A stretch of DNA of 64,000 nt, taken from positions 1,722,524 through 1,786,523 of the forward strand of contig NZ_CP146991.1 of NCBI RefSeq assembly GCF_001941975.2, written 5' to 3'. The DNA comes from Sporomusa sphaeroides DSM 2875. Lineage in GTDB: Bacteria > Bacillota > Negativicutes > Sporomusales > Sporomusaceae. This document shows, piece by piece, positions 1 through 64,000 of this stretch (positions are counted from its first letter, which is position 1; every line of letters starts with the position of its first letter). A program made the position numbers and the translations under genes. The notes under the pieces are model-generated. The model made no database searches, had not been told where the DNA came from, and worked only from the letters and a program-made list of their open reading frames with translations.

Positions 1-1
1 T

Positions 2-745
2 AATCCGGCCTTTATCGAAGCTATGCAACGGCGTGGCATAGATGTCAGCAAGGCCAGCCGTGAAGAGATGCGTTCTTATGTATGTGGTCAATGCCATTCT
101 GAGTACTATTTTGAGCCAGGTACCTTCAAAGTAATATTTCCCTGGGATAAAGGCCTGACTCCTCAGGAAATGTATGAGTATTATTCCGGCAAACCGAACG
201 GATTTGAATATGATTTTCTGCAAACCGATTCAAAAGTGCCTGTTTTAAAGGCGCAACATCCCGATTATGAAGAATGGCAAAATGGGGTTCATGGCAAATT
301 TGGTGTGTCCTGTGCTGATTGCCATATGCCCTATATGCGAAAAAACGGACAGAAGTATAGTTCGCACTGGATGACAAGCCCGTTAAAGACGCTCAATGAA
401 TCTTGTTCCCCCTGCCATACCCAGGGACAGGAACTTTTATTCAACCAGGTTAAGGCCTATCAGGATAATACCTGGCAGCTTCAGCATATGGCGGGAGAAA
501 ATGTTGCCAGAGCCCATGAAGCCATTCAAAAAGCCAGTCAAATCCCGAATGTCAATCAGACTGAACTGGCCAATGCCCGTGAATTGCTGCGCCGGGCTCA
601 ATGGTATTGGGATTACATGGCAGCCTCCAACAGTATGGGGTTCCATAATCCGGTTCAAGGACTTAACACGCTGGGGCAGTCCATTGATTTATCTCATCAG
701 GCTGTTAATGCTGCCAATAAAGCAGCAGGAACCAACTCTCTATGA
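2..745 (+). CDS. nrfA: Cytochrome c nitrite reductase NrfA, C-terminal part (5' end outside window)
   Basis: Ammonia-forming nitrite reductase, a periplasmic pentaheme enzyme reducing nitrite to ammonium with six electrons. The frame is open from the first bases, so the N-terminus, including the CxxCK catalytic heme, lies outside. Three CxxCH heme motifs are visible: CGQCH (nt 83), CADCH (nt 311) and CSPCH (nt 404). CGQCHSEYYF carries the active-site tyrosine, and KAQHPDYE carries the lysine/glutamine/histidine that the family uses for calcium binding and catalysis. The partner NrfH would be expected upstream. Family call is firm; physiological role is inferred. Confidence 0.93.
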   Translation, partial: NPAFIEAMQRRGIDVSKASREEMRSYVCGQCHSEYYFEPGTFKVIFPWDKGLTPQEMYEYYSGKPNGFEYDFLQTDSKVPVLKAQHPDYEEWQNGVHGKFGVSCADCHMPYMRKNGQKYSSHWMTSPLKTLNESCSPCHTQGQELLFNQVKAYQDNTWQLQHMAGENVARAHEAIQKASQIPNVNQTELANARELLRRAQWYWDYMAASNSMGFHNPVQGLNTLGQSIDLSHQAVNAANKAAGTNSL

Positions 746-776
746 GTAATTAACAAGTGAAAGCAGTTTGTAGTGC

Positions 777-811
777 AGGCGGGTGGTGTATTGCCTATAC
801 ATCACCCGCTT
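777..811 (+). terminator. Hairpin after nrfA
   Basis: GC-rich inverted repeat with arms at about 779-790 and 798-809, 32 bp after the nrfA stop. There is no clean T-run, so it may be a weak terminator or an mRNA-stabilising hairpin. A TTGACA at 867-872 further downstream may belong to the hydrogenase promoter, but no convincing -10 follows it. Confidence 0.5.
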
Positions 812-955
812 GTAAATTGCCTGTATAGCTGCGGCATAATAAGTTCTAATTGTAATTTATTATTTTTTGACAAGTGCGACAGGAAACTGGAAAAATAAGC
901 AGAATATCAGAAGAAGGATTAATTTGTAAACAGTATTATTTTAAGGGGGGCGACT

Positions 956-2086
956 ATGGAAAAGCGGGATACCCTTTGGGGATTATTTCAAAAGAAAAAT
1001 ATCAGCAGGCGTGATTTCGTTAAAACATGCGTGGCTCTGACCAGTATTATGGGGCTGTCTACCGAACTAATACCCCGTGTCATTGAAGCGGCAGAGAAAA
1101 AACCGTTGCTGCCGGTCATTTGGCTGCATGGTCATGAGTGTACAGGTTGCGACGAGAGCTTTATTCGTTCCCAGTCACCGTTGGCTTCCGATCTGGTACT
1201 TAATATGATTGCTCTTGAATACATGGATGTATTGGCTGCCACTGCCGGCGAGCCACTGGAACATCACCTGGAAGAAACAATAAAAAAATATGCGGGTCAG
1301 TATGTTCTGGTTTTTGAAGGTGCTGTGCCTACTGCGGAAGCTGGCATATACTGTATGGTTGGCGGAAAACCCATGCTTGAGACATTGAAGCATGTCGCTA
1401 AAAATGCGGCAGCGATTATTGAAAATGGTTCCTGTGCCGCCTGGGGCGGAATTCAAGCCGCCAGACCCAATCCCACCAAGTCGGTGGCAGTAAGTGAAAT
1501 TGTTAGTGGCAAGCCGATTATCAAGGTGCCTGGCTGTCCGCCGATTCCGGAAGTGCTGACAGGTACCATTATGCATTATGTTCTTTTCGGCCAGTTACCA
1601 CCTGTTGATAATCAGGGACGGCCTAAACAATTTTTTGGCAATCGCATCCATGATACTTGTTATCGGCGTCCATTTTTTGATTCCGGTATGTTTGTGGAAA
1701 AATTTGACGATATTGCCAGCAAGGCCGGCTGGTGTCTGTACAAGGTGGGCTGCCGGGGGCCGGAAGCTTATAATTCCTGCGGCAATATACGCTGGTGGAA
1801 TGGTCTGAGTTATCCCATCCAGGCAGGTGCGCCCTGTGTTGCCTGTGCCGCCAATAACTTCTGGGATAATGATCCTTTCTATGAACGGCTGCCTAACATC
1901 CCTGTGCCTAATACTATTGTCAATGCAGACAAAGTTGGCGCTATCTTGGCCGGCGTGACTGCCGCCGGTGTAGCGACTCATGGTATTGCATCTTATGTTC
2001 AGCACAAAATGCATGAGTCTAAAGCAGAAAAAGCGCAGGACGGCACGGATGAAACCAAGCCGGAACGCGGCCAGGACAATGAATAG
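956..2086 (+). CDS. hyaA: [NiFe] hydrogenase small subunit, Tat-exported
   Basis: Electron-transfer subunit of a group 1 membrane-bound uptake hydrogenase. The N-terminus carries a twin-arginine signal (SRRDFVK, residues 17-23) and a hydrophobic stretch, so the folded dimer is exported. Cluster ligands are visible: ECTGC (61-65), GSCAAWGG and PGCPP for the proximal cluster; HDTC, GWCLYKVGC, NSCGN and APCVAC for the other two. A C-terminal hydrophobic helix follows NTIVNADK and anchors the protein. A strong AAGGGGGG ribosome site precedes the ATG. First gene of hyaABCD. The closest named subfamily (hya or hyb) cannot be settled by reading. Confidence 0.93.
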   Translation: MEKRDTLWGLFQKKNISRRDFVKTCVALTSIMGLSTELIPRVIEAAEKKPLLPVIWLHGHECTGCDESFIRSQSPLASDLVLNMIALEYMDVLAATAGEPLEHHLEETIKKYAGQYVLVFEGAVPTAEAGIYCMVGGKPMLETLKHVAKNAAAIIENGSCAAWGGIQAARPNPTKSVAVSEIVSGKPIIKVPGCPPIPEVLTGTIMHYVLFGQLPPVDNQGRPKQFFGNRIHDTCYRRPFFDSGMFVEKFDDIASKAGWCLYKVGCRGPEAYNSCGNIRWWNGLSYPIQAGAPCVACAANNFWDNDPFYERLPNIPVPNTIVNADKVGAILAGVTAAGVATHGIASYVQHKMHESKAEKAQDGTDETKPERGQDNE

Positions 2087-2107
2087 GGATGAGGAGGAGC
2101 GGTTTAG

Positions 2108-4000
2108 ATGAAACGCATAGTTGTTGATCCGATAAACCGGATTGAAGGCCACCTGCGGGTTGAAATAGAAGTAGATGAAGCTACCGGCAAAGTGGAAGAT
2201 GCTCTTTCAAGCGGCACTGCCTGGAGGGGGATTGAATTAATAGTAAACGGGAGGGATCCACGGGATGCCTGGATGTTTGTCCAGAGAATCTGCGGTGTTT
2301 GTACTACCGTACATGCTTTAGGCAGCTTGCGGGCGGTTGAAGATGCGTTAGGTATCGAAATTCCCAAAAACGCCAACTTTATTCGCAATATAATAGCCGG
2401 TACGCAAATGGTGCATGATCATCTTGTCCATTTTTATCATTTGCATGCCCTGGACTGGGTCAGCCCGGTAGCGGCGCTCAGAGCCGACCCGGCAGCTACG
2501 GCGGCGCTGCAGAACACGGTACTGGAAAAATACAGCCTTACGTTTGAGGGCCCTGTCAGTTTTGACACCAACGCCTATCCTAAAGAGTTTCCGAAGGCAA
2601 CAACCGCGTACTTCAGGGAAATTCAAAATAAAATAAAAGGCATTGTCGAGAGCGGCCAACTGGGTCTTTTTTCGGCCCATTACTGGGATCATCCCGACTA
2701 TAACGTGCTGCCGCCGGAAGCTCATCTGATGGCTGTATCCCATTATCTGAACATGCTTGACCGTCAGCGGGAAATTGTTATTCCCCATGTTATCTTCGGC
2801 GGCAAAAACCCTCATCCGCATTATATTGTCGGCGGGATGCCCTGTTCCATTTCCATGAATGATATGAATGCACCTATTAACACCGAACGGTTAGCCGTAG
2901 TGGATACTGCGATAAATCTAACAATAGATTTGGTAAATAATTTTTACATACCGGATGCGCTGGTCATTGGCGATTTGTTTGTCAAAGCAGGTTTTGCCGA
3001 CGGCGGCGGTTTAGCCGGGCAACGGGTGCTGGCCTTTGGCGATTTCCCCGAAGACCGCTATAGCGGAACTTCCAATGGGGATTATTTTAAAAATCTGCTA
3101 ATCCGTGCCAACGGGGTTGTAGAAAACTTTGGTCAGGGTATTGGCCAGGCTGTTTTCCATCCGCTGGAAGGTAAAGACCTGACTGATCCGAATGTATTGA
3201 CCGAAGGTGTTGAACATTCTTGGTACCGTTATCCTGAAGCCGGCAAGGACCTTCATCCCTGGAACGGTGTTACCACTCCGCAATATACCGAACCGAAAGA
3301 AGGGACCAAGACCAACTGGAAGTATCTTAACGAGGATGGCAAATATTCCTGGATTAAGACACCCAAATGGAATGGTAAAATGGCTGAAGTTGGCCCGCTG
3401 GCTAAATATATTATTGTGTATACCAAGGTTAAACAAGGCATTATCGGTGAGCCAACCTGGGCGGAAAAATTCATGGTTGACCAGATTGAGGCAGTGTCCA
3501 AAGCATTAAATCTGCCGCCGGAAAAATGGATGCCGACTACAGTAGGGCGTACGGCAGCCCGCGCTTTGGATGCACAGCTGCATGCGTATATTGCCAAGTA
3601 TTTCTTTGATAAACTGATAAACAGTATTAAAGCCGGCGACACAACAGTAGCTAACACGGCTACCTGGGATCCGGCAACCTGGCCGAAGGAAGCCAAAGGA
3701 GTGGGTCTGCACGAAGCGCCGCGAGGCGGCCTGAGTCATTGGGTAACCATTAAAAACGGCAAAATTGAAAACTATCAGGCGATTGTTCCTTCCACCTGGA
3801 ACGCTTGTCCCCGGGACGGAAAAGCCGGCTATGGCGCTTATGAAGCCAGTATGATTGATACCAAAGTAAAGATTGCCGAAAAGCCGCTTGAAATACTGCG
3901 GGTGCTTCACTCTTTTGACCCTTGTCTGGCTTGTGCCACTCATCTCTATGACAAAGAAGGCAAGGAACTTGCAGTAGTTCGCACCGACCCGTATTTATAA
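2108..4000 (+). CDS. hyaB: [NiFe] hydrogenase large subunit
   Basis: Catalytic subunit that oxidises H2 at the Ni-Fe(CN)2CO site. The N-terminal nickel ligands are in RICGVC (residues 60-65) and the C-terminal ligands in DPCLACATH (604-612). Cleavage by the maturation protease is expected after His612, removing an 18-residue tail (LYDKEGKELAVVRTDPYL), which is about the usual length. All four nickel ligands are Cys, so this is not a [NiFeSe] enzyme. Length 630 is normal or slightly long. It follows hyaA by 21 bp with its own GAGGAGCG ribosome site, and hyaC and the protease gene follow. Confidence 0.95.
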   Translation: MKRIVVDPINRIEGHLRVEIEVDEATGKVEDALSSGTAWRGIELIVNGRDPRDAWMFVQRICGVCTTVHALGSLRAVEDALGIEIPKNANFIRNIIAGTQMVHDHLVHFYHLHALDWVSPVAALRADPAATAALQNTVLEKYSLTFEGPVSFDTNAYPKEFPKATTAYFREIQNKIKGIVESGQLGLFSAHYWDHPDYNVLPPEAHLMAVSHYLNMLDRQREIVIPHVIFGGKNPHPHYIVGGMPCSISMNDMNAPINTERLAVVDTAINLTIDLVNNFYIPDALVIGDLFVKAGFADGGGLAGQRVLAFGDFPEDRYSGTSNGDYFKNLLIRANGVVENFGQGIGQAVFHPLEGKDLTDPNVLTEGVEHSWYRYPEAGKDLHPWNGVTTPQYTEPKEGTKTNWKYLNEDGKYSWIKTPKWNGKMAEVGPLAKYIIVYTKVKQGIIGEPTWAEKFMVDQIEAVSKALNLPPEKWMPTTVGRTAARALDAQLHAYIAKYFFDKLINSIKAGDTTVANTATWDPATWPKEAKGVGLHEAPRGGLSHWVTIKNGKIENYQAIVPSTWNACPRDGKAGYGAYEASMIDTKVKIAEKPLEILRVLHSFDPCLACATHLYDKEGKELAVVRTDPYL

Positions 4001-4019
4001 AAAAGGAGGAATACCGGTC

Positions 4020-4745
4020 ATGCGTCAAGGAGCAATGAAACCTTATTACCTGTTTAGCCCGTGGACGCGGATTTTCCATTGGGTTATGGTAATATGTACA
4101 TTTATTCTGTTTCTTACCGGCCTGTACATTGGCAATCCTTTTTTCCTGGGGACACAGGGAATAGAGCCAACGTTTGCCGTTAATCATGTTTTATCGATGG
4201 AAATGATAAGGTATATTCATTTTATCGCAGGCTATGTGCTTATCATCTCCTTTATTCCCCGCATTTACGGCTTTATCATTAATCCCGGCGACAGGCTTTT
4301 GCCTAAGCCGTGGACTAAGCTGTACTGGACTGGAATTATGGATACGCAGATGCATTATATGTTCATGCGCGGCAAGCATCGTCCCTATCTCCGGAATTCA
4401 TTGGCCAGATCAGGCTATCTGGCGGTATATCTTATGTTTCTGATTGAAGCCATAACCGGTTTGGCGATGTACTACATGATTGAGCCTAACCGGTTCCTGG
4501 CAAAAGTATTTGGCCCGTTTAACAACTGGCTGGTTAACGAATACACTGTTCATATCATTCACCATTTTGTTGCATGGTGTATCATCTTGTTTGTCATTGT
4601 GCACGTATATATGGCAATCAGGGCTGACTTTACCGAAAAAGGCGGCGAGATATCGGCTATGTTCTCCGGTGTCAAGTATATGGAAGAAGAACCTGATGAT
4701 TTGGATGATATTAGCAAAGATAACCTGAAAACTAAGATAAAGTAA
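4020..4745 (+). CDS. hyaC: Hydrogenase b-type cytochrome subunit
   Basis: Membrane diheme cytochrome b that accepts electrons from the hydrogenase small subunit and passes them to quinone. The 241-residue protein has four hydrophobic segments, with histidines in SPWTRIFHW, MIRYIHFIAGY and VHIIHHFVAW fitting heme ligation. An AAAAGGAGGA ribosome site at 4000-4009 sets the ATG at 4020. It ends in an acidic cytoplasmic tail. Context in the hya operon supports uptake hydrogenase function coupled to menaquinone (inference). Confidence 0.92.
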   Translation: MRQGAMKPYYLFSPWTRIFHWVMVICTFILFLTGLYIGNPFFLGTQGIEPTFAVNHVLSMEMIRYIHFIAGYVLIISFIPRIYGFIINPGDRLLPKPWTKLYWTGIMDTQMHYMFMRGKHRPYLRNSLARSGYLAVYLMFLIEAITGLAMYYMIEPNRFLAKVFGPFNNWLVNEYTVHIIHHFVAWCIILFVIVHVYMAIRADFTEKGGEISAMFSGVKYMEEEPDDLDDISKDNLKTKIK

Positions 4746-4753
4746 TGAGATCG

Positions 4754-4797
4754 AGATTGCCACGCCGGATGTACAGCAGAATTTAGCGTGGCAATCT
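4754..4797. repeat. GATTGCC-type palindromic repeat, copy 1
   Basis: Perfect 12-bp inverted repeat, AGATTGCCACGC at 4754-4765 and its complement at 4786-4797, in the gap between hyaC and the protease gene. Related palindromes with the same GATTGCC ends occur at 9553-9595, 6281-6371 and 20391-20455. It could slow transcription or stabilise the hyaABC message. Confidence 0.7.
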
Positions 4798-4831
4798 TCT
4801 GTCTATTGAGCGAATGATAGGAGCTTGCATC

Positions 4832-5314
4832 ATGGAAAAAATCGTTGTTTTGGGTATCGGCAATATTTTAATGCAGGACGAAGGTTTTGGCGTCCGGGTG
4901 GTTGAGGAACTTACCCGGCGTTATACCTTTCCGGATACTGTTGAAGTTCTTGACGGCGGTACGCTTGGCATGGAATTGCTGCGCTTTATCAAAGGCGCTG
5001 ACCGGCTGCTGATTATTGATGCCATTAATGGCGGCAGTGAACCAGGGGCTTTTTTTCAGTTTGCCAATGAGGAAGTCAAGGCTTATTTTAAACATAAAGT
5101 ATCTATGCACGAACTGGGGATTCAGGACGTGCTGGCGGCGCTGGAAGTATTGGAAGAGCCGGTGAAAGACGTGGTTGTATTAGGAGTTCAGCCGGCCGTT
5201 ATTGATGTTGGTTTAGAATTAAGTGAAACAGTACAAGCTAGTGTTGACAATGCTATCTGCAGGACATTGCGAGTATTAGATTCTTGGGGTATAAACTGCC
5301 TGCCGCTTACATAG
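4832..5314 (+). CDS. hyaD: Hydrogenase maturation protease (HyaD/HybD family)
   Basis: Nickel-dependent endopeptidase that trims the large-subunit C-terminus after metal insertion. About 160 residues, typical for M52 peptidases. The glycine-rich start VLGIGNILMQDEGFGV contains the conserved Glu, IIDAINGG the conserved Asp and SMHELG the conserved His, which are the three nickel-sensing ligands of HybD. The ATG at 4832 is preferred over one at 4814 because the ATAGGAGC ribosome site lies at 4817-4824, overlapping the earlier ATG. Last gene of the hya operon. Other hyp maturation genes are not in the window. Confidence 0.92.
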   Translation: MEKIVVLGIGNILMQDEGFGVRVVEELTRRYTFPDTVEVLDGGTLGMELLRFIKGADRLLIIDAINGGSEPGAFFQFANEEVKAYFKHKVSMHELGIQDVLAALEVLEEPVKDVVVLGVQPAVIDVGLELSETVQASVDNAICRTLRVLDSWGINCLPLT

Positions 5315-5396
5315 GTATTATAACTGAAGACTTGCTTCCGGTAAGGTTCCCCCAACTGGAGTATAGTCGGAATTATCCAGCGATTTAGCTGCTCTT

Positions 5397-5420
5397 ACTC
5401 CCGCCTAAAGAGGCGGGAGT
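5397..5420 (+). terminator. Hairpin after the hya operon
   Basis: Perfect 10-bp stem ACTCCCGCCT / AGGCGGGAGT with a 4-nt loop (AAAG). No T-run follows, so termination is plausible but not certain. Confidence 0.55.
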
Positions 5421-5462
5421 CTTAGAGTGATTAAGTCAGCGGATACATGCGGGAGGTGGACT

Positions 5463-5777
5463 GTGAAGTACAATGTTCTCTATGTTATCCTTAGCCTCAA
5501 AGGAGTGCCTGAAGTATTTCCTGCTGAAGATTACAGGTTTAACGAGCAGAATGGTGTACATGAGCTGTTGATTACTGTTTTTGGGCAAAAATTATGGGTA
5601 GATACCCGGTCGGTTATGTTAAAGAAAATAGCGGGTGCCAGCTTTTGTTGGCGAGAGTATGAACAAGGAAAATATGTTGAGCTGAATCAGTCCAATGCCG
5701 TTTGCCCCGAATGCGGCTGGTGGCGGTGCCATGTATGCGACTCCTGCCGGTGCAATAAACCTAAGAAAGAAGACTAA
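5463..5777 (+). CDS. Small protein with C-terminal cysteine cluster, unknown function
   Basis: 104 residues from a GTG at 5463, chosen because GGGAGGTGG lies at 5451-5459; an upstream in-frame start at 5427 has no such site. The body looks like a small globular domain without membrane segments. The C-terminus has six cysteines in CPECGWWRCHVCDSCRC, suggesting a zinc ribbon or metal site. I do not recognise the family. It stands alone between the hydrogenase operon and aroH, with no sign of a shared operon. Confidence 0.7.
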   Translation: MKYNVLYVILSLKGVPEVFPAEDYRFNEQNGVHELLITVFGQKLWVDTRSVMLKKIAGASFCWREYEQGKYVELNQSNAVCPECGWWRCHVCDSCRCNKPKKED

Positions 5778-5907
5778 CTTTAACAGCATGGCGGCGAGGC
5801 TTTAGTGTTATTGGATATATATATTTACAATGTTGGCAGGAAAAAGGATTAATTTCGCGTATATTGTATACTAAGCCTATGCTAATTTTTCTCTAGGAGT
5901 GGTTATT

Positions 5908-6267
5908 ATGCTGCGTGGCGTTCGAGGCGCGACAACTGTTACCGCAAACCAATGTGAAGAAATCTTTGAGCGCGTGGCTGAACTTCTAGCGGCAATTGTA
6001 CGGGAAAATGCGATGAATACCGAAGATATTGGCGCTGTGATATTCAGCTCAACCCCTGATTTAAACGCGGCTTTTCCGGCTGCAGGTGCAAGAAAACTCG
6101 GCTGGACACAAGTGCCATTGTTTGGCACCCAGGAAATAGAGTGTCCTGAAGCGCTGCCGCTGTGTATCAGGGTATTGATTCTTTGGAATACCGATACTTG
6201 TCAGCAGGATATCAAGCATATTTATTTGCATGACGCAATGGTTTTACGTCAGGATATCACAGCGTAA
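5908..6267 (+). CDS. aroH: Chorismate mutase, AroH type
   Basis: Converts chorismate to prephenate for phenylalanine and tyrosine. The protein begins with the family hallmark LRGVRGATTV and has ECPEALPLCIRVL and IYLHDA, which hold the active-site arginine and tyrosine known from the Bacillus subtilis enzyme. Length of 119 residues fits the monofunctional trimeric type. The ATG at 5908 follows AGGAG at 5895-5899; a GTG at 5899 overlaps that site and is unlikely. A TATACT at 5867-5872 may be the -10 box. Confidence 0.92.
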   Translation: MLRGVRGATTVTANQCEEIFERVAELLAAIVRENAMNTEDIGAVIFSSTPDLNAAFPAAGARKLGWTQVPLFGTQEIECPEALPLCIRVLILWNTDTCQQDIKHIYLHDAMVLRQDITA

Positions 6268-6280
6268 GAAGGTTCTAAGT

Positions 6281-6371
6281 GAAAAAGCGGGATTGTTTCG
6301 CCGTACCTCTCACAATGACTGTAGCGGGTCCTTACCGTCATTGCAGGTATGGGAAGTAATCTCGCTTTTTC
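6281..6371. repeat. Palindromic repeat, GATTGCC-related, copy 2
   Basis: Outer arms GAAAAAGCGGGATT (6281-6294) and AATCTCGCTTTTTC (6358-6371), with an inner pair CAATGAC / GTCATTG. The inner pair is the same as in the repeat at 20391-20455. It fills most of the aroH to glycosyltransferase gap. Confidence 0.6.
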
Positions 6372-6436
6372 AGTTCCAAGACTTGCATTCACTGGCCGGC
6401 AGTGCAATAATAAAATGGTGAAAAGGAGGCTGAATT

Positions 6437-7396
6437 ATGGCTTCACCGGAAAATGTAATATCTATTGTTGTGCCGGTATTTAACGAACAGGATAATATCG
6501 ACAACTTTTATCAGGAAGTTGTTAATGCTATGGAGCCGCTGGCCTATTCTTATGAACTCATTTTTATCGATGATGGTTCAAGTGATGCTACTCCGTTTAT
6601 CTTAGAACGTTTAGTCAATGCGGACAAGCGGGTACGGGCGCTCATTATGGCTCGCAATTTTGGTCATCAGGTGGCTTTAACCTGCGGACTGGATCATGCA
6701 AAAGGGGATGCCGTTATTACCATGGATGGCGATATGCAGCATCCGCCTGAGATGCTGCCGCAGTTGCTTGCCAAATGGGAAGAAGGTTTCCAGGTAGTCC
6801 AGACAGTGAGAATTAATACTGAAGGAGTATCCTGGTTTAAAAGCTTTACCTCAGGCATGTTTTATAAACTGATGAATGCCATGTCTAATGTACAGGTTAC
6901 CGAGGGTGGCTCTGATTTTAGATTATTAGATAAACAGGTGGTAGATAGTTTTCGGCGCTTTCGGGAACGTGCCAGATTTATTCGAGGTATGATCAGCGCG
7001 ATTGGCTATCGGCAGACTAAGATTGAATTTGTTGCGCCGAAACGCTTTGCCGGGCAATCCAAATTCTCATTAAAGCGAATGCTGCATTTTGCGCTTGATG
7101 GTATAACGGCATATTCTAAAACACCGCTCCGGTTTGCCTTTTATATTGGACTGGCCCTGGGGTTTAGCAGCATTGTGCTGACAGGCCATGTTGTTTATAT
7201 TAGGCTTTTTACCGATGAAGCTGTTCCGGGCTGGGCGACAATTACGGCCAGTATTTTGCTGTTGGGCGGTTTGCAATTAGCGGGCATTGGTATTATTGGT
7301 GAATATGTCGGGAGAATATTTGAAGAAGTGAAACAGCGTCCGCTCTACTGGCTTCAGGCTGATCTGAGTCGGCAGCAAAATAAAGGTAACGAGTAG
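6437..7396 (+). CDS. Family 2 glycosyltransferase, polyprenyl-phosphate type
   Basis: Membrane-linked GT2 enzyme of the DPM1/GtrB/ArnC group, expected to load a sugar from a nucleotide donor onto undecaprenyl phosphate. The N-terminal GT-A domain shows SIVVPVFNEQDNI, FIDDGSSDAT and MDGDMQHPPE (the DxD-like metal site). RFIRGM and RFAGQSKF-type motifs follow. Two C-terminal hydrophobic helices span about residues 228-250 and 262-290. AAAAGGAGG precedes the ATG. The sugar and acceptor pathway cannot be told from the neighbours. Confidence 0.87.
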   Translation: MASPENVISIVVPVFNEQDNIDNFYQEVVNAMEPLAYSYELIFIDDGSSDATPFILERLVNADKRVRALIMARNFGHQVALTCGLDHAKGDAVITMDGDMQHPPEMLPQLLAKWEEGFQVVQTVRINTEGVSWFKSFTSGMFYKLMNAMSNVQVTEGGSDFRLLDKQVVDSFRRFRERARFIRGMISAIGYRQTKIEFVAPKRFAGQSKFSLKRMLHFALDGITAYSKTPLRFAFYIGLALGFSSIVLTGHVVYIRLFTDEAVPGWATITASILLLGGLQLAGIGIIGEYVGRIFEEVKQRPLYWLQADLSRQQNKGNE

Positions 7397-7499
7397 TAAT
7401 TATCAGGAAACTATAATCCTCCCTAAATTTGTAAAAAAACCATGAATTTTAGGCAGGATTTTCAAATTTGATACAGAATAATAACCAAGGAGCGTTTTA

Positions 7500-7617
7500 G
7501 AAAGCCGAATCCAGCTCAGGTACGGGGGAACCAGTTTTATGGGGTGAAACCTGATTAGCACTGGCTTTTCAGGTAGGGTGCCTGCAACCCTAACCCGTCA
7601 GCTAACCTCGGAGGCCA
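7500..7617 (+). promoter_or_regulatory. c-di-AMP riboswitch (ydaO-yuaA class)
   Basis: The leader shows the conserved pieces of this class in order: GAATCC, GGTACGGGGGAACC, GGGGTGAA, and CCCTAACCCGTCAGCTAACC followed by TCGGAGGC. It lies directly upstream of a cell-wall hydrolase gene, the classic target. In this class, c-di-AMP binding usually turns expression off. Confidence 0.93.
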
Positions 7618-7634
7618 AGGAGAGGGGAAACCAA

Positions 7635-8303
7635 TTGCAAAAGTATTTCGGGTTTATTGTTGCTTTTTGTCTCTTTTTTGGGACCGCTGCTTTTGCCCAT
7701 GCTTCAGGTACATATGAATCCGGTGACCGAGGCGCTGATGTAGCCGCTATTCAAACTCAGCTTACTGAGCTTGGTTTTGATGCCGGCGCAGCAGATGGTG
7801 ATTTTGGCGACTTAACGGTCAGTGCTGTCAAGGCTTTTCAAAAAGCTCGGGGTCTTGAGCCTGATGGTGTAGTTGGAGCACAAACTTATCGTGCTTTGAT
7901 GGGGCGGGATATTCCTGCCAGCCGTGATTCTTCCACAACTTCGGTACGGCGTATTATTCAGACATCGCTGCGTTATCAAGGTGTGCCTTATGTATTTGGT
8001 GGGACAAGCCCTGGCGGTTTCGACTGTTCCGGCTTTACTCGCTTCGTATTTGCCCAGAGTGGTATCTCTCTGCCGCGAATGGCTGATGAACAGTTTGCAG
8101 TTGGGCGGCCTGTGTCTTACAGTCGTCTTCAACCCGGTGATTTGGTGTTTTTCACTACCTACGCACCGGGAGCATCTCACAGCGGCATCTATATTGGTGA
8201 TGGTAATTTTATCAGCGCTACGTCCAGCCGCGGTGTGGCTATTGCCAGTATGAGCAGTAGCTATTGGGGTCCGCGCTACATTGGCGCCCGCCGGGTGATG
8301 TAA
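7635..8303 (+). CDS. NlpC/P60 endopeptidase with peptidoglycan-binding domain
   Basis: Secreted cell-wall hydrolase cutting peptide stems. A TTG start at 7635 is chosen because AAGGAGAGGGG lies at 7617-7627 and translation from there opens with a signal peptide (residues 1-24, ending AHASG). Upstream in-frame codons fall inside the riboswitch. Then follow a PG_binding_1 domain (about 25-93) and an NlpC/P60 domain with catalytic Cys in DCSGF and His in SHSGIYIG. Regulation by c-di-AMP is implied by the leader. Confidence 0.92.
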   Translation: MQKYFGFIVAFCLFFGTAAFAHASGTYESGDRGADVAAIQTQLTELGFDAGAADGDFGDLTVSAVKAFQKARGLEPDGVVGAQTYRALMGRDIPASRDSSTTSVRRIIQTSLRYQGVPYVFGGTSPGGFDCSGFTRFVFAQSGISLPRMADEQFAVGRPVSYSRLQPGDLVFFTTYAPGASHSGIYIGDGNFISATSSRGVAIASMSSSYWGPRYIGARRVM

Positions 8304-8310
8304 ACCAACA

Positions 8311-8347
8311 AGCAGGGAAGGCATTAGCTGTCTTCCCGCTTTTGTTA
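8311..8347 (+). terminator. Terminator after the NlpC/P60 gene
   Basis: Near-perfect stem AGCAGGGAAGGC / GTCTTCCCGCT followed by TTTTGTTATTT, starting 8 bp after the stop codon. Confidence 0.75.
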
Positions 8348-8419
8348 TTTCATGCCTATATATACAGTCGATCTTTTGAGGTCACCCGTGCAACCAAGTA
8401 AAATAATGCTAAAAAAAGC

Positions 8420-8458
8420 AGCGGCAGCTATATTGCCGCTATATTTTTTTGATTTTTT
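8420..8458 (+). terminator. Second terminator upstream of znuA
   Basis: Stem AGCGGCA (8420-8426) / TGCCGCT (8434-8440) with a 7-nt loop, followed by a long T-rich run. It insulates the zinc operon from upstream transcription. Confidence 0.75.
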
Positions 8459-8459
8459 G

Positions 8460-8543
8460 TTAAGAATAATCTTATTAAGGGGTGGAAAGTGTTGACAGTA
8501 GGATTCCGGCCTGTTACTATCTTAATAGGAATATTCTTATTAA
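8460..8543 (+). promoter_or_regulatory. znu promoter with two palindromic operators (candidate Zur boxes)
   Basis: TTGACA at 8492-8497, a 17-bp spacer and TACTAT at 8515-8520 form a good vegetative promoter. A 22-bp palindrome just after the -10 (8522-8543, TTAATAGGAA-TA-TTCTTATTAA) and a related sequence upstream of the -35 (8460-8478) share TCTTATTAA. Their form, position and the zur gene in this operon make them likely Zur operators (inference). Confidence 0.75.
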
Positions 8544-8561
8544 AAGGGGATAGCGATATAT

Positions 8562-9539
8562 ATGATAAAAACAAGGATGGTTTTGGTTGTACTTTTTCTC
8601 TTGGGGGTACTTGTCAGTGGTTGCGGTCAGAGAACAGCTGCGCCAGGCGATAATACACAGCAAGCAGCCAAAATCAAGGTTTTGGCCAGTGTTTATCCGG
8701 TATACGAATTCGTCCGGCAGGTTGGTGGCGACAAAGTCGAGGTAGATATACTTGTTCCGGCCGGAGCCGAACCGCACGAATGGGAACCATCAGCCAAGGA
8801 CTTGATACAGGTTAAAAATGCAAAACTGTTTTTCTTTCACGGTGCCAATTTCGAGCATTGGATTGGCAAAGTAACGGGGAAAGACGTACTTGGCAGCACA
8901 ACGGCGGTTGAGGTCAGTAAAGGTATTGAATTAAAAGAAGGCATTCCCCATAGTCATGGACATGACGAACATAACCATGTTGATGAGCATAAGCATGAGC
9001 ATGAACATGAAGAAAACGAAATTGATCCGCATGTTTGGCTTGATCCTGTATTGGCCCAGAAGGAAGTAGACAACATTGCGGAAGCTCTGGCTGCTGCCGA
9101 TACAGCCAATGCCGCCTATTACCGTGAAAATGCCGCTAATTATAATAAAGAGCTGCAAAAGCTTCACGAAGAGTATCAGAGCGGTTTGCAAAAGGTAAAG
9201 AAACGTACAATTATTACTACCCATGCTGCTTTTGGCTATCTGGCAGAGCGCTACCAGCTGGAACAGGTTGCCATCATGGGTTTGTCACCGGATGCCGAAC
9301 CAACGCCGGAAAAGATGGCTGATATTACCAAGCTGTGTCGTGAACGGCAAATTAATTACATATTTTCGGAAACAATTGTGAGTTCCAAGGTAGCGGAAAC
9401 TTTGGCTAAAGAAGCCGGTGCCAAAGTTCTGGTGTTGCATCCGGTGGATGCGTTAACCCCTGATGAAGTAAAGCAGGGGAAGAATTATCTTACACTGATG
9501 CGAGCAAACTTAGCCAATTTAATCCAGGCTCTCGAATAA
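8562..9539 (+). CDS. znuA: Zinc ABC transporter substrate-binding lipoprotein
   Basis: Cluster A-I (ZnuA/AdcA-type) metal-binding protein. A signal peptide ends in a lipobox with the lipid-attached Cys at residue 21 (VLVSGC). Metal ligands expected in the family are present: the PHEWEPS region, DPHVWLDP and HAAFGYLAERY. A His-rich loop (about residues 130-150, with HSHGHDEHNH) sits between them, typical of zinc rather than manganese proteins. Ribosome site AAAAGGGGA. First gene of znuA-zur-znuC-znuB. Confidence 0.93.
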   Translation: MIKTRMVLVVLFLLGVLVSGCGQRTAAPGDNTQQAAKIKVLASVYPVYEFVRQVGGDKVEVDILVPAGAEPHEWEPSAKDLIQVKNAKLFFFHGANFEHWIGKVTGKDVLGSTTAVEVSKGIELKEGIPHSHGHDEHNHVDEHKHEHEHEENEIDPHVWLDPVLAQKEVDNIAEALAAADTANAAYYRENAANYNKELQKLHEEYQSGLQKVKKRTIITTHAAFGYLAERYQLEQVAIMGLSPDAEPTPEKMADITKLCRERQINYIFSETIVSSKVAETLAKEAGAKVLVLHPVDALTPDEVKQGKNYLTLMRANLANLIQALE

Positions 9540-9552
9540 TAAATTGCATTCA

Positions 9553-9595
9553 GAGATTGCCGCGTTATCGCTTGCTGGCGTAGCGTGGCAATCTC
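9553..9595. repeat. GATTGCC-type palindromic repeat, copy 3
   Basis: Arms GAGATTGCCGCG (9553-9564) and CGTGGCAATCTC (9584-9595), 11 of 12 bases paired, between znuA and zur. Same ends as the copy at 4754-4797. It could lower expression of the genes after znuA. Confidence 0.68.
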
Positions 9596-9638
9596 ATTCC
9601 TATTAGGAATCTTTTTTGCAGTAGAAAGGGGAAAGGAT

Positions 9639-10082
9639 ATGACTGTCGATCATGCAGCAAGTGTCATCGCTGTAATAGCCCGTTTGAAAGATAAAGGCTA
9701 CCGGATAACAGCCCAGCGGCAGGCTATGATTGCGCAGCTGGTTGAGTCAGGCCAAGCGTTGTCCGCCTTTGAAATTTGGGAAAAACTAAAGGTGCGCTAT
9801 AAGGACATAAGCCTGGACACCGTATACCGCAATCTTCATGTTTTGGTTGACCTAGAAGCGTTAACCCCGATAAATGCCCTGGGAAAAGAAAGTGTCAGAT
9901 ATGAATTGGTGGACACCAGCCATCATCATCATATTGTATGTGTAAAATGCGGACAAACGCAATGTATTGAGTATTGCCCGGTAGACCCCCGCCTCATGCT
10001 GGTGTTGCAAACCCATGGCTATGAATTAGTGCGTCACAACTTAGAATTGTTCGGTGTATGCCGGCAATGCAATCCTTCTTAA
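9639..10082 (+). CDS. zur: Fur-family regulator, probable Zur
   Basis: 147-residue Fur-type metalloregulator. A winged-helix domain (about 1-80) contains YRITAQRQAMIAQLV and DTVYRNLHVL (recognition helix), then a dimerisation domain with HHHHIVCVKCG and CRQC. These two CxxC pairs form the structural zinc site. The ATG at 9639 follows AAAGGGGAAAGGA; an upstream start at 9585 lies inside the palindromic repeat. Location between znuA and znuC makes a zinc-sensing role much more likely than iron or peroxide sensing. Confidence 0.88.
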   Translation: MTVDHAASVIAVIARLKDKGYRITAQRQAMIAQLVESGQALSAFEIWEKLKVRYKDISLDTVYRNLHVLVDLEALTPINALGKESVRYELVDTSHHHHIVCVKCGQTQCIEYCPVDPRLMLVLQTHGYELVRHNLELFGVCRQCNPS

Positions 10083-10099
10083 GGAGTAAAAGGAAAACT

Positions 10100-10831
10100 A
10101 TGGCTGAAATTAACTTACATAATATTACATTCGGGTACAACACAGAAATGGTGCTTAATAATATTACCTTTTCTGTAGCTCAGGGTGAATTTGTAGTAGC
10201 GGTTGGTCCTAATGGTGCGGGGAAAAGTACGCTGTTAAAAATTATGGCCGGACTTATCGAGCCCCTGGCCGGTCACGTGTTGATTGACAACCAGACGGTT
10301 TATACCGCTGCCAGGCAGGGAATACTTGGCTATGTGCCACAGCATTATGCCCAGAATACGGCAGCTTTTCCGGCAACTGTCGAAGAAATTGTGGCATTGG
10401 GGCTTGTTAATTATTCCAGTTTGCTAAAGAAGGAAAAAGGAGCCAGGCATATTGTCCGGCATATGCTGGAATTGGTGGGGATGGATAAGCTAAAAGACCG
10501 CCGGATTGGCGAACTATCCGGCGGCCAGCAGCAGCGGGTAATGGTAGCACGGGCTCTGGCCGGTAATCCGCAATTATTACTGCTGGACGAACCGACCAGT
10601 GGTATCGACTATGCCGCCAGTGCCAAAATTTATGAACTACTGGGTCAGCTTAACAGCACACTAGGCATTACCATTGTTATGGTTTCCCACGATATTGAAA
10701 ACGCTACCCATTTTGCCAGTAAAGTAGCGTGTATTAATCGCAGCCTGTGTTTTTTTGGTGACAGTGAACAATTTCATTCCAGTCATGCCACTATGCGGCA
10801 TTTGTGGTATTATTCCGGCTTCACAGGCTAA
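10100..10831 (+). CDS. znuC: Zinc ABC transporter ATP-binding protein
   Basis: ATPase of the zinc importer. Walker A GPNGAGKST (36-44), signature LSGGQQQR (139-146) and Walker B LLLLDEPTS are all intact. The ATG at 10100 is chosen because AAAAGGA lies just ahead; an earlier in-frame start at 10058 is inside zur. The gene starts 17 bp after zur and almost abuts znuB. Confidence 0.93.
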   Translation: MAEINLHNITFGYNTEMVLNNITFSVAQGEFVVAVGPNGAGKSTLLKIMAGLIEPLAGHVLIDNQTVYTAARQGILGYVPQHYAQNTAAFPATVEEIVALGLVNYSSLLKKEKGARHIVRHMLELVGMDKLKDRRIGELSGGQQQRVMVARALAGNPQLLLLDEPTSGIDYAASAKIYELLGQLNSTLGITIVMVSHDIENATHFASKVACINRSLCFFGDSEQFHSSHATMRHLWYYSGFTG

Positions 10832-10854
10832 CTGAACAAGTGGGGGGATTTAAT

Positions 10855-11697
10855 TTGGAAATATTGCAATACGACTTTATGCAGCGGGCTTTTTTAGCCG
10901 GGTTTATAACGGCTGTCATTTGCCCGGTTTTGGGGATGTTTATTGTGGTACGCCGGCAGTCGCTGATCGGTGACGGGTTAGGACATATTGCTTTTGCCGG
11001 AGTAACAGGCGGTTATCTGGCAGGTATTTACCCGGCGATAGGAGCATTTACATTAACCGTTGCCGGGGCTGTCGGTATTGAGCTTGTACGGCGCCACCGC
11101 ACCCAAATGGCAGATACTGCGTTGGCTATTTTTTTCTATGCGGGAATAGCGTTAGCGATAATTTTTAGTACTATTACCCGGATACCCAGCGCCAGTTTGC
11201 TGGGATTTCTGTTCGGCAGTATCCTTACAGTATCCTGGCAAGACGTCCTGGTGATTATCGGGTGTGGCATTGTTGTTTTGGGAGTGGTATTTAGCCATTT
11301 TAACAAACTTACTTTGGTTGCTTTTGATGAAGACGTGGCCAAAGTTGCGGGCATTCATACCAGTGCGGTGAATATGGCATTAAGTATAGTTACGGCCATT
11401 ACTGTTGTTACCGGTATGATGGTGGTAGGGATTCTTATGGTGAGCGCTTTGATGATTGTGCCGGTAGCGGCAGCGGAACAATTGGGGAAAGGCTTTAAGG
11501 CTACGCTGGGCTGGGCAATTCTGTTGGCTGTATTGTCAGTAGGGTGCGGTCTGACGGCAGCATTTTACCTGGATATTGCACCAGGCGGTTCCATCATTAT
11601 TACCGCAATTTTGTGCTATCTGGCAACGGCCATTTACCGTCAGCTTCACCGTTATTGGCAGCGGACAGAGTCCCACAGCCAGATAATCAACTTGTAA
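10855..11697 (+). CDS. znuB: Zinc ABC transporter permease
   Basis: ABC-3 family integral membrane protein with about eight to nine hydrophobic segments and the typical RRQSLIGDGLGHIAFAG and DEDVAKVAGI motifs. A TTG start at 10855 is preferred: a GTGGGGGG ribosome site lies at 10840-10847, and the upstream start at 10804 would lie within znuC. It closes the operon. A promoter for the next gene follows at once. Confidence 0.9.
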   Translation: MEILQYDFMQRAFLAGFITAVICPVLGMFIVVRRQSLIGDGLGHIAFAGVTGGYLAGIYPAIGAFTLTVAGAVGIELVRRHRTQMADTALAIFFYAGIALAIIFSTITRIPSASLLGFLFGSILTVSWQDVLVIIGCGIVVLGVVFSHFNKLTLVAFDEDVAKVAGIHTSAVNMALSIVTAITVVTGMMVVGILMVSALMIVPVAAAEQLGKGFKATLGWAILLAVLSVGCGLTAAFYLDIAPGGSIIITAILCYLATAIYRQLHRYWQRTESHSQIINL

Positions 11698-11721
11698 TGT
11701 ATTTAACAAATTTGGTATAAT
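11692..11721 (+). promoter_or_regulatory. Promoter of the HD-domain gene
   Basis: TTGTAA (11692-11697), an 18-bp spacer and TATAAT (11716-11721) with an extended TGG ahead of the -10. Confidence 0.6.
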
Positions 11722-11760
11722 CGGATTAAATTACTATACATAATTTAGGAGGATTATTAC

Positions 11761-12330
11761 ATGGACTACAACAGACAACAGGCTTGGCAGCTTTTGCGTC
11801 AGCATGTACATAGTGAGGTTCTGCTAAAGCATTGCCTGGCGGTTGAAATTGCGATGCGGGCCTATGCAGCTAAATTTGGTGAAGACATTGAATACTGGGG
11901 AGCTGTAGGGCTGCTGCATGATGTTGATTTTGAAAAATTCCCGGATGATCATCCCCATCATGCCCGGGAATTACTCTCGGCAGCCGGGTATAACAGTCAG
12001 TTTATCACCGATGTTGAAGCCCATGCCCGTGACTGGCAACCGGAGCGCACCTTGTTGCAAAAAACGCTGCTGGCAGTTGACGAACTGACCGGCTTTATCA
12101 TTGCCTGTGCTTTGGTGCGCCCGGATAAGAGCTTAGGAAATCTGGAACTAAAATCGGTTATGAAGAAAATGAAAGACAAAGCTTTTGCCCGTGCGGTAAA
12201 CCGTGAGACCATTACAGTCAGCGCAGCCGCCATGGACGTTGATTTTAAAGAACATGTTGAATTTGTTACCCATGCGCTGGCCCGGGCAGTGACTCTGCCT
12301 GAATATCAAGAGCTGCCGCTTATTGGTTAG
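11761..12330 (+). CDS. HD-domain (HDIG) hydrolase, unknown substrate
   Basis: 189-residue protein with an HD metal site: HCLAVE (His24), LLHDVDFEK (His53-Asp54), a further histidine cluster in DDHPHHARE, and VDELTGF with the distal Asp. This is the small HDIG group of metal-dependent phosphohydrolases, whose substrates are mostly unknown. No signal or membrane segment. A TAGGAGGA ribosome site precedes the ATG. It stands alone, so its neighbours add no clue. Confidence 0.8.
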   Translation: MDYNRQQAWQLLRQHVHSEVLLKHCLAVEIAMRAYAAKFGEDIEYWGAVGLLHDVDFEKFPDDHPHHARELLSAAGYNSQFITDVEAHARDWQPERTLLQKTLLAVDELTGFIIACALVRPDKSLGNLELKSVMKKMKDKAFARAVNRETITVSAAAMDVDFKEHVEFVTHALARAVTLPEYQELPLIG

Positions 12331-12399
12331 TCAATATTAAACATAAACTAAGGCAGGGGGGCATACAGATTAAAGAGGACAGCTAAAAGGAGAGGGATA

Positions 12400-12993
12400 A
12401 TGGCAAAACATGTTCTGAATAAGCTAACCGTTAATCTGCATGATTCCAATAGCCGGGAAAAACTATATGACCATCTGATAATGCTATTAAAGTGTCAGGA
12501 AGGGATACACTTACGGCCGTTGGTGGTACTGTGCATTGGCTCTGACCGCTATACCGGTGATGCTTTGGGGCCGCTAATCGGAACCTATCTGGAAGAATAC
12601 ACCGAATGCCATGTGTATGGTACATTGGAGCAGCCTGTTCACGCCGGTAATTTCGTCGAAATGCTTAATATTATTAAGCATCGGTTTCATCATCCGCTTA
12701 TTATTGCCATTGACGCTTGCCTGGGGAAAAGCCATGAGATCGGCAATATTGAAGTTTGGCAAGGCGGATTGGCTGCAGGCATTGCTGTCGGCAACCGGCT
12801 GCCTACTGTTGGTGATATATCAATTATTGGTGTGGTGAATGCGCAAAGCCAGATAGGTTACCTTGATTTGCAGAGTACGCCGCTGTCTAAGGTAATGAAA
12901 ATAAGCAAAGTGATTAGCGAAGTGCTTACCGAAGCAATGAACACCATCCAGGTTGAAACAATGCCGGCCTGCACTCAGTCTATGGCTAAATGA
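12400..12993 (+). CDS. yyaC: Spore protease YyaC
   Basis: DUF1256 family, structurally related to the hydrogenase maturation proteases and found in spore formers. The conserved core VVLCIGSDRYTGDALGPLIG (about 42-61) holds the metal-type aspartates, and IIAIDACLG and VGDISIIGVVN follow. Length 197 is normal. An AAGGAGAGGG site precedes the ATG. It is evidence that the host makes endospores. The exact substrate is not established. Confidence 0.9.
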   Translation: MAKHVLNKLTVNLHDSNSREKLYDHLIMLLKCQEGIHLRPLVVLCIGSDRYTGDALGPLIGTYLEEYTECHVYGTLEQPVHAGNFVEMLNIIKHRFHHPLIIAIDACLGKSHEIGNIEVWQGGLAAGIAVGNRLPTVGDISIIGVVNAQSQIGYLDLQSTPLSKVMKISKVISEVLTEAMNTIQVETMPACTQSMAK

Positions 12994-13003
12994 ACCAAAT
13001 GAA

Positions 13004-13037
13004 AAAGGCGAGATGGCTGCACTGCCATCTCGCCTTT
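13004..13037 (+). terminator. yyaC terminator, target of the group II intron
   Basis: Perfect 14-bp stem (13004-13017 and 13024-13037) with a 6-nt loop, 10 bp after yyaC. The group II intron begins five bases past the stem, where the T-run would be expected. Confidence 0.85.
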
Positions 13038-13042
13038 CAGTT

Positions 13043-14938
13043 GTGCGCCCGGCATGGGCGCAGTCTAACGGGTAGCAAGTCCCTAGCGCGGGTTAATAGT
13101 GCCAAGCGCATAGCTTAAGGCAAGGGTGTCCATCGCGAGGTGGAATCTGAAGGAAGCCAGCGGCAAATCTCCGGTCTGACGAACAGAAATCACATAAAAG
13201 GCAGGAAAAAAACCGGGTGAGGTTGCAACTCAAACCGAAGCCCCAAACTATTCGAGGTCAATCCTGTAGATGTGGCAGATAGATGGAGAGAAAGACTGCG
13301 TTCTTACCCGGGGAGGTCTCACGGACATGTGGAGATAATTTTTGAAACATGGTTGAAACAAGATTAATCGTGAGAAGTCAGCCGAGGCCATAGTACTGGA
13401 AGTTTTTTTTTCAGGAAGGGCCGAACAATAATTGAGTTCTTGAACAGAAGGAGGTGAAGTCATGTTAAGAGAGCAGAAAACCAGTAAAATGGGCTACCCC
13501 TGTGAGGATATGTTAGAAACAAAAAGTAGCAGGGGAGCGCGGAGCATGGCATCACTAGAGCCTGTAATAAAGAACCGCGTAAATCTGTTAGAAGAAATCC
13601 TAAACAAAGACAATCTTAATGCAGCCTACCTTCAGGTGAAGAGTAAGAAAGGTGCTGCAGGAGTAGATGGCATGGAAGTAGGTGCGATGCTGGGCTGGTT
13701 AAAGGAAAACAAGGAAGAATTCCTTGCAAAGCTGAGAACTGGAAAATACAAACCCCAGCCGGTACGACGGGTAGAAATCCCGAAGCCGGATGGAGGTAAG
13801 AGAAAGCTGGGAATACCAACGGTATTAGACAGGTTGCTACAGCAGGCGATAGCACAGATATTACAGCCAATCTTTGAAAAAACATTTTCCGAAAACAGTT
13901 ATGGCTTTCGCCCAGGAAGGAACGCGCACCAAGCCATAAGCAAGACAAAAGGCTACTACGAGGAAGGATACACGAAAGCCGTCGACCTTGATCTGGCGCA
14001 GTATTTTGACACGGTAAATCATGACATTCTAATTAATATGCTCCGGGAAGAAGTAAAGGATGAGAGAGTAATAAAGCTCATCCGGAAGTATTTGAAAAGC
14101 GGAGTAATGGAAGGCGGGTTAGTAAGTCGAACAGAAGCGGGAACACCCCAGGGAGGAAACCTATCGCCGCTGTTATCTAATATTTATCTAACGAAGTTCG
14201 ATAAACTGCTGGAAAGCAGAGGACATAAATTCGTGAGATATGCCGATGACTGTAATATTTACGTAAAAACGCCAAGAGCAGCAAAACGAATCATGGAAAG
14301 TTGTATTCGGTATTTAGAAGGGACACTGAAACTGACTGTGAACCGAAAGAAAAGCCGGATAGGCAGTCCGCTGCGAGAGAAGTTCCTAGGGTTTTCGTTA
14401 CATAAAGTAGTTGGTAAAGTAGGAATCCGCCCCCATGCGAAGGTAATCCGGAGATTCAAGCAGAAGGTGAAGAAAATAACCGGGCGAAATCGCGGTCGGT
14501 CAATAAAAGACATTCTGAGGGAATTGAAAGAGTACACAAATGGATGGCTAAATTACTACGCCATAGGAGATATGCGGGCAAAGATGCAGGAGTTGAACCA
14601 GTGGATACGGCGCAGGCTGAGGATGTTCTTGTGGAAACAATGGAAGAAAATCTCCACAAAGCATGACAATCTGAAAAGATTGGGGCTAGATAGTGGCAAA
14701 GCGTGGGAATACGCTAATACAAGATTGGGATATTGGCGAATTGCTGGGAGTGTAATTCTGAACAGGACACTAACAGATAAATACCTCGAATCCCTTGGCT
14801 ACATGAACATAGCAAAGAGATACGAGGTATTGCATTTACGTTAAGTTATTGAACCGCCGTATACCGAACGGTACGTACGGTGGTGTGAGAGGTCGGTCAT
14901 TCAGTTAATGGATGACCTCCTACTCGATCGATTAGTGG
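13043..14938 (+). mobile_element. Group II intron, probably class IIC, full length
   Basis: The 5' end is GTGCGCCC at 13043. About 420 bases of ribozyme RNA precede the maturase gene. Domain V is visible at about 14853-14888 (ACCGCCGTA paired with TACGGTGGT), and domain VI ends in CCTACTCGAT near 14938. Insertion directly behind a terminator hairpin and a maturase without endonuclease domain are the known habits of class IIC. Ends are within a few bases. The element appears intact. Confidence 0.9.
13462..14844 (+). CDS. ltrA: Group II intron reverse transcriptase/maturase
   Basis: 460-residue intron-encoded protein promoting splicing and reverse transcription. RT blocks are present: GIPTVLDRLLQQAIAQ (about 117-132), NSYGFRPGR, DLAQYFDTVNHD, GTPQGGNLSPLLSN and the catalytic YADD (260-263). 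A maturase X domain lies around residues 340-430. No C-terminal HNH endonuclease is present, matching class C. An AGGAGGTG site precedes the ATG. No frameshift or stop was seen, so the protein is probably functional. Confidence 0.93.
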   Translation: MLREQKTSKMGYPCEDMLETKSSRGARSMASLEPVIKNRVNLLEEILNKDNLNAAYLQVKSKKGAAGVDGMEVGAMLGWLKENKEEFLAKLRTGKYKPQPVRRVEIPKPDGGKRKLGIPTVLDRLLQQAIAQILQPIFEKTFSENSYGFRPGRNAHQAISKTKGYYEEGYTKAVDLDLAQYFDTVNHDILINMLREEVKDERVIKLIRKYLKSGVMEGGLVSRTEAGTPQGGNLSPLLSNIYLTKFDKLLESRGHKFVRYADDCNIYVKTPRAAKRIMESCIRYLEGTLKLTVNRKKSRIGSPLREKFLGFSLHKVVGKVGIRPHAKVIRRFKQKVKKITGRNRGRSIKDILRELKEYTNGWLNYYAIGDMRAKMQELNQWIRRRLRMFLWKQWKKISTKHDNLKRLGLDSGKAWEYANTRLGYWRIAGSVILNRTLTDKYLESLGYMNIAKRYEVLHLR

Positions 14939-14945
14939 CTGTTAC

Positions 14946-15038
14946 CTACTCCTCGGGAAACAGCCTGTCCCACATCATGTATAGTACTACCAGCGTGCCG
15001 GCAAAGAATACACCAATATCAGCAATATAACGCTCCAT
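14946..15038 (-). CDS. 30-residue single-span membrane protein, unknown
   Basis: Minus-strand ORF starting at 15038 behind a GGAGGAG ribosome site. It encodes a 30-residue peptide: a short head MERYIADIG, one hydrophobic span (about residues 8-22, VFFAGTLVVLYMMW) and the acidic tail DRLFPEE. Hydrophobicity, ribosome site and a clean stop support a real gene. It lies between the group II intron and sigK, pointing towards yyaC. I do not recognise a family. A small sporulation or stress membrane peptide would be a guess. Confidence 0.55.
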   Translation of the reverse strand: MERYIADIGVFFAGTLVVLYMMWDRLFPEE

Positions 15039-15081
15039 GCGAAACCACGCTCCTCCCGAACGGCATACATTTCTTATCGAT

Positions 15082-15117
15082 TATATGCCACCTGCGCTGC
15101 CGGCGCAAGTGGTATAT
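15082..15117. terminator. Hairpin between the small membrane ORF and sigK
   Basis: 16-bp stem with two G-T type mismatches (TATATGCCACCTGCGC at about 15082-15096 paired with 15102-15117), followed on the plus strand by ATATTTTTTATT. It would shield sigK from transcription arriving from the intron side. Confidence 0.6.
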
Positions 15118-15199
15118 AAATATTTTTTATTGCCAGGCACATTCATCTTGTCTACTCCATAGAATTTAATCGACAGATTTTTTGGGGGTGAATGACTGA

Positions 15200-15709
15200 A
15201 TGGCTCTTACGTTTATTACGGTATTAGCAGCTTCGGTAATTAAAGGCATCACCCTGCTCGTCTCTTATATAGCAAACAATACTTTCCCTTTGCCGCTGTC
15301 GGAGAAAGATGAACGTATTTATTTGCAGCGGTTAAAGAACGGGGAGGAAGAAGCCCGAAACGTATTAATTGAACGCAATCTGAGATTAGTGGCACACATT
15401 GTCAAGAAGTTTGATAACACTGGCGAAGATGTTGATGATCTCATTTCCATCGGCACGATAGGTCTTATTAAAGCCATTAACACATTTGACCCTGCCAAGA
15501 AGATCAGGTTGGCTACCTATGCAGCCAGATGCATTGAGAATGAAATACTCATGCATTTAAGAAGTACCCGCCGCATACGCAGTGAAGTTAGTTTGTATGA
15601 CCCGATCGGGGTTGATAAGGAAGGAAATGAAATAACACTGAATGGTTATCTGTTTAAGCAATCACAGCTGCGCATTACCTGGGTAAAATGGGATGCAGCA
15701 CCAGAATGA
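15200..15709 (+). CDS. sigK: Sigma-K gene, 5' part, interrupted by the skin element
   Basis: N-terminal part of pro-sigma-K, the late mother-cell sigma factor. It opens with a hydrophobic pro-sequence ([19 protein letters not shown]), then [40 protein letters not shown] and [16 protein letters not shown], the sigma-70 region 2 core. The sigma-K frame is genuine to codon 147 (nt 15640). After that it reads into the inserted element and stops at 15709, giving a 169-residue truncated product. Joining to nt 20118 onward restores a 237-residue sigma-K. The GGGGGTGAATGACTGA ribosome region precedes the ATG. Confidence 0.95.
15626..15641 (+). other. Left attachment core of the sigK skin element (attL)
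   Basis: 16-bp AATGAAATAACACTGA, identical to 20103-20118. It codes for sigma-K residues N-E-I-T-L, and the final A is the first base of the next codon. On the element side it is followed by an arm TTATCTGTTT (15646-15655) that mirrors AAACAGATAA at 20081-20090. Confidence 0.88.
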
Positions 15710-17252
15710 AATTGTCGCCATTCTGGTGCTTTTCTTTGCGGTAAGTGGCATATGCTAATACAGTTTTTAACAATTGATTTTTAACCGCCGGGTCCTTTGT
15801 CTTTTTATAAACGACAAGGACCTTTTCAAATTTCGGAATAATATCTTTATTGGCTTGTTCTCTTGTTATTTCGTGCTTGATAGCAGTCTCGGTGTCGGCT
15901 ATGGCCTTTTCCGTTTCCAGAATCCGTTCGGAAAGTTTCTGTGACCTGTCCCGGTAGGTAGCTTCATCATAGATATTTCTTTCCAGAAAATCGTGGAGAC
16001 GATCTTTTTGCAGCTCTAACTCTCTGTGCTCCTTGTTAAGATGCTGCAATAGCTTTTTCTTAATACTTATTGCATTATCTTTTTGTTCGACAGGCTTGTT
16101 GCGCACCCATTGAGCCCGGTATTTCTCCAGCCAATATTCAAGGCCATTCAGCACGCTGGTTTCCACATACTCAAAGCGGCTGCTCTTATTTGGGCATTGC
16201 TTGTTATAGCAGATGATATGGGGGTACTGCTGGTGGGAGTATGGCCTGTATACCATGGCCCCACCGCATATTGCGCATTTAACAAGTCCGGCCAGTGGGT
16301 TGGTAATACCATTGACTTGCCGATAGGGGACATGATATTTACCTTTTAGGATTGCCTGTGCTTTGCTGAAAATCTCTTTGGCCACAAGCGGCTTGTGTTT
16401 GCCTTCAACGTCAATCCACTCCGAACGGGGGCGTGTTCTAACGTCCTCTTTTTTGCCCGGAGTTTTTGACTTTTTTTCCTCTTTCTTTTTCCATTGCAGC
16501 CGGCCGATATAGACTTCGTTTTTCAGGATAAAGAGAACGGTAGAGGCCTCCCAGGGTTTGCCGCTATAGGTAGGCTTGCCTAGCCGGTTAAGTTCAGCAG
16601 CAATCTTGTTGCTGCCCATTCTGACATTAGGGTCATCATGAGTATATAATTCAAAAATGAGCTTTACTACGGGAGCCTGGTCTGGGTGTGGTATTAATAT
16701 TCTCTCACGGTTGGTTTTCTCAATTTGATAGCCATATGGCGGTCTGGCGCCGATATAATTGCCATCCTGCACCGAACGCACCCTGCCGCCTTGCAGACGC
16801 CGGGTGATAATTTTCAATTCCTTGCGTGCCATAAAGGCTTCGAATTCGGTGTATTCTTCATCAAATTCATCATTAAGGTCATAAATCTTGCGCGGTGTTA
16901 CGATGAGCGTATTGGCGTTCTTGAAGGTTTTAAGAATGAATCCCTGATCTTCCATGTCGCCACGCCCCAGGCGGTCAACTTCCATACAGAATACAGAGCG
17001 CCATTTTCCTGCGGCAACTTCCTTAAGAAGCTGCATCATCTCCGGACGGTTAACGACACTTTCTCCAGATACTATTTCTTCGAAAACATGGGCGATAGTT
17101 ACGTTGTAGTCTTTAGCCAGTCTGAATAAGTCCCGTTTATGTTTAGCCAGTGTCTCACCCTCGCCCCGGGCTTCGGCTTCGCTGTCTTCGCGCGACTTGC
17201 GGAGGTAAAAGGCGGCTGGCTCTAAGTCCTGACAAGTGTGTGGTGGCCTCAT
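15675..17252 (-). CDS. spoIVCA: Serine recombinase, SpoIVCA type, for sigK skin excision
   Basis: 525-residue large serine recombinase. The N-terminal catalytic domain has YLRKSRED with the nucleophile Ser20, ESVVNRPEM and [11 protein letters not shown] recombinase domain follows with GARPPYGYQ, then a zinc ribbon (CAICGG with a second pair in CYNKQCP), a coiled-coil-like charged stretch (HREL to ETEKAI) and a C-terminal tail. Minus-strand ribosome site AGAGGTGAT before the ATG. The stop lies 34 bp from the left attachment core. Position in the sigK element assigns the role. Expression timing is not visible. Confidence 0.92.
15697..15730. terminator. Perfect 12-bp hairpin at the element's left end
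   Basis: Arms AGCACCAGAATG and CATTCTGGTGCT with a 10-nt loop, followed on the plus strand by TTTTCTTTG. It begins inside the last codons of the truncated sigK frame and lies within the recombinase 3' coding end. It could end transcription of unrearranged sigK. Confidence 0.6.
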
Positions 17253-17294
17253 AGTATCACCTCTGAGGGTAATATACAGGTTTCCGTCGAATGG

Positions 17295-17486
17295 TTAGGC
17301 ATCTTTATAAAAAACAAGCATAATAGTATCTTTATCAAGAACCAGAGTTTCTCCGGAAATGTGTTTATCAAAAATCCAGCCATTGACGGCTTGTTCATTC
17401 AGAATTTCCTCAAGCCGTCCGCCATCAAGCCGTGAGGTTCCCAGAAATCCTTTTTTCTTTACTTCTATCACTTTATATTGGCGCAT
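17295..17486 (-). CDS. DUF4177 small protein
   Basis: 63 residues opening MRQYKVIEVKKKGFLGTS, followed by a helix (LEEILNEQAVNGW) and a closing strand (TIMLVFYKDA). This is the usual pattern of DUF4177, a small alpha-beta protein of unknown function. The GAGGAGGTATCTAAT ribosome region lies just upstream on the minus strand. It is in line with the recombinase gene, with a gap of about 40 bp, and may be co-transcribed with it. Confidence 0.75.
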   Translation of the reverse strand: MRQYKVIEVKKKGFLGTSRLDGGRLEEILNEQAVNGWIFDKHISGETLVLDKDTIMLVFYKDA

Positions 17487-17552
17487 ATTAGATACCTCCT
17501 CGAATCTTCATTTTGCAACCTGTGCTCATATCAACCCGTTTGGTAACTGGTT

Positions 17553-17903
17553 TTAATGATTAATGACTGCTGGGGAACCACTCTGCGTGGTTACCTCGTC
17601 GGCAAAGCAGGTATTCTCTGTTTCCCAGCGTTTTAATTGGCAGTAAGCCCAAGGCACGTACAGACCAAACGTTATAAAGGTTAATACCATGATCAACAGC
17701 CAGTGGCCCAGAAATTGGATCCCAGTACCGGTAAACAGTAGCTGCCGCCCATTCACGTAAGTATTATCGGCAATCCATCTCTGTTGAGCGGAATAAGCCC
17801 AAGGGAAGTATAGTCCAAGGGTAATGACTGATACAATTGAAGTCCAGATTACCAGCCAGAGATAACCAAACCCAGTACCACGAAATTCAAAGGTTTTTGA
17901 CAT
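17553..17903 (-). CDS. DUF898 (YjgN-like) membrane protein
   Basis: 116 residues with two hydrophobic spans (about 12-34 and 64-84), each followed by the repeated motif GLYFPWAY / GLYVPWAY plus an R/K-W. FRGTG and LLFTGTG repeats precede the spans. This duplicated layout fits DUF898/YjgN membrane proteins, here in a short form. Function unknown. A GGAGGAGTCAT ribosome region precedes the start on the minus strand. Likely in one unit with the DUF4177 and recombinase genes. Confidence 0.75.
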   Translation of the reverse strand: MSKTFEFRGTGFGYLWLVIWTSIVSVITLGLYFPWAYSAQQRWIADNTYVNGRQLLFTGTGIQFLGHWLLIMVLTFITFGLYVPWAYCQLKRWETENTCFADEVTTQSGSPAVINH

Positions 17904-18254
17904 AATGACTCCTCCAATATGATTAATTCTACATAATCAACAAAAACACAGCCTGTGGGATTAGTACTGTGTTCTTTGTCACATAAAGAATAAATGATTC
18001 AGCTTTCTATTACTTCTGGTATTACATCTAGCCACAGCATAGTATCCCGCTAAGTTGATTTTACTTTATATGTTGCTTGCAAACAATATATGAGGTGAAA
18101 AATATTGTCTGCAAGCAACATTGGACTATTGATGACTGCCAAACGGGACCGGGGAAGAACTTTATGAACCTTCCTGCGACCGGAGAGGTGAATTTTGGCA
18201 GTTAGCAGGGCCGTCCATACCGGTCACCGGCATATATATAAATGAGGTGATCGC
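17904..18254. other. Divergent regulatory gap inside the skin element
   Basis: About 350 bp between leftward and rightward genes, so it probably holds promoters for both. It contains the long hairpin at 18071-18120 and a nested inverted repeat at about 18131-18205 (GACTGCCAAA with TTTTGGCAGTTA, and inner GACCGG / GACCGG-type pairs). Very short frames with ribosome sites (from 18105 and 18192) are present, but I do not call them genes. Confidence 0.5.
18071..18120. repeat. 19-bp inverted repeat (operator or terminator-like)
   Basis: Arms TGTTGCTTGCAAACAATAT and ATATTGTCTGCAAGCAACA, 18 of 19 paired, with a 12-nt loop containing GAGGTGAAAA, a ribosome-site-like sequence. Confidence 0.7.
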
Positions 18255-18485
18255 GTGGGAAAGAAATATGCCGCTACTTATAAATTAGGTAAAACCACGG
18301 TTCACATAGTAGCTCCGCCGCCCATGAAGGAGGAGGAAAAAGAGATAATCCTTCGCGAATTCCACTTCGCCGCCTGGTCCGCCTGGAATTCGCTGCCTGT
18401 TGATGAAAGGCTGAAACTGAATTTGGGTGTTGATTTAACTGCAATCCTTCAACACAGGCTTACCACACTGTTCAAAGCCGAGTAA
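18255..18485 (+). CDS. Small skin-element protein, unknown function
   Basis: 76 residues from a GTG at 18255 with GAGGTGA at 18244-18250. The N-terminus KYAATYKLGKTTVHIVAPPP looks like a short beta sheet, followed by an acidic helix (KEEEKEIILREFHFAAWSAW) and a second helical part ending LFKAE. No signal or membrane span. I recall similar short proteins beside recombinases in Clostridia but cannot name a family. First of the rightward genes in the element. Confidence 0.65.
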   Translation: MGKKYAATYKLGKTTVHIVAPPPMKEEEKEIILREFHFAAWSAWNSLPVDERLKLNLGVDLTAILQHRLTTLFKAE

Positions 18486-18492
18486 TCGGCTG

Positions 18493-18660
18493 ATGGCAAT
18501 CCGGACAAGTGGGAATGATACCTGGGCGAAGAACTCCAGGCAGCAAACTGGAGGTAAATCAGTTGTCGGCATACCAAACATTAGCGATATTGAATTTATG
18601 CAAATAGATGCCTTCGTTCCTGGGCAGACTGTAATTATCCAGGGGGTGAAAGGGCAATAG
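18493..18660 (+). CDS. Possible 55-residue ORF, uncertain
   Basis: Frame from an ATG at 18493 to TAG at 18660, two bases before the Spo0E-like start. The start has no clear ribosome site. The peptide is rich in Gly, Gln and Asn at first and ends in an ordered-looking part (IEFMQIDAFVPGQTVIIQG). Tight spacing on both sides favours a gene; the missing ribosome site argues against it. Confidence 0.35.
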   Translation: MAIRTSGNDTWAKNSRQQTGGKSVVGIPNISDIEFMQIDAFVPGQTVIIQGVKGQ

Positions 18661-18662
18661 TC

Positions 18663-18830
18663 ATGAAAGAATTAATTGAACTGCAAGCAATGATTGAGAA
18701 AATGCGTGATAAGTTGCATGAAATCGCGAAAGACAAATCACTAACAGATATGGAAGTTGTTCGGGCAAGCCAGATGCTGGACGTGCTGCTTAATGAATAT
18801 CAACAAATGCTAAAGAATAAAATTAAATAA
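18663..18830 (+). CDS. Spo0E-like sporulation regulatory protein
   Basis: 55 residues with the Spo0E family pattern: a first helix (MKELIELQAMIEKMRDKLHE), then LTDMEVVRASQMLDVLLNEY, which carries the family's S-Q-x-L-D-x-x-x-N-x-Y core. Spo0E-type proteins dephosphorylate Spo0A-P and hold back sporulation. AGGGGGTG lies about 15 bp before the ATG. It is the fourth-last gene in the element. A copy riding inside a sporulation-excised element is notable; the target is inferred from family. Confidence 0.8.
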   Translation: MKELIELQAMIEKMRDKLHEIAKDKSLTDMEVVRASQMLDVLLNEYQQMLKNKIK

Positions 18831-18832
18831 TT

Positions 18833-18853
18833 AAAGCCTTCGGGCTCTTTTTT
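18833..18853 (+). terminator. Terminator after the Spo0E-like gene
   Basis: Short stem AAGCC / GGCTC around TTCG, followed by TTTTTT, starting right after the stop codon. Confidence 0.7.
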
Positions 18854-18931
18854 CATGCCTAAAACCAAGGGTATAAATATGTCCGCAATTTTTTACAGTA
18901 ATAAATTCATGCAATTTTCATTTAATCATGA

Positions 18932-18937
18932 TATAAT
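18932..18937 (+). promoter_or_regulatory. Extended -10 promoter within the skin element
   Basis: TATAAT preceded by TGA (TGATATAAT), 35 bp before the next gene. No good -35 is visible. Confidence 0.5.
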
Positions 18938-18971
18938 TTACATAAAGTCATCTTAAGGGGGGGGGCTGTCT

Positions 18972-19208
18972 ATGAGAAGAGAAACATTTATCCGTATATT
19001 AACTGCTATAAAACTTGTATCGAATAATATTACTGTTGTCGAGAATTTCAATAATAAGGCGCTTGTTATTGTTCGAGTTCCTAAAATAGCAGGGGATTCT
19101 CCGAAACAGCTCCGATCATTACGCAAGATACTTTCCCATTGCTCGTATTTTAGTGTTCAGCCTGAAGCCGGTGAACTGGCGGTAACTATGGAATTTAATT
19201 GGGAATAG
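18972..19208 (+). CDS. Small skin-element protein, unknown function
   Basis: 78 residues behind an AAGGGGGGGGG ribosome site. It looks like a compact alpha-beta domain: helix RRETFIRILTAIKLV, strands NITVVENF and ALVIVRVP, a basic helix KQLRSLRKILSHC, and strand ELAVTMEFNWE. No known family recognised. It has its own extended -10 promoter and no partner downstream for about 100 bp. Confidence 0.62.
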   Translation: MRRETFIRILTAIKLVSNNITVVENFNNKALVIVRVPKIAGDSPKQLRSLRKILSHCSYFSVQPEAGELAVTMEFNWE

Positions 19209-19312
19209 CAAAAAGTGAGCAATTAAACCGTTCCTACGGACTTGCTTGGCAGCAGGAATTAAATCCTTTTTGCCGAAAGATGTACATGTAAATGGTAAAA
19301 GGGGAGGTTATT

Positions 19313-19507
19313 ATGGAGTCTCAATATTTTTGGACAAGCCAAGATGATTTGGAGCAGGTAGTAATTGGCAATGGCGAGATTCTGTTGATTAATAAAACCG
19401 GAGAATCAACAAGAATCGGAACTACGCTTGCTGAGGCGAGGCAAAAATTAATGGAATTAGATAAAGCTGAAGATTTTCCTGATTTTATGAATGATTATAA
19501 CTGGTAA
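19313..19507 (+). CDS. Small acidic skin-element protein, unknown function
   Basis: 64 residues from an ATG at 19313, chosen because GGGGAGGT sits at 19301-19308; an in-frame start at 19292 lies upstream of that site. Two short strands with FWTSQDD and ILLINKTGE are followed by a helix (LAEARQKLMELDKAED) and an acidic aromatic tail ending DYNW. Function not recognised. A clean terminator follows immediately, so it is probably a monocistronic message. Confidence 0.62.
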   Translation: MESQYFWTSQDDLEQVVIGNGEILLINKTGESTRIGTTLAEARQKLMELDKAEDFPDFMNDYNW

Positions 19508-19508
19508 G

Positions 19509-19530
19509 CCGTCCGCAAGGACGGTTTTTT
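19509..19530 (+). terminator. Terminator after the 64-residue ORF
   Basis: CCGTCC (19509-19514), loop GCAA, GGACGG (19519-19524) and TTTTTT. Confidence 0.85.
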
Positions 19531-19797
19531 AAATCTAACAGAAGGTATACGTTTTGTGCGCCTCCCAAAGGACACGGCGCGGGCGGCCGTCAGACGACGC
19601 TGCGCCGCTTGCATACCGACCGGCCGTCTACGCTTCGGTAGTGTTGTCGGTTGTAAGGACCGGGTCAGCGGTTTTTAACTCTTTTTTTGCAGTAGGCAGT
19701 GGGTGTGTGATATGTCTGCAGAAATGGGAAAATATTTACTCTTTTTTATCCATCTTAGCAGGATTTTGGCAATAGATGTATAAAAATAATTAAAAAA
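19531..19797. other. Gene-free stretch with a GC-rich patch
   Basis: About 265 bp without a believable gene. Bases 19560-19640 are markedly GC-rich, with repeated CGGCCGTC segments. Their start (TAACAGAAGG... CCAAAGGACACGGCGCG) loosely resembles the repeat at 55956-56044. The end is AT-rich and contains GCAGGATTTTGGC (19758-19770) and TATAAA (19779-19784), possibly the promoter of the riboswitch transcript. Confidence 0.45.
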
Positions 19798-19799
19798 AG

Positions 19800-19908
19800 A
19801 ATAATGGGCAAACCTTCTTAAAGGAAGGGACGCAAAGCCGTGGGTCTAAGGATGAGTTACATCTATGATTGCCAGGTTGCATTAAACGCAATCTGGTATT
19901 TTTATTTT
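19800..19908 (+). promoter_or_regulatory. c-di-GMP-I (GEMM) riboswitch with terminator platform
   Basis: Hallmarks in order: GGGCAAACC (19806-19814), a GNRA-like loop region, GACGCAAAGCC (19829-19839), CTAAGG (19846-19851), TATGATTGCCAGGTTGC (to 19880). CCAGGTTGC then pairs with GCAATCTGG (19888-19896), followed by TATTTTTATTTT, making an intrinsic terminator. The switch would control the 40-residue ORF that follows. It lies inside the skin element. Confidence 0.9.
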
Positions 19909-19925
19909 GTACGGGAGGGTTAGTG

Positions 19926-20048
19926 ATGGGCGGTACGGACGATATTGTATTAAGTGAAGAAGAATTAAAGGAAATAGAGGAACTATTGCTTCAGCTGCCA
20001 GATATTATCGAAGAGCTAGAACAGCATGTTCCCAAGCCGAAAGCGTAA
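19926..20048 (+). CDS. 40-residue acidic protein under c-di-GMP riboswitch, unknown
   Basis: ATG at 19926 follows GGGAGGG (19913-19919). The peptide is 40 residues: MGGTDDIVLS, then a strongly acidic leucine-rich helix (EEELKEIEELLLQLPDIIEELEQ) and the basic tail HVPKPKA. The amphipathic helix suggests a protein-protein contact rather than an enzyme. It ends 54 bp before the right attachment core, so it is lost from the chromosome on excision. No family recognised; reality is supported by the riboswitch and ribosome site. Confidence 0.65.
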   Translation: MGGTDDIVLSEEELKEIEELLLQLPDIIEELEQHVPKPKA

Positions 20049-20102
20049 TTAGATACTCAGCCGGACGAACTTGAACCATGAAACAGATAAATACCAGATG
20101 TT

Positions 20103-20118
20103 AATGAAATAACACTGA
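20103..20118 (+). other. Right attachment core of the sigK skin element (attR)
   Basis: AATGAAATAACACTGA, identical to 15626-15641. On the element side AAACAGATAA (20081-20090) lies 12 bp away. In the excised circle it faces TTATCTGTTT symmetrically about the central GA of the core. Confidence 0.88.
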
Positions 20119-20390
20119 TTGATGTGCTTGGCACAGCTCCGGATGTTGTGGGCGAAGCAGTCGAAAGTCTATGTGAGCAAGAACGGTTGACGCGGGAGAT
20201 TCGCCGACTGACAGCAAGAGAAAAGTGGGTACTTGAAATGCGGTTCGGCATACCTGATGGCAGTCGGAAGACACAGCGGGATATTGCTAAAATTTTAGGG
20301 ATATCCCGCAGTTATGTCAGTAGAATAGAAAAACATGCGATTAACAAATTGGGTAAGACTTTGTCGGTGGATGGAAACCCACCCAAATAA
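20118..20390 (+). CDS. sigK: Sigma-K gene, 3' part
   Basis: C-terminal half of sigma-K. Read in phase from the recombined ATT codon at 20118: IDVLGTAPDVVGEAV, then sigma region 4 with LTAREKWVLEMRFGI, KTQRDIAKILGISRSYVSRI and EKHAINKLGKTL. The helix-turn-helix QRDIAKILGISRSYVSRIEK is almost the Bacillus sigma-K one. There is no ribosome site of its own, so it should be translated only after excision joins it to codons 1-147. A palindromic repeat begins right at the stop. Confidence 0.95.
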   Translation: MDVLGTAPDVVGEAVESLCEQERLTREIRRLTAREKWVLEMRFGIPDGSRKTQRDIAKILGISRSYVSRIEKHAINKLGKTLSVDGNPPK

Positions 20391-20455
20391 GATTGCCGCA
20401 CTGCGCTTACAATGACCAGACTTTGGCTGTCATTGTAAGCGCCTGTGTGGCAATT
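20391..20455. repeat. GATTGCC-type palindromic repeat, copy 4; sigK terminator
   Basis: About 26-bp arms, GATTGCCGCACTGCGC... at 20391-20416 and its near complement at 20429-20455, starting the base after the sigK stop and followed by CCTTTTGTTTTT. It probably acts as the sigK terminator. Confidence 0.72.
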
Positions 20456-20480
20456 CCTTTTGTTTTTACTTTTGCCATGA

Positions 20481-20561
20481 TATAATTTATGGTAATTGTA
20501 CGGCAGCCAATACCGATTTTTTCATAAATACTGTTAGTAATGCCCGACCTTGGCGTCGGGC
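20481..20561 (+). promoter_or_regulatory. yqeG promoter and leader hairpin
   Basis: TATAAT at 20481-20486 with a poor -35, followed in the leader by a stable hairpin GCCCGAC (20542-20548) / GTCGGGC (20555-20561). A second TATAAT occurs at about 20573-20578, too close to the start to be useful. Confidence 0.45.
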
Positions 20562-20601
20562 TGCTACCAACCTATAATACTATTGGCTGAGGAGGGGAAT
20601 T

Positions 20602-21108
20602 TTGCTTAAGTTATTAGCACCTTGTTTGGTGGTAGACACCTTATATGACATTAATCTGGAAAAACTCAAAAAACAGGGTATCCGTGGCATCGTTTTCGAC
20701 CTTGACAACACTATAATTCCCTGGAATAGCTCGGAAATTTGTCCGGAAGTGTTGGGATGGCTTACCGATTTGGTTAACCGGGATTTTAAATTGTGCATGG
20801 TGTCAAACAACGGAAACCGGCGGGTAAGGCAAATTGCGGCACAGTGTGAAGTGCCTTTTGTCGCCCGGGCGTTAAAACCTTCCCGGACAGGATTTCGCCA
20901 GGCCGCGCGGGTTATGGAATTGAGTCCGGCGTCAATTGCCGTAGTGGGTGATCAATTGTTTACCGACATATTAGGCGGTAATCGCTTAGGTATGTTTACT
21001 ATTTGGGTTAAACCGCTGGCCGCTCAAGAATTTATTGGCACGAAATTTACCCGCCAGTTGGAAAAGCTGGCCGTCCGTTTGTTAAAATCTGCCGGACACT
21101 TATCCTAA
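20602..21108 (+). CDS. yqeG: YqeG-family HAD phosphatase
   Basis: 168-residue HAD superfamily IIIA phosphatase. Motif I is FDLDNTIIPW (about 31-40) with the nucleophile Asp, motif II MVSNNGN, then a lysine in LKPSRTGF, and motif III VGDQLFTDILGG. TTG start at 20602 behind GAGGAGGGG. The family often lies beside shikimate dehydrogenase genes in Firmicutes, as here with aroE downstream. The physiological substrate is not established from sequence. Confidence 0.9.
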   Translation: MLKLLAPCLVVDTLYDINLEKLKKQGIRGIVFDLDNTIIPWNSSEICPEVLGWLTDLVNRDFKLCMVSNNGNRRVRQIAAQCEVPFVARALKPSRTGFRQAARVMELSPASIAVVGDQLFTDILGGNRLGMFTIWVKPLAAQEFIGTKFTRQLEKLAVRLLKSAGHLS

Positions 21109-21112
21109 GATT

Positions 21113-21251
21113 TATCTGACGGCTAACCCGCTCTAAGACTCCCAGCTTCTGCAAAGGGGGGGATACCCCTACGGGCACAGGCGAGCGGCTAATCCTTGGA
21201 TAAGGGCGACTTAGCTTCAGATGGGGCTTAAACCCCACCTGAAGCTAAGTC
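21113..21251. repeat. Structured intergenic repeat with TTAGCTTCAG palindrome
   Basis: A 19-bp stem with one mismatch (21208-21226 with 21233-21251, loop CTTAAA) shares its inner GCTTCAG-TGG half with the palindrome at 29205-29242. Upstream, CCGCTC and GAGCGG enclose a small GGGGATACCCCT hairpin. The combination looks like the end of a non-autonomous IS200/IS605-type remnant, which is a guess. Confidence 0.5.
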
Positions 21252-21318
21252 TACTTTATCGCATCAGGCGTGCCGTCTGCTACTGACTATAGGCCGGTAT
21301 GTAAAGGAGAACTGTTTT

Positions 21319-22173
21319 ATGAATATAACCGCCACAACTCAAAAAGTTGGCTTGTTGGGCTGGCCGCTCAGCCATTCGCTGTCTCCGGCTATGCATAATG
21401 CTGCATTTGCTGCCAGCGGTCTGGATTACGTGTATCTGCCGCTTGCAGTTCCGCCGGAACTGCTCTCCCAGGCGGTAACCGGAGTTAAAGCGCTGGGATT
21501 TGCAGGTATCAATGTCACTATCCCCCATAAGATCGCTGTCATGGATTATTTAGATGAAATAGACAACAGTGCCAGACTGGTTGGCGCTGTTAATACCATC
21601 GTTAATAAGGAAGGTCGCCTGATAGGCCACAACACCGATGCTGGCGGTTATATCAGCTCCCTCAAACTGGCGGGTGTTGCTGTGACTGGAAAGCATGTCG
21701 TTATTTTAGGGGCAGGCGGCGCGGCGCGGGCGGTAGCCGCAGGTTTTATCGCCAATCATGCTGCGTCAGTAGTTATTAGTGCCCGGGACCAAGGGAAAGT
21801 TGACGGTATTGTAAAGCTGCTGCCAATAAATACTCCAGTGTACGGCACCGGGTGGGATAGCCGGGATTTTACCGCCGCGCTGTCTAAAGCCGATATTGTT
21901 GTTAATACCACACCTCTGGGGATGTATCCCAATATAGCCAGCCAGCCACCCCTGCCCTGGGAACTGCTGATGCCGTCAGCCGTTATCTCAGATCTGGTTT
22001 ACAACCCGCTGACAACCGCTTTTATGGCAGAGGCGGTGCGACGTGGCCACACTGTGGTCGGGGGGGAAGGCATGCTTGCTGAGCAGGGGGCATTGGCATT
22101 TGAACTCTGGACTGGCTGCTCTGCTCCACGTGACATTATGCAGCAGGTGCTGTTGTCGAAATTAAGTAAATAA
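21319..22173 (+). CDS. aroE: Shikimate dehydrogenase
   Basis: NADPH-dependent reduction of 3-dehydroshikimate to shikimate. Substrate-binding serines are in PLSHSLSPAMHN (about 16-27), the catalytic lysine in NVTIPHK, the aspartate in GHNTDAGG, the NADP loop in ILGAGGAARAV, and the family end motif in GGEGMLAEQGALAF. 284 residues, normal. An AAGGAGAA site precedes the ATG. It opens a region where four shikimate-pathway genes are spread through the pilus cluster. Confidence 0.95.
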   Translation: MNITATTQKVGLLGWPLSHSLSPAMHNAAFAASGLDYVYLPLAVPPELLSQAVTGVKALGFAGINVTIPHKIAVMDYLDEIDNSARLVGAVNTIVNKEGRLIGHNTDAGGYISSLKLAGVAVTGKHVVILGAGGAARAVAAGFIANHAASVVISARDQGKVDGIVKLLPINTPVYGTGWDSRDFTAALSKADIVVNTTPLGMYPNIASQPPLPWELLMPSAVISDLVYNPLTTAFMAEAVRRGHTVVGGEGMLAEQGALAFELWTGCSAPRDIMQQVLLSKLSK

Positions 22174-22465
22174 TACCCAATAATGGATTTTTTTTATAAA
22201 AACACCATTATTGGGGCAGGAATTTTTTATTTATGTACGAACTATATAAAAATACTCTCTCTAATTCATCCTTCATAAAAATAATATAAAGATTATGAAG
22301 TTTGAAGCTATATTTGATTACTTACTCAACCAACGCAAGTAATGCAACCGATCATGCAAAATAGCTATGTTTTGCTGTGCCGGTTGCTTTTTTTCCTTTG
22401 AATCGCTTCCTTTCGCTCAAACCTTGGGACAAGCCGTTTAATTATTTTTTGGTGGAGATAAACAA
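22174..22465. other. Leader region of the pilus operon with two terminator-like hairpins
   Basis: Behind aroE a stem CCCAATAATGG / CCATTATTGGG (22176-22186, 22205-22215) has its T-run inside the loop. A second, strong terminator-like hairpin, GCAACCG (22344-22350) / CGGTTGC (22381-22387) with an inner CAAAA/TTTTG and seven Ts after it, lies about 70 bp before pilB. That placement suggests attenuation or a riboswitch end; I could not match a known riboswitch class. GCAGGAATTTTTTAT lies at 22216-22230. Confidence 0.55.
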
Positions 22466-24157
22466 ATGTTGAACAATTGTAAACGGTTGGGCAATGTATT
22501 ACTTGAAGCTGGATTTCTCAGTCACGAACAACTGAATAAAGCAGTAAGCGTGCAAAAAAAAACAGGTGAACCTCTAAGAAAAGTGCTTATTGCTTTAGAC
22601 TATATTACCGAATCAAAGATGACTGAAATACTGGAGTTTCAGCTTGGCGTACCGTATGTTACTATTGGTACCCTGGAGATCTCGCGCGAAATTGCTTCAG
22701 CGATACCTGCCATTTTGGCTGAACGCTATCAGGTTATTCCCATAAGGAAAGAGGGGCGCACATTAACCCTGGCCATGGTTGATCCCACGAATTTTTTTGC
22801 CATTGATGATGTTCGGATGGCGTCCGGCTGCGACATTGAACCGGTAATGGCTGCCGAACGTGAGATTATGTGGGCTATCCGGCGGTCCTATGGTGTGCAG
22901 GAGTTGGTTGAGAAGGCTGTCAGCAAACTTAAAACAGACGCAGCCGGTACTAGCACCACTGCTGCTGAACTCCAATTTACCGACGATGCACCGGTGGTGA
23001 GTATCGTCAATTCCATTATCAGCCAGGCTATTAAAGAACGGGCCAGCGATATCCATATTGAACCGCAGGACAAGTTGCTGAGAGTGCGGTTCAGAGTGGA
23101 CGGGGTACTAAGAGAAGTTGTTACTTTCCCGCGACATACTCATGCTGCCATTATCTCGCGGATTAAAATTATGAGTGAAATGGATATTGCGGAAAAAAGG
23201 CTGCCACAGGACGGACGTATAAAGGTGCAGGAGTTTGGGCGTGACATTGACCTTAGGGTATCAACTTTGCCCACAATTAGCGGTGAAAAAATTGTATTAC
23301 GGATACTGGATAAACAGACTGTTATTTTGGATGTTAATGGACTGGGCTTTGCCGCCGCAAATTTAACAGTATACCGTAAACTGTATTCTCAATCACATGG
23401 CATGGTTCTTGCGACCGGTCCTACTGGGGCAGGTAAAACCACCACCTTATATTCGACTCTTACCGAGATTAGTACTCCCGGCAAAAATGTGATTACGGTG
23501 GAAGACCCTGTTGAATATCGCTTAGACGGTATTAACCAGGTACAGGTAAATTATAAAGCGGGATTAACTTTTTCTAATGGTTTACGGTCGATTTTGCGAC
23601 AGGACCCTAATGTGATTATGGTTGGTGAAATACGGGACAGGGAGACTGCCGATATTGCTGTCAGGGCAGCGCTTACCGGTCATCTGGTATTTAGTACATT
23701 GCATACCAATGATGCGCCGGGAGCAGTGATACGGTTAATCGATATGGGGCTGGAACCCTTTTTAGTGGCTTCCGCAGTACTGGGGATAGTTGCCCAGCGG
23801 CTGGTGCGGGTAATTTGTCCGGATTGCAAACAACAATATACACCGGCAACTGAGTCGCCAGAGTGGCATTTTCTGCTGGCAAATGGTTTTAAAGACAGGC
23901 CTGGCTTGTACCGGGGTGTTGGCTGCCCGCGCTGCAGCCATACCGGCTATCTTGGACGTATGGCCATCCATGAAGTGATGACTGTCAGTCCGGCGGTGCG
24001 CGAGGCCATCAACCGGCGGGTATCGAGCAACATTTTAGGAAATATTGCCGCCGCGGAAGGCATGGAACCAATGTGCCAGGATGGTATTGCCAAAGCAGTC
24101 AGCGGGCTAACTACCATATCTGAGGTTATGCGGGTTGCTTACTCTGGCCAGGAGTAG
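22466..24157 (+). CDS. pilB: Type IV pilus / type II secretion assembly ATPase
   Basis: 563-residue GspE/PilB ATPase powering pilus extension. An N-terminal MshEN-type domain (about 1-150) is followed by the ATPase with Walker A GPTGAGKTT (318-326), Asp box and Walker B near RQDPNVIMVGEIRD, and HTNDAP. A tetracysteine zinc motif, CPDC (451-454) and CPRC (490-493), is present. MshEN domains in PilB proteins can bind c-di-GMP; whether this one does is not visible. First gene of the cluster. Confidence 0.94.
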   Translation: MLNNCKRLGNVLLEAGFLSHEQLNKAVSVQKKTGEPLRKVLIALDYITESKMTEILEFQLGVPYVTIGTLEISREIASAIPAILAERYQVIPIRKEGRTLTLAMVDPTNFFAIDDVRMASGCDIEPVMAAEREIMWAIRRSYGVQELVEKAVSKLKTDAAGTSTTAAELQFTDDAPVVSIVNSIISQAIKERASDIHIEPQDKLLRVRFRVDGVLREVVTFPRHTHAAIISRIKIMSEMDIAEKRLPQDGRIKVQEFGRDIDLRVSTLPTISGEKIVLRILDKQTVILDVNGLGFAAANLTVYRKLYSQSHGMVLATGPTGAGKTTTLYSTLTEISTPGKNVITVEDPVEYRLDGINQVQVNYKAGLTFSNGLRSILRQDPNVIMVGEIRDRETADIAVRAALTGHLVFSTLHTNDAPGAVIRLIDMGLEPFLVASAVLGIVAQRLVRVICPDCKQQYTPATESPEWHFLLANGFKDRPGLYRGVGCPRCSHTGYLGRMAIHEVMTVSPAVREAINRRVSSNILGNIAAAEGMEPMCQDGIAKAVSGLTTISEVMRVAYSGQE

Positions 24158-24167
24158 AGGGAAAAAC

Positions 24168-25226
24168 ATGAAGACTATAGATAGTCTGTTAGAAGCAGCA
24201 GTATTGGCTCAGGCCTCAGATATTCATCTTACGGTGGGGATTTCCCCGATTTTTAGAGTAGGAGGCAGTTTGCAAGGCACCCGGTATCCCAAACTCGCAG
24301 CTAAAGATACTGAATTCATGGTTAGGGAGATTACCACTCAGGAACAGCAAGACAAGCTTCAGGCTTTGGGAGAGATTGATTTCGCCTATAGTATTGCTGG
24401 TTTGAGCCGTTTTCGGGTCAATGTTTTTAAACAGCGTGGTTCCCTGGCGGTTGCTATTCGCGTGGTGAGCGAGCAGGTACCTACTTTAGAGCAGCTTGGC
24501 CACCCGGAAGTGCTCAAAACCCTGGCGCGCAAACCACGGGGGCTGGTGCTTGCCGCCGGGCCTACCGGCAGCGGCAAGTCAACTACTTTAGCCGCTATGC
24601 TTGATCTAATTAACACCGAGCGGGCTTGTCATATCATTACCTTGGAAGACCCTATTGAATATTTGCATAATCATAAAAAAAGTATTATTAACCAACGCCA
24701 AATTCATGTAGACACCCGGTCGTTTGTAAGCGCTCTCCGGGCAGCACTGCGGGAAGACCCGGATGTTATTCTGGTAGGTGAGTTGCGTGATGCGGAGACC
24801 ATTGGCACTGCGCTGACAGCTGCTGAAACCGGACATTTGGTGCTGGCTACTTTACATACCGGTGATGCTGCCCAGAGCATTGACCGCATCATTGACGTTT
24901 TCCCTCCTTACCAGCAGCAGCAAATCAGGATTCAGTTGTCACTCACATTGCAGGGGATTGTAGCGCAGCAGCTAGTGCCCAACCGTGATGCTGCCGGGCG
25001 GACAGCCGCCATGGAGGTCTTGGTGGCGACACCGGCGGTGCGCAATATTATCCGTGAAGGCAAAACCCACCAGCTTATATCGGTTATTCAGACCGGAGCT
25101 AAAAGCGGGATGCAGGCTATGGATATGTCACTGCGTGATTTGTATCGCAAGGGTATCGTAACTTATGAGGAAGCTCTTGCGCGGGCTATAGACCAGGAGA
25201 CCTTTATCCGTTTGGCAAATGGTTAA
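24168..25226 (+). CDS. pilT: Pilus retraction ATPase
   Basis: 352-residue PilT. Opens with ASDIHLTVG, then Walker A GPTGSGKST (131-139), ALREDPDVILVGELRD and HTGDAAQ. The ATG at 24168 follows GGAGTAGAGGG; an in-frame start at 24135 lies inside pilB. Its presence suggests true retractile pili or twitching, DNA uptake or adhesion rather than secretion alone. Confidence 0.94.
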   Translation: MKTIDSLLEAAVLAQASDIHLTVGISPIFRVGGSLQGTRYPKLAAKDTEFMVREITTQEQQDKLQALGEIDFAYSIAGLSRFRVNVFKQRGSLAVAIRVVSEQVPTLEQLGHPEVLKTLARKPRGLVLAAGPTGSGKSTTLAAMLDLINTERACHIITLEDPIEYLHNHKKSIINQRQIHVDTRSFVSALRAALREDPDVILVGELRDAETIGTALTAAETGHLVLATLHTGDAAQSIDRIIDVFPPYQQQQIRIQLSLTLQGIVAQQLVPNRDAAGRTAAMEVLVATPAVRNIIREGKTHQLISVIQTGAKSGMQAMDMSLRDLYRKGIVTYEEALARAIDQETFIRLANG

Positions 25227-25261
25227 ATGTATATTCGCTAAACATAGAGGTGTATTTAGAA

Positions 25262-26488
25262 GTGATAAAAACATATAGCTATAAGGCCAAAGCCCGAACC
25301 GGTCAAGTGTTGACAGGCAGTATCATGGCCGAAAACGAGGCGGCAGTAGCTGCCTATATCCGGGATAAAGGTTATTTTGTCACCCAAATCAAAGTACAGA
25401 AATCAGCATCCACTATTGGTGCGATGTTAGATAAGCTGCAGTTGGTTAGTATAAAAGATTTAGCCGTTTTTTGTCGCCAGTTTTCGACAATGGTGGATGC
25501 CGGGCTGTCCTTATTAGCCTGTCTCAGCATCATGATTGAACAGACCTATAATCCTAAACTCAAAGCTGCCCTAAAAATCATTTATAAAAAGGTACAAGCA
25601 GGTGAAACTCTGTCCAGGGCTATGGCCGGGCATGCCATTATTTTCCCTGATATTATGATTAATATGGTGGAAGCCGGGGAAGTTGGCGGTGTGCTTGACG
25701 AGATGCTAAGCAGGCTGGCAATTCACTTCGAACAAGAGCACAAACTTAATGAACGGGTCAAATCGGCGTTGGTTTATCCGGCAGTGGTTGTAGGTATTGC
25801 GTTAATAACTGTTAGCTTTATTCTGACCTTTGTTTTGCCTCCCTTTATGAAATTATTTGAAGATATGCAGGCTGAAATACCGCTGGCGACACAAGTATTA
25901 CTGAAAATCAGCGGTTTGCTCACCGATTATGGCCTATGGCTGACAGCGGCACTACTGTTGTGCACCTATGGGGTAATCGTATTGGCACGGCAGCAACAAT
26001 ACCGGCTGGTGCTGGATCAATTACTGTTTGTTTTACCGGTATTTGGCCTGCTATGGCGAAAGATGGCAATTGCCCGTTTTAGCCGTACGCTGTCAACTTT
26101 GGTACGGGGCGGGGTACCTATTATCACGGCCATTGAAGTTGTGAAAAAGAGCTCAGGCAATCTGAGCATGACAAGGGCATTGACTGCGGCTCAGGCCAGT
26201 ATTCGTGAGGGAATGGGGCTGGCAATGCCACTAAGGGCTAGTAACGTGTTTACCCCTATGGTGGTACAGATGGTAGCCGTTGGTGAAGAAACAGGCGAAC
26301 TGGATAAGATGTTAGAGAAGATCGCCGATTTTTATGATAGTGATGTTGAGGATATGGTTAGCAGGCTGAGTAGTATGCTGGAGCCGGTATTGATTGGAAT
26401 TGTGGGGATGATTATTGGGTTTATTGTGATTTCGGTGATGCTGCCGATATTTGATGTGCTTACTAATTTTAATCAATCTTATAATTGA
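25262..26488 (+). CDS. pilC: Type IV pilus inner-membrane platform protein
   Basis: GspF/PilC family, 408 residues with two T2SSF cytoplasmic domains and three hydrophobic spans (about 168-195, 220-245, 375-400). FCRQFSTMVDAGLSLL and FSRTLSTLVRGGVPI start the two repeats. A GTG start at 25262 is preferred because AGAGGTG lies at 25245-25251; the GTG at 25250 is part of that site. Works with PilB and PilT. Confidence 0.92.
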   Translation: MIKTYSYKAKARTGQVLTGSIMAENEAAVAAYIRDKGYFVTQIKVQKSASTIGAMLDKLQLVSIKDLAVFCRQFSTMVDAGLSLLACLSIMIEQTYNPKLKAALKIIYKKVQAGETLSRAMAGHAIIFPDIMINMVEAGEVGGVLDEMLSRLAIHFEQEHKLNERVKSALVYPAVVVGIALITVSFILTFVLPPFMKLFEDMQAEIPLATQVLLKISGLLTDYGLWLTAALLLCTYGVIVLARQQQYRLVLDQLLFVLPVFGLLWRKMAIARFSRTLSTLVRGGVPIITAIEVVKKSSGNLSMTRALTAAQASIREGMGLAMPLRASNVFTPMVVQMVAVGEETGELDKMLEKIADFYDSDVEDMVSRLSSMLEPVLIGIVGMIIGFIVISVMLPIFDVLTNFNQSYN

Positions 26489-26504
26489 CAGAGGGTTGAA
26501 ATAA

Positions 26505-26891
26505 ATGCTTATGAACAGCAGAAACAATATAAAAAGTCAAAAAGGCTTTACTTTAATTGAATTATTGGTAGTGATCGCCATTATCGGGATTTTGGCTGCC
26601 ATTGCCGTTCCTAAATTTACCAGTGCTACCGACAGTGCAACCAAGGCAAGAATTCAGGCTGATTTGCGGAGTATCGACAGCGCAATTGCCCAGCATTATG
26701 CTGCCACAGGCGTATTTGCCACAGATATTGCTACCTTATCGCCTTATTTTATCTCAACAGTGAAGAGCGGAGAACAAAGCTTTAAGTATCAGGACAAGAA
26801 AGTTATTTATGGTATTGATGGTGGACGGGCGTTTGCGACTGTGGAAGCCACAGCCAAGTCGTATTATGCAGACTGGAGCGAAAAATCATAA
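26505..26891 (+). CDS. pilA: Type IV pilin / major pseudopilin
   Basis: 128-residue prepilin with a short leader, processing site KG-FTLIELLVVIAIIGILAA after Gly14, and Glu at +5 of the mature protein. The globular part is small and resembles GspG/ComGC-type subunits. It is directly after pilC and before the prepilin peptidase. ATGs at 26505 and 26511 are both possible starts. Probably the major subunit, from its position and typical N-terminus. Confidence 0.88.
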   Translation: MLMNSRNNIKSQKGFTLIELLVVIAIIGILAAIAVPKFTSATDSATKARIQADLRSIDSAIAQHYAATGVFATDIATLSPYFISTVKSGEQSFKYQDKKVIYGIDGGRAFATVEATAKSYYADWSEKS

Positions 26892-26970
26892 GCGATTGTT
26901 AGGACTATTGCTGTATTGAGCAGCAAAATAATCAGCTGCTTTAACTATATGGGTTGATAGGGGTATTTAG

Positions 26971-27717
26971 TTGTTAAGTATGTTCATGTTTTTTATTGGT
27001 TCTGTTATCGGCAGCTTTCTCAATGTTTGTATCTATCGCTTACCGCAAAACGAGTCTGTAGTTACTCCGCCTTCGCATTGTCTTCAATGCAACACCCTGC
27101 TTACAGTTCGGGATTTAATTCCTATAATGAGCTATCTGCTTTTGGGCGGCAAATGCCGTTATTGTGGCAAGCCCTATTCGCCACGCTATGCGGTGGTTGA
27201 GTTGCTTACCGGATTATTATTCTTTTGGTGTTTCTTGTGTTTTGGCGCAGGGCTTGAACTGGTTATAGCTCTGATGTTTACTTCATTTCTGGTCATTATT
27301 GCCTTCATTGACTATGATCATCAGCTTATTTTGGATAAAGTGCTTGTCTGGTTTGCCGGAGCCGGTGTTGTTGCCAAGCTATATACCGGTTATCCCCTTA
27401 TTGGGGATATGCTTCTTGCTGCTGTTACCGGCGGGGGAGTCTTACTTTTTCTCGCCCTAATTACGCGCGGCGGTATGGGCGATGGGGATATCAAGCTTGT
27501 TGCAGCTCTTGGTTTGTGGCTGGGGTTAGAACCCACCATGCTGACCTTATTTTTAGCTTTTGTCCTGGGCGGTCTGAGCAGCGTCTTGCTTTTGCTGTTC
27601 AAACTGAAAACCCGCAAAGATTTTATTCCCTTTGCCCCTTTTATTGCTATTGCCGGTTTTATCAGTGCTTTATACGGAGTTGAGATTATCCAATGGTATT
27701 TTCAATTTTTGCCATAA
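26971..27717 (+). CDS. pilD: Prepilin peptidase / N-methyltransferase
   Basis: 248-residue membrane aspartic protease cleaving pilin leaders. N-terminal two-CxxC zinc domain (CLQC and CRYC), active-site aspartates in FIDYDHQ and GMGDGDIKL (GxGD motif), about seven hydrophobic spans. A TTG start at 26971 has AGGGG 8-13 bases before it. The 3' end overlaps the next pseudopilin gene by 25 bp. Confidence 0.93.
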   Translation: MLSMFMFFIGSVIGSFLNVCIYRLPQNESVVTPPSHCLQCNTLLTVRDLIPIMSYLLLGGKCRYCGKPYSPRYAVVELLTGLLFFWCFLCFGAGLELVIALMFTSFLVIIAFIDYDHQLILDKVLVWFAGAGVVAKLYTGYPLIGDMLLAAVTGGGVLLFLALITRGGMGDGDIKLVAALGLWLGLEPTMLTLFLAFVLGGLSSVLLLLFKLKTRKDFIPFAPFIAIAGFISALYGVEIIQWYFQFLP

Positions 27718-28178
27718 AGAAGAAAATTTGTCTAAAGCCGTCTGGTCAAAGCGGCTTTACTTTTATAGAAATGCTGATGGTGCTTGCCATCCTTGCGCTG
27801 GTGACCGCATTAGCTGTCCCGAAACTGGGAGATTCGACAGCCAGACGGGAAATGGATAGTGCGTCAAGGCAATTAGCGGCCGATCTGCGCTGGATGCAGC
27901 AATTGACAATTAATAGCGGCGGCGAAGCTATCCCCAGGATGGTTTTTGCTTCGGCCGAGCCTTATCAATACAGTGTGATGGTGAGTGGTCACAGTGTAAA
28001 ATCTGTTAGGCTGCCGGCCAGTGTTTTTGTGGTTAATGCTGTTGTATCTTTTAATGTAAACGGACTTCCGGTTTTGCCCCACGGTATGGGGACGACCATT
28101 AAATTAAACAGCAGGAAGATAACCGGCTTGAGCAAACAAGTGATCATTGATTCTGTGGGGCGGATACGTATCGAGTAA
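27693..28178 (+). CDS. Pseudopilin, GspH/FimT type
   Basis: 161 residues with a prepilin site SG-FTFIEMLMVLAILALVTA and a GspH-like C-terminal beta domain. The leader is unusually long (about 21 residues) from the ATG at 27693, which lies within pilD, so translation may be coupled. A minor subunit priming pilus assembly is the likely role. Confidence 0.85.
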   Translation: MVFSIFAIKKKICLKPSGQSGFTFIEMLMVLAILALVTALAVPKLGDSTARREMDSASRQLAADLRWMQQLTINSGGEAIPRMVFASAEPYQYSVMVSGHSVKSVRLPASVFVVNAVVSFNVNGLPVLPHGMGTTIKLNSRKITGLSKQVIIDSVGRIRIE

Positions 28179-28200
28179 CCGTTGTGACGGGGTGGAGTGA

Positions 28201-28599
28201 ATGTCTGGACTAAGGCGGCAAAATGGCTTTATTATGGCTGAGGTAGTGGTGGGGATGATGCTTACCAGCATAGTTTTATTAGCAGTTACAGGTATGTTCC
28301 TCCAGTCCACCAAAGCTGCCGGTGGCGCTGCGGAATATACGGCGGCTACCAATTTAGCGCAAAAACAGCTGGAACTGTTAAAGCTGCGGTCAGATACTTA
28401 TTGGAAAAATCTAGCCTTGCCGGCCAGCATTGCGTGGCAGGGAACGGCAGCGGCAACAGGTCCTTACTCGGTTGCAACTACCGCTTTTGTCAGTATCGAT
28501 GACAGCCGCCTTGTCGAAGTGGTGGTGGTGGTTTCATGGACCAGGCAGGGACAAGCGCGTCAGGTACAACTAACCACTTTTTACTCCTGCATTCCATAA
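28201..28599 (+). CDS. Pseudopilin, GspI/PilV type
   Basis: 132 residues with site NG-FIMAEVVVGMMLTSIVLLA after a 9-residue leader and Glu at +5. Short globular domain containing LEL and VVSWT. Start ATG behind GGGGTGGAGTGA. Second in a run of four minor subunits between pilD and comFB. Confidence 0.83.
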   Translation: MSGLRRQNGFIMAEVVVGMMLTSIVLLAVTGMFLQSTKAAGGAAEYTAATNLAQKQLELLKLRSDTYWKNLALPASIAWQGTAAATGPYSVATTAFVSIDDSRLVEVVVVVSWTRQGQARQVQLTTFYSCIP

Positions 28600-28645
28600 T
28601 TATTGCAGTTGCCGGTTTTACTTGGAGTATTTGGAGAGATGTTAA

Positions 28646-29188
28646 ATGCAAAACAGCATGACAGGGCAACGGGGAATGACTTTGATCGAATTGATGCTTG
28701 GACTTATGCTGACAGTAGTATTATTGTCCGGAATTTTTGGGCTTTTGTCTACTTCGCTTGTTTCCTGGAAGTCCGGCATCAGCCGGTCTGAGGTACAGCA
28801 GACAGCCCGTTTTGCGGTTGATAGTATGGTTAGGGATTTACGTTATGGTGATAATTATGAACTGGGGAGCGATGGCAGATCTATTACCTACCGTAATATA
28901 AAATCAGGCCAGTATGGCAATACCTACCGCTATCATGTCAGTACAGCCGACCATAAATTATATAAGACCGGTATCATTCCGCAAGTTGTTTCGCAGCCGG
29001 TGACTGGCGAGAATGTTAAAGGGGCGAACTACATTATTCTTAACCCGGATAATCAAGCCCTGTTTAGGCAGCCTGATCCCAGCAAACCTGATACGATAAC
29101 CATAACGGTGGAAGCAAAGGATACTGTTACCGGGCATAGTTTCGTGCTTTATTCGGCAGTTACCAGTTTGACGCAGACCTTTAAGTGA
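28646..29188 (+). CDS. Pseudopilin, GspJ/PilW type
   Basis: 180 residues with site RG-MTLIELMLGLMLTVVLLSG; Met replaces the usual Phe at +1, which the peptidase tolerates. The larger C-terminal domain has the PilW-like QTARFAVDSMVRDLRYG helix. Behind GGAGAGATGTTAA. A minor subunit by position. Confidence 0.85.
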   Translation: MQNSMTGQRGMTLIELMLGLMLTVVLLSGIFGLLSTSLVSWKSGISRSEVQQTARFAVDSMVRDLRYGDNYELGSDGRSITYRNIKSGQYGNTYRYHVSTADHKLYKTGIIPQVVSQPVTGENVKGANYIILNPDNQALFRQPDPSKPDTITITVEAKDTVTGHSFVLYSAVTSLTQTFK

Positions 29189-29204
29189 TAATGCCAAAGT
29201 AAGA

Positions 29205-29242
29205 ATTGCTTCAGGTGGAGCTTTAACTCTATCTGAAGCAAT
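29205..29242. repeat. GCTTCAG palindromic repeat, second copy
   Basis: Arms ATTGCTTCAGGTGGAG (29205-29220) and CTCTATCTGAAGCAAT (29227-29242), loop CTTTAA, with outer GTGATAAT / ATTATCAC. Same core as 21208-21251. Confidence 0.65.
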
Positions 29243-29259
29243 TATCACGCTTATTTGAT

Positions 29260-29353
29260 AAAGAAAACACGGCTTGCGCCAAGCCTTTGGCGCGACAGTG
29301 GAAGCCGATGTTGATCCTGTTTTTATGAAAGTTATACACTTTCTGTCAGGATG
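29260..29353 (+). repeat. CACGGCTTGCGCC dispersed repeat, copy 1
   Basis: About 94 bp containing AAGAAAACACGGCTTGCGCC, AGCCTTTGGCG and AAGCCGATGTTG, ending in a palindrome ATCCTG...CTTTCTGTCAGGAT. The same unit occurs reversed at 55956-56044. Confidence 0.75.
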
Positions 29354-29374
29354 AAAGAAACAGAGGTGATGCTC

Positions 29375-29833
29375 TTGCTGTTTACGCGACGCTTATCGCC
29401 GGAACGCGGTTCGGTTACGCTGATGGTGATCATTGTCATGACCTTGCTTTTAGGCTTAGGCGGAGCCTTTATCTCACTTAGTTCGACTGAAGTGGATCTA
29501 AGCAAAGATTATCGCAATGGAGTTGCTGCTCAATATCTCGCTGAAGCAGGAGTTCAGTGGGCTATTGTCAAATTAAAAACAGAGACTGATTTTGTGGCAA
29601 AAACCGGAATTCCTCCAGGGGTTATCAAGACTTCTGCCATTAAAAATGAGGGAACTCCTACAGCAGGCAGCTATACTGTCAAGGTAACGGGTTCGGGGAC
29701 AGGCCGCATTATTACTTCAACCGGGACAGTTGGCAGTGGTAAAACAGCTGCCAAACGGCAGGTAATACTCCGGGTTACGCCACCTGCTGCAAGTACGTCC
29801 GGCTTATCTATAGATTCGTATAGCAACTATTAA
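29375..29833 (+). CDS. PilX-like minor pilus protein
   Basis: About 152 residues with SPERGSVTLMVIIVMTLLLGLGGAF, an N-terminal span of the PilX type that lacks the strict FTxxE pilin motif, then a YLAEAGVQWAI helix and a beta-rich tail. A TTG at 29375 behind GAGGTG fits best; an in-frame ATG at 29351 lies inside the preceding repeat. It ends directly before comFB. Confidence 0.72.
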   Translation: MLFTRRLSPERGSVTLMVIIVMTLLLGLGGAFISLSSTEVDLSKDYRNGVAAQYLAEAGVQWAIVKLKTETDFVAKTGIPPGVIKTSAIKNEGTPTAGSYTVKVTGSGTGRIITSTGTVGSGKTAAKRQVILRVTPPAASTSGLSIDSYSNY

Positions 29834-29851
29834 ACAGTGGGAGGGATCTTT

Positions 29852-30130
29852 GTGGAACTTAAAAACTTTATGGAAGACTTAGTTTGGCAACAGCTTGATG
29901 AAGTCATTGAAAACCATAAACATGCCTGCAGGTGTGAACAATGCCGCTTTGACACCGCTGCCCTGGCTTTGAACCTTTTGCCGCCTCATTATGTCGTAAG
30001 CGCACGGGGGGAAACGTTTAGCAAGGCAAAGTCACTGGAACAGCAATTTAATGTTGATATTCTTACCGCCATTAGTCAGGCTATTCAGATTGTGTCCAGC
30101 CGGCCGCGTCATGAATCTAAAAAAGCTTAA
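29852..30130 (+). CDS. comFB: ComFB-family protein
   Basis: 92-residue ComFB domain with CRCEQCRFDTAALALNLLPPHYV, where the closely spaced cysteines bind zinc in the family. A GTG at 29852 follows GGGAGGG at 29839-29845. ComFB is linked to competence and motility in Firmicutes, and homologues in other phyla have been reported to bind cyclic dinucleotides. Placement inside the pilus operon, overlapping pilM by 20 bp, supports a pilus-regulatory role (inference). Confidence 0.85.
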   Translation: MELKNFMEDLVWQQLDEVIENHKHACRCEQCRFDTAALALNLLPPHYVVSARGETFSKAKSLEQQFNVDILTAISQAIQIVSSRPRHESKKA

Positions 30131-31205
30131 AAAGCATCTGGTTCACTGGCTTGGTGGGCAGTCCCAAAATATTGTGGGTCTTGACATTGGCACCGGACAG
30201 GTCAAGGCGGCAGAGCTATCCTTACATAGCGGACACCCGGTACTTAAAGCCGCAGGCTTGATTGCTTTGCCTGAACATGTGGTAGAGGACGGGTATGTGC
30301 TTGAGCGCGAGGCACTGGCAGATAGTATTCGCCGACTGTTGGCCACCAGTGGAATTTCCTCCCGGGACGTGATTGCAGCAGTAGCCGGCAGAGCAGTATT
30401 TGTCCGGGAAATCATTTTTCCGGTTATGACTAAGGAAGAACTTAAAGCGGCCGTCAGATGGGATATGGAGAAGTATGTGCCTTACGAGCCTGACAGTTAC
30501 TATTATGACTTTGCCGTAATTGGGCCGGGGAAAGATGAAGCAGAGCTCAAGGTGCTGCTGGTGGCAGCACCTCATGAGCTTGTTAACACCTTAGCTGACG
30601 CGTTGGCAGCGGCTGGGTGCAAACTGTTAGCCATCGATATTGAACCATTGGCTGTATTTCGAACATTGCATGACGTGAAAAATGCCATGGTTATTGATAT
30701 TGGCACAACTGTTTCTCAAATTAGTGTTTTTCAGGGTGAAAGTCCGGCAGTTACCAGACTTGTTCCGATCGGCGGCCGCAAGTTTACTGAAGTCATTATG
30801 CAGACAACAGAGCTTGAATATCCAGAGGCTGAACGATTGAAACAACAGACCGGCATGTTGAAGTGCCGTGATTTCAAAGGCGAATTGTCTATGGCGCACC
30901 AGCGTCTCCAATTGCTCGCCAGTGAACTTGGGCGTGAAGTAGAGCGTACGGTCGAGTATTATCAGGCACAAAACCGGGAAACTGTACTTGACAGAATCTA
31001 TCTTACCGGCGGTGGGTCAAAGCTGGATAATCTGCCGGAATATTTAGCTGCGCAATTAGGGGACATTCAGGTGCTGCGGCATAACCCGCTCAGCGTGTTA
31101 ACTCCGGCTGCTTCGCTGGATAGAGAGTATTTGCATGGCTTGGCGCCACAGCTGGCGGTTGCGATTGGCCTTGCTTTGCACGGAGGAATGGATGTTAACT
31201 ATTAA
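30111..31205 (+). CDS. pilM: Type IV pilus assembly protein PilM
   Basis: 364-residue actin-like ATPase-fold protein that forms the inner alignment ring with PilN. VGLDIGTGQVKAAEL is the first phosphate loop, VIDIGTTVSQISVF the second, and YLTGGGSKLDNL the adenosine motif. The ATG at 30111 is inside comFB. No strong ribosome site, so translation may be coupled. Overlaps pilN. Confidence 0.93.
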   Translation: MNLKKLKKHLVHWLGGQSQNIVGLDIGTGQVKAAELSLHSGHPVLKAAGLIALPEHVVEDGYVLEREALADSIRRLLATSGISSRDVIAAVAGRAVFVREIIFPVMTKEELKAAVRWDMEKYVPYEPDSYYYDFAVIGPGKDEAELKVLLVAAPHELVNTLADALAAAGCKLLAIDIEPLAVFRTLHDVKNAMVIDIGTTVSQISVFQGESPAVTRLVPIGGRKFTEVIMQTTELEYPEAERLKQQTGMLKCRDFKGELSMAHQRLQLLASELGREVERTVEYYQAQNRETVLDRIYLTGGGSKLDNLPEYLAAQLGDIQVLRHNPLSVLTPAASLDREYLHGLAPQLAVAIGLALHGGMDVNY

Positions 31206-31722
31206 TCTGCTGCCGCCTGCCAGGAGACGCTCAAAATGGCCTTTGAAAAAGCTGGCACTGGTTACCGGCGGAGTCTTTACCACTTTGGTTTTGGGAATAA
31301 TCCTTTTTAATACTTATAAAATATGGGCATTGGAACAGCAATTGGCAGCTTTGAGCCAGCAATATGAGCTGTTACGCCCAACCCAGGAAAAAATGCAATT
31401 GGTCATAGATAAACAACGTCTGATTAATGAAAAACATGCAGTTCTGCTTAACATAACGGCTGAACAGACTTCGTGGAATGCCATCGTAGTGCATTTTGGC
31501 GTGATAACGCCGCCGCAAATATGGCTTTCCGAACTAAGTGCCGGGGAGCAGCAGGTGTTGCTGGTAAAAGGCAACGCGGCGACCTACCCTGATTTGGCCA
31601 ATTTTATTACCCAGCTGGAACAGGATGAACTTTTGGGCGAACCTGTTCTGCTTAAGGCCGAACAAGAGGCTGAGTATTTGTATACTACCTTTGAAATGAC
31701 TGTGAAAATTAAGGGGATATAG
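31192..31722 (+). CDS. pilN: Type IV pilus assembly protein PilN
   Basis: 176 residues: cytoplasmic MLTINLLPPARRR, the PilM-binding motif of the family, one membrane span (about 22-42) and a periplasmic coiled coil plus ferredoxin-like domain. The ATG at 31192 follows GGAGGA at 31182-31187 inside pilM. Part of pilMNOP. Confidence 0.92.
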   Translation: MLTINLLPPARRRSKWPLKKLALVTGGVFTTLVLGIILFNTYKIWALEQQLAALSQQYELLRPTQEKMQLVIDKQRLINEKHAVLLNITAEQTSWNAIVVHFGVITPPQIWLSELSAGEQQVLLVKGNAATYPDLANFITQLEQDELLGEPVLLKAEQEAEYLYTTFEMTVKIKGI

Positions 31723-31724
31723 TT

Positions 31725-32327
31725 GTGACAGGCTGGCTGGCCAACTTAGACAGTAAGCACAAGGTGATTTTATTCGGGGCAGGGTTGCTGACTGCCATTG
31801 TCTTGGTCTATTTAGGGATAATAGCGCCACAAGGCAAGCGGATGGATGTCCTTGCAGCTCAATGCCAAATAGAACAGCAACGCATAAAAACTATTGAAAG
31901 CTATGCACAAAAGTACCCTGACCCGTCACAACATGTACGGGATATGGATGCGAAGGTTGCCAAACTGGCTGCAAAACTGCCTGATAAACCTGAGATTGGC
32001 AGTTTTTTAAAAGAAATTGAACAAGCCGCTAAGCTAAGCCAAGTAAGTCTTTTGGAGATTAAGCCATTGGCCTTGGTGAATAGAAATGGCTATAGGGAGA
32101 TTCCGATAGAAATCCAGCTCAAAGCATCATTTCCCAATCTGCTTGAATTTACGAAAAAAATGGGTGAGCTTCAGCGGTTTAATTACCTTACATATGCTCA
32201 TCTTCAAGCAAAACAAGGCATATTAGAAGTTAAACTTATAGTAGTTGTGTACAGCCAAGGCATTTTTTCCGAACCTGTAGCAAAACAGCCGTCTCAGTCA
32301 TCTCCGGTAAAAAATAAAAAAAATTAA
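31725..32327 (+). CDS. pilO: Type IV pilus assembly protein PilO
   Basis: 200 residues from a GTG at 31725, with one N-terminal span (about 14-31), a coiled-coil region and a PilO periplasmic domain (FLKEIEQAAKLSQVSLLEIKP). Directly after pilN, AAGGGGA as ribosome site. Dimerises with PilN in known systems. The Lys-rich C-terminus is followed by aroC. Confidence 0.9.
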   Translation: MTGWLANLDSKHKVILFGAGLLTAIVLVYLGIIAPQGKRMDVLAAQCQIEQQRIKTIESYAQKYPDPSQHVRDMDAKVAKLAAKLPDKPEIGSFLKEIEQAAKLSQVSLLEIKPLALVNRNGYREIPIEIQLKASFPNLLEFTKKMGELQRFNYLTYAHLQAKQGILEVKLIVVVYSQGIFSEPVAKQPSQSSPVKNKKN

Positions 32328-32341
32328 ACAGGGGTGTTTTC

Positions 32342-33415
32342 ATGTTCAGATTCCTTACAGCCGGCGAGTCGCATGGACCGGCGCTTACCGCTATTATTGA
32401 AGGGATTCCGGCAGGCTTGGCCTTGGATTTGGATCAAATTAATGCCGATATGGCACGCCGCCAACAGGGGTTCGGTCGCGGCGGCCGGATGAAGATTGAA
32501 AAAGATAAAGCCGAAATAACCTCAGGGGTGCGTTTTGGCGTTACATTAGGCAGTCCGATAACTATGCTTATTCATAACCGTGACTGGGATAACTGGCAAG
32601 AGCGGATGGCTGTATTTGGCCAGCCACAGGGAGAACCCATTCGGGCTCCCAGACCCGGACATGCTGATTTGCCTGGGGTGTTAAAGTACCAGCGGCAAGA
32701 CATCCGGGACATTCTGGAAAGGGCCAGCGCCCGCGAAACTGCAGCCCGCGTTGCGGTAGGCGCTGTTGCTAAGCAGCTTTTGGCGGTGGCTGGTATTACC
32801 ATAACTTCCAGAGTTTTAAACATCGGTGGTGCGCAAACTGAGGCAGAAATGCTGGAGGCTATTGCGAAAGCCAAGGCGGCAGGCGATTCTCTGGGCGGTA
32901 TCTTTGAAGTAGTAGTTGCTCAGGTTATGCCCGGGCTAGGCAGTCATGTGCAATGGGACCGGCGATTGGATACCCGCTTGGCGGCCGCTGTTATGTCTAT
33001 TCAAGCCATTAAAGGCGTAGAATTCGGGGCAGGGTTTGCTTATGCCAATTTGTCAGGCAGTCAGGTACATGATGAAATATATTATGAGGGCAGTCAGGGG
33101 TATTGTCGTCGCACCAATAATGCCGGTGGTATTGAAGGTGGTATAAGTAATGGTGAGGCCATTATTATTAAAGCCGTAATGAAGGCAATTCCGACACTGA
33201 TGAAGCCGCTGGCGACTGTGAATATAGCCGATAAATCGGAAGAAAAGGCCAATACGGAGCGGAGCGACGTGTGTGCTGTTGCCGCGGCCGCGGTTGTCGC
33301 CGAAGCCATGGTGGCTATTGTAATGGTTCAGTGTCTGTTGGAAAAATTCGGCGGTGACAGTATTGACGATTTGCGGCTGGCCATTAATAATTATAGAATA
33401 CGGATTAATGATTAA
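32342..33415 (+). CDS. aroC: Chorismate synthase
   Basis: FMN-dependent last step to chorismate. Family signatures are present: GESHGPALTAIIEGIPAG near the start, RPGHADL and RQDIRDILERASARETAARVA, and NNAGGIEGGISNG. 357 residues, on the short side but complete. It sits between pilO and pilP in the same direction with 14-48 bp gaps, so it is probably co-transcribed with pilus genes. Confidence 0.95.
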   Translation: MFRFLTAGESHGPALTAIIEGIPAGLALDLDQINADMARRQQGFGRGGRMKIEKDKAEITSGVRFGVTLGSPITMLIHNRDWDNWQERMAVFGQPQGEPIRAPRPGHADLPGVLKYQRQDIRDILERASARETAARVAVGAVAKQLLAVAGITITSRVLNIGGAQTEAEMLEAIAKAKAAGDSLGGIFEVVVAQVMPGLGSHVQWDRRLDTRLAAAVMSIQAIKGVEFGAGFAYANLSGSQVHDEIYYEGSQGYCRRTNNAGGIEGGISNGEAIIIKAVMKAIPTLMKPLATVNIADKSEEKANTERSDVCAVAAAAVVAEAMVAIVMVQCLLEKFGGDSIDDLRLAINNYRIRIND

Positions 33416-33463
33416 ATTCATTATCTATGTGTCATGATGTTTTACTAAGTGAGGAGTTGCTTT

Positions 33464-34012
33464 GTGGAAAGGCTTAACCGGGGGCAGTGCACACAATGCA
33501 AGCAGCACAGGCGAAGCTGGCGGCATAGTATCCAGCTGATCCTTTTCTGTTGTTTTATCGCCGCGGCATCAGGGTATTTTTTCTGGTTGCCGGGACGGAC
33601 TGCCTTTTCCGGTACTCATCCGGGCTCCTCGCGGCAAAGCATTAGTTCACCGGCAATGTCACGGGCGGTAATGCCATCACGCTATCCGGTACATGCCGTG
33701 GTACGTGACCCGTTTGCCGTTCCCCCGGAATTTCAGCCGGCGGCGGTGGCCGCTGCATTACCGTCAGCAAAGAATTACTCAAGTGTTCAGGCATCTGCCG
33801 TGTTACCCTCTGCAACGCCGGAAAGTTCGTTAGAACTGACTGGAACAGTGAGTGGCGGCGGGCAACAGGTTGCGATAATAAAAAGAGACGGTGTTAGCCG
33901 CTCTTATCTGATTAAGGAGTACATCGGTATATATCAACTGGTAACTATTGGGGAAGGCACGGCCACTCTGCGGGGCCCGCAGGGCGAAAAAGTTTTGACT
34001 TTAGAAAGGTGA
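33464..34012 (+). CDS. pilP: PilP-like pilus/secretion inner-membrane protein
   Basis: 182 residues from a GTG at 33464 behind GAGGAG (33451-33456). A basic Cys-containing head, one span (about 23-42), a Pro/Ser/Ala-rich linker with YPVHAVVRDPFAVPPEF, and a C-terminal beta domain (LELTGTVSGGGQQVAIIKRDG) of the PilP/GspC homology-region type. Weak sequence signal, but span, DPF motif, position and size all agree. Confidence 0.72.
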   Translation: MERLNRGQCTQCKQHRRSWRHSIQLILFCCFIAAASGYFFWLPGRTAFSGTHPGSSRQSISSPAMSRAVMPSRYPVHAVVRDPFAVPPEFQPAAVAAALPSAKNYSSVQASAVLPSATPESSLELTGTVSGGGQQVAIIKRDGVSRSYLIKEYIGIYQLVTIGEGTATLRGPQGEKVLTLER

Positions 34013-34017
34013 ATTTA

Positions 34018-35346
34018 ATGTGTTGCCTGAAGAAATCAATACTTATAGTGTTATGTCTTTTTTCCTTTAGCATAACAGGTGTTGCTGCGGCTAAACCCCC
34101 CGTCAACATGCAGGTGAGCAATGCGGAAGTCCGGGATGTCCTTACGGCTTTGGCGAGTGTCGGCAAGGTAAACATGATACTGGATGATTCGGTCAAGGGG
34201 ACGATCACCATTCAGCTTACCAATATCCCGTACGATTCGGCTTTTGATTTGGTATGCAAGACCAAAGGACTCACCTACCAATTAGTCGGTGATGTTATGG
34301 TGGTAGGGGTTGCTGAACAAATCGGCCGCGCGTTTGGATCGGTACATATCTTTAAGCTGAAATTTATCAATCCGGATTCTGTTAAAGACACAATTCTCTC
34401 CATTTTGTTTGGGGCGAAAAAAGGACAGAAAATCACACAAACCGAGGGTAGTTCGGCTGTGAAAACTGCCAATACACAGCAAAACAGTGCTGCCGCCACT
34501 GCCGGTGAAAAATCCAGCGAAGAATCAACAGCATTAGACAGGCTGACTATTGATTTTGCAACAAATTCATTAATTCTTTTTGGTACCAATACCGAGGCGG
34601 CAAGGGTTCAAAAACTGTTGGATGAGCTGGATGTACCCTATCAGCAGGTATCACTGGAAGCCGAAGTACTGGCTATCAGTAAAGAGAAAACAAAAAATTT
34701 AGGAATTGAGTGGTCATGGGAAGCAACGCCGCAATATGCAGAGCGGGATAAAGATGATGATGATAATATTACGGTTACCCGCGAAAATAACAAAGGGATT
34801 ATTCAATTTGGCCGTAATCCGGAAGGCTATCCTTACGAGTTTTATTACCAGGCAACGATTAATGCACTTGTAAGCAACGGCGATGCGAAAGTGCTTGCCA
34901 GGCCCAAGGTTACCACGATTAACGGGCAGCAAGCTCAGATCCTTATTGGTGACCGTATTCCTGTACAGGTGCAAACACTAACTAATGGGACAACAACAAC
35001 AAGTACCGAGTATGTAGATGCCGGTATCAAATTGATTTATACGCCGAGGATTAATACCGACGGACTGATTACCGTACAGGTTCTTACAGAAGTCAGTAGT
35101 CCCACTTTAGTGTCAGATATTAAACAATATAAGATTACCACCCGTCAGGCTGAGACTACAGTGCGGCTGAAGGACGGCGAAACCATGGTAATTGGTGGTT
35201 TAATCGGGTCTACAGACAGTGAAGCGAGAAAGGCTGTGCCCTTTTTCAGTGGACTGCCAATAATTGGTGCTTTATTTAAAAATTTTAGTAAAACACACAA
35301 CGATACAGAAGTAGTCATTTTCCTTACCCCACGTATTGTTAAATAG
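34018..35346 (+). CDS. pilQ: Secretin PilQ/GspD
   Basis: Outer-membrane channel. A signal peptide (about 1-24), an STN/N0-like domain (NMQVSNAEVRDVLTALA), N1-like repeats, and the secretin core ending VVIFLTPRIVK. A low-complexity insert (about residues 145-175) precedes IDFATNSLILFG. The ATG at 34018 follows AAAGG. About 442 residues, short for PilQ. A secretin implies an outer membrane. No pilotin gene was seen nearby. Confidence 0.93.
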   Translation: MCCLKKSILIVLCLFSFSITGVAAAKPPVNMQVSNAEVRDVLTALASVGKVNMILDDSVKGTITIQLTNIPYDSAFDLVCKTKGLTYQLVGDVMVVGVAEQIGRAFGSVHIFKLKFINPDSVKDTILSILFGAKKGQKITQTEGSSAVKTANTQQNSAAATAGEKSSEESTALDRLTIDFATNSLILFGTNTEAARVQKLLDELDVPYQQVSLEAEVLAISKEKTKNLGIEWSWEATPQYAERDKDDDDNITVTRENNKGIIQFGRNPEGYPYEFYYQATINALVSNGDAKVLARPKVTTINGQQAQILIGDRIPVQVQTLTNGTTTTSTEYVDAGIKLIYTPRINTDGLITVQVLTEVSSPTLVSDIKQYKITTRQAETTVRLKDGETMVIGGLIGSTDSEARKAVPFFSGLPIIGALFKNFSKTHNDTEVVIFLTPRIVK

Positions 35347-35370
35347 GCAATGTTTAATTTGGAGGAACAA

Positions 35371-35904
35371 GTGAAAAACATAGTTCTAATCGGATTTATG
35401 GGTACAGGTAAGACCAGTACCGGGAGGTTATTGGCAGGAAGACTAAACCGTCCCTTTGTTGATGTTGACAAAAAAATTGAAAAAGAAACAGGACTGGCTA
35501 TTAGTGATATTTTCCAACTCTATGGCGAAGACCATTTCCGACAATTAGAACGGGAGGTTATTTCACGGGTTGCGCGTTATACCAACACGGTTATCGCCAC
35601 AGGCGGAGGGGTAGTGCTTAAACAGGAGAATATGGTCAGACTTAAAAATACGGGAATTATTATCTCGCTCACGGCTTCGCTGGATACCATTTTGGAACGA
35701 ACCTCCCGCCGTGGCGTACGGCCGCTCTTAGATTGTGAGGACCGGGCCGAGCGGGTAGCCAGGTTGTTTCAAGAGCGGGCCAGCCTCTATATGAGGGCCG
35801 ACTATACTATTGATACCAGTTGTATGCCGCCCCACCAAGTGACAGAGAAAATTATTGGATTGCTGCGGGAAGGAGGTTATTTGCGTGGCCGAAGTAAGAG
35901 TTAA
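35371..35904 (+). CDS. aroK: Shikimate kinase
   Basis: Phosphorylates shikimate at O3. P-loop GFMGTGKTSTGRLLA (about 8-22), DVDKKIEKETG, FRQLEREVI and ATGGGVV, then a lid with RRGVRPLL. 177 residues. A GTG at 35371 follows GGAGGA (35361-35366). Overlaps aroB by 20 bp and directly follows the secretin gene. Confidence 0.94.
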   Translation: MKNIVLIGFMGTGKTSTGRLLAGRLNRPFVDVDKKIEKETGLAISDIFQLYGEDHFRQLEREVISRVARYTNTVIATGGGVVLKQENMVRLKNTGIIISLTASLDTILERTSRRGVRPLLDCEDRAERVARLFQERASLYMRADYTIDTSCMPPHQVTEKIIGLLREGGYLRGRSKS

Positions 35905-36967
35905 CCTGGAAGCACATAGCTATACCATCCATATAATGCCCGGCGGAATCAGTCATGTGGGTGCACTGATGCGCCGTTTGCCGCTGGGCGATAAAGCCCT
36001 TATTGTGACCGATGAAAATGTATGTCCGCTCTATGCGGGAACCTTAACTGACAGCCTGACAGCTGCCGGCTTTACAGTCGCGATGGTAACTGTAAAACCG
36101 GGAGAGGGTTCAAAATCGCTTACTGCAGCAAATGCGGTGTTCACTGAGGCCATTAGTAAAGGCCTTGACCGTAAATCGCCGATTATTGCTTTGGGCGGTG
36201 GTGTTGTCGGCGATTTGGCCGGCTTTGCGGCAGCTACTTATTTGCGCGGGGTACCCTTTATCCAAGTGCCGACGACCTTATTGGCGCAAGTTGATTCCAG
36301 TGTTGGCGGCAAAACTGCCGTTAACCATGAACTGGGGAAAAATTTAATCGGTGCTTTTTATCAGCCGAATCTGGTCGTTATCGATCCGACAGCATTGGAA
36401 ACGCTGCCTGATCGGGAACTAAAAGCCGGTCTGGCAGAGGTCATAAAATATGGTGTTATTGCCGATCAGAACTTTTTTGCTGACTTAGCCGCTGCTGCTG
36501 CCGCTTTATTGACTCGCGAGCCGGCTGTGCTGGCGACGGTTATCGGCCGGTGCTGCGAGCTTAAGGCTGAAATTGTGGCCCAGGATGAACGGGAGAGTTC
36601 ACTCCGTATGCTGCTGAACTTTGGGCATACTGTTGGCCATGCCGTTGAAGCTGTGGGCGGTTATTCGGAGTATAATCACGGGGAAGGCGTAGCCATCGGT
36701 ATGCATGCTGCCGGACTTATCAGCAAGGGTATGGGGTTATGCAAGCACGAGGATGTAGAGATTTTACAGCAATTGCTCAGCCGCATGGGTTTGCCGCTTA
36801 CAGCTCCCGGCTATTCGCCACAAGCACTTATAAGTTATTTACAGAGAGATAAGAAGATGGAGAGCGGTAAAATCAACTGGGTACTTATGACAGGCATTGG
36901 CCAGGTAAAGATAACCCGCGAAGTTACGGATTCTGCAATTAAGGAAGCGCTGGCGCAGATCACCTGA
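35885..36967 (+). CDS. aroB: 3-Dehydroquinate synthase
   Basis: NAD-dependent enzyme making 3-dehydroquinate from DAHP. GGGVVGDLAGFAAATYLRGV and PTTLLAQVDSSVGGKTAVN are the cofactor and substrate motifs; zinc ligands lie in LAEVIKYG, NFGHTVGHAVE and YNHGEGV. 360 residues from a GTG at 35885 with AAGGAGG 8-14 bases ahead. Last of the pilus/aro run. Confidence 0.95.
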   Translation: MAEVRVNLEAHSYTIHIMPGGISHVGALMRRLPLGDKALIVTDENVCPLYAGTLTDSLTAAGFTVAMVTVKPGEGSKSLTAANAVFTEAISKGLDRKSPIIALGGGVVGDLAGFAAATYLRGVPFIQVPTTLLAQVDSSVGGKTAVNHELGKNLIGAFYQPNLVVIDPTALETLPDRELKAGLAEVIKYGVIADQNFFADLAAAAAALLTREPAVLATVIGRCCELKAEIVAQDERESSLRMLLNFGHTVGHAVEAVGGYSEYNHGEGVAIGMHAAGLISKGMGLCKHEDVEILQQLLSRMGLPLTAPGYSPQALISYLQRDKKMESGKINWVLMTGIGQVKITREVTDSAIKEALAQIT

Positions 36968-37432
36968 CAACAGGGAGTTACAGCAAGAGAGAGTGCTTCT
37001 TGCAATTCTCGTAACCCTCCGGCCATTGCCGGAAAAAGCGTTCCGCAGGAGAAAAGCCGGATGGTATTCCGTTAAGAAATCCGTACTGTTTGAGCGTAAG
37101 CGAGTTTACGGATTTTAGGAATACCATCCGGCTTTTCAGCTTTTGGAGGCTCCAGGCCTAGACCTTAGCTAAAGGAAGTTCCGCGCTCCGCTTGGAACTA
37201 AGCGATTCACACAAGTTCTAGCGTCGCGTTGCTCCTAATAACTTGACTCTCTGCTTATGGGGCAATGCCAAAAGTAAGCTTTCTTTTAATACTCCAGGAT
37301 TATCTAATCTATACAAAACTAAAGAACCGCATCAGTGGTTTTTCTTTAAATTTGCATCACAACAGCAGGATAGCCTAGCCACTTGTCGAATAAAAACTGA
37401 GGATTTTAAAATTTATGTGGAGGAATGAACAG
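36968..37432. other. Gene-free stretch with large hairpins
   Basis: 465 bp between aroB and the efflux genes with no believable gene. It begins with a hairpin (GCAAGA / TCTTGC, 36983-37003 area) and a CCGGCCATTGCCGG palindrome, then the long repeat at 37052-37136, then a GC-rich part with the loosely palindromic GTTCCGCGCTCCGCTTGGAAC. The last 100 bases are AT-rich and may hold the efflux promoter. Confidence 0.5.
37052..37136. repeat. 85-bp near-palindrome
   Basis: Perfect 19-bp outer arms AAAAGCCGGATGGTATTCC (37052-37070) and complement (37118-37136), inner arms AAATCCGTA / TACGGATTT, and central GAGCGTAAGCGAG. Probably a mobile intergenic palindrome that doubles as a terminator. Confidence 0.75.
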
Positions 37433-38572
37433 GTGGCACGCAAGCAAAGGGCAATCATTATTGTAGCAATTATGGCATTGGTTTTAACCGGGATTATCAG
37501 CTACCGTATCTATAGCAATGTGCAGGCGGGAAAAGAACGGGCCGGGCGCGTGGCGCAGGGGCAGGCAGTGGCGGTCGAAGTGGCTGCTGTTACCAGACGG
37601 GACGTTACGCCTGTGCTGACCTTTTCCTCCAGTCTTGAGCCGGTGTGGAGTGCGGATATTTCCGGTAAAGTTGACGGTCGTATAGAGATCCTTACGGTGG
37701 ATGAAGGGGATGCTGTCACTGCCGGTATGACGATAGCCGTGCTTGATATGGGAGAACTTTCGGCCCAGGTGATTCAGGCAGAGGGAACTCTGCTGCAGGC
37801 CAGGGCCAATCTTGAACAAGCCGAGCTTGATTATAGCCGGATGGCCAGACTTGCTGAGCAAGGTGCCATATCGGTGCAAACACTCGATTCTGCCAGAACG
37901 AAACGCGATTTGGCTATAGGCCAGGTTCGGGCGGCTGAAGGCGCGTTAAGCCTTTATGCAAGCAAACTGACAGGCGCTACCATACTATCGCCGCAGAGTG
38001 GTGTGGTCACCCGGCGTCATCTGCAAGTCGGCTTTTATGCCAAAGCAGGTACGCCGCTGGTTACTGTGGCCAACATTAGCACGCTTTTAGCTAAGGCTAC
38101 GGTAGGCGAGGCGGAGATTACCCAGCTTAAGACCGGTGCCAGTGTAAAGGTCAGGGTAGATGCGCTTGGTGGCCAGGAGTTTGTGGGGACAATAACCCGT
38201 CTGTCACCGGTAGCTGCCATGCCTTCACGAACCTTTACCGCCGAGATTTCCATTCCTAATGAACAAAATATTCTCAAGGCTGGTATGTTTGCCAAAGTGG
38301 ATGTTTCTGTTCCGGCGCATGAGCAGGCCCTTGTTGTGCCGGAAACGGCGCTGGTGATGCGGGAAGACCGTAAAACGGTGTATGTGCTTACCGCTGACAA
38401 CAAAGTGCAGCAGCGTCTGCTTACTCTGGGGTATGTGGGCGGCGGCTGGGCGGAAGTGATTGACGGCGTTAAAGAGGGAGAGCAGATTGTCATTGCCGGT
38501 CAAAATAAACTGCGGGACGGTTCGCTGGTCCGACTGGCTGCGCCGGGGGAGGCTCGGCAGCTAAATGATTAA
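37433..38572 (+). CDS. RND efflux periplasmic adaptor (membrane fusion protein)
   Basis: 379 residues with an N-terminal membrane anchor (about 6-26), a lipoyl-like domain split around a helical hairpin (VIQAEGTLLQARANLEQAELDY), GATILSPQSGVVTRRHLQVG, a beta-barrel part and a C-terminal domain. A GTG at 37433 follows GGAGGA (37419-37424). It overlaps the pump gene by 8 bp. Exported compounds unknown; no TolC-type gene is present. Confidence 0.9.
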   Translation: MARKQRAIIIVAIMALVLTGIISYRIYSNVQAGKERAGRVAQGQAVAVEVAAVTRRDVTPVLTFSSSLEPVWSADISGKVDGRIEILTVDEGDAVTAGMTIAVLDMGELSAQVIQAEGTLLQARANLEQAELDYSRMARLAEQGAISVQTLDSARTKRDLAIGQVRAAEGALSLYASKLTGATILSPQSGVVTRRHLQVGFYAKAGTPLVTVANISTLLAKATVGEAEITQLKTGASVKVRVDALGGQEFVGTITRLSPVAAMPSRTFTAEISIPNEQNILKAGMFAKVDVSVPAHEQALVVPETALVMREDRKTVYVLTADNKVQQRLLTLGYVGGGWAEVIDGVKEGEQIVIAGQNKLRDGSLVRLAAPGEARQLND

Positions 38573-41500
38573 TTTATTTATCAAGCGGCCGGTATTTACC
38601 ACTATGCTGGTTATGCTGCTGGTGGTATTCGGGCTTAACGCCTATCCGAGCCTGGGGATTGACCTGTATCCTGATGTGGAGTTTCCTATTGTTTTGGTTA
38701 GTGTTACCTATACCGGCGCTTCGCCGGAAGAGATGGAAAGCCTGATTACAAAACCTGTCGAAGATGCCGTAAGCTCAGTGTCAGGCATTAAAACACTATC
38801 CTCGGTATCGCGGGAAGGCGTGTCGCAGACCACGATTGAGTTTGAATTGGGGACAAATGCCAAACTGGCTGCCAACGATGTGCGGGAGAAGGTCGCCGGT
38901 ATTCGTCGGCGGCTGCCGGACGAGATTGATGAGCCTGTCGTCCAGCGGTACGATATTACGGCACAGTCTATCCTTACTTTTAGTCTGGCCTCCGACAACC
39001 GGTCGCGGGGTGAAATCCGCAAAATTGCCGAGGATATTGTTAAAGACCAAATCCAGCAGTTGGAAGGGGTAGCCGAGGTTAGTGTCTATGGGGCAGCCCA
39101 AAGAGAAATTCAAATTCTGGCCGACCCCAGCAAACTGGAGGCTTATGGTCTGTCATTGCAGCAATTGCTGGAGGTTGTTAACAGCAATAATGTCAATACT
39201 CCGGGCGGGCATGTCAAAGAAAAAGGCATGGAGTTAACGGTTAGAACCATTGGTAAATACAAAAGCATTGACGATATCAAGCAAATTATTGTTCTTAACC
39301 AACAGGGGCGTTTAGTGCGGCTCCACGAAGTGGCTGAGGTCAAAGATGCCTGGGAGGAAGAACGCAACTATGCTGCAACCAATGGCATACCCAGCGTAAT
39401 TGTCAGCATCCAAAAACAATCAGGCACCAATACTGTTGGTGTCGCGGACAAAGTAAAACAGTCGATGCAGCATCTGCAACAGAATGTGCTGCCGCCTGAT
39501 ATCAAGGTCACCAAAGTGCGGGATAACTCAGTGTATATTAGAGACAGTGTGGAAGATGTCATGGTGACCATGGTGTTTGGCGGTTTCCTGGCTGTGGCCA
39601 TTACTTTTCTCTTTTTACGCAACACGCGGGCAACCATTATCAGCGCTCTTGCCATTCCGACTTCCATTATTGCCACCTTCTTTTTGATGAAGGTGATGAA
39701 TTTTACCCTTAACAATATGTCGTTAATGGGGCTTAGTCTGGCGGTAGGCATTCTGATTGACGATGCCATCGTAGTCATTGAGAATATCTTCCGCCATATG
39801 GAGCAAGGTAAAAAACCCTTCGAGGCGGCATGTGAAGGCACTAAAGAAATTTCGCTGGCAGTGCTGGCGACAACCTTTTGCATTATTGCCGTCTTTGTGC
39901 CTGTCGGCAATATGGGTGAGATTATTGGCCAGTTTTTCAAGCAGTTCGGGTTGACGGTGGCATTTGCCGTGGCGTTCTCCCTGTTTGTTGCTTTTTCACT
40001 GACACCCATGTTGTCGGCTTATTGGCTTAAGGCCGGTCATGGCGGGGAAAAAGGTGGAATCCGCTGGCTGGAGGCCATGCTTGATAAATGGGAGCGAGGG
40101 TTTGAGGCTTTCCGGGAATTTTACCGGCAGGTATTGCATTGGGCGCTGCGGCGGCCGAAAAAACTGGTGGCGCTGGCGATAATATCCCTGTTGGTTAATG
40201 GCTTGCTGGTGCAGTTTCTTGGCTCTGAATTTCAACCCACCTATGACTCCGGTGAATTTATTGTTAATATGACGGCTCCGGCAGGAACGTCGATTGAGCG
40301 GAACCGGGAATTAGCTGCCCAGATTGAACAGGAAATTTTGGCTATTCCGGAACTGGAATCAGCCTATATGGTTGTTGGCAGCAACCGTCAGGTTTATCGC
40401 TCAATGATTGGTGTAAGGCTGGTTAGCACCGGGGAGCGTTCACGCTCCATGATGCAGATTATGGATGAGCTTCGGGTTAAGTTCCGGAGTGTCAAAGGCT
40501 TAAAGGTATCGGTGTCAAGCGGGCAAGGCGTGGGGCGGGGCGATTCGCGTCCGGTACAGGTGGCGCTGCGCGGTCCGGAGCTGGACAATCTGAATATGTA
40601 TGCCAGCTTACTTGCCGAACAAATAAAACAAATTCCCGGTACTACCGATGTTGATATATCCAGCGAACAGTCTGAACCGGAGGTTCAGGTAAAATTTGAC
40701 CCGGCTCGTTTGGGCGATGTCGGCCTGGATGCGGCAACTGCCGGCAAGGCGGTACAAACTGCTTTTCTGGGGTCAACAGCCGGCAACCAGTATAATGTGG
40801 CTGACAGTGACTATAATATTCGCGTCCAGCTTAAGCAAGAACATCGCCTGGGTATGGACGATGTGGCCAATCTGCGGATTCAGAGCCGGAGCGGCTTTAT
40901 CCGCCTCGGTGATATCGCCGAAGTGAAGCTGTCATCCGGCCCGACGCAAATTGACCGGGAAGACCGACAGCGTCAGGTCATTGTCTATGCCAATGCGGTA
41001 GGCACTTCTACGGGTGAAATCCTTGCTCAGGTAAGAGATTTGATTCCGGGGCTTAATTTACCCTTAGGCTATACCCATAAGCTGGTGGGCCAGGCCCAGA
41101 TGATGGAAAACTCGTTTAATGAGATTGCCAAGGCGCTTATCCTGGCTATCATTCTGATTTATATGGTGTTGGCAGCGGAATTTGAAAGCTTTATCCATCC
41201 GCTGACAATCATGCTGTCCTTACCGTTTTCTCTGGTAGGAGCCATACTCGGCTTATTAATTGCAGGCAATACCATTAATATCATGTCGTTGATTGGTGTT
41301 ATCATGCTGATGGGACTGGTAACTAAGAATGCTATTTTGCTTGTCGACTATACAAATCAGCTGCGCGCACGCGGTGTGCCGACCGTCGAGGCTCTGGTAG
41401 AAGCAGGTTCAGTCAGGCTCAGACCGATCTTAATGACAACACTTGCCATGATTTTCGGCATGCTGCCCATTGCTTTGGGCATTGGTGCCGGGGCTGAAAT

Positions 41501-41657
41501 CCGCTCATCCATGGGAGTAACCCTTATCGGCGGCTTAATTACTTCAACTTTCCTGACACTTATTATTATTCCGCTGGTATATCTTTTGATTGACAGACTA
41601 CAAAATCATTTTAAACAGGCTAATCCTGATACAACAGAAAGAAGCCCAGGCATGTAA
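38565..41657 (+). CDS. RND family efflux pump, AcrB/HAE1-like
   Basis: 1030-residue proton-driven inner-membrane transporter with the standard twelve-span, two-periplasmic-loop layout. It opens MINLFIKRPVFTTMLVMLLVV, and span 4 has VGILIDDAIVVIENIFRHM with the Asp pair used for proton transfer. The second half repeats the fold (GVIMLMGLVTKNAILLVDYTN). Pairs with the overlapping adaptor. Drug, bile-like or metabolite export cannot be told apart. The acidic and Lys-rich tail ends at a strong terminator. Confidence 0.93.
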   Translation: MINLFIKRPVFTTMLVMLLVVFGLNAYPSLGIDLYPDVEFPIVLVSVTYTGASPEEMESLITKPVEDAVSSVSGIKTLSSVSREGVSQTTIEFELGTNAKLAANDVREKVAGIRRRLPDEIDEPVVQRYDITAQSILTFSLASDNRSRGEIRKIAEDIVKDQIQQLEGVAEVSVYGAAQREIQILADPSKLEAYGLSLQQLLEVVNSNNVNTPGGHVKEKGMELTVRTIGKYKSIDDIKQIIVLNQQGRLVRLHEVAEVKDAWEEERNYAATNGIPSVIVSIQKQSGTNTVGVADKVKQSMQHLQQNVLPPDIKVTKVRDNSVYIRDSVEDVMVTMVFGGFLAVAITFLFLRNTRATIISALAIPTSIIATFFLMKVMNFTLNNMSLMGLSLAVGILIDDAIVVIENIFRHMEQGKKPFEAACEGTKEISLAVLATTFCIIAVFVPVGNMGEIIGQFFKQFGLTVAFAVAFSLFVAFSLTPMLSAYWLKAGHGGEKGGIRWLEAMLDKWERGFEAFREFYRQVLHWALRRPKKLVALAIISLLVNGLLVQFLGSEFQPTYDSGEFIVNMTAPAGTSIERNRELAAQIEQEILAIPELESAYMVVGSNRQVYRSMIGVRLVSTGERSRSMMQIMDELRVKFRSVKGLKVSVSSGQGVGRGDSRPVQVALRGPELDNLNMYASLLAEQIKQIPGTTDVDISSEQSEPEVQVKFDPARLGDVGLDAATAGKAVQTAFLGSTAGNQYNVADSDYNIRVQLKQEHRLGMDDVANLRIQSRSGFIRLGDIAEVKLSSGPTQIDREDRQRQVIVYANAVGTSTGEILAQVRDLIPGLNLPLGYTHKLVGQAQMMENSFNEIAKALILAIILIYMVLAAEFESFIHPLTIMLSLPFSLVGAILGLLIAGNTINIMSLIGVIMLMGLVTKNAILLVDYTNQLRARGVPTVEALVEAGSVRLRPILMTTLAMIFGMLPIALGIGAGAEIRSSMGVTLIGGLITSTFLTLIIIPLVYLLIDRLQNHFKQANPDTTERSPGM

Positions 41658-41676
41658 TGCCAGGGGCTTCTTTCTA
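41636..41676. terminator. Bidirectional terminator between the RND pump and the minus-strand selenoprotein
   Basis: Arms AGAAAGAAGCCC and GGGGCTTCTTTCT around GCAT/ATGC. The minus-strand stop codon (41676-41674) falls in the right arm, so the hairpin serves convergent genes. Confidence 0.8.
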
Positions 41677-41958
41677 AGTCAGTTGCCAGCCTTCGATAAC
41701 CAGCTTCTTAAACCATAGGAAGCGGCTGAGAGCAATGGTTAGGGGGATGTCAGGCAGGTCGTAAGGGGTATATACTTTTATGCCTTGTATTTCCTTAAGA
41801 GAATATTTTTCCGGGTTATGCGGTTGGCCCAGGCGTACAGCCGGGCTTTCTCTTATGTCAATTCAGCAGGAAATGACTTGGAAAAGTTCAAGATATACCG
41901 GTTTGCCGCGAGCAATAATATATTCGAGAGCCTGGTCAGTTATTGTCAGCGTTGCCAT
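41674..41958 (-). CDS. Small predicted selenoprotein with Cys-Sec pair
   Basis: Read on the minus strand from ATG 41958 behind AAGGAGGT, the frame runs 31 codons (MATLTITDQALEYIIARGKP, then VYLELFQVISC), meets TGA at 41865-41863, and continues for 62 codons of good protein (IDIRESPAVRLGQP, YSLKEIQGIKVYTPYDLP, ending IEGWQLT) to TAG. The UGA follows a UGC, giving Cys31-Sec32. A hairpin 16 bases after the UGA fits a bacterial SECIS. The layout recalls the small CC/Se-motif (seleno)protein family of anaerobes; function unknown. The alternative is a nonsense-mutated gene. Confidence 0.75.
41827..41846 (-). promoter_or_regulatory. Candidate bacterial SECIS hairpin
   Basis: Minus-strand GCCCGGC, loop UGUAC, then GCCUGGGC (one bulge). 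It begins 16 bases after the UGA and the apical loop starts at about base 24, with a G among its first two loop bases, as in known bacterial SECIS elements. Confidence 0.65.
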
Positions 41959-42079
41959 AAACATACCTCCTTCTACCTATTTACCAAATTTGTTCGGGAT
42001 AAAGCTACAATATCCTGCCGGCGTACTCTACCATAAAGTAAGGAATTTTGGTAAAATATATTTAAAATATATCAAGTGT

Positions 42080-42230
42080 CTCATCCGGCGGGGTTATGAA
42101 GTATAGCTCCGAGAATTTTTGTTGTCAGGCGCGGCGGAGGAGCCGCACATATCGGACATATGTAAGGCGACGACAACAAAGCCTGGCAGCAAAAAGGCCG
42201 GTGATATACTTCGTGTTCCCGCCGGGTGAG
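42080..42230. repeat. 151-bp palindromic repeat, copy 1
   Basis: Outer arms 42080-42105 and 42205-42230 pair almost fully. The centre holds CGGCGGAGGAGCCGCACATA and TCGGACATATGTAAGGCGAC, identical to the reverse complement of the core at 43349-43507. Confidence 0.8.
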
Positions 42231-42268
42231 GCACTGGCAATGCAGGTAACAAAAAGGAGTTGTTGACA

Positions 42269-43243
42269 ATGCAACAAAAAGTATTTGTTTCGGGGCTTAT
42301 TCCCCAAATTGCGGCCGAGATGCTGTCCAAGCATTTTGAAGTAACCATGCACAACGATCTTCGTCTTTTAAACAAGCAGGAAATTATCGATGGCCTGGCA
42401 GGAAAAGATGCATTATTGTGCCTGCTCTCGGATAACATTGATGCCGAAATAATCGCTTCAAATCCCAATTTGAAGATTATTGCCAACTATGGTGCCGGAT
42501 TTAATAATATTGATGTAGCTGCCGCTACCTCCCGGAAGATTCCGGTAACCAACACACCTGCAGTTTCCACCAATGCCACTGCTGATTTAACCTGGGGGCT
42601 GATTTTGGCTATTGCCCGCCGTATTGTTGAGGGGGATAAAACTACCAGGGCCGGCAAGTTTACCGGTTGGGCGCCATTGTATCATTTGGGCGTTGAAGTG
42701 ACAGGGAAGACACTGGGGATTATTGGTATGGGCAATATTGGCAGGGCTGTGGCAAAACGTGCCAGAGGCTTTGATATGCGGATCGTTTATTATACCCGCA
42801 CCCGTTTGCAGCCTGAACTTGAGCAGGAACTGGGGCTTGAATATCTGCCACAGGAAGAAGTCATTAAGCAGGCCGATTTCCTAACCTTCCACCAGAGCTA
42901 TAATCCGGCCATGAAACATATGATCGGCTCTAAGGAATTGACCAGTATGAAGCCTACTGCGTTCCTGATTAACGCGGCCCGCGGCCCGTTGATTGATGAG
43001 GCTGCCTTGCTTACGGCACTCAAGAGCAAGACAATTGCCGGTGCGGCTCTTGATGTATATGAATTTGAGCCTAAAGTGACCGCCGGTCTGGAAGAACTTG
43101 ATAATGTAGTGTTAGCGCCGCATTTGGGCAATGCAACCATTGAGACCAGAAACGCTATGGCCGAGATTGCTGCTAACAATATTATTGCCGTTCTCACCGG
43201 CGGCAAGCCGCTTACCTGTGTCAATTCGCAAATTTACGAATAG
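42269..43243 (+). CDS. D-isomer-specific 2-hydroxyacid dehydrogenase
   Basis: NAD(P)-dependent reductase of the glyoxylate/hydroxypyruvate (GhrB-like) group, 324 residues. NAD loop LGIIGMGNIGRAVAKRA, catalytic Arg in LINAARGPLIDEAAL, Glu in DVYEFEP and His in APHLGNAT. The ATG at 42269 follows AAGGAG (42254-42259). Flanked on both sides by copies of the same 150-bp palindrome. Substrate specificity is uncertain. Confidence 0.9.
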   Translation: MQQKVFVSGLIPQIAAEMLSKHFEVTMHNDLRLLNKQEIIDGLAGKDALLCLLSDNIDAEIIASNPNLKIIANYGAGFNNIDVAAATSRKIPVTNTPAVSTNATADLTWGLILAIARRIVEGDKTTRAGKFTGWAPLYHLGVEVTGKTLGIIGMGNIGRAVAKRARGFDMRIVYYTRTRLQPELEQELGLEYLPQEEVIKQADFLTFHQSYNPAMKHMIGSKELTSMKPTAFLINAARGPLIDEAALLTALKSKTIAGAALDVYEFEPKVTAGLEELDNVVLAPHLGNATIETRNAMAEIAANNIIAVLTGGKPLTCVNSQIYE

Positions 43244-43348
43244 AAATTCCGGTAAAATTTCCTTCTAACATATGGTAGCAGTAAAATTCCGTCGCAGACA
43301 CTATTCTTACGAATAGGTTTTGCGGCGGTTTTGTTTTGCAGGTACCTA

Positions 43349-43507
43349 GTACCTCATCTCCCTTAAAACAAGGATAGTTTGCGTATCTTTTCCCGCACTG
43401 CTTCGTTGTCGTCGCCTTACATATGTCCGATATGTGCGGCTCCTCCGCCTTGCATTGCGAAAAAATCTACGCAAACTATTCCCTCGATTTAAGAAAGATG
43501 AGGTACT
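43349..43507. repeat. 159-bp palindromic repeat, copy 2
   Basis: Outer arms begin GTACCTCATCT (43349) and end AGATGAGGTAC (43507); a second pair is ATAGTTTGCGTA / TACGCAAACTAT. The core matches the copy at 42080-42230 in reverse orientation, while the arms are unrelated in sequence. Confidence 0.8.
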
Positions 43508-43580
43508 CGTGACATAATATGGGGGAACTGAATACTATGAAGTATAATGCTCTAAAAGGCACCGCCTTGGGGGGATGCTA

Positions 43581-44039
43581 TTGTTTAATCAGACGGATGA
43601 AGTAAATAATTTGTTAACATTAATGAAACTGCAAAACAGCAATATTCATGAGCTAAACAAACTCATCTTAACTACAGTCTCGGATATGATGCTGCCTACC
43701 AGTCATGAATTTAATGAGTTTGTTAAACATGTTTCCGAATTTGCCCATTATCATTACAATAGTGAAGGATATAGTCAGGCTGCCCAATTGGTGCAGGCAT
43801 ATCACTATATTCTCTGGGAGCGATTACTTGACAGCCAGGTTTTAGCGGCTGCTGAACAAATGGAACTGGCAATTGGGTATTTGGAACTGGTTGCGCGGGA
43901 AAGGCAAATACGGATTCACCCGCAAATTCTGTTGCTAAACCAGTGCATACTATTTATGGAAGAAACTCAACTGAAAATCATCGAGACCCTGGAAAAACTT
44001 TTAGAAAACTCACATCCTGCTCCCCAATTGCAAAATTAA
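43581..44039 (+). CDS. Helical protein of unknown function
   Basis: About 152 residues from a TTG at 43581 (GGGGGGATGC lies ahead; ATG 43575 overlaps that site). Almost wholly alpha-helical by composition: several amphipathic helices with heptad-like leucines (NNLLTLMKLQNSNIHELNKL, LLNQCILFMEETQLKIIETL), no signal or span. Histidines cluster in SEFAHYHYNSEGY. I do not recognise the family. It lies upstream of larE but a hairpin separates them. Confidence 0.65.
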   Translation: MFNQTDEVNNLLTLMKLQNSNIHELNKLILTTVSDMMLPTSHEFNEFVKHVSEFAHYHYNSEGYSQAAQLVQAYHYILWERLLDSQVLAAAEQMELAIGYLELVARERQIRIHPQILLLNQCILFMEETQLKIIETLEKLLENSHPAPQLQN

Positions 44040-44086
44040 AAAAATTCAGCCATAAACAGGATTTTGGCTGTTCATAGGGAATTCTT

Positions 44087-44124
44087 ATAAAGACATAATG
44101 CATATAAAAACATTATGTCTTTAT
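44087..44124. terminator. Perfect 14-bp hairpin upstream of larE
   Basis: Arms ATAAAGACATAATG (44087-44100) and CATTATGTCTTTAT (44111-44124), loop CATATAAAAA. It is AT-rich with a weak T-run, so an operator for the lar genes is as likely as a terminator. Confidence 0.55.
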
Positions 44125-44149
44125 GTTGATAAGTAACAGGAGGATGGCA

Positions 44150-44971
44150 ATGATTACAATCCAGGAAAAAGTAAATAAGCTTAATACCATACTCTTAACG
44201 CTCAAAAGTGCAGTTATTGCCTTCTCCGGCGGTGTTGACAGTACTTTTTTGGCTGCAGCCGCGCATAGGGTGCTGGGGGATAATACTATGGCCATAACGG
44301 CGGTATCCGAATCATCTCCGGCCAGAGAGTGCGAGGAGGCCAGGGCGTTTGCCCAGGCAATTGGTATCAAGCATACCGTGCTGCCAGCTTCAGAGATGAA
44401 TAGCGCTGATTTTGTTGCTAATACGTCCCAGAGATGCTATTATTGCAAAAAGGAACGGTTTTCCGCACTGGTGGCTTGGTCGCGGGAGCATGGCTTTGAC
44501 TGGGTTATTGAGGGCTCGAATGCCGATGATTTAGGAGATTTTCGCCCAGGGATGAAAGCCATTGCCGAACTGCCACAGGTAAAAAGCCCACTGCTGGAAG
44601 CCGGCTTTACCAAAGAGGATATCCGGGCTGTGTCGAAAGAATGGGGGCTGCCCACCTGGGACAAGCCAAGTGCGGCCTGCCTTGTATCACGCCTGGTGTA
44701 TGGGCTGGAGATTACCGCTGAACGGTTGCGGCAGGTAGAACTTGCCGAGGAAGTGGTGCGGCAGTATTGTTCAGGTCAGATCCGAGTGCGTCATCATGAT
44801 ACTCTGGCACGTATCGAGCTGCAGCCGGAAGCAGTGGCAAAGCTGTTAGCCAGCCAGGAGTTGTTGCCGGCTATTGTTTCAGGTATAAAGCAGCTTGGGT
44901 TTACATATGTTACGCTTGATCTTAGTGGTTATCGCACCGGCAGTATGAATGAGACGTTGAACGAGGTGTAG
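44150..44971 (+). CDS. larE: LarE, sulfur transferase for nickel-pincer cofactor
   Basis: ATP pyrophosphatase-type enzyme that adds sulfur to the pyridinium precursor. PP-loop SGGVDST (26-32). Cys177 in KPSAACLVSR corresponds in position to the sacrificial cysteine of Lactobacillus LarE. A CxxC (Cys96, Cys99) is also present, so with Cys177 a cluster-bearing catalytic variant is conceivable. The ATG at 44150 is chosen because AGGAGG lies at 44138-44143. First of larE-larB-larC. Confidence 0.93.
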   Translation: MITIQEKVNKLNTILLTLKSAVIAFSGGVDSTFLAAAAHRVLGDNTMAITAVSESSPARECEEARAFAQAIGIKHTVLPASEMNSADFVANTSQRCYYCKKERFSALVAWSREHGFDWVIEGSNADDLGDFRPGMKAIAELPQVKSPLLEAGFTKEDIRAVSKEWGLPTWDKPSAACLVSRLVYGLEITAERLRQVELAEEVVRQYCSGQIRVRHHDTLARIELQPEAVAKLLASQELLPAIVSGIKQLGFTYVTLDLSGYRTGSMNETLNEV

Positions 44972-44974
44972 AAA

Positions 44975-45727
44975 ATGGATGTTGACCATGTAAGCAGCCT
45001 GCTAAGAGAATTTAAGACAGGCGAATTAAGCTTAGAGGAAACGGTTGAGAAACTAAAGATACTGCCTTATGAAGATTTGGAATTTGCTAAACTGGATCAC
45101 CATCGCCTGATCAGGCAAGGATTTGCCGAAGTGGTTTTCTGTCAGGGGAAAACGGTGGAACAAGTGCAGGCTATTGTTCAACGGCTGGCCGAATATAATC
45201 ATAGTATTTTGGCGACAAGAGCCAGCAAAGAGATGTATACTGCCGTAAAAGCCGTTGTAGCTGATGCTGAGTATCATGAATTGGCCAGATTAATTACTGT
45301 TGAGCGGCAAAAACCGCCTGTTGATAGTGAACGGTTTATTTTGGTGATGAGTGCCGGCACCAGTGATATTCCGGTAGCTGAGGAAGCGGCTGTTACTGCT
45401 GAAATTATGGGCAATGAAGTCAGACGGGTATATGATGTGGGGGTGGCCGGGATTCATCGCCTGCTTGATCAAAGGCAGCTTATCGAGCAGGCTAATGTAC
45501 TTATTGTTGTTGCTGGGATGGAAGGGGCGCTGGCCAGTGTTGTTGGCGGCATGGCAGCCAAACCTGTCATTGCAGTGCCGACAAGTATTGGCTATGGCGC
45601 AAGTTTTGGTGGGCTTGCGGCATTATTAAGCATGCTCAACAGTTGCGCGGCAGGTATCGCTGTTGTGAATATTGACAATGGTTTCGGCGCAGGCAGGCTG
45701 GCCAGCATTATTAATCAAATGAGGTGA
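44975..45727 (+). CDS. larB: LarB, NaAD carboxylase/hydrolase
   Basis: 250 residues. The C-terminal part resembles PurE (AIR carboxylase): FILVMSAGTSDIPVAEEAA, VAGIHRL, VVVAGMEGALASVVGGMA and PTSIGYGASFGG. LarB carboxylates nicotinic acid adenine dinucleotide, the first cofactor step. Starts three bases after larE with GAGGTG inside the larE end. Nickel dependence of the product fits the nearby [NiFe] hydrogenase lifestyle, though the pathways are separate. Confidence 0.93.
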   Translation: MDVDHVSSLLREFKTGELSLEETVEKLKILPYEDLEFAKLDHHRLIRQGFAEVVFCQGKTVEQVQAIVQRLAEYNHSILATRASKEMYTAVKAVVADAEYHELARLITVERQKPPVDSERFILVMSAGTSDIPVAEEAAVTAEIMGNEVRRVYDVGVAGIHRLLDQRQLIEQANVLIVVAGMEGALASVVGGMAAKPVIAVPTSIGYGASFGGLAALLSMLNSCAAGIAVVNIDNGFGAGRLASIINQMR

Positions 45728-45736
45728 TTTGAACTA

Positions 45737-46930
45737 ATGGATGTAAAATATAATGCAATTTATCTTGACTGTTTTGCCGGTATTAGCGGCAACATGCTGC
45801 TGGGGGCGCTGCTGGACGCCGGTGCACCGGCAGAACTGCTTCGGACAGAACTGGCTAAATTGCCAGTAACCGGCTATGAGCTAGTAATAACCAGAGTGGA
45901 CAAAGGCGGTATCAATGCCTGTTATCTAGATGTTCAGGTAGACGAGTCGGTGCATGAGCATCGCACTTTAGCTGATATTGTCGCTATGATCGATTGTGCA
46001 GAGCTTGCACCTGCGGTTAAGGAACTGGCTAAGCGGATATTTACCCGTCTGGCAGAGGCCGAAGGGAAGGTTCACGGCATGCCGGCCGAAGAGGTTCATT
46101 TTCATGAAGTCGGCGCAGTTGATTCGATTGTGGATATTGTTGGGATTGCCTGGGCGCTTGATTACCTGGGGATCGAACATATCTATGCTTCACGCCTGCA
46201 TGTTGGCAGCGGCTTTGTTCAGTGTTGTCACGGACTTATGCCGGTACCGGCACCGGCCACTGCCGAACTCTTGCAGGGTATTCCCTGCTATCAGGGCGAT
46301 ATTGCCAAAGAACTGGTGACACCTACCGGCGCTGCTGTGCTGGCGACCTTAGGCAATGGTTTTGGAGCTATGCCTGAAAGCTTTGTCAGTGCCCGAATTG
46401 GTTATGGGGCTGGTACCTGGGAACTGGAAATTCCCAATGTTTTGCGGTTATATGCAGGCAATGTGTCCGCCTTGCTGAGTGGCCGGGAGGACGGACAATG
46501 TTTGGTGCTGGAAGCCAATATTGATGACCAAAGCCCGGAGTTGTATGGTTATGTAATGGACAGACTCTTTGCTGCCGGGGCACTGGATGTTTGGCTGACG
46601 CCTATTTTTATGAAGAAAAACCGGCCGGCAACGAAACTGTCTGTACTGATTCCCGCAGATTGCCGGACTAAAGCAGTTGATATTGTTTTACAGGAAACCA
46701 CCTCAATTGGCATGCGCATCTATCCGGTATCACGGTCTATGGCTAGTCGCGAGTTTATGGTTATTAGCTTGCCTTGGGGAGAAGTCAAGGTGAAAATTAG
46801 CTCCCACCAGGGCAAGATATGTAATGTAGCGCCCGAATATGAAGATTGCCGCAAAATTGCTGAAGCCACCGGGGTGCCGCTTAAGGTAGTTCAACATATT
46901 GCGTTAAAAGAAGCTATGTCAATTTGTTAA
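45737..46930 (+). CDS. larC: LarC, nickel insertase, as one continuous frame
   Basis: 397-residue CTP-dependent cyclometallase inserting nickel into the pincer nucleotide. The N-terminal domain opens YLDCFAGISGNMLLGALLDAG and carries His-rich VHEHRT and VHFHEVGAVDSIVD; the C-terminal domain holds LEANIDDQSPELYGYVMD and MKKNRPATKLSVL. In Lactobacillus plantarum the two halves are joined by ribosomal frameshifting; here one frame covers both. GAGGTGAT precedes the ATG. No larA racemase is in the window. Confidence 0.94.
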   Translation: MDVKYNAIYLDCFAGISGNMLLGALLDAGAPAELLRTELAKLPVTGYELVITRVDKGGINACYLDVQVDESVHEHRTLADIVAMIDCAELAPAVKELAKRIFTRLAEAEGKVHGMPAEEVHFHEVGAVDSIVDIVGIAWALDYLGIEHIYASRLHVGSGFVQCCHGLMPVPAPATAELLQGIPCYQGDIAKELVTPTGAAVLATLGNGFGAMPESFVSARIGYGAGTWELEIPNVLRLYAGNVSALLSGREDGQCLVLEANIDDQSPELYGYVMDRLFAAGALDVWLTPIFMKKNRPATKLSVLIPADCRTKAVDIVLQETTSIGMRIYPVSRSMASREFMVISLPWGEVKVKISSHQGKICNVAPEYEDCRKIAEATGVPLKVVQHIALKEAMSIC

Positions 46931-46946
46931 GGACAGAAGGTTGTAG

Positions 46947-47894
46947 ATGGATATGCTAAACGCAAGACTGGCGGTTCTGAAGGAAGGGTTTGCCCAGGCA
47001 GGATTTACGATAACGGCGGAAAAGCCGATCAATTATGGCTGGCAGGTAAAGGTTTCCGACGGGCAGGCCACAGTGACTGTTAATATATATAATGGAAAAA
47101 AGGGCATTAGTATTGTTGTGGGTGGTTCTGGGTCCCCGCTCAAAACAGCCGTGGAGGCCATTTGCGCAGGAAAAACGCCGGCTGCGGGCGGGGGTGCCGG
47201 GAAGGCGCAGCTAATTGCCGGACGGCCGCCAGGCTTTGAGGCTGTGGTTGATTTTGATAATAAATGGATTGGTCTTGATGAATCAGGTAAAGGCGATTTC
47301 TTTGGTCCGCTGGTAGTGGCTGCGGTGTTGGTGGACGAACAGACGGCCGATAAACTGGCCGCCGTAGGAGTAAAAGACAGCAAAGCCCTGTCTGACGAAA
47401 AAAACCGTGCTCTGGCAGAACGTATCAGGGAAGAGTGCGCACACCGGTTTGTTGAATTGGCGTGGATGCCGGCTGAGTATAATGCTATGTACAGCAAGTT
47501 TAACAGTGCCGGTAGGAACCTCAATCATTTTCTGGCCTTTTCGCACGCCCGGGCTCTTGAGAGCCTGCTAACCCAGGAGCCGGCCAAGTTTGCCATCGCC
47601 GACCAATTCGCCCACGAACGTTTTATTCAGGCCGAACTCTTAGAAAAAGGTCAGGAGATTACCTTAATACAGATGCACCGGGCTGAGCGCAATATTGCCG
47701 TTGCCGCCGCTTCCATCCTGGCGCGTGACCGATTTTTAGTCAGCATGGCCGAGCTTTCTGCACAGTTTGGCATCAGCTTTCCTAAAGGGGCAGTCCAGGT
47801 AGTTGGCGTTGCCCGGGAATTTGCCGGAAAGTATGGAAAAGCGGCATTAAACCAAGTTTGCAAGCTCCATTTTAAGACTTTTGAGCAGATATAA
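46947..47894 (+). CDS. rnhC: Ribonuclease HIII
   Basis: Removes RNA from RNA-DNA hybrids. 315 residues: an N-terminal substrate-binding domain (about 1-85, GWQVKVSDGQATVTVNIYNGKKG), a Gly/Ala-rich linker, and the catalytic domain with GLDESGKGDFFGPLV (Asp111, Glu112) and SILARDRF. The N-terminal domain separates it from RNase HII. ATGs at 46947 and 46953 are both possible. Confidence 0.93.
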   Translation: MDMLNARLAVLKEGFAQAGFTITAEKPINYGWQVKVSDGQATVTVNIYNGKKGISIVVGGSGSPLKTAVEAICAGKTPAAGGGAGKAQLIAGRPPGFEAVVDFDNKWIGLDESGKGDFFGPLVVAAVLVDEQTADKLAAVGVKDSKALSDEKNRALAERIREECAHRFVELAWMPAEYNAMYSKFNSAGRNLNHFLAFSHARALESLLTQEPAKFAIADQFAHERFIQAELLEKGQEITLIQMHRAERNIAVAAASILARDRFLVSMAELSAQFGISFPKGAVQVVGVAREFAGKYGKAALNQVCKLHFKTFEQI

Positions 47895-48007
47895 CTCAAT
47901 TTGGAAAATTTTTAGCAGGAAAAAAGGAAAACATGTAAAATTATATTGTTAATATTGTAACATATACTAATTATATATCCGGGAGTGGCGTGCGGGGAGG
48001 GAAAGCA

Positions 48008-49087
48008 ATGACTGCAAAGTATCGTATCAAACCATATCCGCTCGACGAAGTAAAGCCTGGGATGGAAATTGGGCGGATGGTACTGACGCGGGACAAAAAG
48101 ATTGTTCTCAGTGAAGGAACAATTCTCTCACAAAGCATGATTGAAGGCCTAAAGTTTTGGGATATTTCCACAGTATTTATTAAGGAATTACTCTCAGATG
48201 AGCCTGATATTGATTTTTCTATTCCGGAAACTCTCCAGCAAAAAAAGTTTTATGCTGACTATGACGATACGGTGCATGCGCTCAAAGAGTCATTTGCTAA
48301 AATACGCTTTTTCAAGGAAGTGCCACTGGCGGCTATACGTGAATTAACCAATAATTCGATTGACCCGTTGGTTAATTCAACCGGAGTAATCAATCATATT
48401 CATATGATACGCCGTCAGGATGATTATACGTTTCATCATTCAGTTAATGTGGCGGTAATTTGTGGCGTATTGGGAAAATGGCTTGGGTTTGCCGAACAGG
48501 ATTTGCAGGATTTGATGTTAGCCGGTTTGCTGCATGATGTTGGCAAAACCCAGATTCCCTTGGAAATACTCAATAAGCCTGGCAAGCTTACGCCTGAAGA
48601 AATGGAAATTATGCGTTTGCACACAATCCGGGGGTACCGATTGGTGTGTGATATACCTAATCTGCCAATGGGTGTGGCTTATGGAGTTTTCCAGCACCAT
48701 GAACGTTTTGACGGCAGCGGTTATCCACTGGGCGTTGCTAGTGATAAAATTCACGACTACGCAAAAATTATTGCCATTGCTGATATCTATGATGCCATGA
48801 CTTCCGACCGTGTATATCATCGCAAGATTACACCCTTTGCTGTGGTAGATATGATCCTTGAGGAAATGTTTCATAAGCTTGACCCTGAGATTGGCATAGT
48901 ATTTTTAAATAATATTCGCGATTTTTTTGTGGGTAATATTGTAGAATTAAGTGATGGACGACAGGCAGAGGTGATTTATCTTGGACATTTTCTGGCATCA
49001 AGGCCGGTTGTAGTCACTTCGGACATAGAATACATTGATTTGGAACGTAATAAGAGTCTGAGCATTGTAAAAGTTATCAGAGCTTAA
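48008..49087 (+). CDS. HD-GYP domain c-di-GMP phosphodiesterase
   Basis: 359 residues. An N-terminal DUF3391-like region (about 1-65) precedes a complete HD-GYP domain: FHHSVNVAV (His143-144), LLHDVGK (His176, Asp177, Lys180), a His in IMRLHTIRGY, and HHERFDGSGYP with GYP at 238-240. A C-terminal tail follows. All catalytic positions look intact, so it should degrade c-di-GMP. The ATG at 48008 follows GGGGAGGG. No membrane segment or sensor domain is visible. Confidence 0.92.
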   Translation: MTAKYRIKPYPLDEVKPGMEIGRMVLTRDKKIVLSEGTILSQSMIEGLKFWDISTVFIKELLSDEPDIDFSIPETLQQKKFYADYDDTVHALKESFAKIRFFKEVPLAAIRELTNNSIDPLVNSTGVINHIHMIRRQDDYTFHHSVNVAVICGVLGKWLGFAEQDLQDLMLAGLLHDVGKTQIPLEILNKPGKLTPEEMEIMRLHTIRGYRLVCDIPNLPMGVAYGVFQHHERFDGSGYPLGVASDKIHDYAKIIAIADIYDAMTSDRVYHRKITPFAVVDMILEEMFHKLDPEIGIVFLNNIRDFFVGNIVELSDGRQAEVIYLGHFLASRPVVVTSDIEYIDLERNKSLSIVKVIRA

Positions 49088-49122
49088 TTGCAGAAAATAA
49101 ATGATTAGATAGGGGAACGCTT

Positions 49123-49809
49123 ATGAAGAAAAAGGCAGTTGTGCTGTTGTCTGGCGGATTGGATTCTACAGTATGTATGGCTGTCGCTAACAGCGAAGGC
49201 TATGAACTGCTGCCAATAAGCTTTAATTATCATCAGCGGCACAAGCGGGAACTTGCGGCCGCCGCCAGTGTCGCTCAGCATTATAATGTTGACCGTCATT
49301 TGATTATTGAGACAAATATGGATGCCATTGGCGGCAGTGCGCTGACTGATCCTAAGCTGGCTGTCCCGGAAGGGGATACCGGCGCTGCTGAAGTTCCTAT
49401 TACCTATGTGCCTGCCCGGAATTTGATTTTTTTGAGTTATGCTCTTGGCTATGCTGAAGTAACGGAAGCTGAGCGGGTATATATCGGTGTTAACGCCTTG
49501 GATTATTCAGGCTATCCTGATTGCCGCCCTGAATTCATTGCCATGTTTCAGCAACTGGCTAACTATTCTACCAAAGCTACGGCTGAGGATGGCCGGAAGA
49601 TTATTATTGAGACACCCCTGATAGCCTTAAGCAAAAAGGATATCGTATTATTAGGGGATAAGCTGGCAGCACCGCTTCATCTGACAACAAGCTGCTATCA
49701 GGGCCAGGATGCGGCTTGTGGACAATGTGACAGCTGTCTTTTGCGTCTTAAAGGATTTGCTGAGGCAGGACTGAAGGACCCTATTTTGTATCATACTAGG
49801 AGTGAATAA
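49123..49809 (+). CDS. queC: 7-cyano-7-deazaguanine synthase
   Basis: ATP-dependent conversion of CDG to preQ0 for queuosine. PP-loop LSGGLDSTVCMA near residue 8, NALDYSGYPDCRPEF, and a zinc site in CGQCDSCLLR with a preceding Cys in SCYQGQDAAC. 228 residues. AGGGGAACG lies ahead of the ATG. The gene is followed directly by folE2, which supplies the pathway's first step. No preQ1 riboswitch was found upstream. Confidence 0.95.
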   Translation: MKKKAVVLLSGGLDSTVCMAVANSEGYELLPISFNYHQRHKRELAAAASVAQHYNVDRHLIIETNMDAIGGSALTDPKLAVPEGDTGAAEVPITYVPARNLIFLSYALGYAEVTEAERVYIGVNALDYSGYPDCRPEFIAMFQQLANYSTKATAEDGRKIIIETPLIALSKKDIVLLGDKLAAPLHLTTSCYQGQDAACGQCDSCLLRLKGFAEAGLKDPILYHTRSE

Positions 49810-49810
49810 C

Positions 49811-50629
49811 ATGAAGCAAACGACCCAGGGAAAGAGCGGGATTAAGGATGTTCAAAACAGCTGTGATGAGCGTGGTATTGCTATTCAGAAGGTTGGGGTC
49901 AGTGATGTTCACTTACCTTTTTTAATAAAAACCAAGAGTGGCTCGTTCCAGTCGGTATTGGCAAAAATTAAGCTTGCTGTTGATTTGCCCCAAGAGTTTA
50001 AAGGCACCCATATGAGCCGCTTCATCGAAATACTGAGTGATTGGAGTCAAAAACCGGTATCCTATCGCGAAGTGGAGTATATGCTGACAGATACTATTGA
50101 TCGCTTACATGCCATGCGGGCACATATTGATATTCATTTTAAATATTTTATTGAGAAAGCGGCGCCGGTAAGCGGCTTAAAAAGCATGCTGGATTATGAT
50201 TGCGTATTTTCCGCTGAACTGGTTCGCGGCGAACAATTGGACTTTATGTTTGGAATTACGGTGCCATTTACGTCGCTTTGTCCGTGCAGTAAAGAAATTT
50301 CGCATTATGGAGCCCATAACCAGCGGGGAACTATGCGGGCAAAAATTAAACAGCTGCCAGGCAAATTTATTTGGATTGAAGATCTGGCGGCCATGATGGA
50401 GGAGCAGGGCAGCTGCCAGGTGTATGCGTTGTTAAAGCGCGAAGATGAAAAGTATGTTACGGAAAAGGCGTATGAAAATCCAAAGTTTGTGGAAGATGTG
50501 CTTAGGGATTTGGTACTAACACTGCGCAAGATTGATGGTGTAGAGTGGTTTGAAGTGGAATGCGAAAACTATGAGTCCATTCATAATCATAGTGCCTATG
50601 CTGCGCATGTTGAGTGCGTGGAACAATGA
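49811..50629 (+). CDS. folE2: GTP cyclohydrolase IB
   Basis: GCYH-IB makes dihydroneopterin triphosphate from GTP. Family motifs: KDVQNSCDERGIAIQKVGVS, EFKGTHMSRFIEIL, and the metal Cys in SLCPCSKEIS. It is unrelated in sequence to zinc enzyme FolE and can use other metals. The ATG at 49811 follows CTAGGAGTG; a GTG at 49802 is within queC. Coupling to queC points to queuosine rather than folate supply. Confidence 0.92.
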   Translation: MKQTTQGKSGIKDVQNSCDERGIAIQKVGVSDVHLPFLIKTKSGSFQSVLAKIKLAVDLPQEFKGTHMSRFIEILSDWSQKPVSYREVEYMLTDTIDRLHAMRAHIDIHFKYFIEKAAPVSGLKSMLDYDCVFSAELVRGEQLDFMFGITVPFTSLCPCSKEISHYGAHNQRGTMRAKIKQLPGKFIWIEDLAAMMEEQGSCQVYALLKREDEKYVTEKAYENPKFVEDVLRDLVLTLRKIDGVEWFEVECENYESIHNHSAYAAHVECVEQ

Positions 50630-50634
50630 AACAA

Positions 50635-50669
50635 GCGGCGCCAGACTCTTTGAATGAGTCCGGCGCCGC
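50635..50669. terminator. Terminator between folE2 and the convergent low-complexity gene
   Basis: 13-bp GC-rich stem GCGGCGCC-GACTC / GAGTC-GGCGCCGC with loop TTTGAAT and one bulge or mismatch; TCGGTTTTAC follows. Confidence 0.75.
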
Positions 50670-50686
50670 GTCGGTTTTACTTATTG

Positions 50687-50977
50687 CTATTCGGCGCTAT
50701 AGTCGCCATTAGCATCATATTTTGCAGTTAATGTTTGATTAGCCTTTTGGGTTTTTGCGTTAGTAGCAGCTGTGCTGCTGCTGGTTTGCGACTGCTTAGC
50801 CAGTTGGCTTAATTGGTTCATATCTGCTGAAGAAGCCGAGGTGCCGGCAGCCGTGGAAGAGGAAGCGCTGGTTCCGGCAGTGTTACTGGAATAATCCTTG
50901 TTGGCATCCATTTTAGCAGTCAAGGTACCATATTCGCTTTTGCTTTCAGCTTGCTTGCTTTGTTTGGATTGTGTCAT
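50687..50977 (-). CDS. Low-complexity Ser/Ala/Thr/Gln-rich protein with two DAN-DYS repeats
   Basis: 96 residues from ATG 50977 on the minus strand, behind GGGAGGTAATTACACG. The head is MTQSKQSKQAESKSEYG, then LTAKMDANKDYSS, a Ser/Thr/Ala/Gly-rich middle, and a second copy LTAKYDANGDYSAE at the very end. No aromatic core, signal or span, so it is probably disordered. The composition and internal repeat are reminiscent of gamma-type small acid-soluble spore proteins, but without clear homology. Function unknown. Confidence 0.6.
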   Translation of the reverse strand: MTQSKQSKQAESKSEYGTLTAKMDANKDYSSNTAGTSASSSTAAGTSASSADMNQLSQLAKQSQTSSSTAATNAKTQKANQTLTAKYDANGDYSAE

Positions 50978-51115
50978 CGTGTAATTACCTCCCTGTATTT
51001 TATATTTGGTCACGCAACCAGTAATAGTATCAGAAATCACATATCAACTCATACCAGGGATATTTTGCCCCATTAACCATTTTCGCAGAGGAAATAAAAT
51101 CTTTTTGAGGAAACT

Positions 51116-51976
51116 ATGAAACAGTTAATTGTAAATGCCGACGATTTCGGTTTGCATGAAACCATTAATCTCGGTATCGTTGAAGGATATATTAAGGGCT
51201 GTATAACCAGCACTTCAATCATGGCCGGTGCGCCTGCCTTTAATCATGCAGCCGCTTTAGCGGCAGTCCATCCGCAGTTGGGAATAGGGGTTCATCTCAC
51301 GCTGGTTGGCGGGTTGCCGGCAGCCGAACCGGGACAGGTTATTTCGCTAATTGATAAGGACGGACTGCTATGCTCCAGCTATCCGGTATTTTTGCAAAAA
51401 TTTTGTTTAGCCGGTGTTCGTCTTGAGGATGTAAGGCGGGAGTTTACCGCCCAAGTGAAAAAAGTAATGGCAGCCGGCATTGCCATTACTCATCTTGACA
51501 GCCATCAACATATGCATGTGGTGCCTGGGATAATCGATGTTGTCATCGACATTGCCAAACAGTTTGCTATTCCGGCTTTGCGGATACCGGCCGAGCCGTC
51601 CTTGTTTTTCGGTGGTTTCAGGCCAACTGCCGGTAGGCTTATTGGCCGGCTGGGTCTTAGTACGCTGGCAAACTTGGCCCGCCCGAAGGTGCGGCGTGCA
51701 GGGCTGGCTGCGCCTGAACATTTTTATGGAATGTTGGCCGGCGGCAGCATGAATGAAGAGATTTTGCTGAACATTATTGATAATCTGCCTAACGGTCTGT
51801 CAGAAATTATGGTCCATCCGGGTCTGGATAATAGCGTATTACACCAGGCATTTGGCTGGGATTATCATTGGCAGCAGGAGTTGGCGGCCGTTGCCAGCCG
51901 GCAGGTGATGGAATGCCTGGCACAGCGGCAGGTCAAACTGGTATCCTTTGGCAGTCTGGCAGTCCGCCCGGTTTAG
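51116..51976 (+). CDS. YdjC/ChbG/HpnK-family carbohydrate deacetylase
   Basis: 286-residue metal-dependent deacetylase. Metal and catalytic residues lie in IVNADDFGLHE (Asp pair near residue 9), GVHLTLVGG and HLDSHQHMHV. HpnK-type members act on N-acetylated hopanoid sugars and ChbG-type on chitobiose. No hopanoid or chitobiose genes are nearby, so the substrate stays open. It precedes a sugar-nucleotide epimerase by about 120 bp, with a possible link in glycan biosynthesis. Confidence 0.85.
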   Translation: MKQLIVNADDFGLHETINLGIVEGYIKGCITSTSIMAGAPAFNHAAALAAVHPQLGIGVHLTLVGGLPAAEPGQVISLIDKDGLLCSSYPVFLQKFCLAGVRLEDVRREFTAQVKKVMAAGIAITHLDSHQHMHVVPGIIDVVIDIAKQFAIPALRIPAEPSLFFGGFRPTAGRLIGRLGLSTLANLARPKVRRAGLAAPEHFYGMLAGGSMNEEILLNIIDNLPNGLSEIMVHPGLDNSVLHQAFGWDYHWQQELAAVASRQVMECLAQRQVKLVSFGSLAVRPV

Positions 51977-52096
51977 TAGCCTGCTAAGTCTGGTAGTTTG
52001 CCAAGTCTAAAACCGTAGGCTGAATTGGCAGGGACACTTGAATTTGGGCTTGGTGGCGTACTATGTAGAAAGAATAACAGATAGAGGATGAGCAAT

Positions 52097-53020
52097 ATGA
52101 AAGCACTAGTAACTGGCGGCGCCGGCTTTATCGGCTCGCATACTGTTGATAAGATGCTGGACAAAGGCTGGGAGGTTGTTGTACTTGATAACCTAAGTAC
52201 AGGCTTGCGTGCCAATGTTGCGGACGGGGTCAAATTTGTGAAAATGGATATTCTGGACGTTGAGCTGTTGAATGTATTTTCTCAGGAAAGGTTTGATTGT
52301 GTAGTGCATCTTGCTGCACAAACATCAGTACCCTATTCTGTTGACCATCCTGATATTGATTGTCAGGTAAACTTGCTCGGCATGGTGAATGTTTTGGAAG
52401 CCTGCCGCAAAACAGGTGTTAAACGGGTGGTATTTGCCTCCAGTGCTGCAGTTTACGGCGATGCGGACTGTTTGCCGATTGTTGAGGAAGCGCACCTTAA
52501 GCCCGGGTCTTTTTATGGTCTTACCAAGTGTACCGGTGAAAAGTATCTTGCGCTCTACAGCCAGATCCATCAGCTTGACTATGTTGTTCTCCGTTATGCC
52601 AATGTATATGGTGAACGTCAAGGCGACGGCGGCGAGGGAGGGGTAGTAAGCATTTTTACCCGCAAACTTCATCAAAATCAGCCGATCTGTATTTTTGGCG
52701 ATGGCGGCCAGACCAGAGACTTTATTTATGTTGGTGATGTGGCTGAGGCAAATTGTCAGGCCCTTATGGCGCATACGCGGGTAAATAGGGTATATAACAT
52801 TAGCAGTCAGACACAAACCAGTGTTAACGATTTGATTGCAATATTGGCGGCTGTGGCTGACAAGCCAATAGACAGGAGCTATCTGCCGCCTCGAGAAGGG
52901 GATATTTATCACTCGACACTATCAAATCGTGCTGCTCTTGCCGGTATTGGCTGGCAGCCTTATATGCCGTTGCCTGAAGGCCTGCGACGAACCTATCATG
53001 CTTTGAATAAGGCAATGTAA
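52097..53020 (+). CDS. NAD-dependent sugar-nucleotide epimerase/dehydratase
   Basis: Extended short-chain dehydrogenase, GalE-like, 307 residues. Rossmann start ALVTGGAGFIGSHTVDKM, SSAAVYGD with the catalytic Ser, YGLTKCTGEKYL with the Tyr-x-x-x-Lys pair, and NVYGERQ. The ATG at 52097 follows AGAGGATGAG; ATG 52088 overlaps that site. UDP-glucose/galactose or UDP-GlcNAc epimerisation is likely, but the exact substrate is not certain. Confidence 0.88.
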   Translation: MKALVTGGAGFIGSHTVDKMLDKGWEVVVLDNLSTGLRANVADGVKFVKMDILDVELLNVFSQERFDCVVHLAAQTSVPYSVDHPDIDCQVNLLGMVNVLEACRKTGVKRVVFASSAAVYGDADCLPIVEEAHLKPGSFYGLTKCTGEKYLALYSQIHQLDYVVLRYANVYGERQGDGGEGGVVSIFTRKLHQNQPICIFGDGGQTRDFIYVGDVAEANCQALMAHTRVNRVYNISSQTQTSVNDLIAILAAVADKPIDRSYLPPREGDIYHSTLSNRAALAGIGWQPYMPLPEGLRRTYHALNKAM

Positions 53021-53090
53021 ATTACTAACTTTTTTTTTGCAGCTTATAAAATTTTTAGCAGGAAAATGTCGCAATAACAGCAAATTTAAA

Positions 53091-53119
53091 ATTGGATAAC
53101 CAATTATTATGGTTATACT
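53091..53119 (+). promoter_or_regulatory. kor operon promoter with a dyad at the -35
   Basis: TTGGAT (53092-53097), a 16-bp spacer and TATACT (53114-53119). The dyad ATTGG-ATAA-CCAAT (53091-53104) covers the -35, so a regulator could bind there. Confidence 0.55.
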
Positions 53120-53181
53120 AGGGTATATATATCAGTATCCACACTAGTCATACACTGATTGAAAGAGGAGTGAAAGCTGTT

Positions 53182-53406
53182 ATGGCACTGGCTATTAAAC
53201 CAAAGCTATGTAAAGGCTGTGGTATCTGTGTGCATTTTTGTCCTAAAGCCGTTCTGGATTTAGACGAAATGGGCAAAATCTATGCAAAAGATCCAGATAA
53301 ATGTATTATCTGTGGTCAATGCGAGCTGCGTTGCCCGGATTATGCGATTAAAGTAACCAAAGAAGAAAAAACCAGTACGAAAACCGATGGGGGGGCTGCC
53401 AAGTGA
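53182..53406 (+). CDS. korD: 2-Oxoacid:ferredoxin oxidoreductase, ferredoxin-like subunit
   Basis: 74-residue polyferredoxin with two [4Fe-4S] motifs: CKGCGICVHFCPKAV and CIICGQCELRCPDYA. It passes electrons from the thiamine-diphosphate site to ferredoxin. The ATG at 53182 follows GAGGAGTG by about ten bases. It overlaps korA by 4 bp. First gene of korDABC, the usual order in anaerobes. Confidence 0.93.
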   Translation: MALAIKPKLCKGCGICVHFCPKAVLDLDEMGKIYAKDPDKCIICGQCELRCPDYAIKVTKEEKTSTKTDGGAAK

Positions 53407-54542
53407 CAAAAGCACGCTTAATGCAGGGTAATCAGGCTTGTGCCGAAGGGGCACTGGCGGCTGGAGTTCGTTTTTTTGGCGGTTATCCTATTACCCCAAG
53501 TACTGAAGTTGCTGAAATACTTGCTGAAAAACTGCCGGCGCTGGGCGGTAAGTTTATCCAGATGGAAGATGAAATTGCCAGCATGGGTGCCGTATGCGGC
53601 GCAGCCCTGACCGGAGTTAAGGCACTTACTGCTACCAGTGGCCCCGGCTTTTCACTCAAGCAGGAATTAATCGGCTATGCCTCTATTGCTGAAATTCCGG
53701 TTGTAATTGTTAATGTGCAGCGTTTAGGCCCAAGCACCGGCAAACCTACATCACCCGGTCAAGGGGATGTTATGCAGGCTCGCTGGGGCAGTCACGGCGA
53801 CCGTGGTGTAATTGCTCTGTCGCCGGCATCTGTGCGTGAATGTTTTGATGTAACCGTCAAAGCAGTTAATTTTTCGGAAAAGTTCCGTACTCCTGTTGTG
53901 CTGCTGTTGGACGAAGTCATCGGCCATATGCGCGAGCGGGTAGAATTACCGGAACCGGATGAAATTGAGATCATTGACCGTAAATTGCCTGCTGTCCCGC
54001 CAAGCGAGTATCAGGCGTACAAACCTGAGGCCGATGGCATTCCGCCGATGGCTGCTTTCGGGTCAGGCTATTATTACCATGTAACAGGCTTGGTGCATAA
54101 TTATCTGGGACAGCCTACCCAGGCTAATGACCTTACAGCTGAGCTCATTGAACGTTTACACACTAAAATTGATAATGCCAAAGAGGAACTGACGCTTTAC
54201 ACCGAGCATTATCTTGATGATGCCGAAGTATTGGTTGTGTCTTATGGCGGATCGGCCAGAGCAGCCATTGCTGCTGTGAAGGCAGCCAGAGAGCAGGGGA
54301 TTAAGGCAGGTCTCTTGAAATTGATTACCATCTGGCCGTTTCCAGGCGATGTTGTAAAACAGGCAGCAGCAAAAGTCAAAAAGGTTATTGTGCCTGAAAT
54401 GAACTATGGCCAATTGGCCGGTGAAATTGAGCGGTATGTAGGTCAGGACAAAGTAGTTTCTGTTACCAGGGTCGACGGTGAACTATTTAAACCGGAAGAA
54501 ATACTGGCACCAATTGTTACAGCCGTTGGAGGTGCTAAATAA
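53403..54542 (+). CDS. korA: 2-Oxoglutarate-type ferredoxin oxidoreductase alpha subunit
   Basis: 379 residues from GTG 53403. Pyrimidine-binding half: GGYPITPSTEVAE, QMEDEIASMGAVCGAALTG, TSGPGFSLKQE and RLGPSTGKPTSPGQGD, typical of KorA/VorB. GGGGGG precedes. Domain II follows near residue 250. The substrate may be 2-oxoglutarate or branched-chain 2-oxoacids; KorA-type motifs favour 2-oxoglutarate. Confidence 0.92.
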   Translation: MTKARLMQGNQACAEGALAAGVRFFGGYPITPSTEVAEILAEKLPALGGKFIQMEDEIASMGAVCGAALTGVKALTATSGPGFSLKQELIGYASIAEIPVVIVNVQRLGPSTGKPTSPGQGDVMQARWGSHGDRGVIALSPASVRECFDVTVKAVNFSEKFRTPVVLLLDEVIGHMRERVELPEPDEIEIIDRKLPAVPPSEYQAYKPEADGIPPMAAFGSGYYYHVTGLVHNYLGQPTQANDLTAELIERLHTKIDNAKEELTLYTEHYLDDAEVLVVSYGGSARAAIAAVKAAREQGIKAGLLKLITIWPFPGDVVKQAAAKVKKVIVPEMNYGQLAGEIERYVGQDKVVSVTRVDGELFKPEEILAPIVTAVGGAK

Positions 54543-55366
54543 TGGCAGACATCGAAAAATATTTGCGGCCGTCAGCTTTTCCCCATATCTGGTGTCCCGG
54601 CTGCGGCAATGGTATCATCTTGGCTTCTATCATTCGCGCCATTGATAAATTAGGTCTTGATCAGGAAAAGACCATTATTGTATCAGGTATCGGCTGTTCG
54701 TCCCGGGCATCCGGTTACATGAACTTCAATACTGTCCACACAGCTCATGGCAGAGCGCTGACTTTTGCCACAGGTATTAAGCTGGCGCAACCTGAACTGA
54801 ATGTCTTGGTCATTACCGGTGATGGCGACTCTACCGCTATTGGCGGCAATCATTTCATTCATGCTGCCAGACGGAATATCGACCTTACTACCATTATCTT
54901 TAACAACAATATCTATGGTATGACCGGCGGACAGTCCTCGCCGCTTACCCCGCTTGCCAGCAGATCAACGACGGCACCGTTTGGTCATATTGAGCGGTCC
55001 TTTGACATTGGGGCATTAGCTATTGCTGCCGGTGCTACCTATGTGGCCAGGGCAACCGCATTTCATGCCAATATGTTGACAGATCTCGTCGTCAAAGGTA
55101 TTGAAAATAAAGGCTTTTCCGTAATTGATGCCATTACCCAATGTCCTGTTTCTTACGGACGTAAAAACAAGATGGGTTCGGCAGCTAAAATGATGGAATG
55201 GCAGAAAGAACACGCAATTCCGGTTCAGGCTGCTGCCAAGCTTTCGCAGGAACAGCTTAAAGACAAGTTTGTTATTGGCGAACTTCACCGTTCGGAAGCC
55301 CCTGAGTTTACCGCAGAATATGACAAACTGATTGCTCATGTTCAGGCCAAAAGGGGGAATAAATAA
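54542..55366 (+). CDS. korB: 2-Oxoglutarate-type ferredoxin oxidoreductase beta subunit
   Basis: 274-residue thiamine-diphosphate-binding subunit: HIWCPGCGNGI with CxxC-type cluster ligands, SGIGCSSRASGYMNF, ITGDGDSTAIGGNHF (GDGD ThDP motif) and FNNNIYGMTGGQSSPLT. Start codon shares its A with the korA stop (TAATG). Complete and of normal length. Confidence 0.94.
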   Translation: MADIEKYLRPSAFPHIWCPGCGNGIILASIIRAIDKLGLDQEKTIIVSGIGCSSRASGYMNFNTVHTAHGRALTFATGIKLAQPELNVLVITGDGDSTAIGGNHFIHAARRNIDLTTIIFNNNIYGMTGGQSSPLTPLASRSTTAPFGHIERSFDIGALAIAAGATYVARATAFHANMLTDLVVKGIENKGFSVIDAITQCPVSYGRKNKMGSAAKMMEWQKEHAIPVQAAAKLSQEQLKDKFVIGELHRSEAPEFTAEYDKLIAHVQAKRGNK

Positions 55367-55899
55367 TGTGGCAAATTAGCTTGAGCGGTACTGGTGGTCA
55401 AGGTTTGATTCTTGCCGGTATTATTTTGGCGGAAGCGGCTATTCTTGACGGCAAGCAGACCATTCAGACCCAGTCCTATGGTCCGGAGGCCAGAGGGGGA
55501 GCCAGCAAATCCGAAGTCCTTATCAGTGATCAGGAAATCGATTATCCCAAAGCTACCGCGGCAGATATTTTGCTGGCTATGAGCCAGGAAGCCTGCAATA
55601 AATATATCGGCCTGTTAAAGCAAGGCGGCAAGCTGGTTGTTGATACTACCCTGGTTAAAACACTGCCGGAAGTAGATGCCAAAGTCTTGGCATTGCCGAT
55701 AACCCATATTGCCCGTAATGAACTGGGGAATGTTATGGTTGCCAATATTGTTGCTCTTGGTGCATTGGCCGGTTTTGCCGATCTGGTAGAACTGGAATGT
55801 TTGACCAAGGCTGTGCTGGCCAGAGTACCTAAAGGTACTGAAGAACTTAACAAGAAAGCGCTTGAAACCGGCTATGCCCTGGGGCAGGCAGAGAGATAA
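55366..55899 (+). CDS. korC: 2-Oxoglutarate-type ferredoxin oxidoreductase gamma subunit
   Basis: 177 residues with the gamma-domain pattern SGTGGQGLILAGIILAEAA and QTQSYGPEARGGASKSEVLIS. Overlaps korB by one base (TAATG). The four subunits form a CoA- and ferredoxin-dependent complex giving succinyl-CoA. A strong terminator lies 18 bp after the stop. Confidence 0.93.
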   Translation: MWQISLSGTGGQGLILAGIILAEAAILDGKQTIQTQSYGPEARGGASKSEVLISDQEIDYPKATAADILLAMSQEACNKYIGLLKQGGKLVVDTTLVKTLPEVDAKVLALPITHIARNELGNVMVANIVALGALAGFADLVELECLTKAVLARVPKGTEELNKKALETGYALGQAER

Positions 55900-55917
55900 G
55901 CAGCAAAATGAACAGCC

Positions 55918-55953
55918 AAAAGGAGTCTTTCTCAGCGAAAGACTCCTTTTTTT
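55918..55953 (+). terminator. kor operon terminator
   Basis: 14-bp stem AAAAGGAGTCTTTC / GAAAGACTCCTTTT with loop TCAGC, followed by TTTATCC. Confidence 0.9.
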
Positions 55954-55955
55954 AT

Positions 55956-56044
55956 CCTAACAGAAAGCATAGCTTTCTGTTAGGATAAGGGCAACATCGG
56001 CTTCCGCTTTCGCCAAAGGCTCGGCGCAAGCCGTGTTTTCTTTA
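55956..56044 (-). repeat. CACGGCTTGCGCC dispersed repeat, copy 2
   Basis: Starts with the palindrome CCTAACAGAAAG-CATAG-CTTTCTGTTAGG. The remainder, on the minus strand, matches copy 1 at 29260-29353 (AAAACACGGCTTGCGCC, AGCCTTTGGCG, AAGCCGATGTTG). Confidence 0.75.
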
Positions 56045-58216
56045 TTACTCTTTAATATTTTCCGCTAAAATCTCGGCTACATGCTTAATCTTTACATTTG
56101 GCAGCTGCTTATCAAGGCCACCCTGAATTTGCATCATGCATGCCGGGCAGGCAACGGCGACTATCTCAGCGGCGCTGGCTTTAATGTTGGTAATTTTTTG
56201 CTTAAGGATAGGCATGGACAGCTCGGTATATTTGACGCCGAAGGCACCGGCCATACCGCAGCATTTATCGCAGTCTTTCATTTCTACCAGTTCGTAGCCG
56301 TTAGCCGCTTCAAGCAACTGGCGCGGCTCGGTATAAATGCCAAGGCCGCGTTTCATATGGCAGGAATCATGGTATGTTACTTTTACATTGCCGGCAGTTT
56401 TGACCAGGCGGCCGGCTTTTTGATATTCCTTCGCGACAAAGCTGGTAAACTCGCAGACCTTATGACCGATTTTTTCGGCCCGGGCCTTCCAGGCCGGCTC
56501 ATCTTCAAACAATTCGATATAAGTTTGATGCCAGGTCTCGGCGCAAGTCGGGCAAGCTGAAAGAATGGCGTCAGCGCCTGTGGCTTCGAAGGCCTCGATA
56601 TTCTTTTTGGCAATCCGTTTGGCTGTTTCGCGGTCACCCATCCCCAGTACCGGTTTGCCGCAGCAGCTTTGTTCTTCCGGGAAAACTACTTCCATATTAA
56701 GATCCTGTAGTACCTTATACACCGACTCACCGGTTTCCGGGAAAATAAAATCAATGTTACAGCCGCTAAAGAAGGCGATTTTCTTGACAGGCTGATTTAT
56801 TTTCCTGGTTACCTTGGATACGCGGTCACGGAAGGGAACATCAGCCACTGCCGGGAGACTGCGGTCTTTGGCCATGCCGGCTAAAAATAGCGGCAAATGA
56901 CGGATTACACGGCCGGATTGGAACGGTTTTTGACCGATCGCTGCTAACCGCAGCAGGGTGTGGAATACCTTACGGTTTGACAGTACGTTTTCAACTACTG
57001 CTTTAACACCGAAAGGCAGACCGTGTTCCTTGACGGCTTTGGCCCGGAGTTCTTCAATCAGGTGTGGTATGTCAATTTTGCCAGGGCATATCTCAACACA
57101 TTTGCGGCAGCCGATACAAAGTTCATTGATTTTTTCAAAATCCCCCATACTGTTGAGGAAGGCCGTCAGGATGGCGCCAATACCGCCGGCATAGATGTGA
57201 CCATACACATGACCGCCGACAATTGTGTATACAGGACAGACGTTGAGGCAGGAAGCACAGCGAACACATTGGTAGATTTCTTTGAATTTATCGTCATGGG
57301 CAGCTTGTAAGCGTCCGTTATCAAATAAAATAATATGAAGTTCTTTGTCTTGCTCAACCCATTTTCCGTCTTGTTTGACCATGACCGGGGTTACACCGGA
57401 AGTCATTGTCATATAACTGGTCATCAGCTGGCCGGTGGCATTACGCGGCAGGGTGCGCAGGATGGGGGCGGCATCTTTAATGGTGGGAATCAGTTTTTCA
57501 TAACCGATGATGACAACATGAACCCGTGGCAGGGTAGTGACAAGGCGGGCGTTGCCTTCATTCGTTACCAGCCCGATAGCGCCATTTTCAGCGATACCGA
57601 AGTTTGCGCCCGATATGCCCATATCAGCTTCCAGGAACTCCCCTCTGAGCGCTTGGCGGGCAGCCTGAACCATGAACGGAATATCGGTCGGAATTTCCTG
57701 CTTCAGTTCTTTGGAGAAGTAGCCGGCAACTTGTTCACGGTTCAAGTGAATGGCTGGCATAACCATATGGGACGGTTTATGACCGGCCAGAGAGATAATC
57801 CATTCACCCAGGTCAGTTTCTTTAACATGCAAGCCGGCTGTTTCCAGATCGTGATTAAGATGAATTTCCTCGGAAGCCATGGATTTGGATTTAACAATTC
57901 GTTTTACATTTTTTTCTTTACAGAGGTTTATCAAATATTCTTTTAACGCATTGCCATCTTTGGCGCGAAACACTTTAGCGCCCCGTTTGGCAGCTTCTGC
58001 TTCAAATTTATCGGCCAGGTTTTCAATATCGGCAACGGCGCTCATCTTCATTTGACGGACTTGTTCGCGCAGAGCCTCAATATCGGCAACATTTTCATAA
58101 GCTTTGGCCCTGGATATCGGATAGGCCTCCGCAAAGCGGCTTAATGCGCCACGCAGCACTTCATCCTGTAACTTTTCCTGGATTTCATTTTTTATATTAC
58201 GATTATTCGCTTCCAT
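56045..58216 (-). CDS. Fused LutB-LutA type LUD/Fe-S/CCG oxidoreductase
   Basis: 723 residues. The N-terminal half is LutB-like: a LUD domain (about 60-300, KSKSMASEEIHLN and GISGANFGIAENGAIGL) and two [4Fe-4S] motifs, CVRCASCLNVCPV and CIGCRKCVEICPG. The C-terminal half is LutA/GlcF-like, with two CCG domains (SGCNIDFIFP, SCCGKPVLG, CDKCCGMAGAFG). LutABC systems oxidise lactate to pyruvate. In most Firmicutes A and B are separate proteins. Starts on the lutC stop (TAATG). Confidence 0.88.
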   Translation of the reverse strand: MEANNRNIKNEIQEKLQDEVLRGALSRFAEAYPISRAKAYENVADIEALREQVRQMKMSAVADIENLADKFEAEAAKRGAKVFRAKDGNALKEYLINLCKEKNVKRIVKSKSMASEEIHLNHDLETAGLHVKETDLGEWIISLAGHKPSHMVMPAIHLNREQVAGYFSKELKQEIPTDIPFMVQAARQALRGEFLEADMGISGANFGIAENGAIGLVTNEGNARLVTTLPRVHVVIIGYEKLIPTIKDAAPILRTLPRNATGQLMTSYMTMTSGVTPVMVKQDGKWVEQDKELHIILFDNGRLQAAHDDKFKEIYQCVRCASCLNVCPVYTIVGGHVYGHIYAGGIGAILTAFLNSMGDFEKINELCIGCRKCVEICPGKIDIPHLIEELRAKAVKEHGLPFGVKAVVENVLSNRKVFHTLLRLAAIGQKPFQSGRVIRHLPLFLAGMAKDRSLPAVADVPFRDRVSKVTRKINQPVKKIAFFSGCNIDFIFPETGESVYKVLQDLNMEVVFPEEQSCCGKPVLGMGDRETAKRIAKKNIEAFEATGADAILSACPTCAETWHQTYIELFEDEPAWKARAEKIGHKVCEFTSFVAKEYQKAGRLVKTAGNVKVTYHDSCHMKRGLGIYTEPRQLLEAANGYELVEMKDCDKCCGMAGAFGVKYTELSMPILKQKITNIKASAAEIVAVACPACMMQIQGGLDKQLPNVKIKHVAEILAENIKE

Positions 58217-58830
58217 TATTGCTTACCTCCGTTAACTTCTTCATCAACGGCAATAATGACAAAACGGCTGGGACCATGTACGCCGATTGTCAGTACGCGT
58301 TCAATATCGGCAGTGCGGCTGGGGCCGGTAATAAAGCTGATATAACCGCGGTCGTAGACTTTGGCGATTGTTTCCATAGCTTCTGTTATGCCGGGAACAA
58401 TTCTATTGCTGTTCATGAAAACAATATGTAAAGGAGGCAGCATCGAGACAAGCCTGCTTTCAAACGCTAACGCATCCTGGCAAACACTGCCTGACTCGGC
58501 AATGCCAAACTCAACAGCGGAGATGCCAATATCGGCACTTTCAGCATGCTCGGCGATATCTGCTTGTTCGGTGTACAGGCTTACACCCAGGTCTGTTAGG
58601 GTGGCATTAATTCCTGCTGCCTGTTGCAAGGGGCTGTCAACGGCTACTACTTTGCGGGCGTTGGTGTATTTGACTAAATTGGCAATGACTTCTTTGGCTT
58701 CAGCCGCTGTTTTGACGCGAAATACTTCGGCGGCCGCGTTTTTTGCCCGGGTTTCGAACTCCGGGAACAGGCTGGCGCTACAAGTACCGGAGGTAAGCGC
58801 ATGGGTCCAATTTTCACTTACTTTTTTCAA
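58216..58830 (-). CDS. lutC: LutC-like LUD-domain protein
   Basis: 204 residues from TTG 58830, preferred because GGGAG lies nine bases ahead on the minus strand; GTG 58839 would be too close. The LUD domain shows VAVDSPLQQAAG, DIGISAVEFGIAESGSV, LPPLHIVFM and ITGPSRTADIERVLTIGVHGP. In lactate operons LutC is required but its chemistry is unclear. First gene of the minus-strand pair. Confidence 0.87.
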   Translation of the reverse strand: MKKVSENWTHALTSGTCSASLFPEFETRAKNAAAEVFRVKTAAEAKEVIANLVKYTNARKVVAVDSPLQQAAGINATLTDLGVSLYTEQADIAEHAESADIGISAVEFGIAESGSVCQDALAFESRLVSMLPPLHIVFMNSNRIVPGITEAMETIAKVYDRGYISFITGPSRTADIERVLTIGVHGPSRFVIIAVDEEVNGGKQ

Positions 58831-58867
58831 ATTCTCCACTCCCTTATAACCGAATTAATCGGTATGA

Positions 58868-58906
58868 TGGTCTGACCAGTATACACTTCGTAATAAATAG
58901 GCTAAA
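58868..58906 (-). promoter_or_regulatory. lut promoter with FadR/LldR-type operator
   Basis: TGGTCTGACCA (58868-58878) is a perfect dyad of the TGGT-N3-ACCA type bound by GntR-family regulators such as LldR and LutR. On the minus strand it abuts TATACT (58883-58878, -10), with a weak TTTAGC 17 bp further up (58906-58901). The regulator gene is not in the window. Confidence 0.75.
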
Positions 58907-59049
58907 ACCCTTTTAAAAATTGACAAAAAACGCAAAAAATACAGAAAAATTTTTAGATTATTTAATTTAGATAATTCCTGCCTGGTAAGCAGGAAAATAA
59001 TTAACTATATGGAATAATAGTACTAATCGCAAATTTGATACATGTAAGG

Positions 59050-59240
59050 GAATGGGTGCTTTGCGCTTAATAGGGAAGTCCGGTGTAATACCGGCGCGGT
59101 CCCGCCACTGTAATGGGGATGCTGCTTAATACATGCCACTGGGAAACTGGGAAGGCTAAGTACGCGAAGAACCAGAGTCAGGAGACCTGCCTGTTCTAAC
59201 ACATGCCGCTAGGACCTACGGAAGATAGGCAGGTGTGGGT
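59050..59240 (+). promoter_or_regulatory. Cobalamin riboswitch
   Basis: Conserved parts in order: GGGAA-GTCCGGTG region, GCGCGGTCCCGCCACTG (59095-59111), a GGGAAACTGGGAAGGC segment, and the B12 box AGTCAGGAGACCTGCC (59176-59191), with the closing AGGCAGGTGTGG. It controls the cbi operon, normally turning it off when adenosylcobalamin is plentiful. Confidence 0.96.
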
Positions 59241-59280
59241 ACAATATTCAGGCAATCTTTACATGTTGTTTGGTGTTATA

Positions 59281-59304
59281 CCCCCTGCTCAAGGGGGCTT
59301 TTTT
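59281..59304 (+). terminator. Riboswitch-linked terminator overlapping the cbiD ribosome site
   Basis: CCCCCT (59281-59286), loop GCTCA, AGGGGG (59292-59297), then CTTTTTTATT. The AAGGGGG arm also serves as the ribosome site for TTG 59306, so folding would block both transcription and translation. Confidence 0.8.
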
Positions 59305-59305
59305 A

Positions 59306-60415
59306 TTGTCCGATAAAGAAATGCGCAAAGGGATAACCACCGGGACTTGTGCCGCAGCGGCAGCCAAGGCTGCGGTTATGGCCTGGCTGGGCCAGCCGGT
59401 GACTGTTCTTCAGGTTTTTTCACCACAAGGAGTCCTGCTGACAGTACCTGTTGCCGAAAGCTGGCCGGTTGCCGGCGGCGGTATGGCGGCAATAATCAAA
59501 GATGCCGGTGATGATCCGGATATAACCAATGGGGTTAGGATTATGGCAGAGATCATTATTACCGATAAACCGGGAGTTGTGATCAAAGCAGGTATTGGCG
59601 TAGGAACGGTGACTAAACCCGGGCTGGCTGTGCCGGTAGGTGAACCGGCAGTAAATCCCGGGCCGCGTTCCATGATTACCAGGGCTGTGACTGAGTGTTT
59701 GCCAACAGATAAAGGGGCTGTTGTGACAATTTCTATTCCCGAGGGAGAGAAATTGGCGACCAGAACGCTTAACCCCATATTGGGGATTGTTGGCGGACTG
59801 TCGATTATTGGCACTACCGGTATTGTTGAACCGATGTCAGAAGAGGCTTTTAAAAATTCACTTGTACCGCAGATTAGTGTGGTGCAGGCATTAGGCTATA
59901 CAGATATAGTATTTGCTCCGGGAAAAATCGGACAGGATATAGCCATCAACCGTTGCGGCCTGCCGGCCGCCGCCGTAATCCAGACAAGCAATTTTATCGG
60001 ACATATGTTGGAGAATGCAGTAAAATACGGCATGCGCCGGGTGTTGTTATTTGGCCATCTTGGCAAAATCGTTAAAGTGTCGGCCGGCATATTCCATACT
60101 CATAACCGGATGGCCGATGCCCGCCTGGAGACAATAGCCGCCTATATGGCGCTAAACGGAGCGCCACAGACGGCCATTGAAGAAATAATGGCTTCGACTA
60201 CTACCGAAGCTGCTATGCCAATCATCGCCCGGTATAATATGACTGAGGTTTATTCTGTACTGGCCGAACGGGCCAGTGCCCGGGCAAAGCGTTATGTGTT
60301 TGGTGATTTGACAGTGGGAACCGTTATTGTGACTTTACAGGGAGATATACTGGGGCTTGATGAGACAGCCCGTGAAATTGGAGGCCATTTAGGATGGAAT
60401 GTAGGTACCAGGTAG
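59306..60415 (+). CDS. cbiD: Cobalt-precorrin-5B C1-methyltransferase
   Basis: Anaerobic B12 pathway methylation at C1. Family motif MRKGITTGTCAAAAAKAA at the start, PGVVIKAGIGVGTVTKPGLAVPVGEPAVNPGPR, and GHLGKIVKVSAG. Start is TTG 59306, with AAGGGGG eight bases ahead; earlier in-frame codons lie in the terminator hairpin. About 369 residues. Overlaps cbiE by 22 bp. First gene of the riboswitch-controlled operon. Confidence 0.93.
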   Translation: MSDKEMRKGITTGTCAAAAAKAAVMAWLGQPVTVLQVFSPQGVLLTVPVAESWPVAGGGMAAIIKDAGDDPDITNGVRIMAEIIITDKPGVVIKAGIGVGTVTKPGLAVPVGEPAVNPGPRSMITRAVTECLPTDKGAVVTISIPEGEKLATRTLNPILGIVGGLSIIGTTGIVEPMSEEAFKNSLVPQISVVQALGYTDIVFAPGKIGQDIAINRCGLPAAAVIQTSNFIGHMLENAVKYGMRRVLLFGHLGKIVKVSAGIFHTHNRMADARLETIAAYMALNGAPQTAIEEIMASTTTEAAMPIIARYNMTEVYSVLAERASARAKRYVFGDLTVGTVIVTLQGDILGLDETAREIGGHLGWNVGTR

Positions 60416-61026
60416 TAGTTGTTGGCATTGGCCCCGGATCGCCTGATTATGTGCTGCCTGTCGTTAGCCGGACGATTGCTCAGGCCAGAGTTCTGGTAGG
60501 CAGTAAGCGGGCGCTGGATACCTTTGCCGCAGGCGGTCAGGCTACCAGGATTATTGATAAAGATATTAACGGTGTGCTTGATTTTATTGAAGAACAGCTG
60601 GCAAGTCAGGATGTAGTGGTTATGGTGTCCGGCGACCCTGGATTTTACAGCATGCTGGTGGCAGTCAGAAAACGGTTTGCGCCAGAGAGTATTACGGTGA
60701 TTCCCGGTATTAGTTCGGTCCAAATGGCGTTTGCCCGGGTGGCCGAAGTGTGGCAGGATGCCGCTCTGATCAGTATGCATGGCCGTACAGCCGCTGATGA
60801 GGTACTGCGTTACCGGCCAGGGCATAAGCTGGGCATCCTGACTGACACTCAGCACAATCCGGCCTGTATTTCGCGCATCCTGTTAGCATTCGGGTGGCCG
60901 GAGGCGGCTCATGTCTGGTTATGCGCCAATTTGTCTTATGACAATGAAGTGGTGGCTGCTATGACCTTAGCCGAGGCCGCAGAAACTCCCGGTTTTGAAC
61001 ATAGCGTAATGGTGGTGAAAGCATGA
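60394..61026 (+). CDS. cbiE: Cobalt-precorrin-7 C5-methyltransferase
   Basis: 210-residue SAM-dependent tetrapyrrole methyltransferase: VVGIGPGSPDYVLPVV, VMVSGDPGFYSML and VIPGISSVQMAFARV. In aerobes it is the N-terminal half of CobL. GGAGG lies eight bases before the ATG inside cbiD. Works with CbiT, whose gene overlaps by 4 bp (ATGA). Confidence 0.93.
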   Translation: MECRYQVVVVGIGPGSPDYVLPVVSRTIAQARVLVGSKRALDTFAAGGQATRIIDKDINGVLDFIEEQLASQDVVVMVSGDPGFYSMLVAVRKRFAPESITVIPGISSVQMAFARVAEVWQDAALISMHGRTAADEVLRYRPGHKLGILTDTQHNPACISRILLAFGWPEAAHVWLCANLSYDNEVVAAMTLAEAAETPGFEHSVMVVKA

Positions 61027-61616
61027 GTCACAGCTTAGGTATTCCGGATGAGCAGTTCATCAGAGGCGACATTCCGATGACGAAACAGGAAATTCGCATC
61101 TTAACTTTGGCTAAGGCCAGCATTGGTGCTGCCGACACTGTCATTGATATCGGGGCAGGTACCGGTTCGCTATCCATTGAAGCGGCTTTATTGGCCAGGC
61201 AAGGCAGGGTATATGCCATTGAGCGCGAACCCGAGGGGATTGAACTGATTAAGGCCAACGCCGCTAAGTTTGAGGCCGGCAATGTTCAGGCTGTGCTTGG
61301 TTCGGCACCGGCGGCGCTGGCCGGGCTGCCGGCGGCGGAAGTCATCTTAATCGGCGGCAGTGGCGGCAGGCTGCCCGACATTTTGTCCTCGGCCGATCAA
61401 TTGCTGAAACCGGGCGGACGCCTGATTGTAACAGCTGTTACCGTAGAAACACTGTCTGCCGCTCTCCAGCTTATGCGGCAGCGTCCGGCCTATGCGGTTG
61501 AGGCTTGCTGTGTACAAGTTACCCGGATTCAGCCGGTGGGCACCAGTAATATGTTTAAAGCACTTAACCCGATATATATTATTACCTGTACTAAAGAAGG
61601 GCAGGCTGCCGGATAG
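61023..61616 (+). CDS. cbiT: Cobalt-precorrin-6B C15-methyltransferase (decarboxylating)
   Basis: 197 residues, Rossmann-type methyltransferase. GIPDEQFIRGDIPMTKQEIR is the family opening, and IDIGAGTGSLSIEAAL is the SAM loop. Methylates C15 and decarboxylates the C12 acetate. It is separate from cbiE here, as in Salmonella. Confidence 0.94.
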   Translation: MSHSLGIPDEQFIRGDIPMTKQEIRILTLAKASIGAADTVIDIGAGTGSLSIEAALLARQGRVYAIEREPEGIELIKANAAKFEAGNVQAVLGSAPAALAGLPAAEVILIGGSGGRLPDILSSADQLLKPGGRLIVTAVTVETLSAALQLMRQRPAYAVEACCVQVTRIQPVGTSNMFKALNPIYIITCTKEGQAAG

Positions 61617-61646
61617 GGAAACAGCCTGGATGAAGGGAGAATATCA

Positions 61647-62411
61647 ATGAATGTATTTTTTGTAGGAGCCGGTCCGGGAGATCCTGAGCTGATTACCGTG
61701 AAAGGGCAGCGCCTTTTGGGACAGGCAGATATCATTATTTATGCCGGTTCGTTAGTCAATCCGGCGCTCTTATCCCTCGCTAAAAATGGAGCTGCCATCT
61801 ATAACAGCGCCTCCATGACGCTGGATGAAGTCATTGCTGTTATGGAGCAAGGGGTTAAAGAGAACAAGCTGGTAGTCCGGTTACATACCGGCGATCCCAG
61901 CATATATGGTGCCATTCAGGAGCAAATGGATGCACTGGCACCGAAAAATATTGATTTTGAAGTTATCCCCGGCGTTAGCTCGTTCCTGGCTACAGCCGCT
62001 GCCTTAAAGCAGGAATATACATTGCCTGATGTATCCCAGACGGTAATTATTACCCGTTTGGAAGGGCGCACCCCGGTGCCGGAAAAAGAAAAACTGGTTA
62101 AGCTGGCCAGCCACGAGGCTACGATGTGTATTTTCCTGAGTGTGCATATGCTGGACAATGTGGTTAAAGAGCTGGTAGATGGCGGCTATACCTACGAAAC
62201 CCCGGTGGCTATTGTGCAAAAAGCCTCCTGGCCTGATCAAAAAATCTTCCGCGCTACCTTAGGCACTATTGCTCAAATTGCCAGAGAAAATAATATTGAC
62301 CGTACAGCCATGATTGTGGTCGGTAAGGTCTTGCAAACCGATTATGCTTTGTCGCGGTTATATGCTCCGGAATTCGGACATATGTTCAGACAGGCGCAGG
62401 AGGCTAAATAA
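61647..62411 (+). CDS. cbiF: Cobalt-precorrin-4 C11-methyltransferase
   Basis: 254 residues: FVGAGPGDPELITVKGQRLL, YAGSLVNPALL, LHTGDPSIYGAIQEQ and VIPGVSSFLATAAALKQEYTLPDVSQT, the CbiF/CobM pattern. GAAGGGAG precedes the ATG. Methylates C11 before ring contraction products are opened by CbiG. Confidence 0.95.
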   Translation: MNVFFVGAGPGDPELITVKGQRLLGQADIIIYAGSLVNPALLSLAKNGAAIYNSASMTLDEVIAVMEQGVKENKLVVRLHTGDPSIYGAIQEQMDALAPKNIDFEVIPGVSSFLATAAALKQEYTLPDVSQTVIITRLEGRTPVPEKEKLVKLASHEATMCIFLSVHMLDNVVKELVDGGYTYETPVAIVQKASWPDQKIFRATLGTIAQIARENNIDRTAMIVVGKVLQTDYALSRLYAPEFGHMFRQAQEAK

Positions 62412-62414
62412 ATT

Positions 62415-63488
62415 GTGAAGCTGGCAGTCATCTCTGTTACCCGCAAAGGGGCCGAACTGGCTGAACGGATAGCACCGCTGCTGGGGCCGGGGGTTGATGT
62501 CTATGCTAAAAACGGGCGCAATCTGCCAGAGTTACATCATACCTATGACTCCTTAAGCGACCTGGTAGCTGAAATATTTTCCTTATATGATGGCTTGGTG
62601 TTCATTATGGCGACAGGAATTGTCGTGAGGGTCATTGCGGCACAGGTGAAGGACAAACGCTGCGATCCGGCGGTAGTTGTCATGGATGATGGCGGCAATT
62701 ATGCGATAAGCCTGTTGTCAGGTCATATCGGCGGCGCCAATGAGTTAACCGGGTTAGTGAGCCGTGCCGCCAAAGCTGTGCCGGTTATCACTACCGCCAC
62801 CGATGTTGCCGGCTTGCCGGCTGCTGACATACTGGCAGTCAAACTTGATCTGACCATCGAACCGTTCAGTTCGCTCAAAACCATAAACGCCGCCATTGTT
62901 AATGGTGACAGGGTGTTGTTTTTTATTGATAAGGAACTGGCTGACCATGAGCGGTATATTGCTTTGGCCACCAGGCAAGGGGTTGCATTAGTTGATAGCA
63001 GTGAACTTATCCATCCGGATCAGTATGATGCTGCTGTAGTCATTACCGATAAAGAACTTGCTATTCAGAAACCGCATCTGTATTTGCGTCCCCACAGTTT
63101 AGCCCTTGGCATCGGCTGCCGGCGGGATACCACCGGTGCTGAAATTTTGTCAGCCATCAATCAGGCTTGCCGGACAATCGGACGGAGCAGCAACAGTGTG
63201 GCTGTGATTGGCAGTACTGTCGTAAAAGCCGATGAACAGGGTTTGCTCGCAGTGGCGGAGCAGCTGGGTGTGCCGATTAAGTTTTTTACCAATGAACAAC
63301 TGGAACAATGTATAGACCAATATGAATTGTCGTTATCTGATTTTGTTAATGAGAAGATAGGAGTGGGAAATGTATGCGAACCAGCAGCCATACTAGCGGG
63401 GCGGAACAACAAGCTGATTTTGCCCAAAACAAAATATCCCAAAGTGACTGTGGCGGTCACAACGGTAAAATATCGGTGGTGGGAATAG
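62415..63488 (+). CDS. cbiG: Cobalt-precorrin-5A hydrolase
   Basis: 357 residues with CbiG N-terminal (MATGIVVRVIAAQVKDKRCDPAVVVMDDGG and SLLSGHIGGANELT), mid and C-terminal (LGIGCRRDTTGAEIL) regions, so complete. It opens the delta-lactone and releases acetaldehyde, a step unique to the anaerobic pathway. GTG start behind AGGAGG. The 3' end is overlapped by 115 bp of the cbiH frame. Confidence 0.93.
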   Translation: MKLAVISVTRKGAELAERIAPLLGPGVDVYAKNGRNLPELHHTYDSLSDLVAEIFSLYDGLVFIMATGIVVRVIAAQVKDKRCDPAVVVMDDGGNYAISLLSGHIGGANELTGLVSRAAKAVPVITTATDVAGLPAADILAVKLDLTIEPFSSLKTINAAIVNGDRVLFFIDKELADHERYIALATRQGVALVDSSELIHPDQYDAAVVITDKELAIQKPHLYLRPHSLALGIGCRRDTTGAEILSAINQACRTIGRSSNSVAVIGSTVVKADEQGLLAVAEQLGVPIKFFTNEQLEQCIDQYELSLSDFVNEKIGVGNVCEPAAILAGRNNKLILPKTKYPKVTVAVTTVKYRWWE

Positions 63489-64000
63489 GGCCAGGCAGCC
63501 TGGAGGATATGACGCCGCGAGCCCGGCAGGCGATTGAAGATGCTGAGATTATTGTTGGTTATGATACCTATTTGGATTTGATAAAAGCTCTACTGCCAGC
63601 CAAAACCACCATTGGCACAGGCATGATGCAGGAAATCGACCGTTGTCAGGCGGCGGTAGATAAAGCCATGACCGGAAAACAGGTGGCGGTAATTTCCAGC
63701 GGCGACCCGGGAATATATGGTATGGCCGGTTTAGTGCTTGAACTTGTTGGCAAGCAGCCGGCAGCCAGGCAGCCGGAAGTAGAGGTTATTCCCGGTATCA
63801 GCGCCGTCGGTGCGGCAGCCTCTATCCTGGGAGCACCGCTGATGCACGATTTTGCCGTTATCAGTCTGAGTGACTTATTAACTCCCTGGGAAGTTATTAA
63901 AAAGAGAGTGGAAATGGCGGTTGCCGGGGATTTCGTTATTGCTATTTATAACCCCAAAAGTACCCGGCGGACAAGCCAAATAGAAACGGTGCGCGAAATT
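63374..64000 (+). CDS. cbiH: Cobalt-precorrin-3 C17-methyltransferase, cut by the window end
   Basis: Open to the end of the window. From ATG 63374 (AGGAG about 11 bases ahead) a polar 32-residue lead precedes the usual CbiH/CobJ start KISVVGIGPGSLEDMTPRA, then GYDTYLDLI, SSGDPGIYGMAGLVLE and VIPGISAVGAAASILGAPLMHDFAVISLSD. GTG codons at 63476 and 63479 are alternative starts that would remove the lead but lack a ribosome site. It performs ring contraction and C17 methylation. Confidence 0.9.
   Translation, partial: MRTSSHTSGAEQQADFAQNKISQSDCGGHNGKISVVGIGPGSLEDMTPRARQAIEDAEIIVGYDTYLDLIKALLPAKTTIGTGMMQEIDRCQAAVDKAMTGKQVAVISSGDPGIYGMAGLVLELVGKQPAARQPEVEVIPGISAVGAAASILGAPLMHDFAVISLSDLLTPWEVIKKRVEMAVAGDFVIAIYNPKSTRRTSQIETVREI

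Follow-up and report, generated by a model that had tools for sequence, protein, structure and literature searches.

How Sporomusa sphaeroides DSM 2875 could produce sigma-K is the question raised by the 64,000-nt stretch of its genome analyzed here (the window), in which the sigK gene is interrupted between positions 15626 and 20103 by a 4477-bp insert (Table 1). The 5′ piece (ORF from position 15200) encodes sigma-70 region 2 (Pfam, E 1.7e-19) and the 3′ piece sigma-70 region 4 (Pfam, E 8.4e-14); when unjoined, the former runs on to position 15709 and specifies 169 aa. An exact 16-bp direct repeat, AATGAAATAACACTGA (15626–15641 and 20103–20118, spacing 4477 bp), lies at the break, and a large serine recombinase (LSR) gene is located just inside it. 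Joining the flanks in frame (codon 147, CTG, followed by ATT from position 20118) gives a 237-residue sigma-K. The two conserved halves, the repeat, the recombinase and the exact restoration of the reading frame had all been described in an earlier note on this DNA, and each was confirmed. The joined gene regains the peptide EGNEITLID, and since the identical join regains it in nine further elements (a scoring that left out G019 and one Laceyella locus), the join exceeds what chance would give. A second intact sigK, proposed earlier as the finding that would speak against excision, was sought genome-wide and none was found; the best other sigma factor matches were a sigE/sigG-like pair (C1:1824273 and C1:1825071).

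Table 1. Features of the interrupted sigK locus (positions in the window).
Feature	Position	Strand	Remarks
sigK 5′ piece	15200..15641	+	N-terminus of pro-sequence type; sigma-70 region 2; up to end of 16-bp repeat
attL	15626..15655	+	AATGA core 15626–15630 (codons 143–144, own count) and right attP arm ending TTATCTGTTT
Large serine recombinase (LSR), 525 aa	15675..17252	-	Resolvase, Recombinase and zinc-ribbon domains
DUF4177 protein, 63 aa (cargo)	17295..17486	-	Pfam
DUF898-like protein, 116 aa (cargo)	17553..17903	-	Pfam
Promoter-like block	18207..18234	+	AGGGCCGTCC-N14-CATA; upstream of RDF candidate
Candidate recombination directionality factor (RDF), 76 aa	18255..18485	+	Co-occurrence with LSR
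55-aa ORF	18493..18660	+	No Pfam or PHROG match
Spo0E-like protein, 55 aa	18663..18830	+	PF09388, E 1.1e-15
78-aa ORF	18972..19208	+	Nothing over Pfam cut-off, no PHROG match
71-aa ORF (64 aa from 19313)	19292..19507	+	Nothing in Pfam or PHROGs for the scanned 64-aa form
c-di-GMP-I riboswitch aptamer	19797..19884	+	RF01051, 77 bits
40-aa ORF 3′ of riboswitch (59 aa with start at 19869)	19926..20048	+	
attR	20084..20107	+	Left attP arm CAGATAA...GTT and AATGA core 20103–20107
sigK 3′ piece	20103..20390	+	Sigma-70 region 4 to stop; repeat 20103–20118

Comparison with relatives revealed that the two element ends have little in common beyond AATGA. The whole 16-bp repeat was therefore ruled out as the recombinase core, and its remaining nucleotides reflect a likeness of the element's own arm to the host gene. 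The arms of attP are conserved (CAGATAA...AATGA...TTATCTG), and the two ends of the insert carry half-sites of this palindromic site. The sequence places the break in sigK at an AATGA core and shows an intact LSR gene, a small protein gene that accompanies this LSR and intact attP half-sites; joining at the core rebuilds sigma-K exactly. The insert thus belongs to the known sigK-intervening (skin-type) elements as one more example: both halves of the split gene are kept and join in frame at a short repeat, the LSR gene is terminal, no other intact sigK was found in the genome, and the att half-sites derive from an attP in which inverted repeats flank an AATGA-type core.

Two features had been singled out as unusual, namely the size of the insert and the combination of excision with a retained pro-sequence, and neither proved to be so. 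The same-site elements measured are of 2779, 3019, 3407, 3714, 4477, 5090, 5288, 6156, 8533 and 19369 bp, and five more span approximately 20–58 kb (from match coordinates), while B. subtilis has both the pro-sequence and excision (PMC5025042). The B. subtilis skin (spoIVCA, skr) likewise splits sigK, with the LSR gene beside the 5′ half and an AATGA core (PMC6957869, PMC10745906), and in that system, too, the pro-sequence is kept and the RDF is small (64 aa) (PMC5025042, PMC6957869, PMC10745906). The two differ in that skin has 48 kb compared to 4.5 kb here, and skr overlaps spoIVCA, whereas the RDF candidate of the window has a gene of its own on the opposite strand, at a distance of about 1 kb. 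In B. cereus AH820, where the insertion site is nt 423 of sigK and the core is AATGA, PCR and sequencing demonstrated excision, and the recombinase gene lies beside the 5′ half of sigK, as in the window; the inserts of strains AH820, J7 and J62 share this position and core (the core in the window starts at nt 427, own count) and have 38–39 kb, compared to 4.5 kb (PMC10745906). Similarly, the skinCd element of C. difficile (CD1231, CD1234) splits sigK and carries an LSR and a small RDF of 72 aa (PMC5025042), but it is unlike the present insert in its size (14.6 kb) and site (PMC10745906), and its orientation is described as opposite to the Bacillus arrangement. A literature search, with subscription-journal surveys outside its scope, found no account of an interrupted sigK in Negativicutes or of skin in Sporomusa.

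The "about ten small genes" of the earlier note come to about nine plausible ORFs inside the insert in our own selection; the note had overlooked the RDF candidate and the gene for the Spo0E-like protein, as well as the c-di-GMP riboswitch and the fact that the core is of only 5 bp. The LSR has no NCBIfam match above cut-offs, and its motif YLRKSRED is invariant in 16/16 aligned LSRs.

Co-occurrence and position make the 76-aa ORF the likely RDF of the element. It represents the one family of small genes seen to recur among the compared elements, down to that of 2779 bp. Among 300 genomes of the class, 22 contain both the LSR and the RDF candidate, four only the LSR and three only the candidate (Fisher p 2.6e-26, a value that ignores ancestry). 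A profile of the family matched 20 of the 26 LSR loci with a sigK piece and 1/53 of those without (79 named loci), where five of the 26 had been used in building the profile and three matches are weak (E 0.002–0.018). The profile had no match in L097, L098, L105, L106 and both Tumebacillus loci (6/26). The LSR lies near a contig end in L097, L098 and L105, and in L106 an RDF copy is located farther off. Since distances between the RDF candidates also follow those of host sigma-K (Spearman 0.47), co-inheritance accounts for part of the LSR/RDF signal. The profile also matched two phages, TVCOM_ph1 (E 3.4e-5) and THSA-485A (E 4.9e-5), whose LSRs are the two phage LSRs nearest to that of the insert. 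The Thermoanaerobacterium phage THSA-485A (LSR 52.7% identical) is a phage record with replication genes, unlike the insert; in TVCOM_ph1, the region downstream of the LSR showed by eye no resemblance to the sigK attP. In Pelosinus pairs, dN is lower than dS for both the LSR and the RDF candidate.

Searches of Pfam, NCBIfam and PHROGs gave only chance-level matches for the RDF candidate, each in 1/12 members of the family (best E 0.013). Its AlphaFold model (pLDDT 82, pTM 0.43) matched no PDB structure with an E of 0.001 or lower, and the profile gave no meaningful match to PDB chains, including the YokA-YotN fusion, whose YotN we take to be SprB. RDFs of different LSRs lack significant mutual similarity (PMC5025042), so homology cannot decide RDF identity. 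For this reason, and given the several other small ORFs in the insert, the RDF may be a different product of the insert or of the host, the 76-aa protein having another role. We regard this as doubtful in view of the recurrence of this one small family even in the 2779-bp element and its co-occurrence with the LSR in 22/300 genomes.

The promoter-like block ahead of the RDF candidate was compared in 12 elements: AGGGCNGTCC is exact in six, the GTCC form is present in ten and CATA in all 12. In the window, AGGGCNGTCC occurs once, which is compatible with chance, since 36 of 100 shuffles contained at least one copy. The pattern GGGCNGTCC-N12-15-CATA, considered as a regulon mark, was rejected: it occurs twice in the genome (one copy here), as often as its reversed control (two, one per strand).

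Of the 60 genomes compared in the search for uninterrupted sigK suggested earlier (own included), 21 have a contiguous frame, so the group can do without the element. An LSR at least 53% identical to that of the window was found in 17/60 genomes (own included), all with a split or truncated sigK, and in 0/21 of those with an uninterrupted frame. Pelosinus fermentans JBW45, P. propionicus DSM 13327 and other Negativicutes carry small elements at the same codon. The same-site elements of this class have LSRs 53–77% identical to that of the window and, in most cases, the RDF candidate, with cargo unlike that of the present insert. A relative of the same genus contains, at the same sigK codon, an insert of about 58 kb with portal, terminase and tail genes and the same LSR and RDF; the small elements therefore look like reduced prophages. 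In one relative, two different LSR elements divide sigK into three pieces, and a contig of a second relative carries the same middle piece. Some relatives have element relics adjoining an uninterrupted sigK, and a single genus holds a prophage-sized insert, a small insert, an insert at another site and uninterrupted sigK with or without relics.

The most probable explanation (roughly 0.85) is that the insert is a reduced, prophage-derived skin-type element, whose predicted excision by the LSR with the RDF candidate rejoins sigK in the sporulating mother cell. There, the 76-aa protein would act as the RDF, enabling recombination between attL and attR by the LSR, so that the insert leaves as a circle of 4477 bp. 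Pro-sigma-K would then be made from the restored gene and cleaved by a SpoIVFB-type protease. The spore genome would retain the insert and pass it to the progeny. The insert may be expected to persist, because a cell that lost the LSR or RDF with its sigK still interrupted would forfeit sporulation.

Decay does occur among relatives: in G003 the 3′ half of sigK is 36 nt short and the attL arm shortened, in G024 the 5′ half is cut short next to the LSR, and in G046 a contiguous sigK frame is (by eye) devoid of part of region 4. It is nevertheless very unlikely that sigK of S. sphaeroides is permanently broken by such a decayed element, with sporulation incomplete or proceeding without sigma-K, as both sigK pieces, the LSR, the RDF candidate and the att arms are intact in the window. 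The conserved N-terminus is of the pro-sequence type, presumably a true pro-sequence as in B. subtilis, which bears out the earlier statement that it was kept, and the genome contains a spoIIID gene, a gene for a BofA-domain protein and an M23-M50 peptidase pair of the spoIVFA-spoIVFB type. The BofA-domain protein and the pair (neither member of which is named by NCBIfam) are candidate pro-sigma-K processing genes, identified by domain and order only, since in the control set the BofA model missed B. subtilis and matched two archaea, while the M50 model matched 14/14 controls. An inducible prophage remnant or satellite, excising on stress in any cell and linked to sporulation only as a by-product of its insertion site, would fit the occurrence of this LSR lineage in temperate phages, the prophage of about 58 kb at the same site in the same genus, and the result of a consensus scan, which recognized a sigma-E promoter ahead of the RDF candidate in 0/12 elements. 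This is quite improbable, however: Pfam and PHROGs revealed no portal, terminase, capsid or tail genes in the insert, and the recurrence of inserts of 2.8–8.5 kb, together with the absence of the LSR from the 21 genomes with uninterrupted sigK, indicates selection through sigK.

A broader scenario can be put forward tentatively, at somewhat less than even odds. A single phage-shed lineage of LSR and RDF, with elements now as small as 2.8 kb, may have made sigK a DNA-spliced gene in many Negativicutes and some Bacilli; in some relatives the gene would have been cut again by a second, unrelated LSR and would need two different recombinases for three pieces, and the uninterrupted genes within the genus may be at least partly re-healed copies flanked by element relics. 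The cargo, with its Spo0E-like gene and c-di-GMP-I riboswitch, could tie the sporulation decision or expression of the insert to c-di-GMP. The candidate RDF family, the same-site prophage of about 58 kb, the three-piece sigK, the relics, and the Spo0E-like gene with the riboswitch are new here. The frequent interruption of sigK by excisable DNA calls for an explanation, and the many states within one genus make gain, shrinkage and loss comparable among close relatives. With an RDF family recognizable by sequence, such elements could be detected automatically, and genome engineering would gain a further LSR/RDF/att set. The three-piece sigK would test the tolerance of the sporulation pathway to programmed DNA splicing.

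Within the cargo, the Spo0E-like protein is given no name by NCBIfam. A terminator-like hairpin (19870–19898) overlaps the 3′ arm of the c-di-GMP-I riboswitch. Scanning of 22 loci of other elements, many of them partial, identified no c-di-GMP riboswitch. The riboswitch region of the insert shares 87.6% identity over 169 nt with a further such region in the same genome and therefore looks recently acquired.

The sigK gene of S. sphaeroides DSM 2875 is divided by a 4477-bp insert bounded by two exact copies of AATGAAATAACACTGA, and the joined halves are read through without a stop codon to give 237 residues. An earlier note had claimed a sigK skin-like element from this repeat, this open join and a recombinase inside, and each of these was confirmed. 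No further sigK was found in the genome (5.0 Mb, two contigs), where the next-best matches are a sigE/sigG-like pair. The window element is a real sigK-intervening element, a further case of a known kind, and it is probably functional.

Features of the split sigK locus in order, followed by those of compared loci (L handles; LSR, large serine recombinase; RDF, recombination directionality factor)
Feature	Position	Strand	Remarks
Group II intron	13129-14844		reverse transcriptase ORF 13462-14844; ends ~350 bp 5′ of sigK
sigK 5′ piece	from 15200		sigma-70 region 2, preceded by pro-sequence-type N-terminus
Repeat, left copy	15626-15641		
LSR	15675-17252	-	525 aa; adjoins 5′ end of insert; three typical domains
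DUF4177 protein			
DUF898 protein			
76-aa protein (candidate RDF)	18255-18485	+	without database family
55-aa ORF			
Spo0E-like protein	18663-18830		PF09388, E 1.1e-15
Two further small ORFs			
c-di-GMP-I riboswitch with terminator	19797-19898		77 bits
40-aa ORF			
Repeat, right copy	20103-20118		
sigK 3′ piece	to 20390		region 4
L083 (genome G057)	627-734		three-piece sigK, with L084, L085 and L093
L093 (genome G057)	351-6897		genes before the codon-114 recombinase
L110 (uncultured Pelosinus)	3571-3678		sigK middle piece
L102 (Clostridia metagenome contig)	2878-6893		oppositely oriented sigK pieces

No phage structural genes were recognised within the window insert. The 3′ arm of its riboswitch overlaps the terminator-like hairpin, and the region shares 87.6% identity across 169 nt with another in the same genome, which contains three c-di-GMP-I riboswitches; none was found in 22 scanned loci of other elements. 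Spo0E proteins delay entry into sporulation, and by analogy the Spo0E-like gene, similar ORFs to which are present in the inserts of genomes G019 and G049, could do likewise.

The distribution of the element was examined by querying 60 genomes (own included) with the joined sigma-K and with the LSR. An uninterrupted sigK-like frame, which the note had proposed to seek in relatives, is indeed present in 21 of them. An LSR of at least 53% identity was detected in 17 genomes, in all of which sigK is split or truncated (truncated in G024; a middle piece adjoining the LSR in G057; LSR and sigK on different contigs in G010). None of the 21 genomes with uninterrupted sigK carries a window-type LSR, and G008, G009, G012 and G015 among them contain distant LSRs only (30–34%). 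The association gave Fisher p 3.5e-10 (kinship ignored), with exclusion of G002, G007 and G043, in which sigK is cut only at a second site (AATG core, approximately codon 114). G025 contains the sigK 3′ half alone, without LSR.

A search with an LSR alignment retained 79 loci from 134 relatives among the matches listed, nine being from the same assemblies as the compared genomes and five of these nine being sources of the RDF profile described below. Of the 79 listed loci, 26 contain a sigK piece; they include Pelosinus and Propionispora (Negativicutes), Halalkalibacter, Salibacterium, Laceyella, Shimazuella and Tumebacillus (Bacilli), and one Caloramator bin. A 29% sigK match in L172 was attributed to a different sigma factor and discarded. 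The LSR adjoins the 3′ half instead in L119, L127 and L128. In L102, sigK 5′ and 3′ pieces are oppositely oriented around the recombinase, which reflects either inversion or misassembly. Deletions in sigK pieces or att arms beside a window-type recombinase in G003 (L068, L069) and G024 (L088) suggest decayed sporulation genes.

All-against-all comparison of ORFs of at least 35 aa across element interiors (those of G010, G018, G021, G025 and G057 lying outside it) revealed a single small ORF family, once the LSR and the ORFs that overlap it were set aside. Its 12 members, one per element whose interior was fetched through that region, are the candidate RDFs (consensus MExKYAATYK..VHVVAPPPM...AAWxAWNSL); PDB sequences and folds did not recognise the protein. 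Among 300 genomes of the class, the RDF profile matched 25, the LSR profile 26 and both 22 (Fisher p 2.6e-26, kinship ignored). The LSR occurs without the RDF in G010, G018, G021 and G081 (at a contig end in G018 and G021), and the RDF without the LSR in G005 (internal stop), G026 and G046. Among the 79 listed loci, 20 of the 26 that contain sigK and one of the 53 that lack it (L121) matched the profile, weakly in L113, L119 and L124; so did both phage loci. The block 5′ of the candidate RDF, compared in 12 elements, reads AGGGCNGTCC in six, has the GTCC form in ten and CATA in all; it did not fit a sigma-E consensus.

Distances of the LSR correlate with those of the RDF (Spearman 0.56, n=20) and of the sigma-K 5′ half (0.60, n=24), and distances of the RDF with those of sigma-K (0.47, n=20). 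Transfer between hosts seems to have occurred for some elements: Propionispora has 87% identity in sigma-K but 57% in the LSR. Between members of Pelosinus pairs, dN is lower than dS, both for the LSR (dN 0.027-0.096, dS 0.16-1.5) and for the RDF (dN 0.029-0.152, dS 0.28-0.93, over 168-180 nt only); dS is saturated within the window's own genus.

Core-to-core lengths are 2779 bp (G028), 3019 (G055), 3407 (G038), 3714 (G004), 4477 (window), 5090 (G016), 5288 (P. propionicus), 6156 (G049, P. fermentans JBW45), 8533 (P. fermentans UBA6563) and 19369 (G031); match coordinates give approximately 20 kb (G019), 38 (G057), 42 (G003), 51 (G023) and 58 (G006). The last, from the same genus, lies at the identical codon, with LSR 76% and candidate RDF 72% identical. 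Seven of ten large proteins tested from it match PHROGs, among them a portal, a terminase large subunit, a tail spike and a DNA polymerase processivity factor, and tail genes are also present in the G003 and G023 inserts. Therefore, the small inserts look like reduced prophages that have retained the LSR, RDF and ends.

Comparison of 5′ and 3′ junctions among relatives revealed little common to both ends beyond AATGA, at sigK codons 143-144 by our count. On the element side, both arms are conserved and form a palindrome (G006 has CAGATAAACAGTAAGTGTTAAC, the right arm in reverse complement, versus CAGATAACTATAAAGTGTT, the left). In the window the repeat reaches 16 bp because the resemblance of the right arm to the host gene extends, by coincidence, past the core. 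AATGA is given in PMC10745906 as the core of the B. subtilis skin element and of the insertions in B. cereus AH820, J7 and J62, which lie at sigK nt 423; the window core starts at nt 427 by our count.

The sigK halves of B. subtilis, B. cereus and C. difficile are joined in sporulating mother cells by an LSR, assisted by an RDF in those cases where such a factor is known (PMC5025042, PMC6957869, PMC10745906). The LSR and candidate RDF would act likewise here, and the anatomy, co-occurrence and restored peptide support joining of this type. Proteolytic activation resembling that of B. subtilis would probably follow, because the genome encodes spoIIID, a BofA-domain protein (in a control set the model missed B. 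subtilis and matched two archaea) and a spoIVFA-spoIVFB-type M23-M50 pair, neither member of which is named by NCBIfam. The interest lies in the comparison: the candidate RDF family, the prophage-to-minimal series, healing and doubly split sigK.

Orphan sigK 3′ copies lie downstream of a codon-143-contiguous sigK in G001, G007, G009 and G046, preceded, by eye, by an attR-like sequence in G007 and G046; G045 has an orphan fragment there. In G005, uninterrupted sigK is followed by a disrupted RDF copy and by sequences matching the DUF898, DUF4177 and 71-aa ORFs. Loci with contiguous sigK followed by orphans or insert-gene matches are L076, L077, L078, L080, L190 and L203. We would guess that a 3′ half copy rejoined the 5′ half through recombination with DNA bearing the excised gene. 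The survey covered genomes other than G032 and G050; no relics were seen in the stretch read in G008, G011, G013, G015, G017, G020 and G027 (sigK, yqeG and aroE in order) or in G012, G014, G022, G030, G040, G044 and G052 (gene order incomplete).

In the metagenome bin G057, sigK is in three pieces. One contig carries the 5′ piece, which breaks off at the codon-114 site. A second contig has a middle piece of 88 bp, bordered by a codon-114 insert (its right end) and a codon-143 insert (its left end), and the 3′ half lies ~38 kb beyond. Joined, the three pieces leave the sigma-K frame open to its stop. At the end of the codon-114 insert is a separate LSR, with 92% identity to that of G007 and ~22% to the adjacent codon-143 LSR. 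In L093, genes before the codon-114 recombinase resemble, by eye, those for HerA-type and HSP90-type ATPases and a radical-SAM protein, and are not phage-structural in look. The contig L110, which is without outer sigK pieces, has the same middle piece between both end types, flanked by a codon-114 LSR (81% to that of G007) and a codon-143 LSR. Another three-piece case may exist in Shimazuella soli (L113).
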